Source: Deltaproteobacteria bacterium (lineage in GTDB: Bacteria; Myxococcota_A; Polyangia; Polyangiales; Houyiibacteriaceae). Taken from it: 64,000 nucleotides of DNA. Positions 1-64,000 of the stretch are shown here, piece after piece (within the stretch, counting starts at the first letter, position 1; each line of letters starts with the position of its first letter). The notes under the pieces are model-generated. The model was not told where the DNA came from and made no database searches. It saw only the letters and a list, made by a program, of their open reading frames with translations. The stretch lies in assembly GCA_004283055.1 (NCBI GenBank), contig SHLP01000001.1, forward strand, positions 55,941 to 119,940, given 5' to 3'. Both the position numbers and the translations under genes were made by a program.

Positions 1-561
1 ATCCCGAAAGTCCACGGCCATGTCCATCGCCATCTTATCGACACCCGCTTTTCCTGCACCGTAAGCCGGGCCGTGCATGTAGCAGCGCCCACCGAAGCTC
101 GAAGTGAACACGAGCAGTGCTCCGCCCGTACGAGCAAGAATCGGAGCAGCAAAATAGCTCGCGACATAGTGGGAGCGCTGGCCCACGTCGAGAATGCGCA
201 AGAGGTCGAGTGACTTTTCCCAAAACGGCCCGGGCTTGGCGAGCTCTCGCGGCACGGCGGTCGCGTTGTTGACCAGAATGTCGAGTCGACCTTGCTCGTC
301 GCCGACGCGCTCGAACAAGTGCCGAACCTGCTCGTCGTCGGAGTGGTCGCAGTTGACAGCGATGCCGTGTCCACCCGCCTCAGTGACCGCGGTTGCCGTG
401 GCCTGCACCGTCCCGCCAAGCGGATGCGACTTGCCGCCTTCCTGGCTCCGTCCGCTGACGTACACCGTGGCGCCTGCAGCACCCAGGGCGATCGCAATTC
501 CCTTCCCGACGCCGCGGCTGGCGCCAGTGACGACGGCGACTCTCTCTCGGCTCCCGTTCAT
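1..561 (-). CDS. SDR family oxidoreductase, DHRS1-like (3' end cut by window edge)
   Basis: This is an NAD(P)-dependent short-chain dehydrogenase; 187 codons are inside the window and the C-terminus lies beyond base 1, so the ORF track misses it. I translated it by hand. It opens with the cofactor motif VTGASRGVGKGIA (TGxxxGxG), then LDILVNNA, a serine region (VFTSSFGG) and the active-site YGAGKAGVDKMAMDMA (YxxxK). The order of motifs and the long insert between NNA and the active site match DHRS1-type SDRs rather than FabG. The substrate is unknown. The start ATG at 561 lies only 4 bases downstream of the acr3 stop on the same strand, so the two are probably co-transcribed from upstream of acr3. 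Confidence 0.85.
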   Translation of the reverse strand, partial: MNGSRERVAVVTGASRGVGKGIAIALGAAGATVYVSGRSQEGGKSHPLGGTVQATATAVTEAGGHGIAVNCDHSDDEQVRHLFERVGDEQGRLDILVNNATAVPRELAKPGPFWEKSLDLLRILDVGQRSHYVASYFAAPILARTGGALLVFTSSFGGRCYMHGPAYGAGKAGVDKMAMDMAVDFRD

Positions 562-565
562 GCCC

Positions 566-1627
566 CTAAGCTTCCAGCACGGCCGGTGAAGCGAAGAATC
601 TCCGCCGAATCCTGAGGGCGACGCCGACCAAGGCGATCATGACCGGCACCTCGACCAAGGGGCCGATGACGGCGGCAAAGGCTGCCCCGTGATGTATCCC
701 AAAGGTCGCGACGGCAACCGCGATCGCGAGCTCGAAGTTGTTCGAGGCAGCCGTGAAGGACAGCGTGGTCGCGACCGGGTAGTCGGCCCCTGCCGCCTTC
801 GAGAGCCAGAACGAAATGAAGAACATGGCGACGAAGTAGATCAAGAGCGGTAGGGCGATTCGCACCACGTCGAACGGCAGGGCGACGATGGTGTCTCCCT
901 TGAGCGAGAACATGACGACGATCGTGAAGAGGAGGGCGACCAGCGTAATCGGACCGATGCGTGGCGCGAACGACTCGTCGTACCAGCCCCTCCCCTTCAT
1001 CTTGATGAGCCCCGTTCGCGTCAGGAACCCAGCGGCAAAGGGGATGCCGAGGTAGATCGCCACGCTCTTGGCGATCTCGGTGATGGTGATGTCGACGACC
1101 ATCCCTTGAAGTCCCAATTGCGCCGGGAGCCAGGTTACGAAGAACCAGGCGTAGATGGAAAAGAACAGAATCTGAAAGATGGAATTGAAAGCGACCAGTC
1201 CCGCCGCGAATTCCCGGTTTCCGAGAGCGAGGTCGTTCCAGACGATGACCATGGCGATGCAGCGAGCCAGGCCGATGATGATGAGTCCGACCATGTATTC
1301 CGGTTTGTCGGGCAACAGCGTGACCGCTAGTACGAACATCAGCACGGGCCCGATGATCCAGTTCTGAATCAGTGACAGCGTCAGCACTTTCTTGTTGCTG
1401 AAGACGCGCCCCATCTCTTCGTAGCGAACTTTCGCGAGGGGCGGATACATCATCAGGATGAGTCCCAGTGCGATTGGGATGGAGGTCGTGCCGATGCTCA
1501 TGGCGTTGAGCGCGTCGGCGAATCCGGGGACCAGATAACCGAGGCCGATGCCGACAGCCATGGCAACGAAGATCCATAGCGTCAGGTAACGGTCGAGAAA
1601 CGAAAGGCGGCGCTTGGTGTCGTTCAT
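566..1627 (-). CDS. acr3: ACR3-family arsenite efflux permease
   Basis: Inner-membrane carrier of the bile/arsenite/riboflavin transporter superfamily that expels As(III), or Sb(III), driven by the proton gradient. The 353-residue product is normal length with about ten hydrophobic helices. The signature [12 protein letters not shown] holds the conserved Cys near residue 123, and [11 protein letters not shown] holds the conserved Glu of a late helix. The ORF track extends to 1783, but the extra N-terminus is unlike the family; the ATG at 1627 gives the typical short leader followed by [13 protein letters not shown]. No arsR, arsC or arsM lies nearby, so it is an orphan arsenic gene transcribed away from the acetoacetate-decarboxylase-like gene 53 bases off. 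Confidence 0.9.
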
Positions 1628-1680
1628 CTTGTGTCGCTTTGCATGGCGGCCGTGCGGAGCCTTCCATATACTCCCCGGCA

Positions 1681-2436
1681 ATGAAAGCCGAGCCGTTTGA
1701 GCACCGTCCCAGCGACTATCTGATCGAGGGCCGCACCGTGACCATGCCATGCGTCGTTCGGGACGCTTGCTCAGCGACGGCAACCTGGCTCGTGAGCGCG
1801 CGGGCTGCCCAGGCGCTGCTCCCCGGGCCCGAGCTCGAGATCGCTCAAGTCCTTCCAGGCCGGGGGCTGCTCAGCATCGCGTGCGTCGACTACCGTGACA
1901 ATGACCTGGGCGACTACAATGAGGTTTCGATTGCGTTCTTCGTTCGACGGCGGGGTGATCGCAAGGGCATCCCGTTCATGGGGGCGGGGATCGACATGAT
2001 GCGCGGAGTCCTTCCCACGCACATCGTTCACCTTCCAGTGAACCAGTCGTTCACCTGCGAGGCCGGCCGAACCATTTGGGGATTTCCAAAGACGGTCGAT
2101 GAAATCGATTTCGACACGAGCGGCGACCGCGCGCGGTGCGTTTGGAACAAGGACGGCCAGAACGTACTGAAGATCAGCCTTCCCATTGGCGGAAGCCGCG
2201 AGTTCCCCGAGCAGGAGCTGAGCACGTACAGCTACATCGACGGGTCGTTGCATCGGACGCGATTCGTTTCGAGTGCGCAGGATCTCGGCGTTCGGATGGG
2301 CCGCGTGAAAATGGCACTCGGCGCGCACCCCATCGCAGACGAGCTGCGCTCGTTGGGCCTACCCAAGCCCGCATTGATGAGCCTGTGGATGGGAAAGATG
2401 CGCGGCCGGTTCGAGGCTGCCGAGAGGTGTATCTGA
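1681..2436 (+). CDS. Acetoacetate decarboxylase family protein
   Basis: The 251-residue protein belongs to the acetoacetate decarboxylase superfamily. It shows YNEVSIAF near residues 79-86 (the family's active-site Glu) and [10 protein letters not shown] near 133-142, where Lys137 sits at the Schiff-base lysine position. Classical enzymes have PKK; here the second Lys is Thr, which could shift the active-site pKa, so true acetoacetate decarboxylation is not assured. Other members act as aldolase-dehydratases. The ORF track starts at 1639, but ATG 1681 suits the family. It is followed 19 bases later by the formaldehyde dehydrogenase gene, so they may form one transcript. A link to the acetoacetate-forming genes at 15-17 kb is inference. 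Confidence 0.75.
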
Positions 2437-2455
2437 GGCGAATAGGGAGAAACGC

Positions 2456-3565
2456 ATGGACGTTCGCGCTGCAATTGCTCACAAGGCGGGCCAACCGCTA
2501 TCGATAGAGACCGTGCGCCTCGATGGCCCCCGCGCCGGCGAGGTGCTGATTGAAATGAAGGCTACCGGCGTTTGCCACACGGATGCGTACACCTTGTCGG
2601 GCGCAGATCCGGAGGGGATCTTTCCTTCGGTGCTTGGGCACGAAGGTGCGGGGGTGGTCGTCGAAGTTGGGGCCGGGGTGAGCTCGTTGAAGGCCGGCGA
2701 CCACGTGATTCCGCTCTATGTCCCAGAGTGCCGCAACTGCGAGTACTGCACCTCCGGCAAGACCAATTTGTGCCAGGCGGTGCGTTCAACACAGGGGCGA
2801 GGGCTGATGCCCGATGAGAGCAGCCGTTTTTCGATCGGTGGCGAAACGATCTTTCACTACATGGGGACGTCGACGTTTGCGCAGTACACCGTCGTGCCGG
2901 AGATCGCCGTTGCGAAAATTCGTGAGGACGCCCCCTTTGACAAAGTTTGCTACATCGGCTGCGGTGTGACGACGGGGATCGGAGCGGTGATCAACACCGC
3001 TGAGGTCGAGGCGGGCGCGAACGTGGTCGTGTTCGGCCTGGGCGGCATTGGGCTCAACGTCGTGCAGGGGGCCCGCATGGTGGGCGCTGGCAAGATCATT
3101 GGGGTGGACCTCAATCCAGCGCGACGCCAGCTCGCCGAGAAATTCGGGATGACTCACTTCGTGAATCCCAAAGACGTTGGCGGAGACTTGGTTTCGTACC
3201 TCGTCGACCTGACCGGGGGCGGAGCCGATTACACCTTCGAGTGTATCGGAAACGTCGAGGTGATGCGCCAGGCGCTCGAGTGTTGTCACAAGGGCTGGGG
3301 CGAGAGCGTCATCATCGGCGTGGCCGGGGCCGGTGAGGAAATTAAGACACGCCCCTTCCAGCTCGTGACCGGTCGCGTCTGGCGCGGAACCGCATTTGGT
3401 GGCGCAAGAGGGCGGACGGACGTGCCGAAAATCGTCGACTGGTACATGGAGGGCAAGATAAACATCGACGATTTGATTACACATAAGATGCCGCTCGAGG
3501 AGATCAACACTGCATTCGACCTCATGCACGAGGGGAAATCGATCCGCAGCGTAGTGGAGTTCTGA
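2456..3565 (+). CDS. frmA: S-(hydroxymethyl)glutathione dehydrogenase / class III alcohol dehydrogenase
   Basis: Zinc-dependent MDR enzyme that oxidises the glutathione adduct of formaldehyde to S-formylglutathione and also reduces S-nitrosoglutathione. The 369-residue product has full family length. Catalytic zinc ligands are visible in GVCHTD (Cys40) and GHEGAG (His62), the structural zinc loop in [15 protein letters not shown], and the nucleotide fold in [10 protein letters not shown]. Similarity to class III ADH is strong through the N-terminal [16 protein letters not shown] region. A GGGAGA-type ribosome site precedes the ATG. The next gene, an MBL hydrolase, starts one base after its stop. 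This resembles formaldehyde operons where an MBL enzyme stands in for S-formylglutathione hydrolase. Confidence 0.92.
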
Positions 3566-3566
3566 G

Positions 3567-4250
3567 ATGAGCAAAGAGCCTGAGATTTTCGTTCATCAGT
3601 TCGAGCTTGGCCCGTGGGACAACTTCATCTACTTCGTAGGCGACAGAGCCACGCGGCAATGCGCGGTCGTCGATCCGGCATGGGATGCCGACTTCATCCT
3701 GGAAGAAGCCGAGCGTCTCGACGTGCAGATCAGCAACATCCTGTGCACGCACAGCCACTTCGACCACGTGAATCGCGTCGACGCCATTCTCGAGAAGCGA
3801 GACATACCGGTGCACATGCTCGGAGAGGAAATCGACTTCTCGGGGTTTCGCTCCGAGAACCTTGAGCGTCAAAGTCCCGGAGATGTCTTGCGCGTCGGCG
3901 AGCATCTCGAGGTCACGATGGTGCATACGCCCGGTCACACGCCGGGTTCGACCACGTTCCGAATCCGCGATGCGATCGTCACCGGCGACACCCTATTCAT
4001 TCAAGGCTGCGGACGCTGCGACTTCGTCGGTGGAGATCCGAAGGTCATGTATGAAACGCTGAAGAGCCTCACCGAGACGCTGCCCAAGGGCACCCGCATG
4101 TACCCGGGCCACAACTACGGCCCCGTCACCGTCTCCACGCTCGACGAAGAGCTCAAAGAGAACCCCTATCTGCAGCACCAAACCCTCGAAGCCTTCGTCT
4201 CCCACCGCATGGAAGGCAAAACCCCCGGCACCCCCCTACCGCAACCCTAG
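3567..4250 (+). CDS. MBL-fold hydrolase, glyoxalase II-like
   Basis: A 227-residue metallo-beta-lactamase-fold protein with a dinuclear metal site. It shows THSHFDH (His62, His64, Asp66, His67), HTPGHTPGS, the bridging Asp in TGDTLF and a late His in YPGHNYG. The layout is that of small thioester hydrolases (glyoxalase II-like). It begins one base after the formaldehyde dehydrogenase stop, with GGAG upstream inside that gene's end, so the two are translationally linked. From this context I infer hydrolysis of S-formylglutathione, replacing the usual esterase FrmB/FghA, which is absent here. A persulfide dioxygenase or lactoylglutathione hydrolase role cannot be excluded. Its stop overlaps that of the convergent CDP-alcohol phosphatidyltransferase by 4 bases. 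Confidence 0.85.
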   Translation: MSKEPEIFVHQFELGPWDNFIYFVGDRATRQCAVVDPAWDADFILEEAERLDVQISNILCTHSHFDHVNRVDAILEKRDIPVHMLGEEIDFSGFRSENLERQSPGDVLRVGEHLEVTMVHTPGHTPGSTTFRIRDAIVTGDTLFIQGCGRCDFVGGDPKVMYETLKSLTETLPKGTRMYPGHNYGPVTVSTLDEELKENPYLQHQTLEAFVSHRMEGKTPGTPLPQP

Positions 4251-4798
4251 CGTGTCCCCTTTTGGCGGGCGCGGTGGAGGCCGGTGGTGACGTATTGGAG
4301 GGTGCTGATTGCGATGGTCGTGAGGATGGCTGCGCCGAGGAGCTGCAGCGCGAGCATGGGGGGTTGGCCGCGCCAGGCGTGGCTGATCGTGAGTAGGACG
4401 AAGAGGATTTGGAGTACGGTGTTGAGCTTGCTCGCACGCGTCGGTTCGCCGTGGATCGGGGCCACGTAGAGCTGGTAGACGATCGCTCCGGCGATGATGA
4501 TGATGTCGCGTCCTACCACGATTGCCGAGAACCAGATTGGAACCAAACCAATCCACGCCAGCGTGACGTAAGCGGCGAACATCAGCAGTTTGTCCGCCGC
4601 CGGGTCGAGGAGGCCGCCCAGGCGTGTTCGCCAATCGAAACGCCTCGCCAAAAATCCGTCGAGGGCATCCGAGAAGCCAGCGATTAGGATCAAGCCCAAG
4701 GCGAGGCCGTACCTGCTTTCCAAAAGACTCCAGACGATTGGCGCCACCAAAATGATGCGAACGACGCAAATCATGTTGGGGATGTACTTGAGCTTCAT
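4247..4798 (-). CDS. CDP-alcohol phosphatidyltransferase
   Basis: Integral membrane phospholipid enzyme of 183 residues that moves a phosphatidyl group from CDP-diacylglycerol to an alcohol. The diagnostic motif D-G-x2-A-R-x8-G-x3-D-x3-D is intact as DALDGFLARRFDW...GGLLDPAADK near residues 44-70. Several hydrophobic helices follow, and the length fits PgsA-type phosphatidylglycerophosphate synthases. The sequence alone cannot tell PgsA from cardiolipin synthase ClsB-like or inositol-phosphate transferases, so no symbol is given. It lies 16 bases downstream of an SDR gene on the same strand and converges on the MBL hydrolase gene with overlapping stops. Confidence 0.85.
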   Translation of the reverse strand: MKLKYIPNMICVVRIILVAPIVWSLLESRYGLALGLILIAGFSDALDGFLARRFDWRTRLGGLLDPAADKLLMFAAYVTLAWIGLVPIWFSAIVVGRDIIIIAGAIVYQLYVAPIHGEPTRASKLNTVLQILFVLLTISHAWRGQPPMLALQLLGAAILTTIAISTLQYVTTGLHRARQKGTR

Positions 4799-4814
4799 GA
4801 AGGACCGGGCGCTG

Positions 4815-5648
4815 CTATTTCGCGCTGAACTTGGAATAGCCGATGGTGATTCGCTGGTAGGCCGAGGGGAGCAGCCGCACCACCCAGTCGAACACGCGGG
4901 CGTCTGGTCCTACCAGAATTCGCCGCTGATTGCGCCGTACTCCGTCGAGGATCGCGCGCGCGGCGGTATCGGCCCCAGTGATGAATGTCTTTTCAAACCT
5001 CTCCCTACTGTCGGTATCGCTGATGCCGAGGTCGCGAACGCTCGGGTCGATGCGGGATGAGCGGGCGATCCCCGTCTTTATGCCGCCGGGATGCACGCTC
5101 GATGCGCTAACGCCGCAGCTCATCATGTCGAGCTCTTGGCGGAGTGATTCGGTGAAGCCGCGGACGGCGAACTTGGCCGAGTTGTACGCGCTCTGACTCG
5201 GAATCCCTGCCAAACCAAAAACGCTCGATAGATTGATGATGTGGCCGTCGGCGGAGGCCTTGAGATATGGCAAGAACGCCTTGGTGCCGTAGACGACGCC
5301 CCAGAAGTTCACGCCCATCAGCCATTCAAAGTCGCCGTAGCTCATGCCGTCGACCGTGCTCGCAAGCGCCACGCCGGCGTTGTTGAAGATGAGGTTGACC
5401 TTCCCGTGCTCGTCCACGACCTGGTCTGCCCATGCGTGGACCGCTTCGCGATTGGCGACATCCACTGGCTCTGAGGTCACCTCTACGCCAAGCCCTCGCA
5501 GCAGCCCGACGGTCTCGAGCAATCCTTCCTCGTTCACATCGGACAATGCGACGTTGCATTTCTGGCGCCCAAGCTCGACGGCGAGCGCACGACCGATTCC
5601 GGAGCCCGCGCCAGTGATGGCGGCAACCTTGTTTTCGAAGCTTCTCAC
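4815..5648 (-). CDS. SDR family oxidoreductase
   Basis: Classical SDR of 277 residues with TGAGSGIGRA at the cofactor site, LIFNNAGVA, the serine of NLSSVFGLAG and the active-site YNSAKFAV. The Asp in LSDVNEEG after the second strand suggests NAD preference. The C-terminal extension (LVGPDARVFDWVVRLLPSAYQRI) is common in SDRs that act on lipid or hydrophobic substrates; the actual substrate is unknown. The ORF track starts at 5873, but a GTG at 5648 preceded by GGGGAGAGG about 8 bases upstream gives the normal N-terminus RSFENKVAAITG. It is 16 bases upstream of the phosphatidyltransferase gene, suggesting an operon. Confidence 0.85.
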   Translation of the reverse strand: MRSFENKVAAITGAGSGIGRALAVELGRQKCNVALSDVNEEGLLETVGLLRGLGVEVTSEPVDVANREAVHAWADQVVDEHGKVNLIFNNAGVALASTVDGMSYGDFEWLMGVNFWGVVYGTKAFLPYLKASADGHIINLSSVFGLAGIPSQSAYNSAKFAVRGFTESLRQELDMMSCGVSASSVHPGGIKTGIARSSRIDPSVRDLGISDTDSRERFEKTFITGADTAARAILDGVRRNQRRILVGPDARVFDWVVRLLPSAYQRITIGYSKFSAK

Positions 5649-5774
5649 GACTGGACCTCTCCCCGGACACCGGCATCCTGCCAGACCCGTTCCGCGCCGT
5701 CGACCACTCGGAATTATCGTCGAGGACGCTGCGATTCCTGGCATACTCCCACGCAAACATGCTTTGGAGGAACC

Positions 5775-6806
5775 TTGCCGAACGCGTACATTTCTGGAAC
5801 CGGCTTCTACGTGCCCGAGGATGTCGTCAGCAACGATGAGCTCGCGAGCCGCTACGCAATAGACACCACCCACGAGTGGATCGAGAAACGAACCGGGATC
5901 GAAGCACGCCGCTTTGCACCTGAAGGGGTGGGGACCTCGGATCTGGCTGTACCCGCGGTGGAAATGGCGCTCGAACGTGCGGGGCTCGCCAAGACCGACA
6001 TCGGAATGATCGTCTTTGCGACCCTCTCACCAGACCACGCCTTTCCCGGATCAGGGGTCTACCTTCAAACGAAGCTCGGACTCACGGACGACGATGTCGG
6101 GCACTTCGTTGGTTGTCTGGACGTGAGAAACCAGTGCTCCGGGTTCCTGTACGGCCTTGCGACCGCGGCATCGATGGTGCAGTCCGGTTCGGTCGACCAC
6201 GCCGTCGTGGTCGGCGCCGAGGTTCATTCGGCGGCACTTGATCTAAGCACGGCCGGGCGCGACGTCGCATCCTTGTTCGGTGATGGTGCGGGAGCGGTCA
6301 TCGTCAGCGCGACGGATGAAGACCGCGGCGTTCGGAGCTGGCACCTCGGGGCCGATGGGCGTCACGCTGACGCGCTGTCGCAGAAGATTTGGGACATCAG
6401 CAAGCGCCCTTTCATTCCGCAGAATGAAGAGGGCATCGGGCAGGTCGACCCAGCGCACATGTTTGCCCACATGTCGGGGCGCTTGGTTTTCAAGAACGCG
6501 GTCGAGCGCATGATCGGCGCCCTCATGAGAGAGTTTCAGAAGCAGAGCCTGACGCTCGGCGACGTTGATCTCTTCTTCTTTCATCAGGCAAATCTGAGAA
6601 TCAATCAGTACGTCGCTACCCAGCTAGGCATTCCTGAGGAGAAGCTTTTCCACAACATCGAGCGCTATGGCAATACGACTGCCGCGACCATCCCAATCAT
6701 GCTCGCAGAAGCGCAGGGCTCTGGGAGGCTCGAACGCGGCATGAAGATTGCCACGGTTGCTTTCGGCTCCGGTTTCACCTGGGGCGCCGCGATCATCGAT
6801 TGGTAG
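5775..6806 (+). CDS. 3-oxoacyl-ACP synthase III (KAS III / FabH-like)
   Basis: Thiolase-fold condensing enzyme of 343 residues. The Cys-His-Asn triad is visible: Cys121 in NQCSGFLYG, His in FFFHQANLRIN and Asn in RYGNTTAATIP. FabH starts fatty acid synthesis from acyl-CoA and malonyl-ACP, but close relatives (OleA, PQS and beta-lactone synthases) also condense other acyl chains, and there is no fab gene cluster here, so its chain role is open. The start is TTG at 5775, supported by GGAGG five bases upstream and by the family-typical N-terminus. It is transcribed divergently from the SDR, with 126 bases between the starts, and converges on the CDF transporter. Confidence 0.85.
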   Translation: MPNAYISGTGFYVPEDVVSNDELASRYAIDTTHEWIEKRTGIEARRFAPEGVGTSDLAVPAVEMALERAGLAKTDIGMIVFATLSPDHAFPGSGVYLQTKLGLTDDDVGHFVGCLDVRNQCSGFLYGLATAASMVQSGSVDHAVVVGAEVHSAALDLSTAGRDVASLFGDGAGAVIVSATDEDRGVRSWHLGADGRHADALSQKIWDISKRPFIPQNEEGIGQVDPAHMFAHMSGRLVFKNAVERMIGALMREFQKQSLTLGDVDLFFFHQANLRINQYVATQLGIPEEKLFHNIERYGNTTAATIPIMLAEAQGSGRLERGMKIATVAFGSGFTWGAAIIDW

Positions 6807-6813
6807 CTCGAGC

Positions 6814-7749
6814 TCAGCCTCCGATGAGATCGGGGTGATCGGGGTCGAACACGTCGGGCTCGAGATAGATCATGCAGCGGATCGCAACGGCTTCCCGAAT
6901 GCGCTGTTCGGTGAGGTTGATGATGGCCGCAATCTTCGCGGTGTTGAGTCCTGGCTTCAGTTGGATCTTTGCGGCTACCAAAAGCTCGTCCGGCCCGATG
7001 TGCTGTGTTCGCATGTGAAGGAGTCGATTCACGCCGGGCGTGTCCTCGATGGCCCGGACGATCTTCTTGCGCATGCCTCCGAGCGCCGACTCCCCGATCA
7101 AGAGGCTCTTCATCTCGAACACGAGCACGGCTGCAATCAAGACGAGGAGCACCCCGATCGAGATTGTGCCGTACGCGTCCCAGCGGGAATCCTCGGTGAT
7201 GGCCGCAATCGAAATACCTAGCAGTGCGAGCACCAAGCCCATGAGCGCTCCGAGGTCCTCGAGAAGGACGACGGGGAGCTCGGGCGTGCGCGAGTGACGG
7301 ATGAACTCCCACCAAGAGGTGTCCCCTTTGACCAATCGTGACTCCTTGACCGCGGTGCGGAACGAGTACCCCTCCAAGACGATGCCGAGTGTCAGAATGC
7401 CGATTGCCCACTCGACGTTGGACACCTCGTGGCTTGCCTCACCGAGCTTGTGGACGCCTTCGTAAATCGCAAAGAGCCCGCCTAGCGTGAAGAGCACGAG
7501 CGCGACGATGAAGGACCAGAAGTACCGCTCTCTCCCAAAGCCAAAGGGATGCGCGGCCGTCGCGTCTCTTCTGGCTCGCCGGCCTCCTAGCAGGAGCAGA
7601 GCCTGATTGGACGTGTCTGCCACCGAGTGGATGGCCTCAGCCAGCATCGACGAGGAAGAAGTGAACGCGTAGCCAACGAACTTCGCGATCGCGATGCCTA
7701 GATTGGCAAAAAGCGCCGCCACAATCGCCTTGGTAGATCCGGATGCCAT
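6814..7749 (-). CDS. Cation diffusion facilitator family transporter (ZnT9-like)
   Basis: A 311-residue membrane protein of the CDF family, which exports divalent metals such as Zn(II) in exchange for protons. HSVADTSNQALL in helix 2 gives the HxxxD half of the metal site. In helix 5 the usual His is replaced, reading LLEDLGALMG, a variant known from the SLC30A9/ZnT9 branch. HPFGFGRERYFW follows helix 2 as in that branch. The cytoplasmic C-terminal domain (about residues 215-305) has the ferredoxin-like pattern IKLKPGLNTAKIAAIINLTEQRI. Substrate metal cannot be assigned. It is divergent from the amidase gene, with 29 bases between the starts. Confidence 0.85.
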   Translation of the reverse strand: MASGSTKAIVAALFANLGIAIAKFVGYAFTSSSSMLAEAIHSVADTSNQALLLLGGRRARRDATAAHPFGFGRERYFWSFIVALVLFTLGGLFAIYEGVHKLGEASHEVSNVEWAIGILTLGIVLEGYSFRTAVKESRLVKGDTSWWEFIRHSRTPELPVVLLEDLGALMGLVLALLGISIAAITEDSRWDAYGTISIGVLLVLIAAVLVFEMKSLLIGESALGGMRKKIVRAIEDTPGVNRLLHMRTQHIGPDELLVAAKIQLKPGLNTAKIAAIINLTEQRIREAVAIRCMIYLEPDVFDPDHPDLIGG

Positions 7750-7778
7750 GCCGCGAGGCTATGTGATAATGGCTCGAT

Positions 7779-9203
7779 GTGCGAGCAGAGCGCGTGACGG
7801 AAACGAGGCAAGTGAGCGCCTTCTGCGAGGATGTTCTCGGGACGGCGGATGCGGTCGAAATCGCCCGACGCATTCGATTTGGCGAGATTCAGGCCGTCGA
7901 GGCCGCCGAGGCCGCCATCGCGCGAGCGGAGCGCGTGAACCCTTCGCTCAACGCGATTGCGACGCCGCTTTTCGATACGGCTCGCACAGAGGCGGGGCGG
8001 TCTCCGTCAGGCGCCCTCGCCGGCGTCCCCACGTTTGTCAAAGACAACGAGGCCGTCATCGGCGCACCTCTGCGACATGGCTCCCGGGGACAACCGAACC
8101 GGTCCTCGGAAAAGAACTCGCCTTTCGTCGAGCAGTTCTTGTCGCTTGGTCTAAACACCCTCGGAACGACTACGATGCCCGAGTTCGGCCTCACTGGGAC
8201 CACCGAGGCGCTGCTTTACGGGCCCACGCACAATCCCTGGCGATTGGGCTTCTCCCCTGGGGGCTCTTCGGGAGGGTCTGCGGCGCTGGTGTCCGCCGGT
8301 GTCGTGCCGATTGCGCACGCGAACGACGGCGGAGGCTCGACGCGGATCCCCGCCTCGTGCTGTGGGCTCGTCGGCCTCAAGCCGTCGCGCGGCCGACTGA
8401 TCGACATGGAGGGCGCCGGCTTGTTTCCAGTCAAGATCGTACACCAAGGCATGCTGAGCCGTTCCGTGCGAGATACCGCCGTCTTCTATCACTCCGCGGA
8501 GCGCTTCTATCGGAACCCCGGGCTGCCTGAAATTGGCCTGGTGACCCGGCCCGGCCGCCGGCTGCGCGTCGGCTTCTTCACGGACCTCGATGAAGCCACT
8601 CCCTCACACCCCGACTGCGTGGCCGCGGTGACCGATGCCGCCAAGCTGCTCCAAGACCTGGGTCATTCGGTCGAGCCCGTGGTTCGCCCCTTCGACGACG
8701 GTTTTCTCGAGGACTTTTTTCTCCTCTGGTCGATGCTCGGCTTCGCGGTGACCCGCCTTGGCACGCGGCTCGTAGACCCCGAGTTCGACAAGACGAAAGT
8801 CGAGGACTTTACCGAGGGTCTTGCCGGCTACTTCAAAGAGAACATTCACAGAGCCCCCGCGGCCGTTTGGCGATTGCGAAAGTTCGGCCATCGATACGCG
8901 CGTTCTTTCGACGAGTACGACGTCTTGATGAACCCGACGGTTGCCATGCCCGCGCCTGAGCACGGCTACATCGGCCCCGAGGTTCCGTTCGATACGGCAT
9001 TGGAGCGCTTGAAATGGTTCATTCCCTTTACCCCTACTCAGAACGTATCGGGTAGCCCGGCCATCTCGCTGCCGCTCGGGCGAAGCAACGACGGAATGCC
9101 TCTGGGGGTTCAGCTTGCAGCGCCGCTCGGAGAAGAGCGAACGCTTCTGGAGTTGGCGCTCGAGATTGAAGCCGCTGCGCCCTGGCCTAGGCTCGGCGAC
9201 TAA
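7779..9203 (+). CDS. Amidase signature family hydrolase
   Basis: A 474-residue amidase-signature enzyme hydrolysing an amide or aryl-acyl bond. The Ser-cisSer-Lys triad is complete: Lys88 in PTFVKDN, cis-Ser163 in GGSSGGSA and nucleophile Ser187 in DGGGSTRIPAS. The C-terminal half keeps the usual NVSGSPAISLPLG motif. It could resemble 6-aminohexanoate-cyclic-dimer hydrolase or fatty-acid amide hydrolase types; GatA is less likely as no gatBC are present. Two GTG starts are possible (7779 or 7794). The stop overlaps by 4 bases with the convergent glycerophosphodiesterase gene. Confidence 0.87.
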   Translation: MRAERVTETRQVSAFCEDVLGTADAVEIARRIRFGEIQAVEAAEAAIARAERVNPSLNAIATPLFDTARTEAGRSPSGALAGVPTFVKDNEAVIGAPLRHGSRGQPNRSSEKNSPFVEQFLSLGLNTLGTTTMPEFGLTGTTEALLYGPTHNPWRLGFSPGGSSGGSAALVSAGVVPIAHANDGGGSTRIPASCCGLVGLKPSRGRLIDMEGAGLFPVKIVHQGMLSRSVRDTAVFYHSAERFYRNPGLPEIGLVTRPGRRLRVGFFTDLDEATPSHPDCVAAVTDAAKLLQDLGHSVEPVVRPFDDGFLEDFFLLWSMLGFAVTRLGTRLVDPEFDKTKVEDFTEGLAGYFKENIHRAPAAVWRLRKFGHRYARSFDEYDVLMNPTVAMPAPEHGYIGPEVPFDTALERLKWFIPFTPTQNVSGSPAISLPLGRSNDGMPLGVQLAAPLGEERTLLELALEIEAAAPWPRLGD

Positions 9204-10261
9204 CGCCCCAGTAAGTCGGCCAAGACGGCGGGGTCGTCGGTGATGATTGCGGTCGCGCCCTTGTCGAGCTGGGCCTGCATTGAGTCGGCCGTATTCACCG
9301 TCCAGACATTGACCTGAAGGCCGGCTTCGAGTGCGGCTTCAACCGTTTCGGCCGAGACGGAGAAGAGAGGATGGATTGCGTCCTGCTTCAAGCTCAGCGC
9401 TGTTTCCACGAGCGCCGGCCCGGGATCGGACGAGAGGAGGGCGGAGTAGTAGCCGGGGCGCATCGTTTTCAGGAGCTCGGCCACCGTTTCATCGAACGAG
9501 GAGAAGATAGTTCGACTTTCCCCACCAATGAGCGTGATTTCATCGAGCACGGCCTCAACCAACTGCGCGGGGCCGGTCGTATCGGTCAGGCACTCCGAGC
9601 CGAAGACCTTGAGCTCGAGGTCCATGATCGCGTTCCCGCCAATCGCGGAATAGACCTCGAGCAAGCTGGGAGGCCGTTCGTCGGTCACGGCGCCGGCGCC
9701 ATCGAGCAGTCGACACGCCCGAATCTCGTCGAAGGTCATTGCGCTGACGCATCCGGTGCAGTTGGTCGTTCGATCGAGGGTATCGTCGTGCATGACGATC
9801 AGCTGGCCATCGAGTGTGATCTCGACGTCGAACGAGAGGCCATCAGCCCCCGCGTCCATCGCTGCGAGGAACGACGAAAGCGAGTTCTCTGGAAACGGAT
9901 GGCCCTCCCGCGTTGGGCCGGTGCCGCGATGACCGAGGTTGGCGGAAGGTGCAAGAAGCCTGATTCGATCGCGCACGGCGTCTGCTGGTGATTCTCCCAT
10001 ACAAATCATTCGTTCATCCCACTCGGCGTCGCACGCCGAGGTATCGCATGCATTCTCTGTCGTACAGGAGTACCAGGCGCGCGTTTCATCGGTGCAGTTG
10101 GCGTTGATCGTCTCGTTGACCACGCGCTCGCAGCTCGAGTCCTCGGAGCAAGCTGCGCAGTATGCCGTTGCTACCGGGTCGATCGGGGCGGCCCCGGAGG
10201 ACGACCCGCAGCCAGACGCAAGAAGCAACAACCCGACCCATTTCGCGCGCGTACGCGTCAT
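9200..10261 (-). CDS. Glycerophosphodiester phosphodiesterase family lipoprotein
   Basis: A 353-residue exported lipoprotein. A signal peptide ends in a lipobox (LLASGC, Cys near residue 18), followed by a short Cys-rich segment of about 80 residues (AACSEDSSC, CTTENACDTSACD) not found in ordinary GlpQ. The catalytic domain starts at LGHRGTGPTREG and continues with PENS, DVEITLDGQLIVMHDDTLDR, the GDPD active-site set (His-Arg, Glu, Asp, His). It would split glycerophosphodiesters from degraded phospholipids at the cell surface. The Cys-rich module resembles those of other lipoproteins in this window and may be a surface-exposed disulfide domain. It lies 38 bases downstream of the gfa-like gene. 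Confidence 0.88.
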   Translation of the reverse strand: MTRTRAKWVGLLLLASGCGSSSGAAPIDPVATAYCAACSEDSSCERVVNETINANCTDETRAWYSCTTENACDTSACDAEWDERMICMGESPADAVRDRIRLLAPSANLGHRGTGPTREGHPFPENSLSSFLAAMDAGADGLSFDVEITLDGQLIVMHDDTLDRTTNCTGCVSAMTFDEIRACRLLDGAGAVTDERPPSLLEVYSAIGGNAIMDLELKVFGSECLTDTTGPAQLVEAVLDEITLIGGESRTIFSSFDETVAELLKTMRPGYYSALLSSDPGPALVETALSLKQDAIHPLFSVSAETVEAALEAGLQVNVWTVNTADSMQAQLDKGATAIITDDPAVLADLLGR

Positions 10262-10299
10262 TCACACACCTCCATTCGACACTCGGCAGCGAGAGTAAC

Positions 10300-10713
10300 T
10301 TACGATGGAGGGATCGTCCCGTGCATTTCCAAATCGGACACGTGTACGTACCAAGGGGCCCGCGAGTCATAGTGGACACTAAATCCGGGCCGGACCCCCG
10401 GGTCGTCGTCGAGCGCACCGGCAGCAACGACCATCACTTTGCCGTTTCTCGTCAGCCAGGGCATCGCAGACCCGCAGTCCTCGCAAAAAGCGGTCGACCA
10501 GTACTTGGCCGTCGGCAGCTCGAATCGCCTGACCTTGTCTTCGCCGCGCTCCCAGCGGAGCTGGTCCACTGGGACGAAGATGTTGGCTACGTGTGAAGAG
10601 CCGGTCCTCTTCCGACAGCGGCTGCAGTGGCAGTACTGGAAGCCGCGAAACGGGCCTTCCATCCGAAAGGCCACAGCTCCACACACGCATGACCCTCCAA
10701 TCGACTCGTCCAT
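10300..10713 (-). CDS. GFA family protein (glutathione-dependent formaldehyde-activating enzyme-like)
   Basis: Small zinc protein of 137 residues from the Gfa/CENP-V family. The zinc cysteines are all visible: CVCGAV, CHCSRCRKRTGS and CEDCGSAMPW. Gfa itself was proposed to speed formation of S-hydroxymethylglutathione, but most family members have unknown roles. The ORF track begins at 11142; ATG 10713 is chosen because GAAGGAG lies just upstream and the family begins near GGSCVCG. It is 7 kb from the formaldehyde dehydrogenase gene, so cooperation with it is only plausible. It is divergent from the TRAP receptor gene. Confidence 0.85.
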   Translation of the reverse strand: MDESIGGSCVCGAVAFRMEGPFRGFQYCHCSRCRKRTGSSHVANIFVPVDQLRWERGEDKVRRFELPTAKYWSTAFCEDCGSAMPWLTRNGKVMVVAAGALDDDPGVRPGFSVHYDSRAPWYVHVSDLEMHGTIPPS

Positions 10714-10828
10714 CGCCTTCACTCCTTCAGACGTTCGATTCTGAGCTTCTGGTCGCTTTTGGCAAGCGGCGGCCGAATCCAGACCTTGTCTCTTTATTTT
10801 CCCGCGCCGACTGACTAAAACGACTCCC

Positions 10829-11836
10829 ATGCACAAATTGCTCTTCTTTTCTGGAGCGCTGCTAGCGATGTCCCTGGCCATCGTCGGCCCCGCCGTTGCC
10901 GAGGATCCAGAGTTCATCATGGAAGTCGGGACGGTGGCTCCCAAAGGAAGCCCCTGGGCCGAACAGCTCCAACGGTTCAAGACCGAGGTCCAGGCGAAGA
11001 CGAACGGTCGCTTGAAAGTGAAGCTCCGGCTCGGACGAGGCAACGAGCGGTCGATGGCGCGCAGGGTGCAAATGGGAAGCATGCAAGCCTTTGCGGGCTC
11101 CGTCGGAGGCATGAGCTCGATCGTTCGGGAGGTCAATGTCATCGAGGCGCCCTACGTCTTCGAGACCTTCGCGAGCGCGGACAAGGCGCTCGACACGCCC
11201 GAGGTCACCGCGCAGGTGAAGAAGGTACTCGCGAAACGGGGGTTGATCTTCGGAATCTGGGCGGAGAACGGATACAGGTCCTATTTCAGCAAACAAAAGA
11301 TTCGTAAGCCGAGCGACATGGCGGGGATTCGCTTCCGTTCGCAAGAATCGATGGTGCATGTCGAGACCTACGAGGCGTTTGGCGCGACGCCGGTCCCCAT
11401 CGACAACGGCAACACGCTTATGAGCGTGCAGACGGGGGTCGTCGACGGCTTCGACAACACGCCTCTGTTTGCGATGGCAGCAAGCTGGTATCAGGGCCTC
11501 AAGGAAGGCGAACGACACATTTTTCTAAGCCGCCACTGCTACCAGCCAGCGCTCCTCGTCTACTCCAAGAAGTGGTTCGACGCCCTCCCGAAAGACATTC
11601 AGGAAGTGATCACGACGCTGCCGCACGACCTGACCGTGTGGGGGCGAGAGCAGGTCCGAAAGATCGAGCCCGTATTGCTCAAGAACCTGAAGCGCTACGG
11701 ATATGAAATCTACGAGCCCACGGAAGCCGAGCTGGCTGCGTTCAAGGCGAAGCAGAAGGGTGTTCCTGCCCGTGTTGCCAAAGAGATGGGGCCCGAGGGG
11801 GTTGCGCTCTTGAAGGCGATCCGTAAGACATTCTGA
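10829..11836 (+). CDS. TRAP transporter substrate-binding protein, DctP family
   Basis: Periplasmic solute receptor of 335 residues. A signal peptide (about residues 1-24, ending AVA) is followed by a DctP fold: GTVAPKGSPWAEQL, the sodium-symport receptor core with GIRFRSQESMVH and the conserved carboxylate-binding Arg region, then VVDGFDNTPL and YQPALLVYSKKWFDAL. Ligands of the family are mostly organic acids. No DctQ or DctM membrane subunit is present, so it is an orphan receptor here. Unexpectedly, a Ser/Thr kinase gene begins 10 bases after its stop, followed by a phosphatase, so it may belong to a sensing unit rather than a transporter. Confidence 0.85.
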   Translation: MHKLLFFSGALLAMSLAIVGPAVAEDPEFIMEVGTVAPKGSPWAEQLQRFKTEVQAKTNGRLKVKLRLGRGNERSMARRVQMGSMQAFAGSVGGMSSIVREVNVIEAPYVFETFASADKALDTPEVTAQVKKVLAKRGLIFGIWAENGYRSYFSKQKIRKPSDMAGIRFRSQESMVHVETYEAFGATPVPIDNGNTLMSVQTGVVDGFDNTPLFAMAASWYQGLKEGERHIFLSRHCYQPALLVYSKKWFDALPKDIQEVITTLPHDLTVWGREQVRKIEPVLLKNLKRYGYEIYEPTEAELAAFKAKQKGVPARVAKEMGPEGVALLKAIRKTF

Positions 11837-11846
11837 ACGTCCCGCC

Positions 11847-12707
11847 ATGAAGCCCCACGTTCTGCACGGTAAGAACCTCGCCGTTCCGACCCAGCCACTC
11901 AAAGCGCGGCAGGTGCTTGGCAAGTATCGCATTCGGCGTCGGATCGGGGCGGGCGCGTTTGCGACCGTATACGAGGCGTACGACACGATCGAGGGCATTT
12001 CGATTGCGCTCAAAGTGCCCAATCTCGATCAGCTCGACAAGGAATCGCTAAACGCCATCCATCGCGAGGTGCGTATCACAGCGCGCCTCGACCACGAGAA
12101 CATCTTGCCGCTCAGAAACGCGATGATGATCGACGGCCATTTCGTCATTGCGACCCCACTTGGCCAGCAGACGCTAACCGATCGCCTACACTACCGCCTC
12201 GGGCCGAAGACTGCGCTTTCGTACACCGAGCAGCTCCTCGATGCCTTGGCGTACGCGCACGAGGTTCGCGTCATCCACTGCGACATCAAGCCCGACAATG
12301 TCATCCTCTTTCCTGAGGGCCACGTTCGTTTGGCGGATTTCGGCATCGCAAAAGTCGCACTGCGGACGCGAACGATCATGGGCTCTGGGCAAGGGACCGT
12401 CGGCTACATTGCGCCCGAGCAGGCCATGGGCAAGCCGTCGTTCCGCTCAGACGTGTTCTCCATGGGCCTGCTGGTCTATCGCATGTTTGCCGGCGAGCTT
12501 CCGGCCTGGCCGTTCGATTGGCCGCTGCCCGGCGCCGAGCGACTTCGCCGCACCGTCAGCCGGGATTTCATCGCTTTCGTTCGCCGCGCGATCGAAGTTC
12601 GCGAGCGCAAACGCTTTCGGGACGGCGTGCAGATGCAAAGAGCGTTTCAGAAGGTCGCGCCCAAAGCGCTTCGAAACACTGCACGAACCAAGAGAGCGTC
12701 GCTGTGA
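11847..12707 (+). CDS. Hanks-type serine/threonine protein kinase
   Basis: Cytoplasmic eukaryotic-type kinase of 286 residues, essentially only a kinase domain. It has the glycine loop GAGAFATVY (34-42), Lys56 in ALKVPN, DFG at 164-166, GTVGYIAPEQ in the activation segment and a C-lobe Arg. The catalytic loop reads HCDIKPDN (144-151) instead of HRD, so it is a non-RD kinase, which usually does not need activation-loop phosphorylation. No transmembrane or sensor domain follows. Its stop overlaps the start of the PP2C phosphatase by 4 bases (GTGA), showing translational coupling of a kinase-phosphatase pair. The upstream TRAP receptor is 10 bases away. Confidence 0.9.
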   Translation: MKPHVLHGKNLAVPTQPLKARQVLGKYRIRRRIGAGAFATVYEAYDTIEGISIALKVPNLDQLDKESLNAIHREVRITARLDHENILPLRNAMMIDGHFVIATPLGQQTLTDRLHYRLGPKTALSYTEQLLDALAYAHEVRVIHCDIKPDNVILFPEGHVRLADFGIAKVALRTRTIMGSGQGTVGYIAPEQAMGKPSFRSDVFSMGLLVYRMFAGELPAWPFDWPLPGAERLRRTVSRDFIAFVRRAIEVRERKRFRDGVQMQRAFQKVAPKALRNTARTKRASL

Positions 12708-13510
12708 CCAAGTCCCACATCTTCGCAGATGTGGACATGACGCGGGGAGAGCGCTTCGAGCTTGGTGACTGCGAGGCCGCGGTCATCAGCCTGCGGAAGC
12801 CCGAGCGGGAGGGGCCGAACGAGGATGCTGCTGGGTTGATCTCCATCGGTGAGGAGGCCGGCGTCGCGGTGGTTTCCGATGGCGCGGGCGGTCACCCAGG
12901 CGGTGCCGAGGCAGCAAAGCTCGCGGTGCAAGCGGTCTGCGACTCCGTCGCGGAGCTCGGTGCAGACGTCGCGAGCCTGCGCGGCGCGATCATCAATGGC
13001 TTCGAAGCGGCTGACCGCGTGATTTCAGCGCTCGGGACCGGCGCCGCCGCCACGCTCGCAGTCGTCGAGGTGCATGGCCACAAGATGCGCTCGTATCACG
13101 CCGGCGATTCGATGGTGCTCGTGACCGGGCAGCGCGGACGCATCAAGTGGCAGACCATTCCGCACTCACCCGTCGGCTACGCGGTCGAGGCTGGCCTGCT
13201 GGACGCTGGGGACGCATTGCACCACGAAGATCTGCACATCGTGTCCAATCTCTTGGGCGCGAAAGACATGCGAATCGAGCTCGGCGCCACTCTGAGCTTG
13301 GCGCGGCGCGACACGGTCGTACTGGCCAGCGACGGGCTCAGCGACAACCTCCACGTAGACGAGATTGTAGAGCGAATGCGCAAGGGGCCGCTCCTGAGGG
13401 CCTTGGATGGCTTGGCCGACCTCGGGCGCCGACGCATGAAGGCGCCAAGCGACGGGGCGCCTTCGAAGCCTGACGACCTGACCTTCATCGCGATTCGTCG
13501 CCGGCGCTGA
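12704..13510 (+). CDS. PP2C-family protein serine/threonine phosphatase
   Basis: Metal-dependent phosphatase of 268 residues, expected to reverse phosphorylation by the kinase just upstream. Metal-binding motifs are visible: NEDAAG near the N-terminus, VVSDGAGGHPGG (DGxGG), VLASDGLSDNL and the terminal DDLTFIAI. The ORF track extends to 12518 inside the kinase gene. I prefer GTG 12704, which overlaps the kinase stop codon and gives a family-normal N-terminus. There is no membrane segment. The TRAP receptor, kinase and phosphatase genes have 10-base and minus-4-base spacings and are very probably one operon. Confidence 0.88.
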   Translation: MTKSHIFADVDMTRGERFELGDCEAAVISLRKPEREGPNEDAAGLISIGEEAGVAVVSDGAGGHPGGAEAAKLAVQAVCDSVAELGADVASLRGAIINGFEAADRVISALGTGAAATLAVVEVHGHKMRSYHAGDSMVLVTGQRGRIKWQTIPHSPVGYAVEAGLLDAGDALHHEDLHIVSNLLGAKDMRIELGATLSLARRDTVVLASDGLSDNLHVDEIVERMRKGPLLRALDGLADLGRRRMKAPSDGAPSKPDDLTFIAIRRRR

Positions 13511-13527
13511 TCCTGCCACTTGGTGGT

Positions 13528-14835
13528 ATGGTCCGCGTCATGCTGGCTAGGCTTGGTGAGGTTTTCAGCCGATGGGCCGAACGCTGGGTCCCCGAGCCGT
13601 TCGTCCTCGCGCTCGCGCTTACCGTGACTGCGCTGCTAGGAGGTTTCGCACTCCAGGGCTCGGTCGCGCCGGTACTACTAGGATGGTACGACGGCTTTTC
13701 GAGCACCCCTCTGCTGGCGTTCGCGCTCCAGATGTGCCTCATCTTGGTGACGGGTCAGGCCTTGGCGTCGAGCCCGCCGGTGCAGAGGGTGGTTCGAACG
13801 GTTGCGCGCCTGCCCAAGCGGACGCCACAGGCTGCGGGCTTGGTCGCGCTCATCGCGTGCGTGACCGGTCTGATTCAGTGGGGGCTCGGGGCGGTCGTCG
13901 CGGCGTTCGTGGTTCGCGAGATCGCCCGCAGCGCCGCACGAGACGCGCGACCGATGGACATTCCCGTGCTGGGTGCGGCGGCCTATGCGGGGCTCGCGGT
14001 CTGGCATGGGGGCCTCAGCGGGTCTGCTCCTCTGAAGGCCGCCGAATCAGCGCAATTCACGCAGGGCGCGACTCAATCCATCTCCGTGAGCGAAACGCTC
14101 TTCTCGCCGCTCAATCTCGTCGTTAGCGGCGGCTTGCTGATCTTGTTGCCGCTCCTGTGCGTTGCCCTCGCGCCCAGAGCCGCATCGGTTCCGGAGGTCC
14201 CGTCCGTTTCCGACGTTCCATCACAGTCCGGTTCGCACTCGGTCCTGGGGCTCGCCGTCGGCGGCACGTCTGTGCTTCTCGTCGCCTACGGCTGGGCCCG
14301 AGGCGAGGTGGCGTTCGATCTCAACTCGGTCAATCTCTTCTTTTTGGCGCTCGCGCTCGCCGCCCACGGCTCGATTCGGGGCTTTGTCGATTCGGTGTCG
14401 GACGGAGCGCGTGGCGCGGGTGCGATCATCGTTCAGTTCCCTTTGTATTTCGGCATTCTCGGAGTGATGCAGGCGAGCGGAATGATCGAGCGGCTTTCGT
14501 CCGCGATGGCCTCCATCGCATCGAGCAGCACCTTTCCCCTGTTCACGTTCCTGAGCGCCGGCCTGGTGAATTTCTTCGTGCCCTCGGGAGGTGGTCAGTG
14601 GGCGCTTCAGAGCGACGTTTTGCTCAGCACGGCCGCCTCGTTGGAGCTCGATCCGGGGCGCACGGTGATGGCGTTTGCGTATGGAGACCAGTGGACGAAC
14701 CTCCTGCAGCCGTTCTGGGCCCTGCCGCTGCTCGCGATCACCGGCCTCAAGGCCCGACAAATTGCGGGCTACACCGCCGTTCTCGCGATCGGCATGGGAC
14801 TTTACGTCGGCCTGGTTCTCTGGCTGTTCGGCTAG
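13528..14835 (+). CDS. atoE: Short-chain fatty acid transporter, AtoE family
   Basis: Polytopic inner-membrane carrier of 435 residues (AtoE/TIGR00366-like family), thought to bring in acetoacetate, butyrate and similar acids. It opens with the family phrase [20 protein letters not shown] and contains [16 protein letters not shown] and the late motif [13 protein letters not shown], with about ten or more hydrophobic helices. It converges on the CoA transferase genes scoB/scoA with a 4-base stop overlap. This pairing (AtoE with an acetoacetate:CoA transferase) mirrors the E. coli ato operon, so the substrate is likely acetoacetate or another short-chain acid. It begins 17 bases after the phosphatase stop, so read-through is possible. 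Confidence 0.88.
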
Positions 14836-15479
14836 AGGCCAGCGGCGACGCTGTACGAGGCCTCTGTGCTCTCGGCGATTTGCTCGAGCGTTGCGCCTTC
14901 GCCCAGCTCGACGAGCGTGACGCCGCCGCCGCCCTTCTTGTCGATCTCGAAGACCCCGAGGTCCGTGATGAGCAAATCCACCACATGGGTGCCGGTGAGT
15001 GGCAGAGTGCACTCCTTCAGGAGCTTGGGCTTGCCCTTGGCCGTGTGCTCCATCACGACGACGACCCGCGGAACGCCTGCGACCAGGTCCATGGCCCCCC
15101 CCATCCCTTTGACCATCTTGCCGGGGATCATCCAGTTCGCCAGGTCCCCGTTCTCTGCGACCTGCATCGCGCCCAGGATCGAGAGATCGATATGCCCGCC
15201 GCGAATCATGGCGAACGACTCTGCGCTCGAAAAGAAGCTCGTCGTGGGCAGCTCGGTCACCGTCTGCTTGCCGGCGTTGATCAAGTCCGCATCCTCTTCG
15301 CCTTCGTATGGGAACGGGCCCATGCCGAGCATGCCGTTTTCGCTCTGCAGCTGGACGGTCATCCCGGGTGGGATGTGATTCGAAACCAGCGTCGGTATGC
15401 CGATTCCGAGATTCACGTAGAAGCCGTCGCGAAGCTCCTGTGCGGCGCGTGCAGCCATTTGATCGCGGGTCCAGGCCAT
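14832..15479 (-). CDS. scoB: 3-oxoacid CoA-transferase subunit B
   Basis: The 215-residue beta subunit of a heterodimeric family I CoA transferase, which activates acetoacetate (or a related 3-oxoacid) using succinyl-CoA or acetyl-CoA. It has the family start of an AAQEL helix then [14 protein letters not shown], where the ...[12 protein letters not shown] segment carries the glutamate that forms the enzyme-CoA thioester. [14 protein letters not shown] and [22 protein letters not shown] follow as in SCOT. It lies 10 bases downstream of scoA on the same strand; product of BKACE upstream would be its substrate. Confidence 0.92.
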
Positions 15480-15489
15480 CGTCTTCTCC

Positions 15490-16194
15490 TCAGGCGCGCG
15501 GGCGCGTGGTCCGCTGCTCGATGTGCTTCGAGGGAGCTGGGTGGTGAATGATGCGGTCGACGTAGATGCCGGGGGTCATGATCTGATCGGGCTCCAGCTC
15601 GCCGGGTTCCACCAGATGCTCGACTTCGGCGACCGTCGCCTTCCCGGCCGTCGCCATCATCGGGTTGAAGTTTCGCGCGGTCTTTCGGTAGATGAGATTT
15701 CCCTCGGTATCACCTTTCCATGCGTGCACGATCGCCAGGTCGGCGACGATGCCGCGCTCCAGCACGTACGGCTCGCCGTCGAACTCGCGCACCTCTTTGC
15801 CCTCTGCAACCAAGGTCCCGACGCCCGTCTTCGTGAAGAACGCCGGAATTCCGGCTCCACCCGCCCGAATTCGCTCGGCCAACGTGCCCTGGGGGTTGAA
15901 CTCCACCGTCAGATCTCCGTCGAGGAACTGCTTGGCGAAGAGCTTGTTCTCACCCACATACGACGAAACCATCTTCGCGATTTGCCGTGTTTCCAACATC
16001 ACGCCGAGACCGATTCCATCGACGCCCGCGTTGTTCGAGACCACCGTCAGGCCTTTCACGCCGGAATGGGCGACGGCCTCGATCAGCGCTTCGGGGATCC
16101 CGCACAGGCCGAAACCGCCCGACATCAAGATCATGTTGTCGTTCAGCAACCCGTCGAGGGCGGAGGTCGCGTCTGGGTACACCTTGTTGGCCAT
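15490..16194 (-). CDS. scoA: 3-oxoacid CoA-transferase subunit A
   Basis: The 234-residue alpha subunit partner of ScoB. It shows the glycine motif [18 protein letters not shown] near the N-terminus and [22 protein letters not shown] and the FFTKTGVGT region typical of SCOT alpha chains. Start ATG 16194 is family-typical. It sits 44 bases downstream of the BKACE gene and 10 bases upstream of scoB, all on the minus strand, making a likely BKACE-scoA-scoB operon. Confidence 0.92.
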
Positions 16195-16238
16195 GGCTGG
16201 TCTTTACCTCCGGCTTCTGCGGCTGACAATCTCGAAAC

Positions 16239-17096
16239 CTAGTTGAAGCCGAGCATCTCGCGGGCTTCAGCCGGCGACGCGACCTCCCGTCCGGCGTTGC
16301 GCGCGCACTGGGCCAGGGCTTCGATGAGCTGCCCGTTACCCGTGGTCTTGTCACCGTTCGGAAGGTAAAAGGTGTCCTCGACGCCCGTTCGAAGCATGCC
16401 GCCCAGCTCGGCTGCGCGCTGGTGAGTCTCCCAGATTTCTTCGCGGCCGATGAGCGTCGCTTGCCAATGGGCATCGCCGCTCTTGTACTTCATGAGGAGC
16501 TCGAGGAGCTCCGGGTCGCAGGGCATTCCCGATGCCACGCCCATCACGAAGTTGTAGTGCATCTCGTCGGCCATCCCGGCTCGAAGATAGAGACCCACGG
16601 AGCGAACGATCCCCACGTCGAAGCACTCCATCTCTGCGGTGGTGTGCGTCTCTTTCATCGCGTCCAGCATCTTTTGGACCTTATCGACACTGTTGAGGAA
16701 CACCATCGGAGGCCAGGCCCACGTGTTGTCGCGCTTGAGCTTCAGGTAGTTGAGGCTGCCGGCGTTGCAGGCTGCAATCTCAGGCTTGATTCGATGAAGG
16801 CAGGCGATCGGGCCCGACACGTCTTCGTCGATCACGCCCGTGGTCTGATTGATGATAATCCCAGGGCAAGCTTCGCGGATGGCTTCGCTCGCCGCCGCGG
16901 CCACCTCGGGGTCCCAGGACGGAAAGTGCCCCATGCCATCCTCCTGGCGACGAAAGTGGATGTGGACGATCGACGCTCCAGCGTTGTAGGCGTCGCGGGC
17001 GGATGCGGCCATTTCTTCGGGCGTGACCGGGACCGGGTGCTGTTTCGGGTTCGTGAGCACGCCATTGAGCGCACAGGTGATGATTGCCTTGTCCAT
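16239..17096 (-). CDS. Beta-keto acid cleavage enzyme (BKACE, 3-keto-5-aminohexanoate cleavage family)
   Basis: A 285-residue TIM-barrel zinc enzyme of the former DUF849 family. It condenses a beta-keto acid with acetyl-CoA and splits it to acetoacetate plus a new acyl-CoA. Visible features are the N-terminal IITCALNGVLTNP, VTPEEMAASARDAYNAGASIVHIHFR with the HxH zinc ligands, and INQTTG; ECFDVGIVRS carries a further conserved acidic residue. The family includes lysine fermentation Kce, carnitine and betaine catabolic enzymes; the specific substrate here is unknown. The context is informative, since ScoAB directly downstream would activate the acetoacetate made. GGAGGACGGAG precedes the ATG. 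A MerR regulator is divergent, 124 bases away. Confidence 0.9.
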   Translation of the reverse strand: MDKAIITCALNGVLTNPKQHPVPVTPEEMAASARDAYNAGASIVHIHFRRQEDGMGHFPSWDPEVAAAASEAIREACPGIIINQTTGVIDEDVSGPIACLHRIKPEIAACNAGSLNYLKLKRDNTWAWPPMVFLNSVDKVQKMLDAMKETHTTAEMECFDVGIVRSVGLYLRAGMADEMHYNFVMGVASGMPCDPELLELLMKYKSGDAHWQATLIGREEIWETHQRAAELGGMLRTGVEDTFYLPNGDKTTGNGQLIEALAQCARNAGREVASPAEAREMLGFN

Positions 17097-17140
17097 CTCC
17101 GTCCTCCGGCTTCGAGAGCTTGGCGCAGTACTAGGCCAAG

Positions 17141-17156
17141 TTTACGTATACGTCAA
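17141..17156. promoter_or_regulatory. Candidate MerR/LiuR-type operator palindrome
   Basis: Between the divergent BKACE and MerR genes sits TTTACGTATACGTCAA, a 16-base palindrome with a single mismatched pair. It resembles operators reported for LiuR-type MerR regulators of branched-chain amino acid and acyl-CoA catabolism, which have a TTNACGT..ACGTNAA form. The location suggests the divergent MerR protein binds here and controls both genes. Binding itself is inference. Confidence 0.55.
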
Positions 17157-17220
17157 GCAACTCATGTCCAGGTAAATCATCTGTTGATGCAGTAAGCTCC
17201 GCGCGCTATGCTCGGGGCCA

Positions 17221-17682
17221 ATGGCCTCCGCTTCCAAGACAACTGCCCGGAACGACACGGTGAAGGCATTCGTCGAGGCCCACGGCGAAGGCGAAGCGCC
17301 CGATTTCTTCTCGATTTCGGATCTGGCCGCGGAGTTTGGGATCAGTCATCGAGCGATTCGTTTCTACGAGTCCAAAGGCTTGCTTTCTCCAAAGAGGCTG
17401 AACGGCGCTCGAATTTACGCGCGTCGCGACCGTGCCCGCCTGCACATCATCGTTCGCGCGAAGTCGCTCGGCTACACGCTCGAGGAAACCAAGGACTACC
17501 TCGACCTCTACGGCCGGCAGGGCGAAGGCCGCCTGAAGCAGCTCGAAATTTCGGCGGCTCGAAGCGCCGAAATGATCTCCGAGCTCCAGGTCAAGAAGCA
17601 GCAAATCGACGAGAAAATCGAGGAGCTGCGGCTGATCCACAGAGTCTGCCGCCAGAAGATCATCGAGAAGAAGTCGCGTTGA
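17221..17682 (+). CDS. MerR family transcriptional regulator (LiuR-like)
   Basis: A 153-residue regulator. The winged-helix DNA-binding domain begins near residue 25 with FSISDLAAEFGISHRAIRFYE and continues GLLSPKRLNGARIYARRDRARL; a long dimerisation coiled coil follows (EGRLKQLEISAAR...KKQQIDEKIEELRLI). There is no metal-binding Cys pattern as in metal-responsive MerR proteins, and the GYTLEETKDYLDLY region matches LiuR-type regulators of acyl-CoA catabolism. It is divergent from the BKACE-scoAB operon, so it is the obvious candidate to control it through the palindrome in the shared spacer. An effector is likely an acyl-CoA, by analogy only. The stop is 3 bases from the stop of the convergent acyl-CoA dehydrogenase gene. 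Confidence 0.85.
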   Translation: MASASKTTARNDTVKAFVEAHGEGEAPDFFSISDLAAEFGISHRAIRFYESKGLLSPKRLNGARIYARRDRARLHIIVRAKSLGYTLEETKDYLDLYGRQGEGRLKQLEISAARSAEMISELQVKKQQIDEKIEELRLIHRVCRQKIIEKKSR

Positions 17683-17685
17683 GGG

Positions 17686-19470
17686 CTAGAACCAGCTCGG
17701 TTCGGCTCCGATGTACGAATCCTCATTGGAGCGGCAGAGCTCGGCCAGCAGCGGGATGCGTGGGAGCTCGGTTCGAATCCAATACTGCGCCGCTGCATCG
17801 GTCCCATGTTTGCGCTCGTCGGAGACGGGCGCGCTCTGTGCCGTCGCTGCCATATTGAGCCACTGCCAGCCGATGACGAGGGTGGCAAACATGTCGAGGT
17901 AGTCCCAGCTATGGCCGAGCATGCCTTCCGCATCTCCGCCCATGCCGCGCTGGCCGAGCTCCATGGTGATCGCGCCGACCTGAGCGACCGCCTCCTCGAG
18001 CGCTGAACTGAGCGCCGGGTCGCAGCCCGTTTTCCGTGCCCGCGAAACGGTACGGCCAATCTCCTCCGCGAGCGCCCGCAGCGGGGCGCCGCCCTTGGAC
18101 ATCACCTGCCTCCCGAGTAGGTCCATGCTCTGGATCCCGTTGGTTCCTTCGTGAATCGTGTTGAGCTTCTGGTCGCGCAGGTACGCCTCAGGTAGGTATT
18201 CACTCGTGTATCCATAGCCGCCGTGGACTTGAACGGAGAGGGCGTTGGACTCGAAGCCTCGCTCGGCGGGGAAAGTCTTGGCGACCGGCGTGAGCAAGTT
18301 CAGCAAGAGGTCGGCTCGCTCGCGCTCCTCTTGCGACGCACCATGCGCAGCGAGGTCAGCGTAGCGAGAGACGGTACCCAGCAAGGCGAGGCTCCCCTCT
18401 ACGATCGCTTTTTGGCGCAGGAGCATACGTCGAACGTCGGCGTGCTCGACGATCGGAACTTGCTCGCCGCCGCGGCTTCCAAGCTTGCGGCCCTGCCTCC
18501 GATCGAGCGCGTAGAGTCGTGCCTCGTGATACGCGGCGGACGCCGTGGCGAAGCCGTTGACTCCCACCATGATGCGAGCCTCGTTCATCATCTGAAACAT
18601 GCAGCGAAGGCCCTGATTGGGTTCACCGACGAGCCAGCCCCTGCAGTCGCCTTCATCGCCGAACTCGAGCGCCAGGCTAGGGATGCCCCGCCAGCCGATC
18701 TTATGAATCATGCCGGCCACCGTGACGTCGTTCGAGACTAGATGGCCGTCTCGTTCACGCAGTCGCGGTATGGCGAACAAGGAAATCCCTTTGGTCCCCT
18801 CGGGCGCGCCCGCGATTCGCGCCAAGGTCAGGTTGACGACGTTGTCGGTGATGCTGTGATCCGCCCCCGAGATGAAAATCTTGCTGCCTTTGATCAAGTA
18901 GTAACCGTCGTCGGTCGGGGTTGCGGTCGTGCTGATGTCACCCAGGCTGCTGCCGGCCTGAGGTTCGGTGAGGGCCATCGTCCCGGTCCACTCGCCCTCG
19001 TACATGCGCGCCAAGAAGCGCTCTTTGACCTCATCCGACCCAAAAGCTTCGATCAAGTGACCCGCCCCAAGCGTGAGGCCGACGTAGCCGTACGCGCTCA
19101 GGTTGGCTGCCATGAGGTACGCGCTCGCCATCGTGTGCACGAGCATGGGCATCTGCTGCCCGCCTACCGAGTCAGGACGCGTTGCGGTCAAGACGCCTAG
19201 CTCGATCATCTGCTCGTAGAGCGCGGGCAGGGCTGGGTGGGTATGGATTCGTCCATCCTGAAACACCGGGGGCTCTTCATCCATGGGCTTGTACGTCGCC
19301 AGCAGGTCTTGGCGCGAGAACCGTCGGACGCTGTCGATGTAAAGGTCGAAGGTCTGCTTGGAGTGCTGGCGATAGCCTTCGAGCTCGCAGAGCGACTCCG
19401 CGTCGAGTACGGAGTAGAGGAGAAAATCGACGAGACCGTCGTCGACCAGTGGATTGCTTTGTGTTGCCAT
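17686..19470 (-). CDS. Acyl-CoA dehydrogenase (long form, DmdC/FadE5-like)
   Basis: FAD enzyme of 594 residues, longer than the 380-residue core family because of extra N- and C-terminal domains seen in DmdC- and FadE5-type enzymes. The core has [15 protein letters not shown] and KIFISGADH for flavin and substrate binding; the catalytic glutamate is in [20 protein letters not shown]. The C-terminal part (from about residue 460) is the additional helical domain with an [12 protein letters not shown] start. It introduces a 2,3 double bond in an acyl-CoA and passes electrons to ETF. Start ATG 19470 is chosen over the track's 19545. It is divergent from a second, unrelated acyl-CoA dehydrogenase. 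Confidence 0.88.
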
Positions 19471-19527
19471 GCGTTTCGGCTGCCTCGGTTGGGCGAAACC
19501 TAGCACCCGTTGCGCATACTTCCCGCG

Positions 19528-19540
19528 TGAATTGTATTCG
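19528..19540. promoter_or_regulatory. Short palindrome between divergent acyl-CoA dehydrogenase genes
   Basis: The 93-base spacer contains GAATTGTATTC, a perfect inverted repeat around TGT, with partly symmetric GCG flanks (GCGTGAAT/ATTCGCG). Its position suits a shared operator or promoter, but there is no matched family motif, so this is a weak call. Confidence 0.25.
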
Positions 19541-19563
19541 CGCATGCGGTATCAAGCCGAACT

Positions 19564-20772
19564 ATGGATTTCACGCATTCGGAACGGGCTGAGAACGTGA
19601 TGGCGCAGGCGGAGCGTTTCGTCCGTGAGCGCGTCGTGCCCAATGAGCAAATCTACGTCGAGCAGCTGGTCGGCAGCGACAATTGGCGGGAATGGAAGAT
19701 CCCTCCAATCGTCGAGGAGCTGAAGGCGGAAGCGAGAGAGCTCGGGCTGTGGAACCTTTTTCTACCCGACGAGGAGCACGGGGCGGGCCTCGACAACCGC
19801 GACTACGCACCCGTAGCCGAGATTACCGGACGCAGCTTTCTCGCGCCCGAGGTGTTCAACTGCAGCGCACCCGACACCGGCAATGCCGAGGTTCTCGTCA
19901 AGTACGGCTCCGAGGGGCAGAAGCAACGATGGCTGGAGCCCTTGCTGGCTGGAGAAATACGATCCGGCTTTGCGATGACCGAACCTGCCGTTGCATCGAG
20001 CGACGCAACCAACATGCAGGCTTCCTGCGAAGTCGTGGGCGACGAGGTCGTCCTCAACGGGCAGAAGTGGTGGACGAGCGGGGCCGGCGACCCCCGGTGC
20101 GGCTTTTACATCTTCATGGGCGTCACCGACCCGAAGGCCAGCCGGCATGAACGTCATTCGATGGTTCTGGTGCCGGCGGACGCCAAGGGCGTGAAGGTAC
20201 TGCGGATGTTGCCCGTATTCGGTCACCTCGATGAGCCACATGGGCACGCCGAGGTGCTGTTCGAGGACGTGCGTCTTCCGGTGAGCGCCATCATCGCGGG
20301 GCCGGGCCGTGGGTTCGAGATCGCCCAAGGACGCCTCGGGCCGGGACGTATTCATCACTGCATGCGGGCCATCGGCGCGGCGGAGCGAGCCCTCGAGCGT
20401 CTCTGTCAGCGCGCCGTTCATCGAGTCGCGTTCGGCAAGCCGCTCTCGAACCTGGGGGGCAACCGAGACATCATCGCCAATTCACGCATGGCGATCGATC
20501 AAGCGCGCCTCTTGACGATGAAAGCCGCCTGGGCGCTCGACACCATGGGCACCTTTGGTGCATTGGTCGACATCTCCGCCATCAAAGTCATCGCGCCCAA
20601 CGTGCTGCAATCGGTGGTCGACGCAGCAATTCAAATCCACGGCGGCGAGGGCATGTCCGACCTCGAGCTCACCCGTTTGCTGGCCATGGCGCGCGCGCTC
20701 CGAATCGCCGACGGCCCGGACGAAGTGCACCGCGGCATGGTTGCGCGACTCGAGCTCAAGAAATACGCGTAG
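19564..20772 (+). CDS. Acyl-CoA dehydrogenase (ACAD10/11-like)
   Basis: FAD-dependent acyl-CoA dehydrogenase of 402 residues resembling the dehydrogenase domain of ACAD10/ACAD11. It has [31 protein letters not shown] (FAD contact), [14 protein letters not shown] and [19 protein letters not shown]; the C-terminal [15 protein letters not shown] and [17 protein letters not shown] are typical. In this clade the catalytic base is the Asp/Glu of the last motif region. The animal relatives handle branched or 4-hydroxy acyl chains; a matching kinase domain is not present here. Its neighbours suggest a role in acyl-CoA breakdown. Confidence 0.88.
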
Positions 20773-20774
20773 GC

Positions 20775-21482
20775 TCAGCGAAAGAGCATTCCGACGTACG
20801 GCGTGACCCACTGCTCGCGCTGAAAGAAAAAGCTGCCGGGACCCGTCAGCGAGTACTTCACGCCCAGGTCGACGTAGGTTCCACTCGCTACCCGAATTGC
20901 GAGGCCGACCCTGGCGGTCATGCCAGGGGTGAAGCGGAACACCGCGACTCGGGCGCAGTAGTAATAGAAGTTGCCCGAGCAGACGACGTTGGTCTCGGCT
21001 ACGCGCCACCAGTTCGCATCGAAGCTGATGCCCAAATACGGCAACAAAGGCGTGTTGTTCGGCACCTGAACGCGAACCTCCGGGGCGAGGTAGAGGCGGG
21101 TCATCGGCCGGCGGTCATAGCCCGGGTCGATGCCGGGGATGTTGTAGAAGTTGATCGGGGTCCACATGGCGCCGAGGCCGAGGCCGAACACGACGTAGCC
21201 CATGTCGAAGCCGCCAAAGCCGTACAGGTCCGCGCCCGGTCGCACCACGTTCCGGTCCGCGTTGAGAAGAATCGGGACGCCGAGGTTGAAGGAGCCCTGA
21301 TAGCCTCGATGCGAGGCTCGTTGCGCGGCTGAAGACGGAGGCGGGTACTCCTCGACCGGCCGAGTGCTGTACGGCGAAGTTGGAGTTGCTTCGTACGACC
21401 AGGCTCCCTGCGCCGATGCGGGCGAAACGAGGAGAGGGAGCGCGAGCAGCAGGAGGAGCGCAAAGAGTTTGGCGTTTATCAT
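20775..21482 (-). CDS. Outer membrane beta-barrel-like protein, unknown function
   Basis: A 235-residue exported protein with a clear signal peptide (LFALLLLLALPLLVSPASA, cleaved about residue 24), a Pro-rich stretch, then alternating aromatic and small residues as in beta-barrels (YGFGGFDMGYVVFGLGLG, YLAPEVRVQVP, GLAIRVASGTYVDLGVKYSL) ending YVGMLFR. I infer an outer membrane barrel or opacity-type protein; no family is recognised. The ORF track extends far upstream to 22664 without coding character; ATG 21482 is the start. That ATG overlaps the stop of a truncated SDR remnant in the ATGA pattern, meaning it was once the second gene of a coupled pair. Confidence 0.7.
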   Translation of the reverse strand: MINAKLFALLLLLALPLLVSPASAQGAWSYEATPTSPYSTRPVEEYPPPSSAAQRASHRGYQGSFNLGVPILLNADRNVVRPGADLYGFGGFDMGYVVFGLGLGAMWTPINFYNIPGIDPGYDRRPMTRLYLAPEVRVQVPNNTPLLPYLGISFDANWWRVAETNVVCSGNFYYYCARVAVFRFTPGMTARVGLAIRVASGTYVDLGVKYSLTGPGSFFFQREQWVTPYVGMLFR

Positions 21483-21652
21483 GTCTTGTTCATCCAGCGG
21501 GCGAGTTTTCGGACCAGAAATCGTGGGCTGAATCGCACACTGAACGCGGTCAGCCAGTTCATCAAGCCCGCGATGGCAGCGACTTTGCCCTTCATCATCG
21601 AGCGGTAGGCATGCCGCGCCACTTTGTCGGCCGGCGCCGCCCCGAGCTTGAA
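21479..21652 (-). pseudogene. Truncated SDR remnant (C-terminal about 57 codons)
   Basis: In the spacer upstream of the barrel gene, the minus strand reads FKLGAAPADKVARHAYRSM, then MKGKVAAIAGLMNWLTAFS, then RFSPRFLVRKLARWMNKT and a stop. This is the typical C-terminus of DltE/YqjQ-type SDRs (COG0300), where a residue string of KLGA..ADKVA..AYR.M..GK....GLMN follows the active site. No cofactor or YxxxK part is present and no start codon lies upstream in frame; a TAG interrupts the frame about 20 codons further up. The 5' two thirds were lost, possibly with the DNA now occupied by the GST gene. The stop TGA overlaps the next gene's ATG. Confidence 0.65.
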
Positions 21653-21743
21653 TTCGCATTTTTCTTCGCGCCTCGCGGGGCTCCCCTGACATGGTACCGT
21701 CCCTCTCTACAAGACTCGATTCGGAAACGCCCCAGGTACATCC

Positions 21744-22925
21744 ATGGCTGAGTCCCGACACCCAGATTGGGAGCCGATCACCGCGTACGTCGCGGATATG
21801 TCGTATTTCAGCGGCAAGATGGAGGCGTATCTCCGCTACAAGGAGATCCCCTACGAGCGACGGATCGTGGACATGAAGGTCCTGCGAGAGCAGATCCTCC
21901 CTGCCACCGGGCTCATGAAGGTGCCGGTGTTGCGCCTTGCCAATGGTCAGTGGCTCAAGGACACCACGCCGATGATCGACTGGTTCGAAAGGGCCTACCC
22001 GGAGTCGCCGGTGATTCCCCGGGACCCGGTGCTCCGCTTCATGTCGAAGCTGGTCGAGGACTACGCCGACGAATGGTGCTGGCGTGCAGCGCTCTACTGG
22101 CGCTGGCAGCCGGTCGAGTCGCGAAAACTCCTCATGCGTCGCATAGGGCACGAGGTGCTCGCCGATTTCCCGGCACCAAACTGGCTCGCAGGCTGGTACT
22201 ACGGACGCCGCCAGATGGCGACCTACTTGCGCGGCGACGGACTGAGCGCCGAAACCGAGCCGCATGTGCGCCGTCAGTACCTCGAGCTTCTCGACGCAAT
22301 GAGTCTTCTTCTCGACGGGCAGCCGTATTTGCTCGGAAGTCACCCGACGCTGGTCGACATCGCTTTGTTCGGGCCGATGTTTCGGCACTACGCTCAGGAC
22401 CCAACGCCAAGCCGCGTGATGGAGGAGCGAGCGCCCGCGGTGTATGCCTGGGTCGGGAAGCTCTGGAACGAGCGAGCGCATCGCCTCGGCAAGGAGCCGA
22501 TTCTCGGCGATTTCGCACAGCCGGGTTGGGGGTACTTCCTGCGTGACATCGTTCAGAGCTACTGGCCTTTCCTCCTGCAGAACGCGCGCGCCTGGGCCGA
22601 AGGCCGAGCGCGACTGAACCACCGGGCACATGGCGTCACTTATCGCAAGCTCAAGGTCGTGCACTACCGCGTCTTCTGCCTAGAGGTGCTCCAAAACGAG
22701 TATCGAGGTCTCAGCGATGCCAATCGAAAGGCTGTCGACGAGCTGCTGCGTCCGCACGGCTCGATCGAGCTGATCGACGGGCTCGACTCCGGACTCGTCC
22801 AAGAGCATGAGTTGCCGCTTCGGTCACATCGCACGCAGCCTTCGAGGCTGCAACGGTTGAAGCTGGCACTCGTGGGCACTCCGTGGGACATGCCGGTCAA
22901 ATCTAGGAGAAGAGAGAAAGCATGA
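21744..22925 (+). CDS. Glutathione S-transferase family protein with long C-terminal extension
   Basis: A 393-residue protein. The N-terminal third is a GST thioredoxin-fold (YVADMSYFSGKMEAYLRYKE, then GLMKVPVLRLANGQWLKDTTPMIDWFE with the cis-Pro of KVPVL). A helical GST C-domain follows to about residue 240 (SHPTLVDIALFGPM). About 150 further residues (QPGWGYFLRDIVQSYWPFLL onward) are beyond the usual 220-residue GST and I do not recognise them. No catalytic Ser/Tyr is certain. The stop overlaps the start of the flavoprotein gene by ATGA, so translation of the two is coupled and they probably act together. Confidence 0.75.
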   Translation: MAESRHPDWEPITAYVADMSYFSGKMEAYLRYKEIPYERRIVDMKVLREQILPATGLMKVPVLRLANGQWLKDTTPMIDWFERAYPESPVIPRDPVLRFMSKLVEDYADEWCWRAALYWRWQPVESRKLLMRRIGHEVLADFPAPNWLAGWYYGRRQMATYLRGDGLSAETEPHVRRQYLELLDAMSLLLDGQPYLLGSHPTLVDIALFGPMFRHYAQDPTPSRVMEERAPAVYAWVGKLWNERAHRLGKEPILGDFAQPGWGYFLRDIVQSYWPFLLQNARAWAEGRARLNHRAHGVTYRKLKVVHYRVFCLEVLQNEYRGLSDANRKAVDELLRPHGSIELIDGLDSGLVQEHELPLRSHRTQPSRLQRLKLALVGTPWDMPVKSRRREKA

Positions 22926-24637
22926 CGGACAAGGATTCGTTCACGCCGCAGTGGTTCGAGGGCGCGCTTCCCGAACGCTCGTATCGGTCGGCCTTCAAGT
23001 GGGGAGCGCCGGAGGCGTACAGACACCCGAATCCGAGGCTTTACGCCTTGATGAAGGAGACGTTTGGGCTCGACGATGCGTACTTCGAGAAGCCGCAGAA
23101 GCTCGGTCTCGAAGAGGTGACGGCGGACGCTTCGATTTCGCTCGGCGCGGAGCAGGTCGCCTTTTTCCGCCGTCTGCTGGGCGATGAGAACGTGAGCGAT
23201 GACGTCTATTCGAGGCTTCGCGTTTCATACGGCAAGACGATGATCGACGCGCTTCGGCTGCGCGACCATCAAGTAGAGAACCTTCCGGACTTGGTGCTTC
23301 ACCCGCGCGACCGCGACGACGTGGAGCAGATCGTTCGCTACTGCCACGAGCAGGAAATCCCTCTCTACACCTATGCTGCAGGCTCGAGCGTGACCCGCGG
23401 CACCGAGTGCCTGCGAGCCGGGGTTTCGATTCATCTGGGCACGCACATGAAGCGCGTGCTGTCGCTCAACGTGGTGAATCAAACGGTCACGGTGGAGCCG
23501 GGAATTCTGGGGCCCGATCTCGAAGCCGCCCTCAACGGCGCCCGCGAGGGTTTCAACGCGCCGCACGCCTATACCTGTGGTCACTTCCCCCAATCTTTCG
23601 AATTCTCGTCGGCGGGCGGCTGGGTGGTCACGCGAGGCGCCGGGCAGAACTCCACGTACTACGGCAAGGCGGAGCACCTGGTGCTGAGCCAGGAGTACAT
23701 TACGCCGGTTGGCGCCATCAAGACCGTAGACGTCCCGGCGTATTCGACTGGACCCAACCTCGATCAGATCATGATCGGAAGCGAAGGGGCGTACGGAATT
23801 TTGGTGGCAGTGACCTTGAAGGTTTTTCGCTATCAGCCCGAGAACACGCGCCGCTTCAGCTTCATTTTTCCGGATTGGAAGAGCGGCACGGCCGCAGTGC
23901 GCGAGATCATGCAGGGTGAGTTTGGGGTCCCATCGGTCTTTCGATTGTCCGATCCCGAGGAAACCGACGTCGCCTTCAAGCTCTACGGAGTGGAGGGCAC
24001 GCCCATCGATACGCTGGTCAGCCTGCGAGGTTTCAAAAAGGGCGAGCGTTGCCTCATGCTGGGAACCGTCGATGGAGATCGGGCCTACACCGCGATGGTC
24101 AAACGACGTCTCCACCGGGTCTGCAGCGCACAGGGCGGGATGTACACGACTGGCTTCATCACCAAGAAGTGGGAGCACGGTCGCTTCGCCGATCCGTACA
24201 TGCGCGAGGACCTGCAGGACTACGGCATTCTCATCGACACGCTGGAGTGCGCTACCAACTGGGATGAGCTTCCGAAAGTACACGAACAAGTCCGGGCGTA
24301 CGTGAAGAGCCGGCCGCAAACGGTCTGCATGACCCACATGTCCCACTGCTACCCGCAGGGGGCGAATCTGTACTTCATCTTCATCGCGAAGATGGGCCAC
24401 CAGGAGTTCCTGGAGTTCCACCGGGGCATTCTCGATGCCGTCCAGGCTTCCGGGGCGACCATGAGCCATCACCACGGCATCGGAAAGATGACCGCGCCCT
24501 GGTTGGAAGGTCAGATCGGCAGCAACGAGCTCGAGGTGTTTCGAGCGCTCAAAAGGCACTTCGACCCGCGAAATGTGCTCAACCCGGGCGGCACCCTGGC
24601 GCTCGACCTGCCCGACGACCAACGCCGCACGCGCTGA
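22922..24637 (+). CDS. FAD-binding oxidase, alkyldihydroxyacetonephosphate synthase-like
   Basis: A 571-residue flavoprotein of the VAO/PCMH family. The FAD domain contains AAGSSVTRGTECLRAG, QTVTVEPGILGPDLEAAL and the AGPS-type segment PQSFEFSSAGGWVVTRGAG; the substrate domain ends with SHHHGIGKMTAPWLEGQIG, matching the essential His triplet of alkyl-DHAP synthase. AGPS makes the ether bond of ether lipids by swapping an acyl for an alkyl chain. Myxobacteria are among the few bacteria making ether lipids aerobically, which fits, but some relatives are D-lactate-type or other dehydrogenases. It is coupled to the GST gene by an ATGA overlap. Confidence 0.82.
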   Translation: MTDKDSFTPQWFEGALPERSYRSAFKWGAPEAYRHPNPRLYALMKETFGLDDAYFEKPQKLGLEEVTADASISLGAEQVAFFRRLLGDENVSDDVYSRLRVSYGKTMIDALRLRDHQVENLPDLVLHPRDRDDVEQIVRYCHEQEIPLYTYAAGSSVTRGTECLRAGVSIHLGTHMKRVLSLNVVNQTVTVEPGILGPDLEAALNGAREGFNAPHAYTCGHFPQSFEFSSAGGWVVTRGAGQNSTYYGKAEHLVLSQEYITPVGAIKTVDVPAYSTGPNLDQIMIGSEGAYGILVAVTLKVFRYQPENTRRFSFIFPDWKSGTAAVREIMQGEFGVPSVFRLSDPEETDVAFKLYGVEGTPIDTLVSLRGFKKGERCLMLGTVDGDRAYTAMVKRRLHRVCSAQGGMYTTGFITKKWEHGRFADPYMREDLQDYGILIDTLECATNWDELPKVHEQVRAYVKSRPQTVCMTHMSHCYPQGANLYFIFIAKMGHQEFLEFHRGILDAVQASGATMSHHHGIGKMTAPWLEGQIGSNELEVFRALKRHFDPRNVLNPGGTLALDLPDDQRRTR

Positions 24638-24725
24638 GCACCGGAGGTCGACGCACTGACCTTGCACCGACGGTTCTCGACGGCGGCTTGACCCGTATGG
24701 CGCGTCATCCCTACATCTGCACGAT

Positions 24726-25538
24726 ATGAACAAGGTGAGCGTCTTTTTGGGGTTCCTCGTGCTTGCCGGCGGGGGCGCGATGGCCTCGGGTTGCACCTCG
24801 GAGAGAGATGCAGGCTGCCCTCCTTGCGAGGCAGCGGCTGGCAATGGCCAGGGAGGGGCAGGCTCTCGGGCCGGGTCCGAGGCGCCCAAGTACTACGCGC
24901 TGCCCGGATTGGATCATGGCCTGCTCCAGTCCCCGGTGAACATCCTCTCGGACGCGACAGAGCCAGGGAGGCACCGGATCGAGTTCCACGGCGCGGTAGA
25001 AGCGGATGACGTCGTGAATCTCGGAAGCACAGTCGAGCTGCGCTTCGGTCGAGGGATCACGACGGAGCTGGACGGCAAGGTATACGAGTTCAGGCAGCTT
25101 CACTTCCACACGCCGGCCGAGCACCTCATCGATGGCGTCACCTATCCAATGGAGATGCACTTGGTTCATTCGAGAACGGGTGGGTCTGCGGGTGCTCCAC
25201 CTTCGTATCTGGTCATCGCGCTGCTCGTAAAAATGGGCCAACCCAATCGGTTCTTGGCGGAGTTCCTCGATGCGATTCCGAGCCAACCGGGCCAGTCGGC
25301 GAAGCTTCACCACGTGTTCCTCGGCGACGCGTTCCCCCCTGGGCTCGACCTCGAACGCGTCCACTATTACCATTACCGGGGCTCGCTCACGACACCTCCC
25401 TACACGGAATCGGTCGATTGGCTCGTCGCGAAAGAGATCATCGACGCCGGTCCGGCCCAAATTCAGCGCATCAATTTGCTCGAGGGCAACAACGCGCGTC
25501 ACGTACAAGCGCTGTACAGTCGCGAGATCGACGAGTAG
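24726..25538 (+). CDS. Alpha-class carbonic anhydrase lipoprotein
   Basis: A 270-residue exported enzyme. A signal peptide ends near residue 25 in a lipobox-like MASGC, followed by a Cys- and Gly-rich linker. The alpha carbonic anhydrase domain includes LLQSPVNI, the zinc ligands in FRQLHFHTPAEHLIDG and EMHLVH, and HYYHYRGSLTTPPYTESVDW, which carries the Thr-Thr-Pro signature. The loop between is shorter than in vertebrate enzymes. It would hydrate CO2 at the outer surface or periplasm. It is monocistronic, between the AGPS-like and SDR genes. Confidence 0.88.
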   Translation: MNKVSVFLGFLVLAGGGAMASGCTSERDAGCPPCEAAAGNGQGGAGSRAGSEAPKYYALPGLDHGLLQSPVNILSDATEPGRHRIEFHGAVEADDVVNLGSTVELRFGRGITTELDGKVYEFRQLHFHTPAEHLIDGVTYPMEMHLVHSRTGGSAGAPPSYLVIALLVKMGQPNRFLAEFLDAIPSQPGQSAKLHHVFLGDAFPPGLDLERVHYYHYRGSLTTPPYTESVDWLVAKEIIDAGPAQIQRINLLEGNNARHVQALYSREIDE

Positions 25539-25585
25539 CTGCTCTTTCGGACTGCGAATCGCCAGAGGTCGGGTAGGCTCATCGG

Positions 25586-26503
25586 GTGAGCGGCTTGGAG
25601 GATGGCGCATTGCGCGAACGGGTTTCAGGGCGCGCCGTGTTGATCACCGGCGCATCCAGCGGCATCGGTGAGGCGCTTGCGAAGCGCCTGGCGGCGGCCG
25701 GCGCCACCGTGCTGCTCGTCGCGCGCTCCGCCGAGAAACTGAACCAGCTTCGAGAAGAGATCGAGGCGCGCGGCGACACGGCCTTCGCGTACCCCGCAGA
25801 CCTGTCAAACGCGGAAGAAACGCAGCGTCTGATCGCGGCCGTGACCGAGGAGCGTGGCAATGTCGACATCCTCGTCAACAATGCGGGCATTTCAATTCGC
25901 CGAAGCGTGCAGAAGTCGTACGACCGCGTGCACGACTTCGAACGTACGCTGGCGCTCAACTTCCTTGGCGCCGTGCGGCTCATCATGGGCTTCCTTCCGG
26001 CGATGCGCGCGCAGAAGCACGGACAGATCCTCAACGTATCGACCATTGGTGTTCAGGTGAACGTTCCGCGCTACGGCGCGTACATCGCGAGCAAGGCTGC
26101 GCTCGATGCGTTCAGCCGAGTGCTCGCGGTCGAGGCACTCAGAGACGGCGTCAAGGTGACGACCATCTACATGCCGCTCGTCAAGACACCCATGATGGCG
26201 TCGACCACGATCTACGATGCGTTTCCCATGCGGACGGCCGAGCAGGCTGCGGACCTCATCGTCGACGGAATCGTCCAACAACCCAAGCGAGTAGCCACGA
26301 CCGTCGGCAATCTATTCGAGTTTGCGTATGGAGTCGCCCCAAACACCATCGATCGAGTGCTGAACGCCGCCTATCAGCTGTACCCGGAATCGGGCGACAG
26401 GAAGGACCTGAGGGAGCCGATCTCGAAAGACGCGGCGATGTTCCAGCGGGTGTTCAAACTGGTCACCCGCAGGGCCAAGCGCCGCGCCGCGGGACGCAAA
26501 TAG
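25586..26503 (+). CDS. SDR family oxidoreductase
   Basis: A 305-residue SDR of the COG0300 (DltE) type with TGASSGIGEALAKRL, DILVNNAGISI, the Ser in NVSTIGVQVN and active-site YGAYIASKAALDAF. The Arg in LLVARSAEKL after strand 2 indicates NADP(H). The long basic C-terminus (VFKLVTRRAKRRAAGRK) and IVQQPKRVATTVGN are seen in SDRs of mycolic-acid-like and lipid pathways; substrate unknown. GTG 25586 is the start. A strong hairpin follows the gene before the convergent plsC. Confidence 0.83.
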   Translation: MSGLEDGALRERVSGRAVLITGASSGIGEALAKRLAAAGATVLLVARSAEKLNQLREEIEARGDTAFAYPADLSNAEETQRLIAAVTEERGNVDILVNNAGISIRRSVQKSYDRVHDFERTLALNFLGAVRLIMGFLPAMRAQKHGQILNVSTIGVQVNVPRYGAYIASKAALDAFSRVLAVEALRDGVKVTTIYMPLVKTPMMASTTIYDAFPMRTAEQAADLIVDGIVQQPKRVATTVGNLFEFAYGVAPNTIDRVLNAAYQLYPESGDRKDLREPISKDAAMFQRVFKLVTRRAKRRAAGRK

Positions 26504-26541
26504 GCGGGAAGCGGTCATATCGCGTTCCGGAACCGACCGCT

Positions 26542-26560
26542 GCCAAGCGGCTCGCTTGGC
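26542..26560. terminator. Hairpin between convergent SDR and PlsC genes
   Basis: GCCAAGCG-GCT-CGCTTGGC is a perfect 8-base stem with a 3-base loop that abuts the plsC stop codon. A second inverted repeat, AGCGGTC/GACCGCT (26510-26541), overlaps just upstream. There is no T-run, but position and stability suit a bidirectional terminator. Confidence 0.5.
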
Positions 26561-27307
26561 TCAATCGACCAGCGCTAGATACGCGTCCACCTCGCCTGCA
26601 ATCACTCCCCGCACTCGGTCACGCAGGCAAGCCACGTCGTCCTCGGTGAGACCCTCGGTGCCGATCGGCTGTCCGACGTAAACGCGGATTTCGTGGCAGG
26701 GGCGAATGACGAGCGAGCCCTTGTGAAGCACCTCGAACAGGCCCGTGACCGCGACGGGTACAATCGGCACTCCGAGCTCGATCGCGATCCGAAACAGGCC
26801 GTCGTAGAAGGGGCCCACGCGGCCCGTCGTCGTCCGGTGACCCTCGGGAAAGCCGAGGATCGAATGTCCCGCATCGACTTCCGCGCGAAGCGCCCTGCGT
26901 AGCGCGTCGAGGGCTCCGCTGCGATCTTTGGGAACGGGGATCGTCCCGCGGGCCTTCATGAACCAGCCATAGAAGGGATAGTCGAAGTGGCTTTCGAGCT
27001 CGATGCCTTGCTTGAAATGGGGCGTTGCCGTGTACATCGCGACATGGTCGAGATGGCTGCTGTGGTTTTGAATGAAAATATATTGCGTCTCGGGGTCGAC
27101 ATCGGGGTGCACGCGGTGGGTCTGCTTGTTGAACGTGAACGCGAGCTGGAGCTTGCAGTAGAGGCGCTCGAGAGGCTGAACGCGATCCGGTTTCACGAAG
27201 AGGTACAGAATCGTCAACAAAGATAGGCTGAGGACGAGAAAGCCACCGGCGAGAACCCATATGAATCCGCTCACGATGCGATCCCAAGCTGTGCTGGTCG
27301 CCGTCAT
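26561..27307 (-). CDS. plsC: 1-acyl-sn-glycerol-3-phosphate acyltransferase
   Basis: Membrane-bound acyltransferase of 248 residues that makes phosphatidic acid from lysophosphatidic acid. One N-terminal helix (FIWVLAGGFLVLSLSLLTILYLFV) is followed by the HX4D catalytic motif NHSSHLDH, the GFPEGHRTTTG substrate motif and the VPIVPVAVTG motif. Its ATG overlaps the stop of the upstream lipid kinase gene by 4 bases, coupling the two. A kinase making (lyso)phosphatidic acid next to an acyltransferase using it forms a short glycerolipid route. Confidence 0.88.
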   Translation of the reverse strand: MTATSTAWDRIVSGFIWVLAGGFLVLSLSLLTILYLFVKPDRVQPLERLYCKLQLAFTFNKQTHRVHPDVDPETQYIFIQNHSSHLDHVAMYTATPHFKQGIELESHFDYPFYGWFMKARGTIPVPKDRSGALDALRRALRAEVDAGHSILGFPEGHRTTTGRVGPFYDGLFRIAIELGVPIVPVAVTGLFEVLHKGSLVIRPCHEIRVYVGQPIGTEGLTEDDVACLRDRVRGVIAGEVDAYLALVD

Positions 27308-28245
27308 GCGATGAGCTGAATCGCCGACGGAAGAACATCGATTGCCAGCGGCCTGAGGTGGTAGAGGTCTCCGTCGATCAGCACTGCCTGATACGACGGG
27401 CTCACGAACTCCAGCCGAGCGACTTGACTCGTCCAGACCTGCTCGAGCTCGGTGTGTGTTCCCGAATAGATTCGTCCGAACGCGCGCACGAGGGCAGCTC
27501 TTCGGAGTGGTCCCGCCCGAACGACGTCGAGCATACCGTCGGCGACCTGAGCATCCGGCGCCATCCGCATCGAACCACCCGTGTACTGGCTGTTGGAGAA
27601 CGAGCTGAGGACGGTTTGTGCGTCATCCACTGCGCCCGCATAGCGAAGCGTGTTCTGTTCGTACTCGAGCCCCGCGACGCAAATCAACACCGCTGCAACG
27701 TAGCCAGCAGCGCCTAGGAACTTGAAGCGATCGTTGGTGAGCTCGCCGGCGCGGGCGACGAAACCGGTCCCCATCGTGTTGATGAAATGGATCACGCCAT
27801 CTTCGTGCGTGAGCCGGAGCACGTCGATGGAGGTGCTCTTGCCTCGAACGATGGCATCGGAGGCGGCTTGGAGGTCGGTGATGCCGAAGTCGCGCAAGAA
27901 CGAGTTGCCGGTTCCGAGAGGAAGCATGCCAAGCGCGCATTCATGCGCGACCCCTGCCGTCACGAGCCCGTTGACGACCTCGGCGGCGGTGCCGTCCCCG
28001 CCGACCGAAAGAAAACGCCGGTGGCCGGCGCCTGCTGCGCGCCTGGCGAGCTCGGTCGCGTGCTTCGGCCGCTCGGTAAATACGACGTCCAGCGACAGGC
28101 CGTGACGCTCCAGCGCATGCAGTGTCCCTGGCGCGGCCTTTGCGCAGCGTCCGCCGCCGGCTGCTCGGTTGACGATTGCGTACAAAGCGCTGCTCACGGT
28201 TCGTTCGATGGCGGGTCGGTCACCACCTAGCGGCTTTGCGCGCAT
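27304..28245 (-). CDS. Diacylglycerol/lipid kinase family protein
   Basis: A 313-residue lipid kinase with a DAGK catalytic domain. It has IVNRAAGGGRC near the N-terminus, the nucleotide motif SVGGDGTAAEVVNGL, GMLPLGTGNSFLRDFG and the late RMAPDAQVADGMLDVV. The bacterial family includes DgkB, YegS and BmrU; substrates may be diacylglycerol, ceramide or monoacylglycerol. Start ATG 28245 (RAKPLGGDRP) is preferred over the TTG at 28272 in the track. It is coupled to plsC by a 4-base overlap and divergent from the unknown gene at 28339. Confidence 0.85.
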   Translation of the reverse strand: MRAKPLGGDRPAIERTVSSALYAIVNRAAGGGRCAKAAPGTLHALERHGLSLDVVFTERPKHATELARRAAGAGHRRFLSVGGDGTAAEVVNGLVTAGVAHECALGMLPLGTGNSFLRDFGITDLQAASDAIVRGKSTSIDVLRLTHEDGVIHFINTMGTGFVARAGELTNDRFKFLGAAGYVAAVLICVAGLEYEQNTLRYAGAVDDAQTVLSSFSNSQYTGGSMRMAPDAQVADGMLDVVRAGPLRRAALVRAFGRIYSGTHTELEQVWTSQVARLEFVSPSYQAVLIDGDLYHLRPLAIDVLPSAIQLIA

Positions 28246-28338
28246 GGCGGCGAGACTAACATGCGCCGGCAACTTGTTGACTGAAAGCGCGTCTATGGCT
28301 GGTCTCTGGTTCGCGAATACGCTACCCCGCTACCAATC

Positions 28339-29484
28339 ATGACGTCAGCCATCCCCACTCGTATCGTCCCGAGCGTCGCTCCCGCCGATCGGACTCCGCG
28401 CCGAGTCGCGCATGAATTTCAAAAGCTCATCGATTCAGGCGCGAGGCTACGCCCCGCGGGCGAAGCCAAAGACGACCCCACGGGTCTTTTGAGCTCGGGG
28501 TACAGGCCCAAGTACGAGATTTCGCTTTTTGATACTCGGTTCTTTCTGACCAATGTTCGGCAGAACCCCGCGCTCCGTTTCTTCGTGTCCTATGTCGTTC
28601 AGCGGCACCCGAGGACGGGTCAGGTGGAGATCTACCCGCGGATTTTCTACAAGGACCTGTCCCTGGTCTGGCGCGCGGCGTCACATGTGATCGCAACGGA
28701 TGGCGATTTCTGGATCGGCAAAGGGGACGTGAAGACCTTGGCGCGGGGCGGCTACGAAATCACGGAGTGCGTCGAATCGACGACAGATCTGCCGTTCGAG
28801 ATGCAGACCGCGCTCGAAGCGCTCAACCGTAGGACCCGACATGCGATCCATGACGAGGAAGCGCTTTACCTTCTGCTCCGAAGCGCGCCGAGCTCGCGCA
28901 CCAAGCCGTATCGCGATTTCACAGAGCCGCGACGAAAGGCCGCGGCGAATCCCCGCAACCTCGTCAACGGCGGCCGCAGCATTGCGCGGTTCACCCGCAA
29001 CAACGATCCCACCTCGCTCAGGATCGTCGCCGGCTTCGAACCGGACTTCGCGAACGGCATCGTTGAGATCAGCGATCTGAGAAGCGCGATGTACGGCGGA
29101 GAGCTCCAGCGATTCCGCATCCTGTCGCGCAATCGCAAGGTGCAGTACCTGTTCATGGCAGCCCCGAAGCACGTTTGGATCATTCCGCCTCAGGCCACGA
29201 CGACCGAGCTGTCGTCATTCGGGGTTCGCACCATCGATGTGGTCGCCGACGAGGACCTCTTCGTGCCGGGCTTCGAGTACCACTACTTCGACGGTGACGC
29301 CGATGCCTCAGAGCACTTCAGTCAAATTCCCGAGGGCTATGCTGGGGAGCTATGTGAGCACGACAACGATCGCGCCGACGCGTCGGCGTGGCTCGACTCA
29401 ATCCCCGTGATCCGGGAGTTTCGTCGCAAGGTGCTGGGCTCGAAGCGCAAAAGGGGGTTGTCGGCCAAAGCCTTCCGAGGGTAG
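28339..29484 (+). CDS. Conserved-looking protein of unknown function
   Basis: A 381-residue protein I do not recognise. There is no signal peptide or membrane segment. It contains well-formed beta-rich stretches (EISLFDTRFFLTNVRQ, LRFFVSYVVQRH, VQYLFMAAPKHVWIIPP), a basic middle and a Lys/Arg-rich C-terminus (KVLGSKRKRGLSAKAFRG). Codon usage looks like its neighbours and the frame is open over its full length, so it is a real gene. Only 26 bases separate its stop from the wax ester synthase start, and the lipid kinase/plsC pair is divergent, so a role in lipid metabolism is suggested by context only. Confidence 0.65.
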   Translation: MTSAIPTRIVPSVAPADRTPRRVAHEFQKLIDSGARLRPAGEAKDDPTGLLSSGYRPKYEISLFDTRFFLTNVRQNPALRFFVSYVVQRHPRTGQVEIYPRIFYKDLSLVWRAASHVIATDGDFWIGKGDVKTLARGGYEITECVESTTDLPFEMQTALEALNRRTRHAIHDEEALYLLLRSAPSSRTKPYRDFTEPRRKAAANPRNLVNGGRSIARFTRNNDPTSLRIVAGFEPDFANGIVEISDLRSAMYGGELQRFRILSRNRKVQYLFMAAPKHVWIIPPQATTTELSSFGVRTIDVVADEDLFVPGFEYHYFDGDADASEHFSQIPEGYAGELCEHDNDRADASAWLDSIPVIREFRRKVLGSKRKRGLSAKAFRG

Positions 29485-29510
29485 AAGAGCCTGAGAGCCG
29501 CTCCCTGCCG

Positions 29511-30953
29511 ATGCCGCACACTTTCTACGAACGCCTTTCCGCTTTGGATGCCTCCTTCCTCGGTTTTGAGGAGCAGAACACGCATTGGCACGAAGCGGCC
29601 GTCATGGTCTTCGACGCTGGGCCCCTACGAGCTCCGGACGGAGGGCTCGATTTCGAGAAGATCCTCAACAACTACGAGTGGTGCTTTGATCGCGTTCCCC
29701 GTTACCGCCAACGGCTCATCAAGATTCCCGTCTTCGATCACCCCGTTTGGGTCGACGACGAGAGCTTCAACGTCCGCTACCACGTTCGGCAAATCGCGCT
29801 TCCGCAACCGGCCGATGAACGCGTGCTCAAACGTGTCTGCGGGTATCTGCTCGAGCTCCCTCTCGACGTCGACAAGCCGCCTTGGGAAGTCTGGGTCGTC
29901 GACGGCCTCGAGAACGACCGCTTCGCGCTAGTGACCAAGATCCATCACTGCATGGCCGATGGCATCTCAGGCATGAGGATCATCCAAACGCTTCTGGGCC
30001 GCCGTCCCTTCGAACGAAAGGGCAGGCCCAAGCCGTGGAGACCCCGCCCCGCGCCGCAGCGCACTGAGCTCGTCGCCACCGAGCTCGTTCGCCGCATCCA
30101 GGCGCCGTTTGAGCTCCTCGCGCCGCTCAGGCGGCCGAGCGCCGCGCTGCAAGAAGCGAGCGATGTCGTTCAGGGGCTCATGGAGGCGTCGAAGCTCGGC
30201 TGGCGAGCCGCGACCAAGACACCGTTCAACCCCGACAACATAGGCCCGCACCGCCGCTTCGACTGGACCGAAGTCTCGATGAGCGAGATCAAAGACGTGA
30301 GGACAGGGCTCGGCGGCACGATCAACGACGTCGTATTGACCACGTCCGCGGGCTCGTTTGGACGGTACCTCCGTGAGCATGCAACCAGCACCGACGAGAT
30401 CGACTTCCGGACGCTGATTCCCGTCAACGTTCGGAGGAAGAAAGAGCAAGGTCTCGGCAATCGCGTCGCGATGATGATGGCCCAGCTTCCCGTTGGTGAA
30501 CGAGACCCTGCTGCGCGCTTGGCGCGGGTGGTCGAGACCACCAAGAAGCTCAAGCACAGCAAGCAGGCGCTCGGTGTGTCCTGGCTCGAGGGCCTCGCCG
30601 ATCGCGTCGGCGGCCGTTTCTTCGCCCAGCTCAGCCGCTCAGCCACCCGAAGCCGACCGTTCAATGTGGTCGTCACCAACGTCCCCGGCCCGTCGATGCC
30701 GCTCTACTTCCTCGGCTCACAGATGCACGCGATCTACCCAATGATGCCGCTGTTTCCGAATCAAGCCCTCGCGCTTGCGGTGCTCAGCTACGCGGGCAAG
30801 GTCTTCTGGGGCTTCAACTCGGATTGGGACGCACTTCCAGACGTCCACAACATCGTCGAAGGCATCGGCGAGGAGTTCCGCGACCTCTACGCGGCGGCGC
30901 AGGCCCGTGCCCGCAGCAACCAGGAATCGACCGCACCCACCACCCGGAGTTGA
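29511..30953 (+). CDS. Wax ester synthase / diacylglycerol acyltransferase (WS/DGAT)
   Basis: Bifunctional acyltransferase of 480 residues that esterifies fatty alcohols or diacylglycerol with acyl-CoA to form storage lipids. The catalytic HHxxxDG motif is KIHHCMADGISGMRI near residue 145, and the C-terminal half has VNVRRKKEQGLGNRVAMMM, NVVVTNVPGPSMPLYFLG, all family signatures. ATG 29511 gives the typical N-terminus RLSALDASFLGFE; the track's 29388 start overlaps the upstream gene. The EXPERA-domain gene starts 1 base after its stop, so they form an operon. Storage triglyceride or wax droplets are the expected product. Confidence 0.92.
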   Translation: MPHTFYERLSALDASFLGFEEQNTHWHEAAVMVFDAGPLRAPDGGLDFEKILNNYEWCFDRVPRYRQRLIKIPVFDHPVWVDDESFNVRYHVRQIALPQPADERVLKRVCGYLLELPLDVDKPPWEVWVVDGLENDRFALVTKIHHCMADGISGMRIIQTLLGRRPFERKGRPKPWRPRPAPQRTELVATELVRRIQAPFELLAPLRRPSAALQEASDVVQGLMEASKLGWRAATKTPFNPDNIGPHRRFDWTEVSMSEIKDVRTGLGGTINDVVLTTSAGSFGRYLREHATSTDEIDFRTLIPVNVRRKKEQGLGNRVAMMMAQLPVGERDPAARLARVVETTKKLKHSKQALGVSWLEGLADRVGGRFFAQLSRSATRSRPFNVVVTNVPGPSMPLYFLGSQMHAIYPMMPLFPNQALALAVLSYAGKVFWGFNSDWDALPDVHNIVEGIGEEFRDLYAAAQARARSNQESTAPTTRS

Positions 30954-30954
30954 G

Positions 30955-31449
30955 ATGAGTAAATCAGGTAACGGTCTCCCGCTTAGCCTACGCAAGAAGG
31001 ACATCTTTTTCGTGGCGTGTTTCTCGTTCTTCGCGTTTTCGTCCTTCTTCTCGGACTCCTGGCATGCCCTTGGGTTGCTCGAGGGCGATGCGTTTTGGTC
31101 GCGCGCAAACCGCTGGTACGGCGAGGTTGCGCAGGATCATTTCTTTTTGGCCGATCATCCGTACGTTCGGGTGAATACCGGGATTTCGGGGATGATTTAT
31201 GGGCCGTTCTACCTCGTCCTCGTCTACGCCTTCATCAAGGGGAAGAACTGGATCCGTCCGATGGCGCTCGTTTACGTCGGCGCCATGCTGCACGGTTGCA
31301 CCGAATTTTTGATTTACGAGTACTGGATCGGTCCGCCCCCAGGCAACCCCGTGGTCTTCTGGGCCTTCAACGGACCGTACTGGGTCGTCCCGTTCCTCTT
31401 GGGCATTCGCATGTGGAAGCCCAACCCGTTTGGGTCCGCGTCCTCCTGA
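30955..31449 (+). CDS. EXPERA-domain (EBP/TMEM97-like) membrane protein
   Basis: A 164-residue protein with four hydrophobic helices: FFVACFSFFAFSSFFSDSW, ISGMIYGPFYLVLVYAF, MALVYVGAMLHGCTEFLIYEYW and WAFNGPYWVVPFLLGIRMW. The polar residues in the helices (YGPFY, HGCTEF, NGPYWVVP) match the EXPERA fold of emopamil-binding protein (sterol isomerase), TM6SF2 and TMEM97. Bacterial members exist but are little studied. The start at 30955 is just after the WS/DGAT stop and has GGAG upstream; the longer ORF from 30775 lies in the wrong frame of that gene. Coupling to a lipid storage enzyme suggests a lipid or sterol-like ligand. Confidence 0.65.
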   Translation: MSKSGNGLPLSLRKKDIFFVACFSFFAFSSFFSDSWHALGLLEGDAFWSRANRWYGEVAQDHFFLADHPYVRVNTGISGMIYGPFYLVLVYAFIKGKNWIRPMALVYVGAMLHGCTEFLIYEYWIGPPPGNPVVFWAFNGPYWVVPFLLGIRMWKPNPFGSASS

Positions 31450-31472
31450 GCTGCGAATCTCGCCGCGGACGC

Positions 31473-33230
31473 TCAGGCGTAGCGGGCGCTGCTGGGCCGG
31501 CGCTGTTCGCGCTTCGCCTTAGCGCCCGGCTTTCCCGTGGTGTCTGCCTTTACCTTTGCTCTCGGGTCCCATCGTCGAAATCGTGCGCGTGGGTTTCGCT
31601 TGTCCGGCCGGGCGACGGCGCGCTCGAAGCTCTGAGCCGCGCTCGCCGCGATTTCGACGGTCGAGCTCTTCGGCAAGACCCGAATCGCCCCGACGACCTC
31701 GCTCGACACGCCGCCTCGTCGGCAGACCATGGCCAGCAGCTTCCTCGTATCCGCGCCCGCCTGTCCGCCCCAGCTGACCTGATACGTGACGAAATCACCC
31801 TGTGGGCGTCGCCGCGATTGCCCGTTTGGACCCACCTTGCGAGGGCTGCGCTCGTGGCGCGCGGGCTTGGCATCGTCGCGGACGCGCTTTGGGGTGCCCT
31901 GGACGCGCTTCGCCTCCCTCTTGAGCAGGCAGGCTACTAGCTCGGTGGGCGAATGCTCGGCGAGCAGCCGTTCAGCCAGAGCCGTGGCCCTGCTGTCTGG
32001 TTCAACGGTCTGATTAGCGAGGTCCCGCAGGAAGGAATCACCGGTTCGCTCGTCGGCCGCTGCAAAAATCTCCTCCGGCGTCGGAATGGGGACGAGCCGT
32101 GCATCCACGCGTGCCGCACGCAGCATGCTCTGAACGCGACGCTCGGCCCGTGCGGCCGCGAAGAGCACGTTTGTGCCGCGTCGTCCGGCTCGCCCCGTCC
32201 GCCCGCTTCGGTGCGTGAACACATCAGCGTTGTCAGGAAGGTCGACTTGAATCACGCGGCCGATGTCGTGCACGTCGAGGCCGCGCGCGGCGACATCGGT
32301 TGCAACGAGGTAGCGGATGGTGCCGTTTCGAAACTGAGTAAAAGTCGCGGTTCGCTCCCGCTGGGTCATTTCGCCGTTGAGCGCGCGCGCGGCGAGGCCG
32401 GCTGCACAGAGCTCATCGGCGAGCCGAACCGTTTCGGTCCGCGTCCGCACGAAAAGCAGGGTCTTGTCCTCCGGATAGCGGAGCAGGACGTTGGTTGCCG
32501 CGTTGAATCGGTCGGCCTGGCGGACGTGCATCACGAGGTGCTCGATGTCAGCGTTCGCTTTACCGAGCGCCGTGCCCTGCACCGAGACGGCGTCTTGCTG
32601 CAGCCGGTCCGCGAGCCTGACCACTTCGCGGGGAAACGTTGCCGAGACCAGGTGGGTGCGACGAACGTCGGGGGCGAAGTCGAGGATGCCGTCGAGCTCT
32701 TCCTCGAAGTTCATGTCGAGCATCTCATCTGCTTCGTCGAGTGCGACGGTCTGGAGCCGGTCGAGCTCGAGCGCGCCGGCCTTGAGATGATCGAGAAGGC
32801 GGCCAGGCGTGCCAATCACGACCTGAGGGAGCGTCGACAGCTGCGAGCGCTCTTGCATCACGCTCGTTCCTCCGGTCACCACGAGGACTCGAGCGGCAAG
32901 TGGCTCGTACAGCCAGCGAAGCTCTCGTCCGAGCTGCCCGGCAAGCTCACGCGTCGGTGCGATGAGAAGGGCAACCGGCGCAGCAGGAGCCGACCTGCGC
33001 GCCTTCTTCGGCTTTGCCATGGCGGCGGCGATCGCCACGGAAGGTGCGAGGAGAAGCCCGAGCGCGACCGTTTTTCCGGATCCCGTCTGGGAAGAAATTC
33101 GCAAGTCGCGGCCCGCCAGCTCGGGGTCCAGAATCGCCTGCTGAATGGATGTGAAGCTCTCAAACCCGGCCTTACGCAGGGCTGCGCCGAGACCTGCAGG
33201 GGCCTGCTCGAGGGGAAGTAACTCAGACAT
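31473..33230 (-). CDS. deaD: DEAD-box ATP-dependent RNA helicase (DeaD/DbpA-like)
   Basis: Cytoplasmic RNA helicase of 585 residues acting in ribosome assembly or RNA decay. All motifs are in order: Q motif FTSIQQAIL, SSQTGSGKT, PTRELAGQ, TPGRLLD, DEAD in VALDEADEMLD, SAT, TDVAARGLDV and HRSGRTGRAGR. A basic linker (about 440-475) leads to a DbpA-type RNA-binding domain (TYQVSWGGQAGADTRKLLAMVCR...GAIRVLPKSSTVEIA) and a basic tail. The inserted segment between motif I and Ia (KPKKARRSAPAAP) is slightly longer than usual. It is divergent from the TMTC-like gene. Confidence 0.92.
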   Translation of the reverse strand: MSELLPLEQAPAGLGAALRKAGFESFTSIQQAILDPELAGRDLRISSQTGSGKTVALGLLLAPSVAIAAAMAKPKKARRSAPAAPVALLIAPTRELAGQLGRELRWLYEPLAARVLVVTGGTSVMQERSQLSTLPQVVIGTPGRLLDHLKAGALELDRLQTVALDEADEMLDMNFEEELDGILDFAPDVRRTHLVSATFPREVVRLADRLQQDAVSVQGTALGKANADIEHLVMHVRQADRFNAATNVLLRYPEDKTLLFVRTRTETVRLADELCAAGLAARALNGEMTQRERTATFTQFRNGTIRYLVATDVAARGLDVHDIGRVIQVDLPDNADVFTHRSGRTGRAGRRGTNVLFAAARAERRVQSMLRAARVDARLVPIPTPEEIFAAADERTGDSFLRDLANQTVEPDSRATALAERLLAEHSPTELVACLLKREAKRVQGTPKRVRDDAKPARHERSPRKVGPNGQSRRRPQGDFVTYQVSWGGQAGADTRKLLAMVCRRGGVSSEVVGAIRVLPKSSTVEIAASAAQSFERAVARPDKRNPRARFRRWDPRAKVKADTTGKPGAKAKREQRRPSSARYA

Positions 33231-33331
33231 GAAGCGGCTTCTCTAGCACAGACTCCCCAAAGCACACGGCGCGACCGCGAGACTGGCGCAGGCTCGGAAT
33301 GGCACCGAGTTTTTCTTAGTCAATCTAGACG

Positions 33332-35437
33332 ATGGGATACGATGGCCCAGTGGCTCTTGAACGTCGGTGGGGCGCTGCGTCGGTTCTCCTTGCTCTCGTT
33401 ACGGTCTTGGTTTTCGTCCCCGGGCTCAGCGACGAATTCACCTGGGATGACAACGGCCTCATCCGCACGAATGAGAACATCCAGCACCCGGAGCGCTACC
33501 GCGAAGCACTCACGACCCACTTTTGGAACGTTTCGAGCGATGCGGCGCAGGCCAACGAGACCTACAACCACATCTACAGGCCCCTCGTCACGTTTGCCTA
33601 CATCGTCCAGTTCCGTCTGTTCGGACTGCACGCTGCTGGGTACCGCGTCGTCAGCCTGGCGCTTCACCTGCTTTGCGGCATTCTCGCGCTTCTCTGGCTG
33701 CGACGGCGCATCCCGTCAGGCGAAGAGGCTCATCGCTTGCTTGCCATCGGCCTCGGCTCAGCCGTCTTTGCGCTACACCCGAGCCGCGCAGAGGCGGTGT
33801 CCTGGATATCGGGAAGCACCGAACTGTGGATGTGTGCGCTGGTGCTCTCCGCCGCCCTCGCGTTCGATTCGAAGCGAAGCTGGCTCGCCGGGGTTCTCCT
33901 CGCGCTGGCGCTCTTCGCGAAGGAATCCGCGATCGTCGCTGCGCCTTTGCTCCTGGCCGACCGATTCTTGCTCCAGGGACGCCGCGAACGCTCGGCATCG
34001 ATCGCCCTCGTCGCGCCTGTGGTCATCGCGCTTTTCGTCCGCGTCTGGGCCGTCGACGTGGGGTTGCCCGGCGGCCGCATCCAGGGTGCGCTGCCGAGGG
34101 TCCTCGCCTCGTTTGGACTGTACGCGCAGCAGATTCTTTCGCCCTGGAATCCGACCGCGTTCCCAGGGTTGCGCCTCTACGAGTGCGATCGCGGTGAGTT
34201 CCTGCCGGCCGCGTGGTGGATCGGCGGGGCCTTGGTCCTCGCGGCGCTGATCCTGCTGGGTCTTGCCGCTCTCCGTCGTAGCGCGTGGCGCCCGGTTCTC
34301 GCGGACGCGCTTTGGGTGGCCGTTCCACTGCTGCCGGTGGTGAACTTGATCGATCTCGGAAGCCGAAACCTCACGGCGGACCGTTTCCTCTACCTTCCCA
34401 TGCTCGGCATCGCGTCTCTTCTCGCGCGGGGGGTCGTGTGGACGTTTCGGAAGCGCGCATCGCTCGGGAGGACAGTCGCCATCGCCGCCTGCGTGGTCGT
34501 CTTGGGTCTTGCGGTCGTGACGTCTCTCCATTCACGAGTCTTCGCTTCGTCGTCTTCGCTCTGGGAGTACGAGGTGACGCGCAATCGGGAAAACCCGTTC
34601 GCCTTACATGCCGTGGGGACCGCCCGAACGCGCGCAGGCCTCCAAAACAGCGGCTTCGCGTACCTCGAGGAAGCGCACGCGCTGGCCGCGCGTACGTGCG
34701 TCCGTGACGATGAGCTGCGCGCGGCCAAAGATCTCGCCTGGGCCCTAGCGCTTCGGACGCCCCCGGATGATCGGGGCACCTTGATCGCGCTGCAGAGCTC
34801 GTACGCTCAGGTTCCCCGCAGCTCTGCGTTCGACTACCGAGGACGCCCCGCCTGGCGCATCCAACTCACGCCTGAGGAGACCAGCGAGCTCCTCTTCGAC
34901 GACCTCCAGTACACCCTTCCGCGGGCCACGGTCGAAGCGCGGCTCGGCAACATCGGCGCAGCGACGCAAATCGTGCTGGAACAGGCCGCGAGTTCGGACG
35001 CACTGCACCCGCTCTTGCAGAACCTCGAAATCCGCCTGCTTGCAGCCGAGGGAGGCCTCGAGGAGGCGCTTCGAGAGGTCGCCGAGCAGAGGACGGCTGC
35101 GGACGCCGACGGGCTTCGCATCGTGCTCGCGGCGCTGCACGAGGCCCTTTGGCGAACGAATCTTCCCAGCGACGCACAGACGAGGCTGGTCCGATATGCG
35201 CTCGGATTCGGACAAGCGCCGAGCGAGCTGGCTGGCCTGCTTCCGGAAACCCAGGCCGTTTTAGGCGCCCTTCGCGCCTATGCGTCCGACGCACCGGTCG
35301 ACCTCGCGGCGCTCGAGCAGCGAAGCGCCAACTCCCGTCAGCTGCCGCGCTTCATCGAGCTCGTGAAAGCCAAGGCCGAAATCCGGCGTTTCGACGAGCA
35401 GCTTCGCAGCCTCGCATTGTCGAAGACTTCACGCTAA
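33332..35437 (+). CDS. TMTC-like membrane glycosyltransferase (GT-C) with TPR-like C-terminus
   Basis: A 701-residue integral membrane protein. The N-terminal half has about ten helices and the GT-C acidic motif in EFTWDDNGLIR, just after helix 1, then IYRPLVTFAYIVQF and FALHPSRAEAVSWISG, the HP..AE..W motif seen in TMTC/DUF1736 proteins. The C-terminal 270 residues (from about ENPFALHAVGTARTR) are soluble and helical, probably TPR-like. Eukaryotic TMTCs are O-mannosyltransferases; bacterial relatives likely glycosylate exported proteins using lipid-linked sugars. Donor and acceptor are unknown. The stop is 24 bases upstream of the TerB-like gene. Confidence 0.8.
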   Translation: MGYDGPVALERRWGAASVLLALVTVLVFVPGLSDEFTWDDNGLIRTNENIQHPERYREALTTHFWNVSSDAAQANETYNHIYRPLVTFAYIVQFRLFGLHAAGYRVVSLALHLLCGILALLWLRRRIPSGEEAHRLLAIGLGSAVFALHPSRAEAVSWISGSTELWMCALVLSAALAFDSKRSWLAGVLLALALFAKESAIVAAPLLLADRFLLQGRRERSASIALVAPVVIALFVRVWAVDVGLPGGRIQGALPRVLASFGLYAQQILSPWNPTAFPGLRLYECDRGEFLPAAWWIGGALVLAALILLGLAALRRSAWRPVLADALWVAVPLLPVVNLIDLGSRNLTADRFLYLPMLGIASLLARGVVWTFRKRASLGRTVAIAACVVVLGLAVVTSLHSRVFASSSSLWEYEVTRNRENPFALHAVGTARTRAGLQNSGFAYLEEAHALAARTCVRDDELRAAKDLAWALALRTPPDDRGTLIALQSSYAQVPRSSAFDYRGRPAWRIQLTPEETSELLFDDLQYTLPRATVEARLGNIGAATQIVLEQAASSDALHPLLQNLEIRLLAAEGGLEEALREVAEQRTAADADGLRIVLAALHEALWRTNLPSDAQTRLVRYALGFGQAPSELAGLLPETQAVLGALRAYASDAPVDLAALEQRSANSRQLPRFIELVKAKAEIRRFDEQLRSLALSKTSR

Positions 35438-35461
35438 TCTCCCGCGGCTCAGGAGGCCCCA

Positions 35462-35896
35462 ATGATTCCAGACGAAACCGTGGCGTACGCCATCGCGACT
35501 TGGGCTCGCTTCAATGAGGACGTCACGGATGTTCTTCTCCGTGCCCTCTCTGGGGCGTTTGCTTTGGTGGCCGCTTCCGACGGCGAGCTCGCGCCATCCG
35601 AGGCCGACGGTTTCGTCGACATGCTGCGCGGCAAAGCGAACGTCTTTTCCGGCCTGCATTTCGACGAGCTCGAAAGCACGTTTCGGGAGCTGACCGAGGC
35701 GCTGATGGCCGATCCCGAAGACGGCCGGCGGCGTGCGATAGAGTGCATCAAGCGCGTTGCAGGCGATCCGGTCAGAAGCGAGTTGGTCCGAAGCGCGGCC
35801 GCGATGGCGGTCGCGTCGGACGGACGCGTTCGGGCGAGCGAGGAAGCCTCCTTGCAAGAGATTTCCAAAGCTTTGAGTCTTGCGAACGACGGCTGA
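35462..35896 (+). CDS. TerB-like (tellurite-resistance TerB fold) protein
   Basis: A 144-residue cytoplasmic helical protein with two TerB-type half repeats: ALVAASDGELAPSEADGF and AMAVASDGRVRASEEASL, each with the acidic (D/S)DGxxxxxE loop that binds metal in TerB. Length and arrangement match stand-alone TerB proteins. There are no other ter genes nearby, so tellurite resistance is not implied; these proteins are often generic stress or membrane-associated adaptors. It follows the glycosyltransferase gene by 24 bases and converges on corA. Confidence 0.75.
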   Translation: MIPDETVAYAIATWARFNEDVTDVLLRALSGAFALVAASDGELAPSEADGFVDMLRGKANVFSGLHFDELESTFRELTEALMADPEDGRRRAIECIKRVAGDPVRSELVRSAAAMAVASDGRVRASEEASLQEISKALSLANDG

Positions 35897-35922
35897 GGTC
35901 GATCCCCACGGCACCCGTTAAG

Positions 35923-37143
35923 CTAGTCGCGGCCGGCGTCGGGCGTGCCTTTGGTCGCTTCGCTCTGGTGCTTGTCTTCATGGCCGCCGTCACCGAGCCA
36001 GCCTTTGGAGCGAAAAAAGAGGACGAGCCCGATCGCGGTGAGTGCCATTGCGCCGATCGCGAAGAAATAGCCGTACTCCCATCGAAGCTCCGGCATGTTC
36101 CAGCGTGAAACGCCGCCGTCGAAGTTCATTCCATAAAGACCTGCGATGAAGCCAAGCGGCATGAAAATCGTTGCGATGATGGTCAAAACCTTCATGACTT
36201 CGTTCATGCGCATGCTCACGTTCGAGAGATGCATGTCCATCAGGCTCGAGGCGAGCTCCCGGTTCGTATCGAGAGCCTCCATCAGCTGAACGGCGTGGTC
36301 GTGGCAATCTCGGAGGAAGATGTGCGTATCGCCCTGAGAGTCGCTGGCGTCTGCACGGGCCATGGCGCTCAGCACCTCGCGTGTGGGGCCCACCGCGCGT
36401 CGCAGAGCCCTCAAATCATGACGAACAGCGTGGACCTCCGCAACGACGTTCTCGGTCTGGTTTGCCAGCACTCTGCTTTCGATCTCCTCGAGCTGATCGC
36501 TGTAGCCCTCGACGACGGGGTAGAAGGTCTCGACGATGGCATCGAGCACCGAGTACGCGAGATAGGCTCCGTCGCGTCGGCGGATTCGTCCTTTCCCATT
36601 CCGAATTCGGTCGCGTAAGAAATCGAAGCAATCCCCGGGCCTCTCTTGGATGGTGATCACGAAGCGATCGCCAACGAACACGCTCACCTGCTCGAGATCG
36701 AGCTGTGGTCTCAGCGACGGCATGCGCAGCACGACGAAGTCGGTGTTGCCGTAGTCCTCGAACTTCGGCCTCTGATGAACGTTAACCACGTCTTCCAGGG
36801 CGAGCGCGTGAAGGCCGAACAATTCGCCGAGCTGAGACAGGCACTCCGGGTCGCCGATGCCGTCGACGTTGATCCAGCTCACCCCCGTGCTCCGCTCACG
36901 AATGGATTTCAAATCGGAGACGCGCTCGACGGAACGCTCGTCGACCCCATCTGCATCGTAAGAGATGACGCGAATGACGGCAGGCGGCGCGCCCGGGACG
37001 GCTGTGATGCTCCCGGGTGCCAAGCCGAGGGCTTCGGGTCGACGCCTGCGCAAAGCCATCCGCTTGCGCCTCCGCTGTGCCTTTTTGGCGATGCGTATCT
37101 CCTTGGGTGATGTGGGCTCATCTGACGTCGCTACCACGGCCAT
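35923..37143 (-). CDS. corA: CorA-family divalent cation transporter
   Basis: Magnesium/cobalt channel of 406 residues. A soluble N-terminal funnel domain (VSWINVDGIGD, LHALALEDVVNVHQRPKFEDY) is followed by long stalk helices and two C-terminal membrane helices with the gate motif YGMNF (GMN). The Arg-rich N-terminus (KKAQRRRKRMALRRRRPEA) before the domain is longer than in typical CorA. The start at ATG 37143 is preferred; the track starts at 37194. The C-terminal tail is hydrophilic and acidic-basic (HEDKHQSEATKG). It is probably monocistronic, converging on the TerB-like gene. Confidence 0.9.
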   Translation of the reverse strand: MAVVATSDEPTSPKEIRIAKKAQRRRKRMALRRRRPEALGLAPGSITAVPGAPPAVIRVISYDADGVDERSVERVSDLKSIRERSTGVSWINVDGIGDPECLSQLGELFGLHALALEDVVNVHQRPKFEDYGNTDFVVLRMPSLRPQLDLEQVSVFVGDRFVITIQERPGDCFDFLRDRIRNGKGRIRRRDGAYLAYSVLDAIVETFYPVVEGYSDQLEEIESRVLANQTENVVAEVHAVRHDLRALRRAVGPTREVLSAMARADASDSQGDTHIFLRDCHDHAVQLMEALDTNRELASSLMDMHLSNVSMRMNEVMKVLTIIATIFMPLGFIAGLYGMNFDGGVSRWNMPELRWEYGYFFAIGAMALTAIGLVLFFRSKGWLGDGGHEDKHQSEATKGTPDAGRD

Positions 37144-37215
37144 GTCAAGCCCGCACGGCCGTGAGCGAGCCCCGCGCTGGCCGGCTCGGCCCACGCGAAG
37201 GTCTGCTCGCTGGCG

Positions 37216-38277
37216 TCAGAACGCGCGCGTTTCACCGATTTGGAGCAACCAGGCCGCCTCGTTCCCGAGAGCTCCTTCGGACGCCGCATTCTTGAAGCGG
37301 GTGGCTGGTTCGTCGAGAGGCTCGTCCGATAGCTTGAATGTGCCGTAGTGCATGGCGACGGCGGCACGGGCGCGAAGGTCGATCGCCGCTTGGACTGCTT
37401 CTTCGGGATTCATGTGCGAGGCTTTCATCATCTCGGTCGGCTCGTAGGCGCCGATCGGCACGGCTGCGAGATCGAATGGGCCGAGCGCCTTCGCAATGCG
37501 CGTAAACCCGTCGAAGTAGCCGGTATCCCCCGCGAAAAAGAACTTCCGCTCCGCACCGACCACTGCCCACGACGACCAGAGGGCCTGCCGATCGTCACCG
37601 ATGCCACGCTTGCTCCAGTGCTGCGCCGGCAAGCAGTAGACGCGCACACCCTCGTGCTCTGCGTGCTGGCCCCAGTCGAGCTCCTCGACGTTGTCGATTC
37701 CATTTTCGCGAAGCAGGTCGCCGTTCTCCAAGGGAACATAGAAGCGCGTGTTTGGATCTCGCTCCGAGAGCGTGACCAAGCTTGGAAGGTCCAGGTGGTC
37801 GTAGTGGTTGTGGGAGACCACGACGAAGTCGATGGGGGGGAGATCGCCGATCGCGACACCTGGCTCCACGATTCGCTTCGGCCCGGCAAAGGAGACCGGA
37901 CTCGCTCGGTCCGACCAGATCGGATCGGTCAGGAATGTGAGATGACCCATTTGAACGAGGAGGGTGGCGTGGCCAATCCACGTCACCGTGGGCTCACTGT
38001 GGGTTGCGTTTTCGCGCAACCAGGCTCCGTCGTTGGGCACGCGATCGAGCGCACTCGGAATCTCTGCGAAAGAGCTTGCGACCCGGCGAACAAAGAAGGG
38101 AAGGGTCACCGAGGCATCGACCTCGGGCATCGCTCCGGCGAAGTTCATGAAGCGACCGCCCTCCTCACGAGGGGCCGGACCGAGGGTATCGTCGAGGGGG
38201 GAGGCGGCTGCTGAGGAGACCAGGGTCATCGCCACGAATGCGATGATGCGGCTGCTGGAGCTGTGCGCGCGGGCCAT
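37216..38277 (-). CDS. Exported MBL-fold hydrolase, NAPE-PLD-like
   Basis: A 353-residue protein with a signal peptide (residues 1-26, ending AAA). The MBL domain shows WIGHATLLVQMG, FLTDPIWSDRASP, SHNHYDHLDLPSL (HxHxDH) and FAGDTGYFDGF, the set found in N-acyl-phosphatidylethanolamine phospholipase D and related YtnP/RomA-like proteins. NAPE-PLD cleaves N-acylated phospholipids; the bacterial substrates are uncertain. The late HYGTFKLSDEPLDEP is also family-typical (H in a final ligand position). The track starts at 38406 but ATG 38277 begins the signal peptide. Confidence 0.83.
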   Translation of the reverse strand: MARAHSSSSRIIAFVAMTLVSSAAASPLDDTLGPAPREEGGRFMNFAGAMPEVDASVTLPFFVRRVASSFAEIPSALDRVPNDGAWLRENATHSEPTVTWIGHATLLVQMGHLTFLTDPIWSDRASPVSFAGPKRIVEPGVAIGDLPPIDFVVVSHNHYDHLDLPSLVTLSERDPNTRFYVPLENGDLLRENGIDNVEELDWGQHAEHEGVRVYCLPAQHWSKRGIGDDRQALWSSWAVVGAERKFFFAGDTGYFDGFTRIAKALGPFDLAAVPIGAYEPTEMMKASHMNPEEAVQAAIDLRARAAVAMHYGTFKLSDEPLDEPATRFKNAASEGALGNEAAWLLQIGETRAF

Positions 38278-38404
38278 GGCTAAGCCCCAGTCTGGAGCTG
38301 CGAACGCCGAAACGTAAGGTGTTCGGACGAAAACTTTCGGTGAGCGCTGAGCATACTGCTCTTTGCGTCCGAGGGAGACGCGACCTATGAGCTGAGTAGA
38401 CACC

Positions 38405-38881
38405 ATGGGCGCAGTCTCGTCACCATCGATTCGCCTCTCGGGCCCCTGGGACCAGGCGCGCGTTCAGAGGTTCCTCGCTGAGACTCGTATTCCCATGCAG
38501 CTTGCCGCCAACACCGACACCGGCTTCCCCATCGTCCTGTCCCTTTGGTTCCTGGCCGAGGAGGACGAGCTGTTCGCGGTGGTGCACCGGGATGCGAGGA
38601 TCACGAAGCGCTTGGAGGCGGATCCGCGCTGCGCCTTCGAAATCGCCCCGGACGAGCCGCCGTATCGCGGCGTGCGCGGACAAGCCACAGCACGTCTGGA
38701 ATCAGGCGGCGCCGCTGAGCTTCTCGAACGTCTCCTCGAGCGCTACCTAAGCTCCACCGACTCCAGCCTCGGCCGCTTCTTGCTCGCGCGCGCCGACGAA
38801 GAGCTCATCGTTCGGCTCGAGCCCAAATGGATGGCTTCTTGGGACTACAGCAAGCGTATGGAAGATGCGCTCGAGCGGTGA
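38405..38881 (+). CDS. Pyridoxamine 5'-phosphate oxidase-like FMN split-barrel protein
   Basis: A 158-residue flavin- or F420-binding split-barrel protein. It has the pattern FLAETRIPMQLAANTDTGFPIVLSLWF, then DARITKRLEADPRCAFEIAPDEPPYRGVRGQATA, typical of stand-alone PNPOx-like proteins. It is too diverged for a substrate call; family members reduce quinones, flavins or heme fragments, or are plain FMN binders. The ATG 38405 is the start. It converges on the FHA gene, with a short palindrome between the stops. Confidence 0.78.
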   Translation: MGAVSSPSIRLSGPWDQARVQRFLAETRIPMQLAANTDTGFPIVLSLWFLAEEDELFAVVHRDARITKRLEADPRCAFEIAPDEPPYRGVRGQATARLESGGAAELLERLLERYLSSTDSSLGRFLLARADEELIVRLEPKWMASWDYSKRMEDALER

Positions 38882-38889
38882 CGGAAAGA

Positions 38890-38901
38890 CCCCGCGCGGG
38901 G
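38890..38901. terminator. Short GC palindrome between convergent genes
   Basis: CCCCGCGCGGGG is a perfect palindrome in the 23-base spacer between the split-barrel and FHA genes. It can fold only as a small hairpin and has no T-run; a weak bidirectional terminator is possible. Confidence 0.3.
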
Positions 38902-38904
38902 CGC

Positions 38905-39825
38905 TCAGCGCCTCGCCTCGATGACCTCTGCAAGTCCGTCGAGGCGTCCGGCGCGAAACCTCTCTGATGGGCCGTAGGCGGCGGCCTGGCTCCGAATCAC
39001 CTCCAGGTATGCGCGCACGAACCGCGGCCTGTGATACTCCTGGTCGCGCACCACTCGGTGAAGCGTTTCGATGGTGTCCGCGCTCATCAGGCGGCCCGTC
39101 GCCACGTGCATCCGAAACACCCAGTCGATCCACTTCGGCTCACCCAGCCCGCGCGCCAAGTCGAGCGCATTTCCAATTGCCGTATTGAAGACGGCGTCTG
39201 CCTCCGGGTCGTCAGATGGGCCAAACGAGCTCTCGCGCATCGCTCGCCCCAAGAGCGTGTCCATGAACGGAAGCAAGATCCGTTCGGCCTCCTCGTACCG
39301 GCCCATGCTGATCGCCTTGGACGCGATGCCCTCCATGACGTCGGCGGCCTTGGCCGTGCCGGTTGCTTCAGGTTCGTCCCAGGACGGCGGCATCACGGGC
39401 CGACGCGGTTCTTTGTAGGTGTCACTCGCTGCCGAGGCGAGTCGTTTACCGCACTCTCCGCAAAACCGCCTGGAGGCTCCGTTCACACCGCCACAACCGC
39501 CGCAGACCACATGCGGCCCGGTCTCTTGCTGGTCCGTCATCTTGGCCGGGTCGATCAGAACGAGCTCCTGCGGGCCGATGTAGATGCGATCCATGTGGGT
39601 CAAGCGGCATCGGCGATCGACGGCTGCACCGTTCACCACAACCCCGTTTCGGCTTCCCAGGTCCTCGATGAAGACCGCCGTGGGCTCCACGTGAAGCACG
39701 GCGTGCCTTCGTGACACCAGCGCGTCGGCAAGCGAAAGGCTGCACTTCGAGCTCCGCCCGATCGAAAACTCCCCAAGCGGCAGCTCGAGATGAGTGGACT
39801 GATATCGAAGTCTGAACCTGGACAC
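38905..39825 (-). CDS. FHA domain protein with zinc ribbon
   Basis: A 306-residue cytoplasmic protein. The FHA domain is N-terminal (FSIGRSSKCSLSLADALVSRRHA, then DLGSRNGVVVNG), with the GRS, SRRH and SRNG motifs that read phosphothreonine. A zinc ribbon follows near residues 105-125 (VCGGCGGVNGASRRFCGECGKRL), then a helical C-terminal half without a recognised family. It would bind substrates of Ser/Thr kinases, such as the one at 11.8 kb. The track starts at 39876 with TTG; I prefer GTG 39825, which has GGGGGG upstream. Confidence 0.8.
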   Translation of the reverse strand: MSRFRLRYQSTHLELPLGEFSIGRSSKCSLSLADALVSRRHAVLHVEPTAVFIEDLGSRNGVVVNGAAVDRRCRLTHMDRIYIGPQELVLIDPAKMTDQQETGPHVVCGGCGGVNGASRRFCGECGKRLASAASDTYKEPRRPVMPPSWDEPEATGTAKAADVMEGIASKAISMGRYEEAERILLPFMDTLLGRAMRESSFGPSDDPEADAVFNTAIGNALDLARGLGEPKWIDWVFRMHVATGRLMSADTIETLHRVVRDQEYHRPRFVRAYLEVIRSQAAAYGPSERFRAGRLDGLAEVIEARR

Positions 39826-39993
39826 CGTGGTTACTACCCCCCAAACAGTGTAGGGCAGGGACCTGGCCCGATCCAAAGGGGCCTGGAAATCACGCGAACC
39901 GGGCCACGTTGCGGGCTCCTCGCCATCGCCGCGTCGAAAACAGACTCTTTCGCGTCCACTGTGCAGCGCGGTCTCGGGCCCTAGGAACCCAGT

Positions 39994-40677
39994 ATGGGTA
40001 AACCAGTCTGTGTCATCGTTGGAATCGGGCCGAAGAACGGGCGCGCGTTCGCCGAGCGTTTTGCACAGGAGGGCTATTCCGTGGCGCTCCTGTCACGCTC
40101 GACCGACTATTCCAGCGGCCTCGCGGCCGAGATTGGCGGCAGAGCCTACGCCTGTGATGTGACCGATCCCAGCGCGATCAAGCAGGCGTTCGCACTGATC
40201 CGCGACGAGCTCGGTGAGGTCGACGTCCTGCTCTACAACGCGGGCTCCGGAAAGTTTGGGACCTTTGACGACGTGTCCGACGACGATTTCGAGAGAGGTT
40301 GGCAGATCAACGTCCGCGGACTTTTGCAGAGCACCCGTGAGGTCGTTGGCTCCATGCGGGAGAAAGGCAGCGGCGCAATCATCGTCACCGGTGCGACAGC
40401 CTCCCTCCGCGGAAAGCCGTTCACGGCAGCGTTTGCATCCGCGAAGGCCGGCCAGCGAAGCCTGGCGCAGTCGTTCGCGCGGCAGCTGGGCCCCGAGGGC
40501 ATCCACGTCGCCCTCGTCATCGTCGATGGTGGTATTGGGACCGACGAGCAAAGCAGCGATGAGGGCGCGCGACTGCGGCCGAGCGACATCGCCCACACGG
40601 TCTACCACCTGGTCACCCAACCGAAATCAGCCTGGTCATTCGAAGTCGACGTCCGCCCCTTCAAGGAAGACTGGTAG
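39994..40677 (+). CDS. SDR family protein lacking the catalytic tyrosine
   Basis: A 227-residue SDR-fold protein. The cofactor loop is altered (VIVGIGPKNGRAFA, a GxGxxxG-like spacing), VLLYNAG is normal, and the position of the usual YxxxK reads FASAKAGQRSLAQ, with Phe in place of Tyr. This FxxxK form recurs in a subfamily with the same VDGGI ending, so it may be a real divergent branch rather than decay; whether it is catalytic is unclear. It lies next to the mct gene but on the opposite strand, with 56 bases between the stops. Confidence 0.78.
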   Translation: MGKPVCVIVGIGPKNGRAFAERFAQEGYSVALLSRSTDYSSGLAAEIGGRAYACDVTDPSAIKQAFALIRDELGEVDVLLYNAGSGKFGTFDDVSDDDFERGWQINVRGLLQSTREVVGSMREKGSGAIIVTGATASLRGKPFTAAFASAKAGQRSLAQSFARQLGPEGIHVALVIVDGGIGTDEQSSDEGARLRPSDIAHTVYHLVTQPKSAWSFEVDVRPFKEDW

Positions 40678-40733
40678 CGTCGCCGCGCGTGAAGAGTGTG
40701 CCGCTCGGGCTTTAGGGCCGCGCGCAGCGGTCG

Positions 40734-41945
40734 CTATGGGCCGATGACCTTGTCTTCGTCGCGCAGCTTGGCGATGGCCGCGTCGTCCAGGCCGAGGACT
40801 TCTCGGAGCACGTCTTCGGTGTGCTCGCCGATCGCCGGGGCACAGACCGGAGCGACGCGGTCCTGGGACGAGAAGTCGAAGGGAGTACCCGGAACGGGGT
40901 AGCGGCCGATCCCCGGTTGCTCGAGCACGCTGAACAGCTCGCTCTGAGGGGTGCACTCCTCGGAGACGGCTTCGCGGATCGTTCGGTAGCGGTCCCAGCA
41001 CACGGCGTTGTCGTCAAAGGCTTTTCGGACGGCCTCGAGATCGTGGACCCGAAACCATGCCTCGAGCACGCCCGCTAGCTCGCGAGCCGCGTGCCAGCGG
41101 TTGCCCGGCTCGTCGAGATCGAGACCCAGTCGGGCGCCGACGGCATCGAACTCCCCCTGCAACCCCGTCGCTTTCCGGAGCCCCTTCCACTGGCGGCTCG
41201 TCAGCGCCACGACCATCACGCGCTCGCCGTCCGCCGTCACGAAATCCCGCCCGAATGCGCCATAGAGGTAGTTTCCAAAGCGCGGCCGGTCCGAATCGTT
41301 GATGACGATTTCCCCGATCTTGCCGAGGTTGCCGATCATGGCGAGCGCGACGTCCTTGAGGGCGAGGCGCACGTACTGGCCCTCTCCCGTTCGGAGGCGG
41401 TGTCGTTCGGCGGCCAGAAGCGCGACGACCAGCATCTGCCCGGAGATGCAGTCCCATGCCGGAAGGACGTGGTTCACCGGCTCGTCCCACTCGACGGGGC
41501 CGGTGACCCTCGGAAACCCCACGGCCGGATTCACCGTGTAGTCGACCGCGTTCGAGCCTTCGCGCGCCCCCACGAGATTGATCATGATCAGATCTGGGCG
41601 CCGCTCGCGCAGGCCCTCGTAGTCGAGCCAGCCGCGCGCCGGGAAGTTGGTGACGAACAGGCCGCCATTGTCGCCGGGCGCGCAAACCAGGTCTGTGATG
41701 AGCGCACGGCCCCGTTCCGAGCGCATGTCGACCGCGATGGAGCGCTTGCCCTTGTTGAGGCCCGCCCAGAACAAGCTTTCGTTGTCTTTGGTGACGGGCC
41801 AGCGGCGGTAGTCGAGCCCACCGCCCAACGGGTCAAAGCGAATGACGTCCGCTCCCATCTGGGCCAGCGTCATGCCCGCGAGTGGAGCAGCGACAAAGGC
41901 CGAGCCTTCGATCACGCGCATGCCTTCGAGGATACCGCCGCTCAT
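40734..41945 (-). CDS. mct: Mesaconyl-CoA C1-C4 CoA transferase (CaiB/BaiF family)
   Basis: Family III CoA transferase of 403 residues. The N-terminus VIEGSAFVAAPLAGMTLAQ, then GGGLDYRRWPVT, FWAGLNKGKRSIAVD and GNYLYGAFGRDF, look close to Chloroflexus Mct, as I recall it, which moves CoA within mesaconyl-CoA from C1 to C4 in the 3-hydroxypropionate bi-cycle. The catalytic Asp (in the ALKDVALAMIGN region) is present. It lies 34 bases downstream of mch in the order ccr-mcl-mch-mct. Other family members (formyl-CoA, carnitine-CoA transferases) lack these strings, so the specific name is favoured but needs enzymology. Confidence 0.72.
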   Translation of the reverse strand: MSGGILEGMRVIEGSAFVAAPLAGMTLAQMGADVIRFDPLGGGLDYRRWPVTKDNESLFWAGLNKGKRSIAVDMRSERGRALITDLVCAPGDNGGLFVTNFPARGWLDYEGLRERRPDLIMINLVGAREGSNAVDYTVNPAVGFPRVTGPVEWDEPVNHVLPAWDCISGQMLVVALLAAERHRLRTGEGQYVRLALKDVALAMIGNLGKIGEIVINDSDRPRFGNYLYGAFGRDFVTADGERVMVVALTSRQWKGLRKATGLQGEFDAVGARLGLDLDEPGNRWHAARELAGVLEAWFRVHDLEAVRKAFDDNAVCWDRYRTIREAVSEECTPQSELFSVLEQPGIGRYPVPGTPFDFSSQDRVAPVCAPAIGEHTEDVLREVLGLDDAAIAKLRDEDKVIGP

Positions 41946-41979
41946 GTCAGGTCTCTCGCCAAGTGCTCACATACCCTCC

Positions 41980-43008
41980 CTACGCCATCGCAGCGATGAC
42001 GTGCCAATCCAAGACTTGGACATCGTGTTCGGCTTTCGGCGCGTCTGGGCCGCGCTCCGCAAACACAGATACCTGCAGCTCGACCAGACCCCCTCCCGCC
42101 GCAAGCGGTCGTTTGGCCGCGACGGTCGCTTCGGTCCGCAGCACGTCGCCCTCGAAGACGGGCGCGGTGTGATTGCAGTGCCGCCAACCGACGAGCGTGA
42201 CCAGGTTGGGGAGCGCGCGCGATAGCTGAGCGCCTGCCATCGAGATCGTGTGGCCGCCGTAGACCAGGCGCTTGCCGTAGGCGCTCGCCGCGGGGTCGCC
42301 GTGCGTGTAGGCCATGTTGAGGGTCATGCGGACCAGCTCGGGTGCGCATGTGACGGTGTCGCGGGCCCGCAGGACGTAAGTCGTGTCTTCCGGGACGTCA
42401 GCGAAATGAACGCCAGGGATCGTTTCGCGGTATCTGGCTAGATTCCATTCGGAAGGGACGGCGGCGCGGACGGTCTCCATGTCGAGCTCGGCGGGGATTG
42501 CGTCGAAGGAGTCTGCGTGCCCAGTATCTGCCTCCGGGTCACGGCAGGGGATCATCGGACAGCGCCAAAAGTGGAGCACGGTTTCGTCACGCTGGTTGGT
42601 TACCGTCATCTCGAGCACCACCATGCCGGTGGCGGCGCGGCCGGGCTTGATGCGATTCTGCTTGAGGGCCACCACCTTGGTGACGGTTCGAAGCGTGTCT
42701 CCGACGTAGCTCGGCTGCCGAAGGACCAACCCCCGATAGAACAGGTTGCCCCGCACCCGCTGCGAGGGAAAGGTGCTTTGCCCGATCGCAATGTTGGTGA
42801 CGAGGCTCGGACTGGCGAGGGCATCGTGTCCTGTGACGGACCGACAGAGCTCGACGTCCAAGGGCAGGCGTAGCCGCTCGGCGAAGAACGCTTGATGGAG
42901 CGCGGCGAAGCCCGAGGTGAGCGTCACGGCCGGGGCGTCGTCGAACACCTGCCCAGGCGCGAAGTCCTCGAAGTAAGGGCCATCTACGTCGACGCGAGTC
43001 GCATTCAT
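41980..43008 (-). CDS. mch: Mesaconyl-C1-CoA hydratase / beta-methylmalyl-CoA dehydratase (MaoC double hotdog)
   Basis: A 342-residue double hotdog enzyme of the MaoC family, close to the 340-residue length of Mch from Rhodobacter and Chloroflexus. It hydrates mesaconyl-C1-CoA to beta-methylmalyl-CoA. Visible features are GPYFEDFAPGQVFDDAPAVT, LVTNIAIGQSTF, then VRGNLFYRGLVLRQPSYVGDTL and a second half with RLVYGGHTISMAGAQ, which carries the hydratase-type His. The ATG overlaps the mcl stop by 4 bases (ATGA). The track's longer start at 43278 lies within mcl. Its product is the substrate of Mcl. Confidence 0.85.
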   Translation of the reverse strand: MNATRVDVDGPYFEDFAPGQVFDDAPAVTLTSGFAALHQAFFAERLRLPLDVELCRSVTGHDALASPSLVTNIAIGQSTFPSQRVRGNLFYRGLVLRQPSYVGDTLRTVTKVVALKQNRIKPGRAATGMVVLEMTVTNQRDETVLHFWRCPMIPCRDPEADTGHADSFDAIPAELDMETVRAAVPSEWNLARYRETIPGVHFADVPEDTTYVLRARDTVTCAPELVRMTLNMAYTHGDPAASAYGKRLVYGGHTISMAGAQLSRALPNLVTLVGWRHCNHTAPVFEGDVLRTEATVAAKRPLAAGGGLVELQVSVFAERGPDAPKAEHDVQVLDWHVIAAMA

Positions 43009-43916
43009 TTCGGCGCCTCCAACGATTTCACGGACGCGGGCGTGGTCTCGGCGCGTGTACTCTCGGCAATCAGGCCTGCTCTCCGCGCTCTGGCGAGGAT
43101 TCGCTCCTGTGCGCGCACGAGCGGGGCGTCGACCATCTTGCCGTCGAGTGTGAAGACCCCGAGCCCCTCGGAGCGCGCGGTCTGCCAGCCGGAGACGACG
43201 CGATCTGCATATTCTACCTGCTCGGGTGTTGGCGTGTAGAGCTCGTTGGCGATCGCTACCTGCGACGGGTGAATGCACAACTTGCCCTCGAAGCCAAGCT
43301 GGATGCCGAGCCGGACGTCATCCCGGAAGGCCTGCTCGTCTCGAACAGCGAGGCAGACGTTGTCGACTGGCTGTACATCGCAGGCGCGCGCGGCCATCGC
43401 GACCGAGCAGCGCGCGTGGAAGAGCACCCCGCTGCCCGGGTCATCGGCGGGAACGCCCATCTCTAGAGCAAAGTCGGCGTGTCCGAAGCACAGCGCGTCC
43501 ACGCGAGGCGTGGCCTCGCCCACCTCGAGAGCGCGAACCACCCCGCGGGGCGTTTCCAGCAGCGCCAAAATTCGCGACTCGACCTCGAGCGCGTCGAGCG
43601 TGGCCGCCGCCGCACGAAGGTCCTCCACGCGCTCGGACTTCGGGACCATGATCGCTCGTGCACCTGCAGCGGCCACCGCGCGCAGATCGGCATCGTGATG
43701 AGGTGTCCCGGGTGCGTTGATGCGGACGGCCGGCTCGGAGTCACCGAAGCCGCCCTCACCGAGGGTCGCGCAGACATGCTCGCGCGCTGCTTGCTTTGCA
43801 TCTGGTGGGACGGAATCCTCCAAGTCGAAGAGAATCGTGTCTGCACCGGAGGCCCGTGCCTTGTCAAACCGCGCCTTGGCTATTCCGGGAACGAAGAGCA
43901 GAGATCGTCGCAGCAT
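43005..43916 (-). CDS. mcl: Malyl-CoA / beta-methylmalyl-CoA lyase (HpcH/HpaI-CitE family)
   Basis: A 303-residue TIM-barrel CoA-ester lyase. It has RRSLLFVPGIAKARFDKA, FDLEDSVPPDAKQAAR with the acidic metal ligands, AIMVPKSERVEDL and GFEGKLCIHPSQVAIAN, all CitE/Mcl signatures. It splits beta-methylmalyl-CoA to propionyl-CoA and glyoxylate and can also cleave malyl-CoA. ATG 43916 is the start. Family members also act on citramalyl-CoA, which is relevant as mct lies in the same operon. It is downstream of ccr with a 151-base gap and coupled to mch by ATGA. Confidence 0.82.
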   Translation of the reverse strand: MLRRSLLFVPGIAKARFDKARASGADTILFDLEDSVPPDAKQAAREHVCATLGEGGFGDSEPAVRINAPGTPHHDADLRAVAAAGARAIMVPKSERVEDLRAAAATLDALEVESRILALLETPRGVVRALEVGEATPRVDALCFGHADFALEMGVPADDPGSGVLFHARCSVAMAARACDVQPVDNVCLAVRDEQAFRDDVRLGIQLGFEGKLCIHPSQVAIANELYTPTPEQVEYADRVVSGWQTARSEGLGVFTLDGKMVDAPLVRAQERILARARRAGLIAESTRAETTPASVKSLEAPK

Positions 43917-44067
43917 GTTTTCCTCTACAGGTAACCTCACGCACCCGCCTCCGCGGGCGCTGCTGTAGGAGATGGGGAATGTAAGCCAAGGGAGCGGGTG
44001 GAGCCATCGCAATTCGAACACATCGAACCCGCCCCGACTCGGCGCGCAGTCGATGGAGGAAATCGGG

Positions 44068-45780
44068 CTAGTTGGGCCGTGCGATCCGCTTCAAGATGTC
44101 GGTAAAAGAAAGAACGCCCACCGGCACATTCGGATTCTCTGGCCTCGTTACGAACAAGCGATGAATTCCCTGGCGAGCCATCAGGGTGACCGCATCCGCA
44201 AGCAGCATGTCGGGCTCGCAGGTCAAGGGGTCTGGTGTCATCACGTCGCCCGCGGTCAGCGCCCCCGCTTGCTGCCGAGAGCGACCTTGGCGTGCGAGCA
44301 CCAGGTCGGTTTGGGACACGACTCCGATTGCCGTGTCATCTTTGGTTACCACGGCAGCGTGGATGTGGTTGTCGAGCAGCAATCTCGCCACCTCAGCCAG
44401 CTTGGCATCGACCGAGCACGTGACGAGGCCCTCGTGCATCGCCTCGCCCACGAGTGTGCGATGGGGGTGCGTCTCGCCCGGGCTGAGCTCGAGGCGGGGT
44501 TGTCGGTACGTGACCTCGGGAACGCTGTCCCGGGTTTCGACCGGTACGCTGGCTTCCACGGCCTGAGCGCCGACGAGAACGGCCATGTTCCCGTACGGGT
44601 GGCGGTTCTCATGCATCAATTGATGGGCGTGGGCCAAGTCATCCCACGCAAAGACCTGGCTCGTACACGGGTCCACCCGCTTAGCTGCAACGAGCTCGTT
44701 GAGTGCACGCGCCTGGTCGTCGTTCGCGAAGTGCGAGCCCTGGAGGCGCTTTTGACGCGTCCAAAGGTAGCGCAGGTCGACGCTGGCGTTGTAGCCGGTT
44801 GTGCCCGCGCAGATCACGACCATCCCACCCCGTTGGCATACGTAAATGCTCGTCGGAATCGTGCTTTCGCCCGGATGCTCGAACACGATGCGCGGATTGC
44901 GCCGCTCCCCGAGAATCTCCCAGATCGCCTCGCCGAAAGCCCGCGCCTCCGCACGCCACTTGGCATAGCCAGCTTGGTCTTTCCAGTGGGGCAAGATACC
45001 CCAGTGGCCGAAGCGCCTGCGATTGATCGAGCCCTTCGCACCCAAGCGTTTGCAGTACTCCGCCTTGTCGTCGGAGCTCACGACCGCGATGGGAACGCCA
45101 CCCATGGCGCTTGCGATTTGGATCGCCATCGAGCCGAGGCCACCGGCACCGCCCCAGCAGAGCACGACATCGTTCGGGCGCACCGCGTGGCGTCCCCAGC
45201 CGGCGAGCATTCGGTACGCACTGGCGCCGACGACCATGTACGACCCGGATGAGGCCCAGGACAGGTGTTTGGGGCGCGGCAGACACTGGTGCGCCTGGAC
45301 ACGGGTAAACTGGGCGAAGCTTCCCCAGTTGGTATCGTAGCCCCAGGTCCGGAACGTTGGAGAATAGGTGGGATCTCCACCTGACCTCACGATCGCGCAC
45401 TCCGCGCTCCAGGTCCCGCAGTGAATCACCACCTCGTCTCCCACGGCCAAGTTCGAGACCTTGGCGCCGACTTTGTAAACGATGCCGGACGCATCGGAGC
45501 CACCGATGTGAAAGGGCTCGGCCTCCCCGGCCTTCTGCCGCGCGGCGACGACGTCCTGGGGCACGCCGGTCGCGGCCCAGACGTTGTTGTAGTTGACCCC
45601 CGCGGCCATCACGTAGACCAGAACCTCGTCGTCGCGGATTTCTGGAACGTCGACGACCTCTTGCTTGAAGCTACTAACCGGCTCGCCAAAACGCTCGGGC
45701 CGAATCAGCCACGCGTGCATCTGCTCCGGGACCTCCCCCAACGGGGGCGGGTTGTCGATGTCGTAGAGCCTCTTGCCCAT
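44068..45780 (-). CDS. ccr: Crotonyl-CoA carboxylase/reductase fused to a C-terminal CBS domain pair
   Basis: A 570-residue protein. Residues 1-405 are a Ccr-type MDR enzyme: NYNNVWAA (63-70), [12 protein letters not shown] (148-158), [20 protein letters not shown] for [17 protein letters not shown] and [17 protein letters not shown], ending GNMAVLVGA. Ccr carboxylates crotonyl-CoA to ethylmalonyl-CoA. An acidic linker (406-440) leads to two CBS motifs, one from [18 protein letters not shown] to about 500 and one from [17 protein letters not shown] to 570. Ordinary Ccr ends near 430 residues, so the CBS pair is extra and may sense adenine nucleotides. It heads the operon ccr-mcl-mch-mct. Confidence 0.87.
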
Positions 45781-46182
45781 CCCTTCCTCCTGATGCGACG
45801 CCGTGCACAGGCAACGCGGCTGAGGTTGTCGATATCACGAACGGAGGCCCGCTGGGTAGCGACCGATCGAGGCCGCCACGAGGGGGTTCAATTCTCGGCT
45901 ATAGTCGCGCTGTGACTGACGCGGCATCGAAGACGAGGGCCGCCGGAGGTGGCTCGCCTTCCCATGGCTGTTCGGCTTCGACGATGGGTTGCCAAACTGG
46001 TCCGCCCACAAGAACGAATCGACGCTACTGTGAACGGCTCGGGAGGCGCGCTCGTTCAGAAGTATAGCGGGATTGGACTTATCCGACTGAACTGGGTTGG
46101 GTAGCACACCCGTCGGTAATTGTTCGTCACTTAGGCGTCGCTCTTCTTGAAGCGAGCGGCGCCTGACTCTAACCTCCCCGCT
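45781..46182. other. 402-base spacer upstream of ccr and the Cys-repeat lipoprotein
   Basis: The spacer separates the divergent ccr (start 45780) and the lipoprotein gene (start 46183). It should hold promoters for both, though I see no clear sigma70 boxes. A long minus-strand ORF that reaches into it is a shadow of the lipoprotein gene. A hairpin lies at its right end, and no other gene is supported. Confidence 0.6.
46133..46164 (+). promoter_or_regulatory. Hairpin in the 5' region of the Cys-repeat lipoprotein
   Basis: AGGCGTCGCTC and GAGCGGCGCCT form an 11-base stem with one G-T pair around a 10-base loop (TTCTTGAAGC). It ends 18 bases before the ATG at 46183. With no T-run, it is more likely a leader RNA structure than a terminator, and could affect translation of this gene. 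Confidence 0.35.
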
Positions 46183-47871
<1,689 letters not shown>

Positions 47872-47888
47872 GCCCCGAAGCACGAGTG

Positions 47889-47920
47889 CCGTTCAGGCGG
47901 CTAGCACGCTGCTTGAACGG
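47889..47920. terminator. Long hairpin between convergent genes
   Basis: CCGTTCA-g-GCGGC pairs with GCTGC-t-TGAACGG: a 7-base perfect stem, a single mismatch, then five further pairs with one G-T around a 6-base loop. It lies between the stops of the Cys-repeat lipoprotein and the PhlG-like gene and is the clearest terminator-like structure in the window, usable from both sides. Confidence 0.6.
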
Positions 47921-47938
47921 GGAATGTGACCCCAGCGC

Positions 47939-48940
47939 CTAGGGTGGATCCTGCCCGTACTCGCCGTACAGCTCCGCGAGGAAGCTTGCGAGGTGGTGGT
48001 ATTCCGTCGCGCAATGCCATGCCAGGCCTCGCGCTGCGTGTTGCGGAAGGAGTCTTCGTTTCATGAAGCTGTTGTCCGCAACGGCAGCCGCGATGGGCCA
48101 GCCGCCGGCCATGGCTTCGAAGTCGCGCGCCATCCAGAACCGGCTGCGCAGCTCGAAACCGTCCTCGTCGGCGCGTGCGTAGTGGACCATGTCGGTGTGC
48201 TTTAGACGTCCGTTCGGCAGGCCGACGCGTACGCAGACCGCGCTATCGCCGTTGCGGATCGCCCCGAAGCCGAACGCCTCCGGGCGAACGAAATCGAGGC
48301 GCAGCCGTGCGACGCCCAGACCCACGTCCTCGACCGGAAAGCGGCTGAGCCCCCAAAAGGGCTTGTCGTCGGGGCGATGCTGGAAGCCCGGCGTCGGGCT
48401 TTCGGACATGGATACATGGGCGCCGGGACTCCAGATCTTGTAGCGGATGATCTCTTCGCGCTGGCCCCACACGAACCACCAGTCCAGCATGGATGCGGTG
48501 CAGCCCGAAAAGCGCGTCTGCACCGCGACGTACTGCGACCCGTCCGGCAGCACGCACCAGCCGTTCGCGGCACCAGGAGGTGACGCGTCGGCGATTTGCG
48601 CGCGCGCTTCCCATGGCAGCATGTCGTCCGGATGGATCGGTCCCGCCTCGAGCGCCGACCGCACGTCGTCCGCAATCGGCGTGAAGCGGTACCAGTACTT
48701 CGCGAGCGGGTGTCTGCGTTCAGTCTCTGTGAGGTAGGCGTGCCAATCGGCCTCGGGCTGGGGCTGCAGATAGGCGCGCTCGGCTGCTCGTGCGGTGGTC
48801 GGGGCCGTTGCGGCCGCCCCCAGCAACGCGGGCGCCGCGAGAGCGGAACTAACGAATCGACGGCGTGTCAAACGTACGCGCCAGGATGCCTCTTCGTGAC
48901 TCATCTCAGGCGACCAGCGCTCGACGGGGTCTAGCTTCAT
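47939..48940 (-). CDS. Tat-exported DAPG hydrolase (PhlG)-like protein
   Basis: A 333-residue protein with a twin-arginine signal (RLTRRRFVSSALAAPALLG, cleaved after TARA about residue 53). The mature part resembles PhlG-type zinc hydrolases that cut a C-C bond in diacetylphloroglucinol: SMLDWWFVWGQREEIIRYKIWSP, GAHVSMSESPTP, and the late WHCATEYHHLASFLAELYGEYG with His/Glu metal ligands. PhlG is cytoplasmic, so an exported form is unusual; substrate may be a different acylphenol or ketone. It is 22 bases downstream of the CocE-like gene on the same strand and may share its transcript. Confidence 0.7.
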   Translation of the reverse strand: MKLDPVERWSPEMSHEEASWRVRLTRRRFVSSALAAPALLGAAATAPTTARAAERAYLQPQPEADWHAYLTETERRHPLAKYWYRFTPIADDVRSALEAGPIHPDDMLPWEARAQIADASPPGAANGWCVLPDGSQYVAVQTRFSGCTASMLDWWFVWGQREEIIRYKIWSPGAHVSMSESPTPGFQHRPDDKPFWGLSRFPVEDVGLGVARLRLDFVRPEAFGFGAIRNGDSAVCVRVGLPNGRLKHTDMVHYARADEDGFELRSRFWMARDFEAMAGGWPIAAAVADNSFMKRRLLPQHAARGLAWHCATEYHHLASFLAELYGEYGQDPP

Positions 48941-48961
48941 GGCTGATCTGCTCCCGCCGTC

Positions 48962-50746
48962 TCAGCGCACGACGGGCGCGAGCAGGTGCGAGTCGTACTG
49001 CCCGCCGGTGTGGATCGAGTGCGTGCCCCGGTTGACGTCGTCCGAATGGTCGTGGGCGAGCGACGGATGCTCGAAGAGGTCCTGGCCCTGAACGATGACC
49101 TGGAGCGACTCTCCTGCGCGGAAGAGCGTGCTGCTCGGGAGAATCTCGACCTCGACGGGCACGATCTCGTTCGGGGTGAGTGGCTGGGGGTTATCGTGCG
49201 AAAGCCACGGTTGCTGCGGCGTCGAGCGGCTTTCGTCCAGGGCTCGCTCTGATACGCGCAGCCAGCCGAGCGCCGCCGGGGTCTCCGCGAAGCCAGCCTT
49301 GCCGCGGAAATGAACGGCCTCGCCGTTCGTGTCGAGCTTCTCGACGCCGACGAAGAGGTCCATGTCGGTCCCCTCGTTCGCCGAGACCCATAGCTTCAGC
49401 TTCATGTTTCCGGTCAGCTCGGTGTCCTCGTCGAAGGTGATGGTGAAGGTCGCCGCTCCCTCGAGCGGGGCGTACTCGGCCACGACCGTGTCCGCAGGCA
49501 GGTCCTCACGGAGCGCTCCGGACGCGGCGTCTAGATAGAGCTCTTCGTACTCGGTGCGGGAAATTGGCCATTCGTCCTCATACCGCACCTGATACTCATC
49601 GAGACTCTCGCGCACCTCGAGGCGGATCGAACGCACCTCGTCCATGCCGTTGTCTTCGCCCTTGAGGAAATGGTCGAAGAACTGCTTCTGAGCCGCGATC
49701 GCGTCATCGCTGTAGAAGACGTCCCACTTCGCTCGCCCATGGTTGTAGATCCACTTCTGCTCGGACGGGATCTGCTTGTAGGCCTCGAACGAGCCCCGGG
49801 TGTGCAAGCCGTGATCCGACCAAGAGGCGCAGATCAGCGCCGGGGCCGTGACCTGGTCGAGCGCAATCCCGACCGTCGGTAGGAAGGGCAGAAGCTCTGG
49901 CATGTTCGGGTGGAGGGTCAGCAGAATGTCAGCGGGAAGGGGGGGCGTATTGGCTAGGCTGTTCACCCGGCCGATCCAGAACTCGACGAACGCGGTCTCG
50001 GGAACACCTCCGTGATAGAGCACCTCCCGAACGGCGTCCGTCTGGCCCTCCCAGGGCGCGATCGCTTTCAAGCTTGGCGGGTTGGCCGTCGCGGCGACCC
50101 ACTGCGAGATCGCGAGGTACGATACGCCCAGGAGACCGACGTTGCCGTTGCTCCACTCCTGTGCGCCGGCCCACTCGATGGCGTCGTAGAAGTCCTCGCC
50201 ATCCTCCGGACTGAGCACGCCCGCCTCGCCCTCGGAGGCGAGGTAGCCGCGCACGTCCAAGTAGACCACCGCATAGCCGGAGGGCACCCAGGTAGCCGGG
50301 TCGGGCGCCTCCCACGATGTCCACTCGCTCACCTCGATGGTGCCAGAGTCAAAATCCGGCCGCTCCCCGAACTCAATCGCCCTAGGGTATTGATCGGGCC
50401 CCCTGTCCTTCCCGTAGGCGGTCAGCATCATGATGACCGGGTACTGCCCCTCGGCTACGGGTCGGAACACCTTGGCCGAAAGGCGCGTCCCGTCTCGCAC
50501 GATCACGCCGACGTCGTCCTCGACGATCACTTGGTCCCGGATGTCCTCGATGTCGCGAATGACCAGCGGGGGGCCGTCCTCGGTACCCTCGTTGGCGGCA
50601 TAGGTTTCGCTGCAGCCGAGCGCCACGGACGCACAAACCGCACCCATCGCGATCCACGCTGTCCGAAGCTTGGCGCTCTTGGCGAGCGAACGCCGCGAAC
50701 CTTCCAGCCAACACGTTTCCGAGATCTCGTTCATCGTCTTCTGCAT
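48962..50746 (-). CDS. CocE/NonD family hydrolase lipoprotein (X-Pro dipeptidyl-peptidase fold)
   Basis: A 594-residue alpha/beta hydrolase. A signal sequence ends in VALGC (lipobox, about residue 45). The catalytic Ser is in GLLGVSYLAISQWVA, the family phrase RDGTRLSAKVFRP..PVIMMLTAYGK opens the domain, and the C-terminal jelly roll (LKLWVSANEGTDMDLFVGVEKL, then a HDNPQPLTP... segment) is present. Members hydrolyse esters such as cocaine or cephalosporin acyls and proline peptides. ATG 50746 (with GGAGACGGAG upstream) is chosen. A TetR regulator is divergent. It is upstream of the PhlG-like gene in the same direction, so the two hydrolases may work on one exogenous compound. Confidence 0.85.
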   Translation of the reverse strand: MQKTMNEISETCWLEGSRRSLAKSAKLRTAWIAMGAVCASVALGCSETYAANEGTEDGPPLVIRDIEDIRDQVIVEDDVGVIVRDGTRLSAKVFRPVAEGQYPVIMMLTAYGKDRGPDQYPRAIEFGERPDFDSGTIEVSEWTSWEAPDPATWVPSGYAVVYLDVRGYLASEGEAGVLSPEDGEDFYDAIEWAGAQEWSNGNVGLLGVSYLAISQWVAATANPPSLKAIAPWEGQTDAVREVLYHGGVPETAFVEFWIGRVNSLANTPPLPADILLTLHPNMPELLPFLPTVGIALDQVTAPALICASWSDHGLHTRGSFEAYKQIPSEQKWIYNHGRAKWDVFYSDDAIAAQKQFFDHFLKGEDNGMDEVRSIRLEVRESLDEYQVRYEDEWPISRTEYEELYLDAASGALREDLPADTVVAEYAPLEGAATFTITFDEDTELTGNMKLKLWVSANEGTDMDLFVGVEKLDTNGEAVHFRGKAGFAETPAALGWLRVSERALDESRSTPQQPWLSHDNPQPLTPNEIVPVEVEILPSSTLFRAGESLQVIVQGQDLFEHPSLAHDHSDDVNRGTHSIHTGGQYDSHLLAPVVR

Positions 50747-50794
50747 CGCTCCGTCTCCTACAAGTGGGGTTCCGGCTCCACCCGGGCGGACATT

Positions 50795-50845
50795 TTTAGT
50801 TTGATTGACCCAATTATATTGCTTTTCTAGGTAGGTCAAGCTAAA
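50795..50845. promoter_or_regulatory. AT-rich divergent promoter with inverted repeat (candidate TetR operator)
   Basis: The 107-base spacer between the CocE-like and TetR genes has an AT-rich core unusual in this GC-rich window. TTTAGTTTGA (50795) and TCAAGCTAAA (50836) form an inverted repeat with one mismatch, flanking TTGACC/GGTCAA. AATTATATTGC may hold a -10. The divergent TetR protein is the obvious ligand. Confidence 0.45.
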
Positions 50846-50853
50846 TTAATCGA

Positions 50854-51501
50854 ATGATGAACCACGCCTCCACCCGCAGGCCGCAGCGCCGCGCGCTCGA
50901 AACCCGCGCCCGATTGATCGAGGCCGCGATCGGGGAGTTCGCCGAAAAGGGGTTCGAGGGAGCCTCGACGGGAGAGATCGCCTCGCGCGCAGGCGTGGCC
51001 CAGTCCGCGGTCCCTTATCACTTCGGGACCAAGGACCTGCTCTGGAAGGCCGCGGGCGAAGGGCTGTTCGGGCTCCTGCGGGAACGACTCGGCGCCCGAC
51101 TGGCGGGGCTCGATGGCGTCGATGTGCTCACGACCGCACGGCTCCTGCTCACGGAGTTCGTCCGTTTCGCGGCCGCTCACCCGGAGCTCCATCGATTCAT
51201 GCTCCAAGAGGGAACCGGGCCGAGCGAGCGCCTCGAGTGGCTCGTCGCGAAGCACGTCGTTCCCATGGCCTCGGTTCTCGAGGGAGTGTTTCAAGGCATC
51301 GAGTCTCTGGGCGGACCGTCCCCCGGGCCAATGACTCACGTCTTCTACGTTCTCATTGGCGCGGTTTCGACTCCGTACGCCCTCGCACCCCAGGTTCGAC
51401 TAGCGACCGGCGAGGATCCATTCTCGGAAGACTACATCGAGGCCCACACCGAGATGATGCTCCGGCTGTTCATTCCGTCGCTCCCGGATTCTGACGGGTA
51501 G
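50854..51501 (+). CDS. TetR/AcrR family transcriptional regulator
   Basis: A 215-residue repressor-type protein. The helix-turn-helix is at residues 13-58 (RALETRARLIEAAIGEFAEKG, GASTGEIASRAGVAQSAVPYHFGTK). The effector domain has a C-terminal CecR/CerR-like or YbiH-like pattern (LTEFVRFAAAHPELHRFMLQE). It is divergent from the CocE-like gene and likely represses it and perhaps itself through the inverted repeat in the spacer. No ribosome site is clear before ATG 50854, and a second ATG follows directly. The ligand would be a hydrolase substrate by inference. Confidence 0.85.
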   Translation: MMNHASTRRPQRRALETRARLIEAAIGEFAEKGFEGASTGEIASRAGVAQSAVPYHFGTKDLLWKAAGEGLFGLLRERLGARLAGLDGVDVLTTARLLLTEFVRFAAAHPELHRFMLQEGTGPSERLEWLVAKHVVPMASVLEGVFQGIESLGGPSPGPMTHVFYVLIGAVSTPYALAPQVRLATGEDPFSEDYIEAHTEMMLRLFIPSLPDSDG

Positions 51502-51566
51502 CTTCTGTGGTCGGGCGCTCGTAGTGCGAGTCGCGGACGACGCCTGGTATTCCGCCAAGGTTTTCG

Positions 51567-52094
51567 CTAGGGGTTCGATTGTGGCTGCACGGCAGGGGAG
51601 GCGACGCCCGTGCACGAAGTCAAGGCAATGTTGCAACCCGTCAGCAAGCATTGACTGCAGGCCGCTGTGTTCGCTCCCCGGCCGTTGCAGCTTTCGCCGC
51701 AGTCCGTATCGATGCACTCGGCGTAGTCACCGTAGCAGCCCGCGCAGTCCGAAGAGAGAGGAGGTGGTTCCTGCAAACACGACTCGACCGAAGGCCCGAT
51801 GTCCGTGTCCGCCGTGTCGTAACAATCCCAAAACCGAGCAGGAAACTCCACGCTCGTCGCCGTCGACAAGTCGGGGTCCTCGTTGCACTTGGTGGTGATG
51901 CCGCCACCGCCCGTGCCGCCGTTACCACCCATGCCCGACGCGCCGCCCGAGCCCGCAGTTCCGCCCGAGCCAGCGGAGCCAGCTGAACCTCCGGTGCCAC
52001 CTGCTCCAGCGGAACCGTCACCCGAATCGCTGTCGCAGCCCCAGGCTCCGAGAGCTAGAGCCAGCATGCCTACGAGTACCCTCTCGTGAACCAT
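51567..52094 (-). CDS. Small Gly-hinged, Cys-rich lipoprotein
   Basis: A 175-residue lipoprotein of no known function. A signal peptide ends in a lipobox (LALGAWGC), followed by a glycine-rich hinge (GAGGTGGSAGSAGSGGTAGS) and a Cys-rich C-terminal domain with paired motifs CAGCYGDYAECIDTDC and CSQCLLTGC. Such surface proteins are frequent in Myxococcota. GAAGGGA precedes ATG 52094. It is convergent with the TetR gene and downstream of the delta-60 protein on the same strand. Confidence 0.75.
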   Translation of the reverse strand: MVHERVLVGMLALALGAWGCDSDSGDGSAGAGGTGGSAGSAGSGGTAGSGGASGMGGNGGTGGGGITTKCNEDPDLSTATSVEFPARFWDCYDTADTDIGPSVESCLQEPPPLSSDCAGCYGDYAECIDTDCGESCNGRGANTAACSQCLLTGCNIALTSCTGVASPAVQPQSNP

Positions 52095-52186
52095 GGGATT
52101 CCCTTCATCGTGAGTCGCCCAGTGCGGGCATCCGCGTGAAACACTACCACGAGGACGACACCGGGCGCGAGTCCCCATCCGCGCGC

Positions 52187-54007
52187 TCACGGCAGCAGCC
52201 GGGCCATGACGACAGTCTCTTCGCCGAAGAGGCGGTCGCCCACGAGCGAGGTTCCGACCACGACGATGCGACCTTGGTCGTCGATCGCGACGCCGCGGCC
52301 GACGTCATCACCTCCGAAGTCGAGGTAGACGATGCCGTCGGTCCCGAAGCCTCGGTCGATCTCACCGTCGGGTCGAATGCGGACTACGATGAGGTCGATG
52401 TCACCGCCGTCGATGCTCGCGCCCCCCACGATCACGACGCGCCCGTCGGCTTGGACCGCGGATGCGGCCCCGCCCTCGCTGCCGCCGAAGTCGTAGGCCC
52501 GTGAGCCAGTGCCGCCGAAACAGGGGTCGAACTCGAGCGATCCGGGCTCGTCGCCGGGACGCAAGCGAGCTGCGTACACGTCGGAAGTTGCATCCGGACC
52601 GCTGCCGGACCCGCGGCCGCCGCCCAGCACGTAGAGCCCTCCGCCGATCTCTTCCAAGCCTCCCACGGATACGCCACTCTGCGTGTTCCTGTAGATGGCT
52701 CCGGCGCTGCCATCCGAATTGATGATCTGTGTGTTGCCAAACCAGGTGCCGATCCAGTCATCGGGCGCCCGGCGCAGCACGTTGCCGACCGACCCGAAAC
52801 TCTCGGGAACGACGAGGCCTTCCGTCCCAAAACTCGAGTCAGGGGACCCGTCTTCCAAGAACCGAAAAAGGCCGAACGCATCAAAGACGAGGACGCGCCC
52901 GTCTGGGAGCGTTGCGACGTCGCCGAACGCGGAGAGTCGATCCAGACGCAGGTCGAGGACGACACCATCCTCGCCGAAGGAGGGATCGAGCTGGCCGTCG
53001 CGAAGAAAGCGAGCGAGCAGCAGAGGGAGACCGCCGCCTGCGGGTTGGCGCAGGCCGTAAAGCACGATCCGTCCGTCCGTCCTGAGTGCCATCGACTCGA
53101 CGAGACTATTGGCTGTGTCGGTGTACCGCGCGATGCCCTCGTCCCCGAAGCTCGTGTCGAGCCCTTCACCGTCGGGCAAGACGCGTATCACGCTTGCTCG
53201 GACTACCTGTGCGGCGATGAGGAGCCTGTCTTCGTCATCGATGATCAGATCTTCCACTTCCGTGTTGCCCGCGTTGGCGCCGAGATCGAACGTGAACGTG
53301 CCGTTGGTGCCAAACGACGTGTCGAGCTCGCCGCCCGGGTCGTCTGGGAAGGTCGGTGGCGTGGGCCCGCATCGCGGAGGACACCACGGCACGAGAGGAT
53401 TGCCGTCGAAAGTGCAGTTCGAAATCGCCATCCCGAACGTGCTGAAACCAGAGATCGTCGCCGTGATGGTGTTGGCTTCCGGGTCGACCGTGCTGCCGGG
53501 AACCGGAACCAGCTCGCCGGTGTCGTGCGAGGTCCCGAGCATGATGAAGTTAGTCTCGTCGAAACCTTCGGGGACCTCGGACTGGTTGTAGCCGAGCGTG
53601 AGCGTGACCGGCGCGTCGAACAGCGCGCCGTCGGGACCAAGATCGTACACGGTGGGACTCACCATGCCCGGCACGCCGACGTTGGCGAGCGGGCTCACTC
53701 GGATGTTGGTGTCCTCGGAAACGGCCCCCGCCGAAAAGTCGAGAGAGACCCGGCCGCTGTGTGCCTCGACCGAGCCGCCCTCGGGTCCAACGGTTCCCGC
53801 AAAGTCGATGACCGGCCCGTCGTTGTCGGCGGCCCTGTCGTTTCCGCCGACGCCGCCGCCGTTGCCCGCGGCGCCGCCCGCACCAGCGCTCCCGGCAGAG
53901 CCACCAGTCCCAGGTGACCCGTTGGTGCCACCGCCGTCCGAGCTGCAGGCTGGCAGCGAGCACATCAACAGAACGACTAGACCCAAAAATCGACGCACAT
54001 CACGCAT
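52187..54007 (-). CDS. Delta-60 repeat lipoprotein (beta-propeller-like)
   Basis: A 606-residue lipoprotein. After a signal peptide with lipobox (SLPAC) comes a GGTNGSPGTGGSAGSAG hinge, then an immunoglobulin/ZU5-like segment (VGPEGGSVEAHSGRVSLDF), then repeats of the type LDTSFGxxG with VxxxxDGRIVLYG, LDPSFGEDGVV and PDSSFGTEG. These match the delta-60 repeat (TIGR02608) that folds as propeller-like blades and is abundant in deltaproteobacteria. Function is probably adhesion or surface scaffolding. The start ATG 54007 has GAAGGAGAAGG upstream. Confidence 0.82.
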   Translation of the reverse strand: MRDVRRFLGLVVLLMCSLPACSSDGGGTNGSPGTGGSAGSAGAGGAAGNGGGVGGNDRAADNDGPVIDFAGTVGPEGGSVEAHSGRVSLDFSAGAVSEDTNIRVSPLANVGVPGMVSPTVYDLGPDGALFDAPVTLTLGYNQSEVPEGFDETNFIMLGTSHDTGELVPVPGSTVDPEANTITATISGFSTFGMAISNCTFDGNPLVPWCPPRCGPTPPTFPDDPGGELDTSFGTNGTFTFDLGANAGNTEVEDLIIDDEDRLLIAAQVVRASVIRVLPDGEGLDTSFGDEGIARYTDTANSLVESMALRTDGRIVLYGLRQPAGGGLPLLLARFLRDGQLDPSFGEDGVVLDLRLDRLSAFGDVATLPDGRVLVFDAFGLFRFLEDGSPDSSFGTEGLVVPESFGSVGNVLRRAPDDWIGTWFGNTQIINSDGSAGAIYRNTQSGVSVGGLEEIGGGLYVLGGGRGSGSGPDATSDVYAARLRPGDEPGSLEFDPCFGGTGSRAYDFGGSEGGAASAVQADGRVVIVGGASIDGGDIDLIVVRIRPDGEIDRGFGTDGIVYLDFGGDDVGRGVAIDDQGRIVVVGTSLVGDRLFGEETVVMARLLP

Positions 54008-54097
54008 GCCTTCTCCTTCATCAAGCGAGACCACCGAGGATACACGCTTGCGCGGCCGCGGAGAAGGGCCGTGAGGCGGGGGGAGGCAGGCGTTGCG

Positions 54098-54871
54098 TCA
54101 ATCCTCATCCGGTGAGCGGCCGTAGAGGACGACGCCGTCAGGCTGCTCGGTGCAGTACCAATGGACCCAGATGTACGCGTGCTGAAACATCGCTACCGCC
54201 AAGGCGGCACGTGATCGACAGAGCAGGGCGATACCCCAGAAACCGATGAACACGAAGGTGTACATGGCGTTGGAGCTGTATTTGAAAGCACCTTCGCGAA
54301 CCAGTGGCATCGTCCGATAGCGTTCGAAGAAGTGGTCGCCACCAAGGGCGCGTGCGAAGCCGAAATACTTTTTGACCGAGTGCATGGTCCACAAGGCGGG
54401 TAGAAGCATTGCGCTCCCGAGCGCGATACCGAGCGCACGGGGGATGGGCAGAGTGCCGACGTCAGCCAGCCCAACGGCCGCGATCAGCAACGGCCGAGCC
54501 ACGAGCAGCGGGAAGAAGATGAGCCCCCACACGATGAAGCCGGCGTCCCCGAACGTGCGCGTGAGCAGGCCGTTACACAACTGTGCGCGCCAGAGGAGCG
54601 CGACTGCGAGCTGCTGGATGACGGGAACCGCGACGGCGGCGATGAACCAGACTTCGTCCGTGATGCCGAGAAAGCTTCCGTCACCGAGGCTACCGCCCGC
54701 GATGGCCCACGCACCGGGCAAAAGCACGGCGAGCAGAAGCAGATGACGCAACTGGCCGTGCCACATGAACCCGTCCGGGACGGTGATGCTCAACGGGTCG
54801 GTGTTGCCGGCGTGCGAGTCGAAGCTCAAGTCGCTCGAGTATACCCTTCCATCGAATGCGCGCAGCCCCAC
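54098..54871 (-). CDS. PEMT/ICMT-like phospholipid methyltransferase family membrane protein
   Basis: A 257-residue membrane protein with about six helices. The C-terminal part reads AMYTFVFIGFWGIALL, then FQHAYIWVHWYCTEQPDGVVLYG, the pattern of isoprenylcysteine or phosphatidylethanolamine methyltransferases, where SAM contacts lie in the last two helices and a charged EQP follows. A role in lipid or quinone methylation is likely, though substrate cannot be inferred. The start is unsure: GTG 54871 (track) or ATG 54766 within the first helix region. It is 90 bases from the delta-60 gene and divergent from the next lipoprotein gene. Confidence 0.6.
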   Translation of the reverse strand: MGLRAFDGRVYSSDLSFDSHAGNTDPLSITVPDGFMWHGQLRHLLLLAVLLPGAWAIAGGSLGDGSFLGITDEVWFIAAVAVPVIQQLAVALLWRAQLCNGLLTRTFGDAGFIVWGLIFFPLLVARPLLIAAVGLADVGTLPIPRALGIALGSAMLLPALWTMHSVKKYFGFARALGGDHFFERYRTMPLVREGAFKYSSNAMYTFVFIGFWGIALLCRSRAALAVAMFQHAYIWVHWYCTEQPDGVVLYGRSPDED

Positions 54872-55006
54872 CGACGTCGTGTCGCCCGGATTTCGCGCTA
54901 CGAAATGCCGTGTCGCCAGGGCGCGAACCGGGAAGGGCGTGCATATCGACCATCAGCAATGAATCAACCACTGCGATTGCGGCGTCTGTCGAGCAGGAGG
55001 ACAATC

Positions 55007-55624
55007 ATGCGGCTAGCCCTGATTTTCGTTGTTGCGTCGCTCGTCGGCTGCGCGAGCTATCCCGTTCAAACCGACACTTCCACTATTCCCGTGGTGCGGG
55101 AGGCCGACCAAGCGCAGCGGAGAGCGCAGCGAAGAGCGGAGCGGCGTCGCACGCGTCCTCAGCGACTCGCTGCGGCCGCCGTAGCTTTAGAGGCGTTGAA
55201 CGTATCCCTTTCCGCGGCGGTGGCCATCAAGGAGGCGAAACACGGGCCATCCGAAAATCCTGGTCCCGTAGCGCCTCCACTATCGGGCCCGCTCCCTCTG
55301 TTTCTGGTAGGTGATGACTACGGTGAGACGTTTCTCGGGTGCCTGAGCTGCGACCCCTACGAGGCGACCTCGATCTTCAACGCAGAAGGCGAGCACGGGA
55401 GCCGCAATAGCGCCGTGAGCATTCGCAATCGCTATTCGCGATTTGGGAGCTCATTCTCCAACACCAGCGCGTGCAATGCGCGCGCATCGCGGCCGCCTCT
55501 GATCGTCGATGCACAGGGCAACGTTCACGGTCGGTTCACCGTCAACGCAAGGGCGCCGGAGGCGACTGTCGACGGCGTGACCTTGCGACTGGCGCACATG
55601 TTGTGCACGCGACCCAGAATGTGA
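55007..55624 (+). CDS. Lipoprotein with FLGCLxC...SIFNxxGxxGS surface domain
   Basis: A 205-residue lipoprotein: signal peptide with lipobox LVGC, a basic helix (AQRRAQRRAERRRTRPQRLA), then a C-terminal domain of about 110 residues reading FLGCLSCDPYEATSIFN, then RNRYSRFGSSFSNTSACN and RPPLIVDAQGNVHGRFTVN. I recall this domain as widespread, often at the end of nucleases and other secreted proteins, with uncertain function. An AGGAGG ribosome site sits 8 bases upstream of ATG 55007, ruling out the longer ORF from 54743. Confidence 0.75.
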   Translation: MRLALIFVVASLVGCASYPVQTDTSTIPVVREADQAQRRAQRRAERRRTRPQRLAAAAVALEALNVSLSAAVAIKEAKHGPSENPGPVAPPLSGPLPLFLVGDDYGETFLGCLSCDPYEATSIFNAEGEHGSRNSAVSIRNRYSRFGSSFSNTSACNARASRPPLIVDAQGNVHGRFTVNARAPEATVDGVTLRLAHMLCTRPRM

Positions 55625-55735
55625 CCGCAATGCACAAAGAGATGCCAAATAAACCGGTGCCCCACGGTCCACCGAGATACGCACGAAATGCGCTCTCTAA
55701 GCCCATCGGGATCAAGCTAAAATAGATTAAAATAC

Positions 55736-56405
55736 ATGTCGACCCATTCGCACGAGGTCGTCACCGATGTGCGGGGCGAGTACCCGAAGTTCCTGCAGAC
55801 CTTTCATCGCTACTTGGCGTTGTGCACCAAGGCCTATTGCGGCTGGCCCGAAGAAGTGTTCAACAAGGACAGTAGCGGTGCCCATGCGTTGCTGACGGCT
55901 GAAGCAACCATTGAGGCCATCGCCTACCTCATCGCCAACCCGGTCGAAGCAGGAGCGGTGCGATACGCCAAAGACTGGCCGGAGTCCCACACCCTGCCCG
56001 CGCAGGTCGGCACGCGCGTCATCCGAGTCAAACGGCCCAGGCACTACTTCGATCCCAACAACCCGGAGTGGCCCGAGGAGCTCGAGCTTCGGTTGGAGAT
56101 GCCGGTGGCGCTCGAGCTCGACTACGGACCCGAGCTCGCGCGTGAGCGCATCGCGGAGCGGGTGCGCGACCGGCAGCACCAAGCGCGCCCGGAGCTACGA
56201 GGTGTTTGGGAGCCTGAACCCGCAGTTTGCGGCTGCAGGGAATCGAGCGGCGGCTACCGAAACAGTGAAGCGGCTCCGGGCATTCAAGGCGCAGTACGCG
56301 CGGGCGCTGGCAGCGTGGACCGCCGGTAACCGAAGGGCGCGCTTCCCCGAAGGCACCTGGTGGATGCGGGTCTGCCATGGGGCACTCTGCGGACCCGGGC
56401 CGTAG
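55736..56405 (+). pseudogene. Broken REP-associated tyrosine (IS200-like) transposase
   Basis: The reading frame from 55736 encodes THSHEVVTDVRGEYPKFLQ (the HxH part of the HUH nuclease), then FHRYLALCTKAYCGWPEEV and ELELRLEMPVALELDYG, all typical of RAYT-like transposases. About 60 N-terminal codons are missing. Near 56180-56200 homology moves to another frame, where YEVFGSLNPQFAAAGN and FPEGTWWMRVCHGALCGPG continue to 56405. It is therefore 5'-truncated and frameshifted. No flanking repeats are obvious. The remnant marks past mobile activity at the left side of the surface-protein region. Confidence 0.7.
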
Positions 56406-56682
56406 CTCCTTCGACGAGCTTGACCGCACGGCGCACGGTTGCCCAGTAGGTTCCGGTGGGGCGGTGCGCACGCAGACGCCAATTTGGTGCCTAGGGGTCG
56501 CGGTAGGTCCGGCCTCGGTCTTGGAATTGGAAGCGTCGTGCGCCCTCACCGGCACAGTTTTGTCAGTCGTAGGCTCACCAGGTGCGTCCGATGGCCCGCA
56601 GGTGGACAACCTTTCAGCGCCAACCTCGGTCGGATCTTCTGGTCGTTCTCCCTCGTCCGGATCTTCGTCCGTTCCTTCGCCG

Positions 56683-57642
56683 CTACTGCACGACGATCTC
56701 GGTGCAGCACCCGGTCAGGCAGAAGGCCCCGGCAGGACAAGCCGGATCGTCGGGGAGACCGCAAGCCTGCTTCCCGATCGGGCAGCGCAAATCACCGCCG
56801 TCTCCACCCATGCCACCGGCGCCACCCATGCCACCGGAGCCGCCCATGCCGCCGGCGCCTCCAGTGCCGGGAAAGCAATCTTCCGGTATCGTCGGCTTGC
56901 CGAGGCAAATCTCACAACGCCCGCACGTGTTCAGACAGCTCCCCGCTGGCGTGCAGGCCTGGCAGAAGGCGGGTTCGGTGACGGTATCGAAGGTGCAGCC
57001 CGACTCGGAGCCGATGTAGACATACCCATCGCCACCACCCGGACCCATGCCCGCGAGCTCCGGGAATGTGCAGCAGCCGAAGCAGTCACAACCGTTGGGC
57101 GTGAGTGGTACACAAACGTCGTCGCAGAGTTGCGACTGGGTCTCGGGACAGTCTCTGGTCCCGAGCAAACCTTCATCGTACGTGCATTGAACCTTCGGCT
57201 CGAGCGGATCGCAGCTTCGGCTCCAGCGGCAGTCGTCATTCCCGGCGCCGTTTCCAAAGTCGAAGTAGCAGTCGGCTTTGCATTGCTCACCGGTTTCGCC
57301 TCCGACGCCGGAGAGCAGCTCCTCGCCCTCGTAGTTGTCGCACGGACCTAGGCACTCGGGATCACCGTTGTCGATCAAGCCATCGCCGTCGTTGTCCGAG
57401 CAGTCTCCGCAGGCTGTGACGCGACCCTGGCACTCGATGAAGAAGCACTGGGTCGTTCCCCCGTCCGGAGTCTGGATGATCACCCCGCCATCTTGGATCA
57501 CGCAAACGCCCTCGTCCGTGCCGTCGCAGGGAGGTGTTGCCCCGTCGACGAAGTCGACACCGCCAGCACCGCTACGCGGATCGCTATCGCCGGTGCTGCA
57601 GGCCGAGGTGGCAAGCAAAAACAGGAGAGCAACTGGAAACAT
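56683..57642 (-). CDS. Cys-rich secreted lipoprotein
   Basis: A 319-residue lipoprotein with signal peptide and lipobox (FLLATSAC). It has acidic repeat-like loops (CGDCSDNDGDGLIDNGDPEC, similar to calcium-binding DxDxDG), many paired cysteines (CDCFGCC, CQACTPAGSCLNTCGRCEIC) and, unusually, its GGMGG hinge near the C-terminus (GTGGAGGMGGSGGMGG) before a final Cys-rich knot (CPAGAFCLTGCC). The role is unknown. ATG 57642 begins the signal peptide; the track adds 13 residues. Confidence 0.72.
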   Translation of the reverse strand: MFPVALLFLLATSACSTGDSDPRSGAGGVDFVDGATPPCDGTDEGVCVIQDGGVIIQTPDGGTTQCFFIECQGRVTACGDCSDNDGDGLIDNGDPECLGPCDNYEGEELLSGVGGETGEQCKADCYFDFGNGAGNDDCRWSRSCDPLEPKVQCTYDEGLLGTRDCPETQSQLCDDVCVPLTPNGCDCFGCCTFPELAGMGPGGGDGYVYIGSESGCTFDTVTEPAFCQACTPAGSCLNTCGRCEICLGKPTIPEDCFPGTGGAGGMGGSGGMGGAGGMGGDGGDLRCPIGKQACGLPDDPACPAGAFCLTGCCTEIVVQ

Positions 57643-58226
57643 AGCATTCCGTTCATACTGCATCATTCCATAATAAGGCATATGCGGGCGCTAGGCACCA
57701 AAACCTCTTCTTGCAGGGCCGATCCCGCCCTGACTGGGCCTTTCTGCGGACTATCTGCTGCGCCGCCCTGCACGGGCGAATGAGCCGAGGGCGTTGAGCG
57801 CGGCGCCCACGACCGAGCTCGGCACGAGCCCGCAAACGCACCACGTGGCGACAACCGGCGCCAAGCCGCGCCGAGAGAGGCAGCACGTGCAGCCGGCATC
57901 AGCGCCCACCGTGCCAGCAAGCTCAGCGTCTGCGACTTCCGTCATGGTCGAGGGACGGAATGGGGCAGGACCGGCAACCTCATAGGCATCGCGTACCTGA
58001 TGGGCCGCAAGCATGTGACCACGACGAAGGAGCTGAACGCGCAAGCTACTGAAATGATTGAGTGCGGAAGACAGGACTCCTGGCTGCGCGCTCGCCGATC
58101 GTGGGAGTGGGGGAGCTTCGGCGCCGGGATCTTCGCCGCTCCGCCAAGTCGACCTTCCCGCTCTTCGAGCTTGCCTGGTGAACGGTCGCTCTTGCAGCGC
58201 GGTTGAGGGGGGGTAGGGTCTTCTCC
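57643..58226. other. 584-base spacer with tRNA-Leu-like direct repeat and no convincing gene
   Basis: No well-supported gene lies here. It holds the left copy of a direct repeat (58031-58079) related to the tRNA-Leu at the right edge, and a small Cys-rich ORF on the minus strand (57751-58014) discussed as a finding. A short hairpin CAGGGC/GCCCTG lies near 57715. Confidence 0.55.
58031..58079. repeat. Direct repeat, left copy (tRNA-Leu 3' end plus flank)
   Basis: These 49 bases match 63917-63965 at 44 positions by my count. The right part (58063-58079, TGCGGAAGACAGGACTC) equals the 3' end of the tRNA-Leu, and the left part is its downstream flank. No complete tRNA is present. Such a copy of a tRNA 3' end is the classic trace of site-specific integration. 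Confidence 0.6.
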
Positions 58227-59333
58227 ATGGACTTTCAGCGCGCGCGGGCGTTGCTCGCGTTCTCAACTCTGATTCTGGTCGCTCCGCACCGCGCTCTGGC
58301 GCAGGCAACAATCGCCTTTGAGCCGGACCGCGACAATACGATCTACGAGGAGAGCGAAAACAGCAATGGCGCCGGGCCCATCGTTACCATTGGGCGAACC
58401 AGCGGCAGCATGAGCACCCTTTCGCGTCGTGGGCTCCTTCGCTTCGACGTAGCCGCGGACTTGCCCAAAGGCGCGACGGTGCAGAGCGCGACGCTGACCA
58501 TGGGCGTCAGCAAAGGGAACCCGGGTGCGCGAGACGCAGGCTTGCATCTCTTGACCGAAGACTGGGGCGAAGCGATGGCTTTCGCGACGGGCGGACAAGG
58601 GGTGCCCGCAACGGCCGGCGACGCGACGTGGACGTGCAGGTTCAGCGACGGTGCAGCTGGCTGCATGGCTGGCAATGCGTGGTCGGTTGCAGGCGGATCG
58701 TTCATGGCCACGGCGTCGGCCACTGCAACCGTCGGCGACGCTGGCGCTGGGGTGAGTTGGAGCTCCGCGCAGATGGCAGCGGATGTTCAAGGCTGGTCCG
58801 ATTTGCCTGAGTCGAACTCGGGATGGATCGTGATCGGTGTCGAAGACGTCACGAGCACGGCCAAGCAGCTCCACAGCCGGGAGGCCGAGGACCCGGCGAA
58901 TCGGCCCGAGCTCGTCATCGAGTATACGTGCCCTGATTTCGACGAGGACGGGCACGACAACATCGTTTGCGGTGGGACCGACTGCAACGACGAAGACGGC
59001 GCGATCAATCCCGATACGATGGAGGTTTGTGACGAGATCGACAATGATTGCGATCCGGCAACCGACGACATGGACGCGTGCAACACTGGCGCCGGAGGGA
59101 CCGCGGGGATAGGCGGCATGGCGGGAATGGGCGGAGAAGCCGGCGTTGGTGGAACGGCGGGGATGGGCGGCGCCATGGTTGACGGACCCAATTTGGGAGG
59201 CGGAGGAGGTTGCGCGGTAGGCCATCGCGGCAACGGCTCGCCGAGTTGGGCGTTCGTGCTCGCGGTCGCCGTCGTCCTGGCATCGCGGCGCTGCCGGGGT
59301 CTCCGACCACGGCGCTCGCTCCGCAGCCCGTAG
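58227..59333 (+). CDS. DNRLRE-domain surface protein with MYXO-CTERM-like tail
   Basis: A 368-residue secreted protein. After a signal peptide (ending ALA) comes a DNRLRE-type beta domain (DRDNTIYEESENSNGAGP, LRFDVAADLPKGATVQSATLTM, DWGEAMAF), then a putative metal-binding MopE-like segment (CPDFDEDGHDN...CNDEDGAINPDTMEVCDEIDNDCD), a GGMAGMGG hinge and a tail CAVGHRGNGSPSWAFVLAVAVVL followed by Arg residues, as in the MYXO-CTERM sorting signal. It ends 16 bases from the end of the convergent multicopper oxidase gene, which has the same DNRLRE domain, so they may have a common surface role. Confidence 0.78.
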   Translation: MDFQRARALLAFSTLILVAPHRALAQATIAFEPDRDNTIYEESENSNGAGPIVTIGRTSGSMSTLSRRGLLRFDVAADLPKGATVQSATLTMGVSKGNPGARDAGLHLLTEDWGEAMAFATGGQGVPATAGDATWTCRFSDGAAGCMAGNAWSVAGGSFMATASATATVGDAGAGVSWSSAQMAADVQGWSDLPESNSGWIVIGVEDVTSTAKQLHSREAEDPANRPELVIEYTCPDFDEDGHDNIVCGGTDCNDEDGAINPDTMEVCDEIDNDCDPATDDMDACNTGAGGTAGIGGMAGMGGEAGVGGTAGMGGAMVDGPNLGGGGGCAVGHRGNGSPSWAFVLAVAVVLASRRCRGLRPRRSLRSP

Positions 59334-59349
59334 GTGAACGTCCGCGGTG

Positions 59350-62300
59350 TCACCCGTGGTCGGCGTCTTGTCGACGCCGGCGAAGATGACCGATGAACGG
59401 TACCAGAAGCAACAAGAGGAGCGTTGCAAGCGATCCACCGCCTCCTGCGCTGCAGTTGTTCGGGTCTCGCTCCTCGTTGATCCACGGGCGACCGATGCAG
59501 CGGGAGTCGACACCCGGTGTGAGTACCCCACCACTCGCCGAGGCTCCCCGATCAAAATCGGCCGCGCCATCCAGATCGTTGTCGATGCCGTCCTGACATT
59601 GCGGCGATTCGGTCGGGCTGCTCGCGTTGAAACAGCCTGGATCTCCCATGCCGGCGTGGAACGAGCCGGAGTCGTTGTAGGTCACAACGTCGAAGTCGAT
59701 GCGGCCGTCGCCATCGTTGTCGATGCCATCATCGCAGGGTAGTGCGGCGTCCTTTTCCGATTCATCGCTCGCAAATGCGCAGCCCGGATCGCCGCCACCG
59801 GCCTCACTGAAATCGGCGAGACCGTCGCCATCGTTGTCGAGACCGTCGCTGCAGTCATCGGTCTCGGAGAGGTCGTGCGGGCTCGTGCACTCGGGATCCG
59901 CGGGATAGTCGAAGAAGGTATCCCCGTCGTTGTCGACGCCATCTGAACAAGCTGTGATCGCGTTGAATTGACGCATCATCTCGTGGTCCTCGTGTTCGAG
60001 GATGTGGCAGTGATAGGAGAAAAGCCCTGCGTAGCCCTCGAAGCGCGCGATCACGCGGACGATCTCGTTGGGTCCCACTTGGACCGTGTCTTTCCAACCT
60101 GCCTCTTGAGGCGGAGGCGCTACCGGCGTGCCGATGGGCACCACGTCGCCGTCAATTTCGTCGAATGCCTGCCGATCGAGCACCTGAAACATCACGAGAT
60201 GCATGTGCATCGGGTGCGTCATCCCGGACCTGTTGATGAACGTCCAAATCTCGGTCGTCTCGAGGTCGGGAAACTCGGTGATGTCGTCCCATTTCGTATT
60301 TGGACCGGTCACCGGCACACCGTCGACGGCGGTTGACACGATCTCCCAGATGAACGGGCTGCAGGCGTCGCCAGGACCTTTCTCGAGCTCGAATTCCCGA
60401 ACGTGGACCGCGTCGGCCTCGTTGAGCACTTCCATCGAGCGAAGGCTCGTTGGCAGTGGATCGACGTGCCCCGCCTGCGCCTGAACGACGAACTTCATGA
60501 TATTGGGCACGACGCCCTCACCGGCTGCCCCAGGAAATGGCGCCGGGGCGCTGTTGACGAGGATGATCTCGGTTCCTGCAGGATAGCCCTCGAAGTCGAT
60601 CACTAGGTCCGCCCGTTCTCCTGGGCCAAGTGTAACTTCGTTGACGTTGACCGGCGCTGGCAGAAGCCCGCCCTCGGCGCCGATTTGGTCGAACGATGCG
60701 CCGTTGTCCAACGCGAGCGTATACGTGCGCGAGCCCGAGCCGTTCAGGAGGCGGAACCGATACTTGCCCTGCTTTACGTCGAGGAAGGGCCAGACCTTCC
60801 CGTTGACCAAAATCGTGTCGCCGAAAAACACCTCTTGCCAGTCGGCTGGATAGCTCAGCGAGCCGTCCGGGTTGAAGGCGCGGTCCTGAATCGCCAGCGG
60901 GATGTCGTAGTCTCGGGGCTGTCCGGGCACGCATTCGCCATCACAGGCGGGGAGCGCGAGGGCTTCTTCGACATTGTCGCGCAAAATGTAGACGCCTGCG
61001 AGCCCCATGTACACGTTCAGGCGCGTGATGCCGAGCGCATGATCGTGGTACCAGAGCGTCGCCGGCAGCTGAGCGTTCGGGTACTGGTACACGACCTGCT
61101 CTCCGGGCGGAAATGTGTCCTCCGGATATCCGTCGAATTCAGGCGCGACATGAGCGCCATGCAAGTGAACGACGGTCCATGCGTCCTTGTTGGCGAACGC
61201 ACCGTGGGGGCAGGTGTCGACCGGCAGGTAGTGGTCGGTTCGTAGAGGTGGAGGATTGCCCCCTACGCTCGTATCTCGAAGGTCGTTGGCCCAGGTCACG
61301 GTAACGGGCTTGTTGGTTCCCGCCTCGATCGTGGGACCCGGATACGAAGCGCTTGCTCCATCGCCATAGCCCCACACCGTCGTCGGGTTCGCGAGATCTC
61401 GATGGAGCTGTTGCTGCACCTCGCGCATCGTGAGCGTGTAACTCGCTGTGTCACCAGCTTCGCCCGTAGTCGGTTGGGCGACGGCCGGAATGGGCAACGA
61501 ATCGACGAACGGTGTCAGCACCACGGGACAGGGGTTGGGCGTACAGACCGTGAGCGCGCCGCTGAAGGTTCCGCCTTGGCCGTCGCACGTCGTCTGGTCG
61601 ACCTCGTTGCAGGTGGCAGTCGCGTCGGGCAGGCAGCAAGCACCGGTTGGAGGCGGGCAGGGGTTCGGGGTGCAGACACTGCCGTTGCCTTGGTAGGTGC
61701 CGCCCTGCGCCGTGCAATCGGAATCGCTGTTCGTGACGCCGCACGTTCCATCGATCGCGCAGCAGGCGCCACTCTGACCCCCCGGCGTGAAGTCGACCGT
61801 CAGAACCGGCCGGTCCTGAACCTTGCTGGCCGTACGGCTGTCGAACCGCTTGGCGGTTTCCGCGACGGCCTCGTTGCCCAGCAGCAGCCAGCCGAAGTCG
61901 GGTGCGTTGCCGTCGACCCAGGCTTGCACGTCGGCAACGAGCCCCGCGCCACTCCAAGTTACCAGCCCCTTCTGGGAGCCAACAGCAACGCTTCCGCTCG
62001 CCGTCCCGACGAAGTCACCGCCCACGGTCGCCCAAAACGTGCTCGGGTAGAACGTGTGGAGCCAGGTTGCATCACCCGGGGCCGCCGAGTCGCCTGCCCC
62101 GCCCTCTCCGCCGGCTTCGGAAGCTCCTTCGCCCCAGTCGGAGAGCAGGCGGTGGACGGTCACCACTTCCGTCCCCGCTTTGTTGCTCCTCGACACGCGG
62201 AGTGTCAGCGAGACGCTGTTGATCGTCGCACCTGCCGGAATGGAGCTCGTTGCGTCGAAGGCAATCACAGCCCGCCGCCGGCTATCCTCATCGCTCTGTG

Positions 62301-62466
62301 CCGTGCGGCCGACGAAGACACCCTCGCCCGCACCGTTGCTCAAGTCGCCCGAAGTGCTCTGGTACAGCGTGTTGTCCTTGGTTGCCTGCAGATCCACCTG
62401 GTCGGCTAGCGCAGCGGGAGCGAATCCGAAAACCACTAGTGCGACGATGACGGGGCTCCAGCGCAT
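59350..62466 (-). CDS. DNRLRE-multicopper oxidase fusion, surface-anchored
   Basis: A 1038-residue exported protein. Order: signal peptide (ending ALA), DNRLRE domain (about 24-235, TKDNTLYQSTSGDLSNGAG), two Cys-rich repeats (GACCAIDGTCG / GACCLPDATATC), a multicopper oxidase (about 330-830), four CxDGxDNDxDG units (for example CSDGLDNDGDGLADFSEAGG), and a C-terminal helix with Arg tail (LATLLLLLLVPF, RRRR). All copper motifs are visible: HLHGAHV, LWYHDHALG, HPMHMHLVMF and YHCHILEHEDHEMM, giving the Cys and His ligands of T1-T3 sites. The oxidase resembles CotA/bilirubin oxidase. ATG 62466 is the start. Likely oxidises metals or phenols outside the cell. Confidence 0.85.
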   Translation of the reverse strand: MRWSPVIVALVVFGFAPAALADQVDLQATKDNTLYQSTSGDLSNGAGEGVFVGRTAQSDEDSRRRAVIAFDATSSIPAGATINSVSLTLRVSRSNKAGTEVVTVHRLLSDWGEGASEAGGEGGAGDSAAPGDATWLHTFYPSTFWATVGGDFVGTASGSVAVGSQKGLVTWSGAGLVADVQAWVDGNAPDFGWLLLGNEAVAETAKRFDSRTASKVQDRPVLTVDFTPGGQSGACCAIDGTCGVTNSDSDCTAQGGTYQGNGSVCTPNPCPPPTGACCLPDATATCNEVDQTTCDGQGGTFSGALTVCTPNPCPVVLTPFVDSLPIPAVAQPTTGEAGDTASYTLTMREVQQQLHRDLANPTTVWGYGDGASASYPGPTIEAGTNKPVTVTWANDLRDTSVGGNPPPLRTDHYLPVDTCPHGAFANKDAWTVVHLHGAHVAPEFDGYPEDTFPPGEQVVYQYPNAQLPATLWYHDHALGITRLNVYMGLAGVYILRDNVEEALALPACDGECVPGQPRDYDIPLAIQDRAFNPDGSLSYPADWQEVFFGDTILVNGKVWPFLDVKQGKYRFRLLNGSGSRTYTLALDNGASFDQIGAEGGLLPAPVNVNEVTLGPGERADLVIDFEGYPAGTEIILVNSAPAPFPGAAGEGVVPNIMKFVVQAQAGHVDPLPTSLRSMEVLNEADAVHVREFELEKGPGDACSPFIWEIVSTAVDGVPVTGPNTKWDDITEFPDLETTEIWTFINRSGMTHPMHMHLVMFQVLDRQAFDEIDGDVVPIGTPVAPPPQEAGWKDTVQVGPNEIVRVIARFEGYAGLFSYHCHILEHEDHEMMRQFNAITACSDGVDNDGDTFFDYPADPECTSPHDLSETDDCSDGLDNDGDGLADFSEAGGGDPGCAFASDESEKDAALPCDDGIDNDGDGRIDFDVVTYNDSGSFHAGMGDPGCFNASSPTESPQCQDGIDNDLDGAADFDRGASASGGVLTPGVDSRCIGRPWINEERDPNNCSAGGGGSLATLLLLLLVPFIGHLRRRRQDADHG

Positions 62467-62667
62467 GTCAACGATGGTAGCAACATCCGTACCCCGCGTG
62501 GACACGCGAAATTGTTTGGAGACCCGCAATTTGGAGGCGCAATCCTTGCGCGTCGGCTCGTGTTCACCGCAAAACCTTCGCGACACGGCCGTGGCCGCTG
62601 GTCCGCTCTCGAGCCCCTTGGTGTCGGCGCGCGCCGGTGTTACCTTCGGAGATCTCCTCGACGTCCC

Positions 62668-63663
62668 ATGTCTGACTCACACTGGCTGTCTTCCATCGCT
62701 CTCGGTCTCGCCTTCGTGCTTGCAGGGGCGGGCTGTTCTTCGGACGCCGCTTGGGAGGACGAGACCGGCTCGCTCAGCCTCGGCCTCGAAGTCGACGGCG
62801 TGATGATCAACACCGTCAGGTGGGTGATCACTGGCGAGGGAATGGAACCCATGGAGAGTGCGATCGACGTCAGAGCGCCCGGCTCCACTCCGAGCGTAGA
62901 GGTGTTTGGCCTCTTTCCCGGCGATTACGCGATCACGCTCTCCGCCACGGGAACGGACGAGCAGACGGAGTGCAATGGCTCGGAGAGCTTTTCGATCGAA
63001 GCCAACGAGGTGACGGACATCATGGTCATTCTGCGCTGCAAGCTTCCGGATCGCCTCGGCGGCGTGCGTGTCAACGGGGAGCTCAACGTGTGTGCCGAGC
63101 TCACCAAGATGGTCGTGTCGCCGCTTCAGGCCGCCGTTGGAGATCCCATCGATCTAAGGGCAGAGGCCGAGGACGCCGAGGGCGACGCGATCGCCTATCA
63201 ATGGACGGCCACTGGAGGCAGCGTCGCGAATGCAAGCGCCCCAGAGACGACGCACACGTGTGAGCAAGCCGGCGATCAGACGATTACGGTGACGGTGACG
63301 GACGACGAGGGGAGCTGCCAGGACGGGTGGACCGTCGACGTCACATGCGTGCTTGCCGACTGCCCGTGCTTCACGCTGGCCGACGTCTCCGCGATCGCCG
63401 CCGATCCGAGCTGTGATCCGATATGCGTCGAGGCGCGGCCAACGGGATTGAACCTGACGGCCCTGCAATGCTCGGTTACGCAGTTCGACTACTCGGCTGT
63501 CGTCGAGGAGCTCACGGACTTCGGAGGTGAGCCGCTCTGTCAGCTCAACTTGCCGCTCGCGGAAGAGTCGGTGGTCATCGTGGGACTAGCCGACAGCGAA
63601 GTGCTAGCCTGTCGAAACCTCGTGCTCGAAGCGGCCAGCATCGCTGGGTTGGACTGCCGCTAA
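62668..63663 (+). CDS. Lipoprotein with PKD/Ig-like domain
   Basis: A 331-residue lipoprotein with signal peptide and lipobox VLAGAGC. The N-terminal 120 residues are a beta domain with SLGLEVDGVMINTVRWVI and FGLFPGDYAITLSATG. A PKD/REJ-like domain follows (VGDPIDLRAEAEDAEGDAIAYQWTATGGSV, DQTITVTVTDDEGSC). The last 100 residues are Cys-rich (CVLADCPCFTLADV, CDPICVEARP) and unfamiliar. Function is unknown, probably surface adhesion. The start at ATG 62668 is chosen for the lipobox; the divergent multicopper oxidase start lies 201 bases away. Confidence 0.72.
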   Translation: MSDSHWLSSIALGLAFVLAGAGCSSDAAWEDETGSLSLGLEVDGVMINTVRWVITGEGMEPMESAIDVRAPGSTPSVEVFGLFPGDYAITLSATGTDEQTECNGSESFSIEANEVTDIMVILRCKLPDRLGGVRVNGELNVCAELTKMVVSPLQAAVGDPIDLRAEAEDAEGDAIAYQWTATGGSVANASAPETTHTCEQAGDQTITVTVTDDEGSCQDGWTVDVTCVLADCPCFTLADVSAIAADPSCDPICVEARPTGLNLTALQCSVTQFDYSAVVEELTDFGGEPLCQLNLPLAEESVVIVGLADSEVLACRNLVLEAASIAGLDCR

Positions 63664-63689
63664 GCGACGCGCCTGCGCCCAGCGTTCCG

Positions 63690-63905
63690 GTTCACGGCAC
63701 GACGATTCCAAAAGTGAGCGTCTGCGTGTCGCAGCAGGCCGAGCAACGGTTCGCAGGCTTCACCATCCTCGACGCACATCGTCCACATCGGCTAGGTTTC
63801 GGGGCACAGCGTCACTGGATCGCAGACCAAGTTCCAATCGACATCGGGCGCACAGATGCCCGAGCAGCATTGGTCGCCTGGCTTCCACCCGGGTGAGGCC
63901 ACCCC
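63690..63905 (-). pseudogene. Degenerate Cys-rich knot protein remnant
   Basis: The minus strand in this spacer reads PGDQCCSGICAPDVDWNLVC then DPVTLCPET and a stop, followed in the same frame region by CVEDGEACEP and, after a shift, RCSACCDTQTLTFGIVVP. The CCSGxC pattern matches disulfide-knot segments found in myxobacterial surface proteins. No start, no intact frame and a stop within indicate decay. The call rests on motif reading only. Confidence 0.35.
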
Positions 63906-63916
63906 CACAACGGAAG

Positions 63917-63965
63917 AGCTGATCGCGCAAGCTGCCGAAATGATTGGGTGCGGAAGAGAGGACTC
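63917..63965. repeat. Direct repeat, right copy (tRNA-Leu 3' end plus flank)
   Basis: Right member of the direct repeat with 58031-58079 (44 of 49 identical). It includes the last 17 bases of the tRNA-Leu and about 32 bases beyond its 3' end. The interval between the copies holds the DNRLRE protein, the multicopper oxidase and the PKD-like lipoprotein. Confidence 0.6.
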
Positions 63966-64000
63966 GAACCTCCACGAGTGTTACCTCACTAGATCCTTAG
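63949..64000 (-). tRNA. tRNA-Leu, 3' part (5' half outside the window)
   Basis: On the minus strand the window ends with a tRNA 3' region: acceptor strand CTTCCGC with discriminator A, T arm GGAGG-TTCGAGT-CCTCT, and a long variable arm (TGAG-GTAACA-CTCG), so it is a class II tRNA. A73 excludes Ser and fits Leu. The anticodon loop reads CTAAGGA before stem strand TCTAG; with U33 in place, the anticodon is AAG. CCA is not encoded. The 5' half would lie beyond base 64000. Confidence 0.8.

Follow-up and report, generated by a model that had tools for sequence, protein, structure and literature searches.

This locus raises the question of why a laccase-type oxidase should carry at its N-terminus a domain that recalls a carbohydrate-binding module, and where such a protein would work. 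Carbohydrate-binding modules are usually described on sugar-cutting enzymes; here a fold of this kind precedes an oxidase, and the unit is kept across several phyla whose members are nearly all known from metagenomes. The window, i.e. the whole stretch of 64,000 nucleotides that was analysed (contig SHLP01000001.1 of the Deltaproteobacteria assembly GCA_004283055.1), contains one such gene.

Architecture and recurrence of the fusion

The original prediction had placed a DNRLRE domain in fusion with a multicopper oxidase at this position, and family scans recovered the open reading frame together with all of the named domains (Table 1). The protein reads, in order, signal peptide, DNRLRE domain, two six-cysteine GACC modules, CotA-family oxidase, four acidic-disulfide repeats and MYXO-CTERM tail; the GACC modules (together residues 233-314) are an addition to what had been named before.

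Table 1. Features of the oxidase gene and of its two neighbours; positions are those of the window.
Feature	Position	Strand	Remarks
Whole gene, DNRLRE-Cys-CotA-type multicopper oxidase with MYXO-CTERM	59350..62466	(-)	1038 aa; ATG at 62466, stop codon end at 59350
Signal peptide	62404..62466	(-)	MRWSPVIVALVVFGFAPAALA-D junction; cleavage site by eye; counterpart N-terminal signals in relatives
DNRLRE domain, CBM96-like predicted fold	61783..62403	(-)	Residues 22-228; NF033679, AF2 model, PDB matches
GACC six-cysteine module 1	61651..61770	(-)	Residues 233-272
GACC six-cysteine module 2	61525..61644	(-)	Residues 275-314
CotA-family multicopper oxidase	59962..61518	(-)	Residues 317-835; Pfam Cu-oxidase_2 and Cu-oxidase_3; 1gsk
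Copper ligands HLHG	61156..61167	(-)	
Copper ligands WYHDH	61039..61053	(-)	
Copper ligands HPMHMH	60199..60216	(-)	HPMH-H usual in fusion clade
Copper ligands HCHILEHEDHEM	59977..60012	(-)	T1 Cys, His, axial Met
Four acidic double-disulfide repeats (CxDGxDNDxDG)	59467..59955	(-)	NF033662
MYXO-CTERM	59353..59460	(-)	Signature Cys, hydrophobic helix, RRRR; genome-scan score
Tail-to-tail neighbour	58227..59333	(+)	368 aa; DNRLRE, MopE-type motif, Gly-rich stretch, MYXO/JDVT-like tail
Divergent neighbour	62668..63663	(+)	PKD protein ending in unannotated 'CPCF' domain (63346-63660)

Relatives were gathered from 290 genomes of the class that were searched and, by a scan, from a genome collection, the records of which are all metagenome-assembled genomes (MAGs); the set also includes genomes G131, G280, G262 and G143. 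After removal of duplicates, 43 non-redundant loci have the DNRLRE domain ahead of the oxidase, and the full architecture recurs among them. As recorded, these loci belong to Planctomycetota (mostly Phycisphaerae), Myxococcota, Acidobacteriota, Verrucomicrobiota and Gemmatimonadota, and all or nearly all of them come from MAGs. The GACC modules intervene in nearly every locus, L081 being without them. Comparison of the window with the relatives L051, L038 and L053 gave dN/dS values of about 0.07-0.17, i.e. purifying selection acts on every domain. Because the full architecture recurs in 43 loci of one clade and each domain is under purifying selection, a chance, one-off or chimeric fusion is ruled out. 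Foreign base composition was also considered and rejected: the GC content of the gene (63.5%) matches that of the window (63.3%) and therefore gives no sign of recent transfer.

The oxidase domain

The oxidase domain aligns end to end with CotA of Bacillus subtilis (1gsk, E 5e-109), its closest solved relative. The copper sites were predicted to be intact, and all four ligand motifs of Table 1 were indeed found, so that every T2/T3 histidine motif and the T1 Cys-His-Met set are present; the T1 cysteine, whose absence would have spoken against the prediction, is among them. The motifs are complete in all 43 fusions, the one in the window included. Judged by its sequence, the gene product belongs to the CotA laccase family of copper-dependent oxidases. 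The likeness to CotA extends, by eye, to residues D116 and E498 of that enzyme. However, CotA is a single-domain spore-coat protein of Bacillus, whereas the oxidase of the window is flanked by the DNRLRE domain, cysteine modules, repeats and a sorting tag, and it has HPMHMH where CotA has HPIHLH. The model of the phenoxazinone synthase/o-aminophenol oxidase PhsA (NF045554) also matches the whole domain, but at 318.7 bits it stays far short of the 950 bits required of an equivalog. Elsewhere in the same genome lies a gene for another, distant multicopper oxidase, which has 671 residues and no DNRLRE domain (G000:C258, L046:7371-9383).

The N-terminal domain and the cysteine modules

The DNRLRE model NF033679 matches residues 37-224 with 59.0 bits against a curated cut-off of 34, and at E 0.001 it matches 32 out of 32 aligned family members. 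An AlphaFold2 model of residues 20-316, built from an alignment of 31 sequences, has a mean pLDDT of 92.5. Its best match in the PDB is 8wab, the chondroitin-sulfate-binding module of a chondroitinase (E 8e-8), followed by the founder of the CBM96 family, the alginate-binding module 7vbo (Foldseek E 7.3e-7, probability 1.00, TM 0.67 by target length). After these two, the model matches the prodomains of BMP/TGF-beta (4yci, E 2e-5), and Pfam TGFb_propeptide finds 9 of 31 DNRLRE family members (best 2e-4).

The CBM96 paper puts the identity of 7vbo to DNRLRE domains at about 30%, names Arg36 as central to alginate binding with certain lysines that matter too, and lists alginate, hyaluronate and pectate lyases among the proteins with other DNRLRE/CBM96 domains (PMC9971899). 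In the alignment through 8wab the equivalent of Arg36 is R64, and this position appears basic (Arg/Lys) throughout the family. By eye, few of the lysines important in 7vbo look conserved in the window domain, and the ligand may therefore differ. Whereas the predicted fold agrees with 7vbo and 8wab and NF033679 scores above its cut-off, identity to the two modules is about 18%, and the module is fused to an oxidase, not to a lyase. Pfam CBM96 (PF24517) matches 19 of 31 family members (best 1.2e-10), but it does not recognise the domain of the window. The modelled match to two solved polysaccharide-binding modules supports the proposal that the N-terminal domain targets the enzyme, and on this model the fusion would be a CotA-type laccase joined to a CBM96-like module.

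The two GACC modules between this domain and the oxidase may form a disulfide-rich connector. A profile search with the cysteine modules gave, after the DNRLRE match, the extracellular Cys-rich regions of human iRhom1 and iRhom2 (E 0.28), and a fold search returned iRhom1/iRhom2 as its top four matches (E 0.16). These matches align with the GACC cysteine pattern; they are two weak, partly independent signals.

Repeats, sorting tail and predicted surface display

Calcium-binding repeats were originally thought to hold the enzyme at the cell surface. We had to abandon the repeats as the anchor: they match the family acid_disulf_rpt (58.6 bits with NF033662, cut-off 41, three stretches scored), with CxDGxDND copies seen by eye to start at four places, residues 840, 872, 911 and 957, and the anchor is the MYXO-CTERM tail. 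It is more likely that the repeats serve as a spacer.

A C-terminal anchor as such had also been predicted, and a MYXO-CTERM tail was indeed recovered: against a cut-off of 20 it scores 25.2 bits when the whole genome is scanned and 18.7 when the whole protein is. The same genome encodes the myxosortase MrtC (236.8 bits against an equivalog cut-off of 195) and the type II secretin GspD (485.1 bits against 351), the sole type II secretion gene that was sought. For TraA of Myxococcus xanthus, a myxosortase is described as cutting the MYXO-CTERM, and type II secretion has been proposed as the route to the surface (PMC11980579). The window protein resembles TraA-like surface proteins in having both a signal peptide and a Cys-helix-Arg tail, with MrtC in its genome; the myxosortase studied in M. 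xanthus is, in contrast, MrtX. Because the MYXO-CTERM tail, MrtC and a type II secretin occur in one genome, surface display of the oxidase is predicted, and by analogy with TraA it is well supported. Together with the complete copper set, this agrees with the original picture of a CotA-like oxidase predicted to sit at the cell surface.

Neighbouring genes and the second DNRLRE domain

The genome of the window has two DNRLRE domains in total, both at this locus, in genes that are 16 bases apart. The genome G203 likewise has just two, again both at the locus. A stand-alone DNRLRE gene lies nearby in 8 of the 43 loci, counting the window, and 2 more have two DNRLRE domains in cis; with these numbers a universal DNRLRE gene pair is ruled out. 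In the DNRLRE tree, many branches of which are weak, the partner domains fall mostly into groups of their own, and they are therefore not apparent recent copies of the fused domain. Outside the 43 loci, two MAGs couple another CotA lineage with a DNRLRE unit (L115:7728-12047 and L121:2794-7422), which is an independent association of a CotA lineage with this domain. In these two MAGs the oxidase and the DNRLRE protein share one frame with no intervening stop; the oxidase ends in a PEP-CTERM-like stretch and the DNRLRE part has its own signal peptide.

An all-against-all comparison of the neighbouring ORFs found no gene common to most loci, and a conserved operon is thereby ruled out. Common to the closest Myxococcota subclade only is the gene directly upstream of the oxidase with its C-terminal CPCF domain of about 105 residues; it occurs in the six nearest loci (the window, L051, L038, L053, L054 and L055). 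In L055 the CPCF domain is fused behind the partner DNRLRE. No gene adjoining the oxidase was found that points to a polysaccharide or a metal.

Proposed function and alternatives

In multicopper oxidases electrons enter at the type-1 copper and oxygen is reduced to water at the trinuclear site. We think it probable, with moderate confidence, that the protein is a secreted CotA-type laccase or metallo-oxidase of the myxobacterial outer surface, in which the DNRLRE domain holds acidic polysaccharide and the sorting tag is exchanged according to the host. The signal peptide would export the protein; by analogy with TraA, the MYXO-CTERM would be lipidated on its cysteine and then cut by MrtC, and type II secretion would move the product to the cell surface. 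There the acidic-disulfide repeats would act as a disulfide-stabilised spacer and the GACC modules as the connector, while the CBM96-like module, its fold predicted, might keep the enzyme attached to an acidic polysaccharide, which could belong to the matrix of the cell itself or be a polymer of the environment. As in other members of the family, the type-1 copper would take electrons from small phenols or metal ions and the trinuclear site would pass them to oxygen, giving water.

What the substrate might be was also addressed by the original prediction, which named manganese or lignin. Either activity is possible for an oxidase of this sequence; none of the sequence features tested tells the two substrates apart, and we give manganese oxidation and phenol or lignin oxidation similar odds. 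One could imagine chiefly a Mn(II) (or Fe) oxidase, for which an acidic polysaccharide held by the DNRLRE domain would concentrate Mn2+ and serve as a template for the oxide on the cell surface. CotA of Bacillus pumilus is reported to oxidise Mn(II) (PMC3618234), and seven fusion loci carry OFTM isolate names (L057, L059, L061, L064, L070, L077 and L084). A study of an Fe/Mn biofilm of the Oslofjord tunnel reports manganese oxidase genes in 15 of 29 Planctomycetota MAGs, by a gene search that included cotA (PMC10732223). Since the OFTM names match the naming of these MAGs, some of the relatives probably come from manganese-oxidising tunnel biofilms, which we regard as an ecological lead. On the other hand, ordinary laccases belong to the same family and the Fe/Mn habitat holds for part of the clade, so a chiefly manganese-oxidising role is rather unlikely, if worth keeping in mind. 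We are equally tentative about a lignin- or humic-active laccase docked on the polysaccharide of plant or algal cell walls. The occurrence of related domains in polysaccharide lyases (PMC9971899) and the chondroitinase module as nearest fold would fit such a role, but the ORF comparison around the loci, in which neighbours were not individually annotated, gave no recurrent carbohydrate-active gene, and an enzyme tethered to its own cell would more readily act on small diffusible substrates or mediators than on a solid wall.

The DNRLRE domain could instead serve for self-assembly or for binding a partner, so that the oxidase would form one surface complex with the DNRLRE protein encoded next to it. 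The second DNRLRE genes and cis tandems described above, the restriction of the domain to the locus in two genomes, the separate pairing in L115/L121 and the likeness of the fold to TGF-beta/BMP prodomains all speak for such a complex; however, most loci with good flanks are without a second DNRLRE, and so is the closest relative, L051, within 2.7 kb upstream and 8 kb downstream. We consider it unlikely. A cuprous oxidase that serves copper tolerance, like CueO, is very improbable: the CueO model (NF008205) does match part of the oxidase domain, but with 189.2 bits it stays far under the equivalog cut-off of 525, no Met-rich insert of the CueO type is seen by eye (10 Met among the 519 oxidase residues), the closest solved relatives are CotA, and display on the outer surface would be ill-suited to periplasmic Cu(I) detoxification.

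The polysaccharide-held surface oxidase remains our preferred reading. If its binding is true, uncultured Planctomycetota and Myxococcota would have in it a means of retaining an extracellular oxidase in the biofilm matrix, and a specific enzyme could be proposed for the oxidation of manganese or phenols that is ascribed to such communities. It can be taken further: the whole clade might consist of polysaccharide-bound surface oxidases of several phyla that form a two-part complex with the second DNRLRE protein, in trans or in cis, and might be a main catalyst of Mn(II) or phenol oxidation in uncultured Planctomycetota/Myxococcota biofilms. This extended version is highly speculative and we doubt that it holds in full. 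A literature search, with most subscription journals outside its range, found no account naming both DNRLRE and multicopper oxidase. The parts are known; what we found no description of is their stable combination, the range of phyla in which it occurs and the way in which tags are exchanged.

Phylogeny and probable exchange of sorting tails

In the oxidase tree the fusions fall in one clade with an SH-aLRT of 99 (short search, support without bootstrap), which also holds three Sedimentisphaerales proteins without this DNRLRE. The Myxococcota members are scattered within the clade, which suggests that the fusion passed between phyla. The domain is also patchy within the genus of the window; taken with the tree, this pattern suggests an older transfer.

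The head of the protein is conserved and the C-terminal sorting tag varies by host lineage. In classes assigned by eye, most Myxococcota loci have acidic-disulfide or CGDG repeats with MYXO-CTERM-like tails, Planctomycetota loci have dockerin-like repeats or PEP/IPTL-like tails, and L056 has a T9SS-like tail. The closely related L038 and L053 are mostly 95-100% identical at the DNA level in the head and 52-85% near the oxidase/repeat boundary. Such a drop points to an exchanged tail, although an assembly error is possible because the contig of L053 is short. We think it probable that the phyla inherit the head as one unit and that the tag is swapped to fit the sorting system of the host, which would make these proteins a clear natural case of a fixed working head with host-specific surface tags.

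Two further observations concern single members of the set. L085, L086 and L087 are giant Sedimentisphaerales proteins, and in L085:5958-14801 (2948 aa) a CotA-type oxidase shares one chain with matches to a GlxA-like radical copper oxidase and to plastocyanin. L091 carries a cyanobacterial name (Leptolyngbya sp. PLA1); its protein is almost identical to that of the Phycisphaerales locus L068, and the genome is probably misnamed or misbinned.
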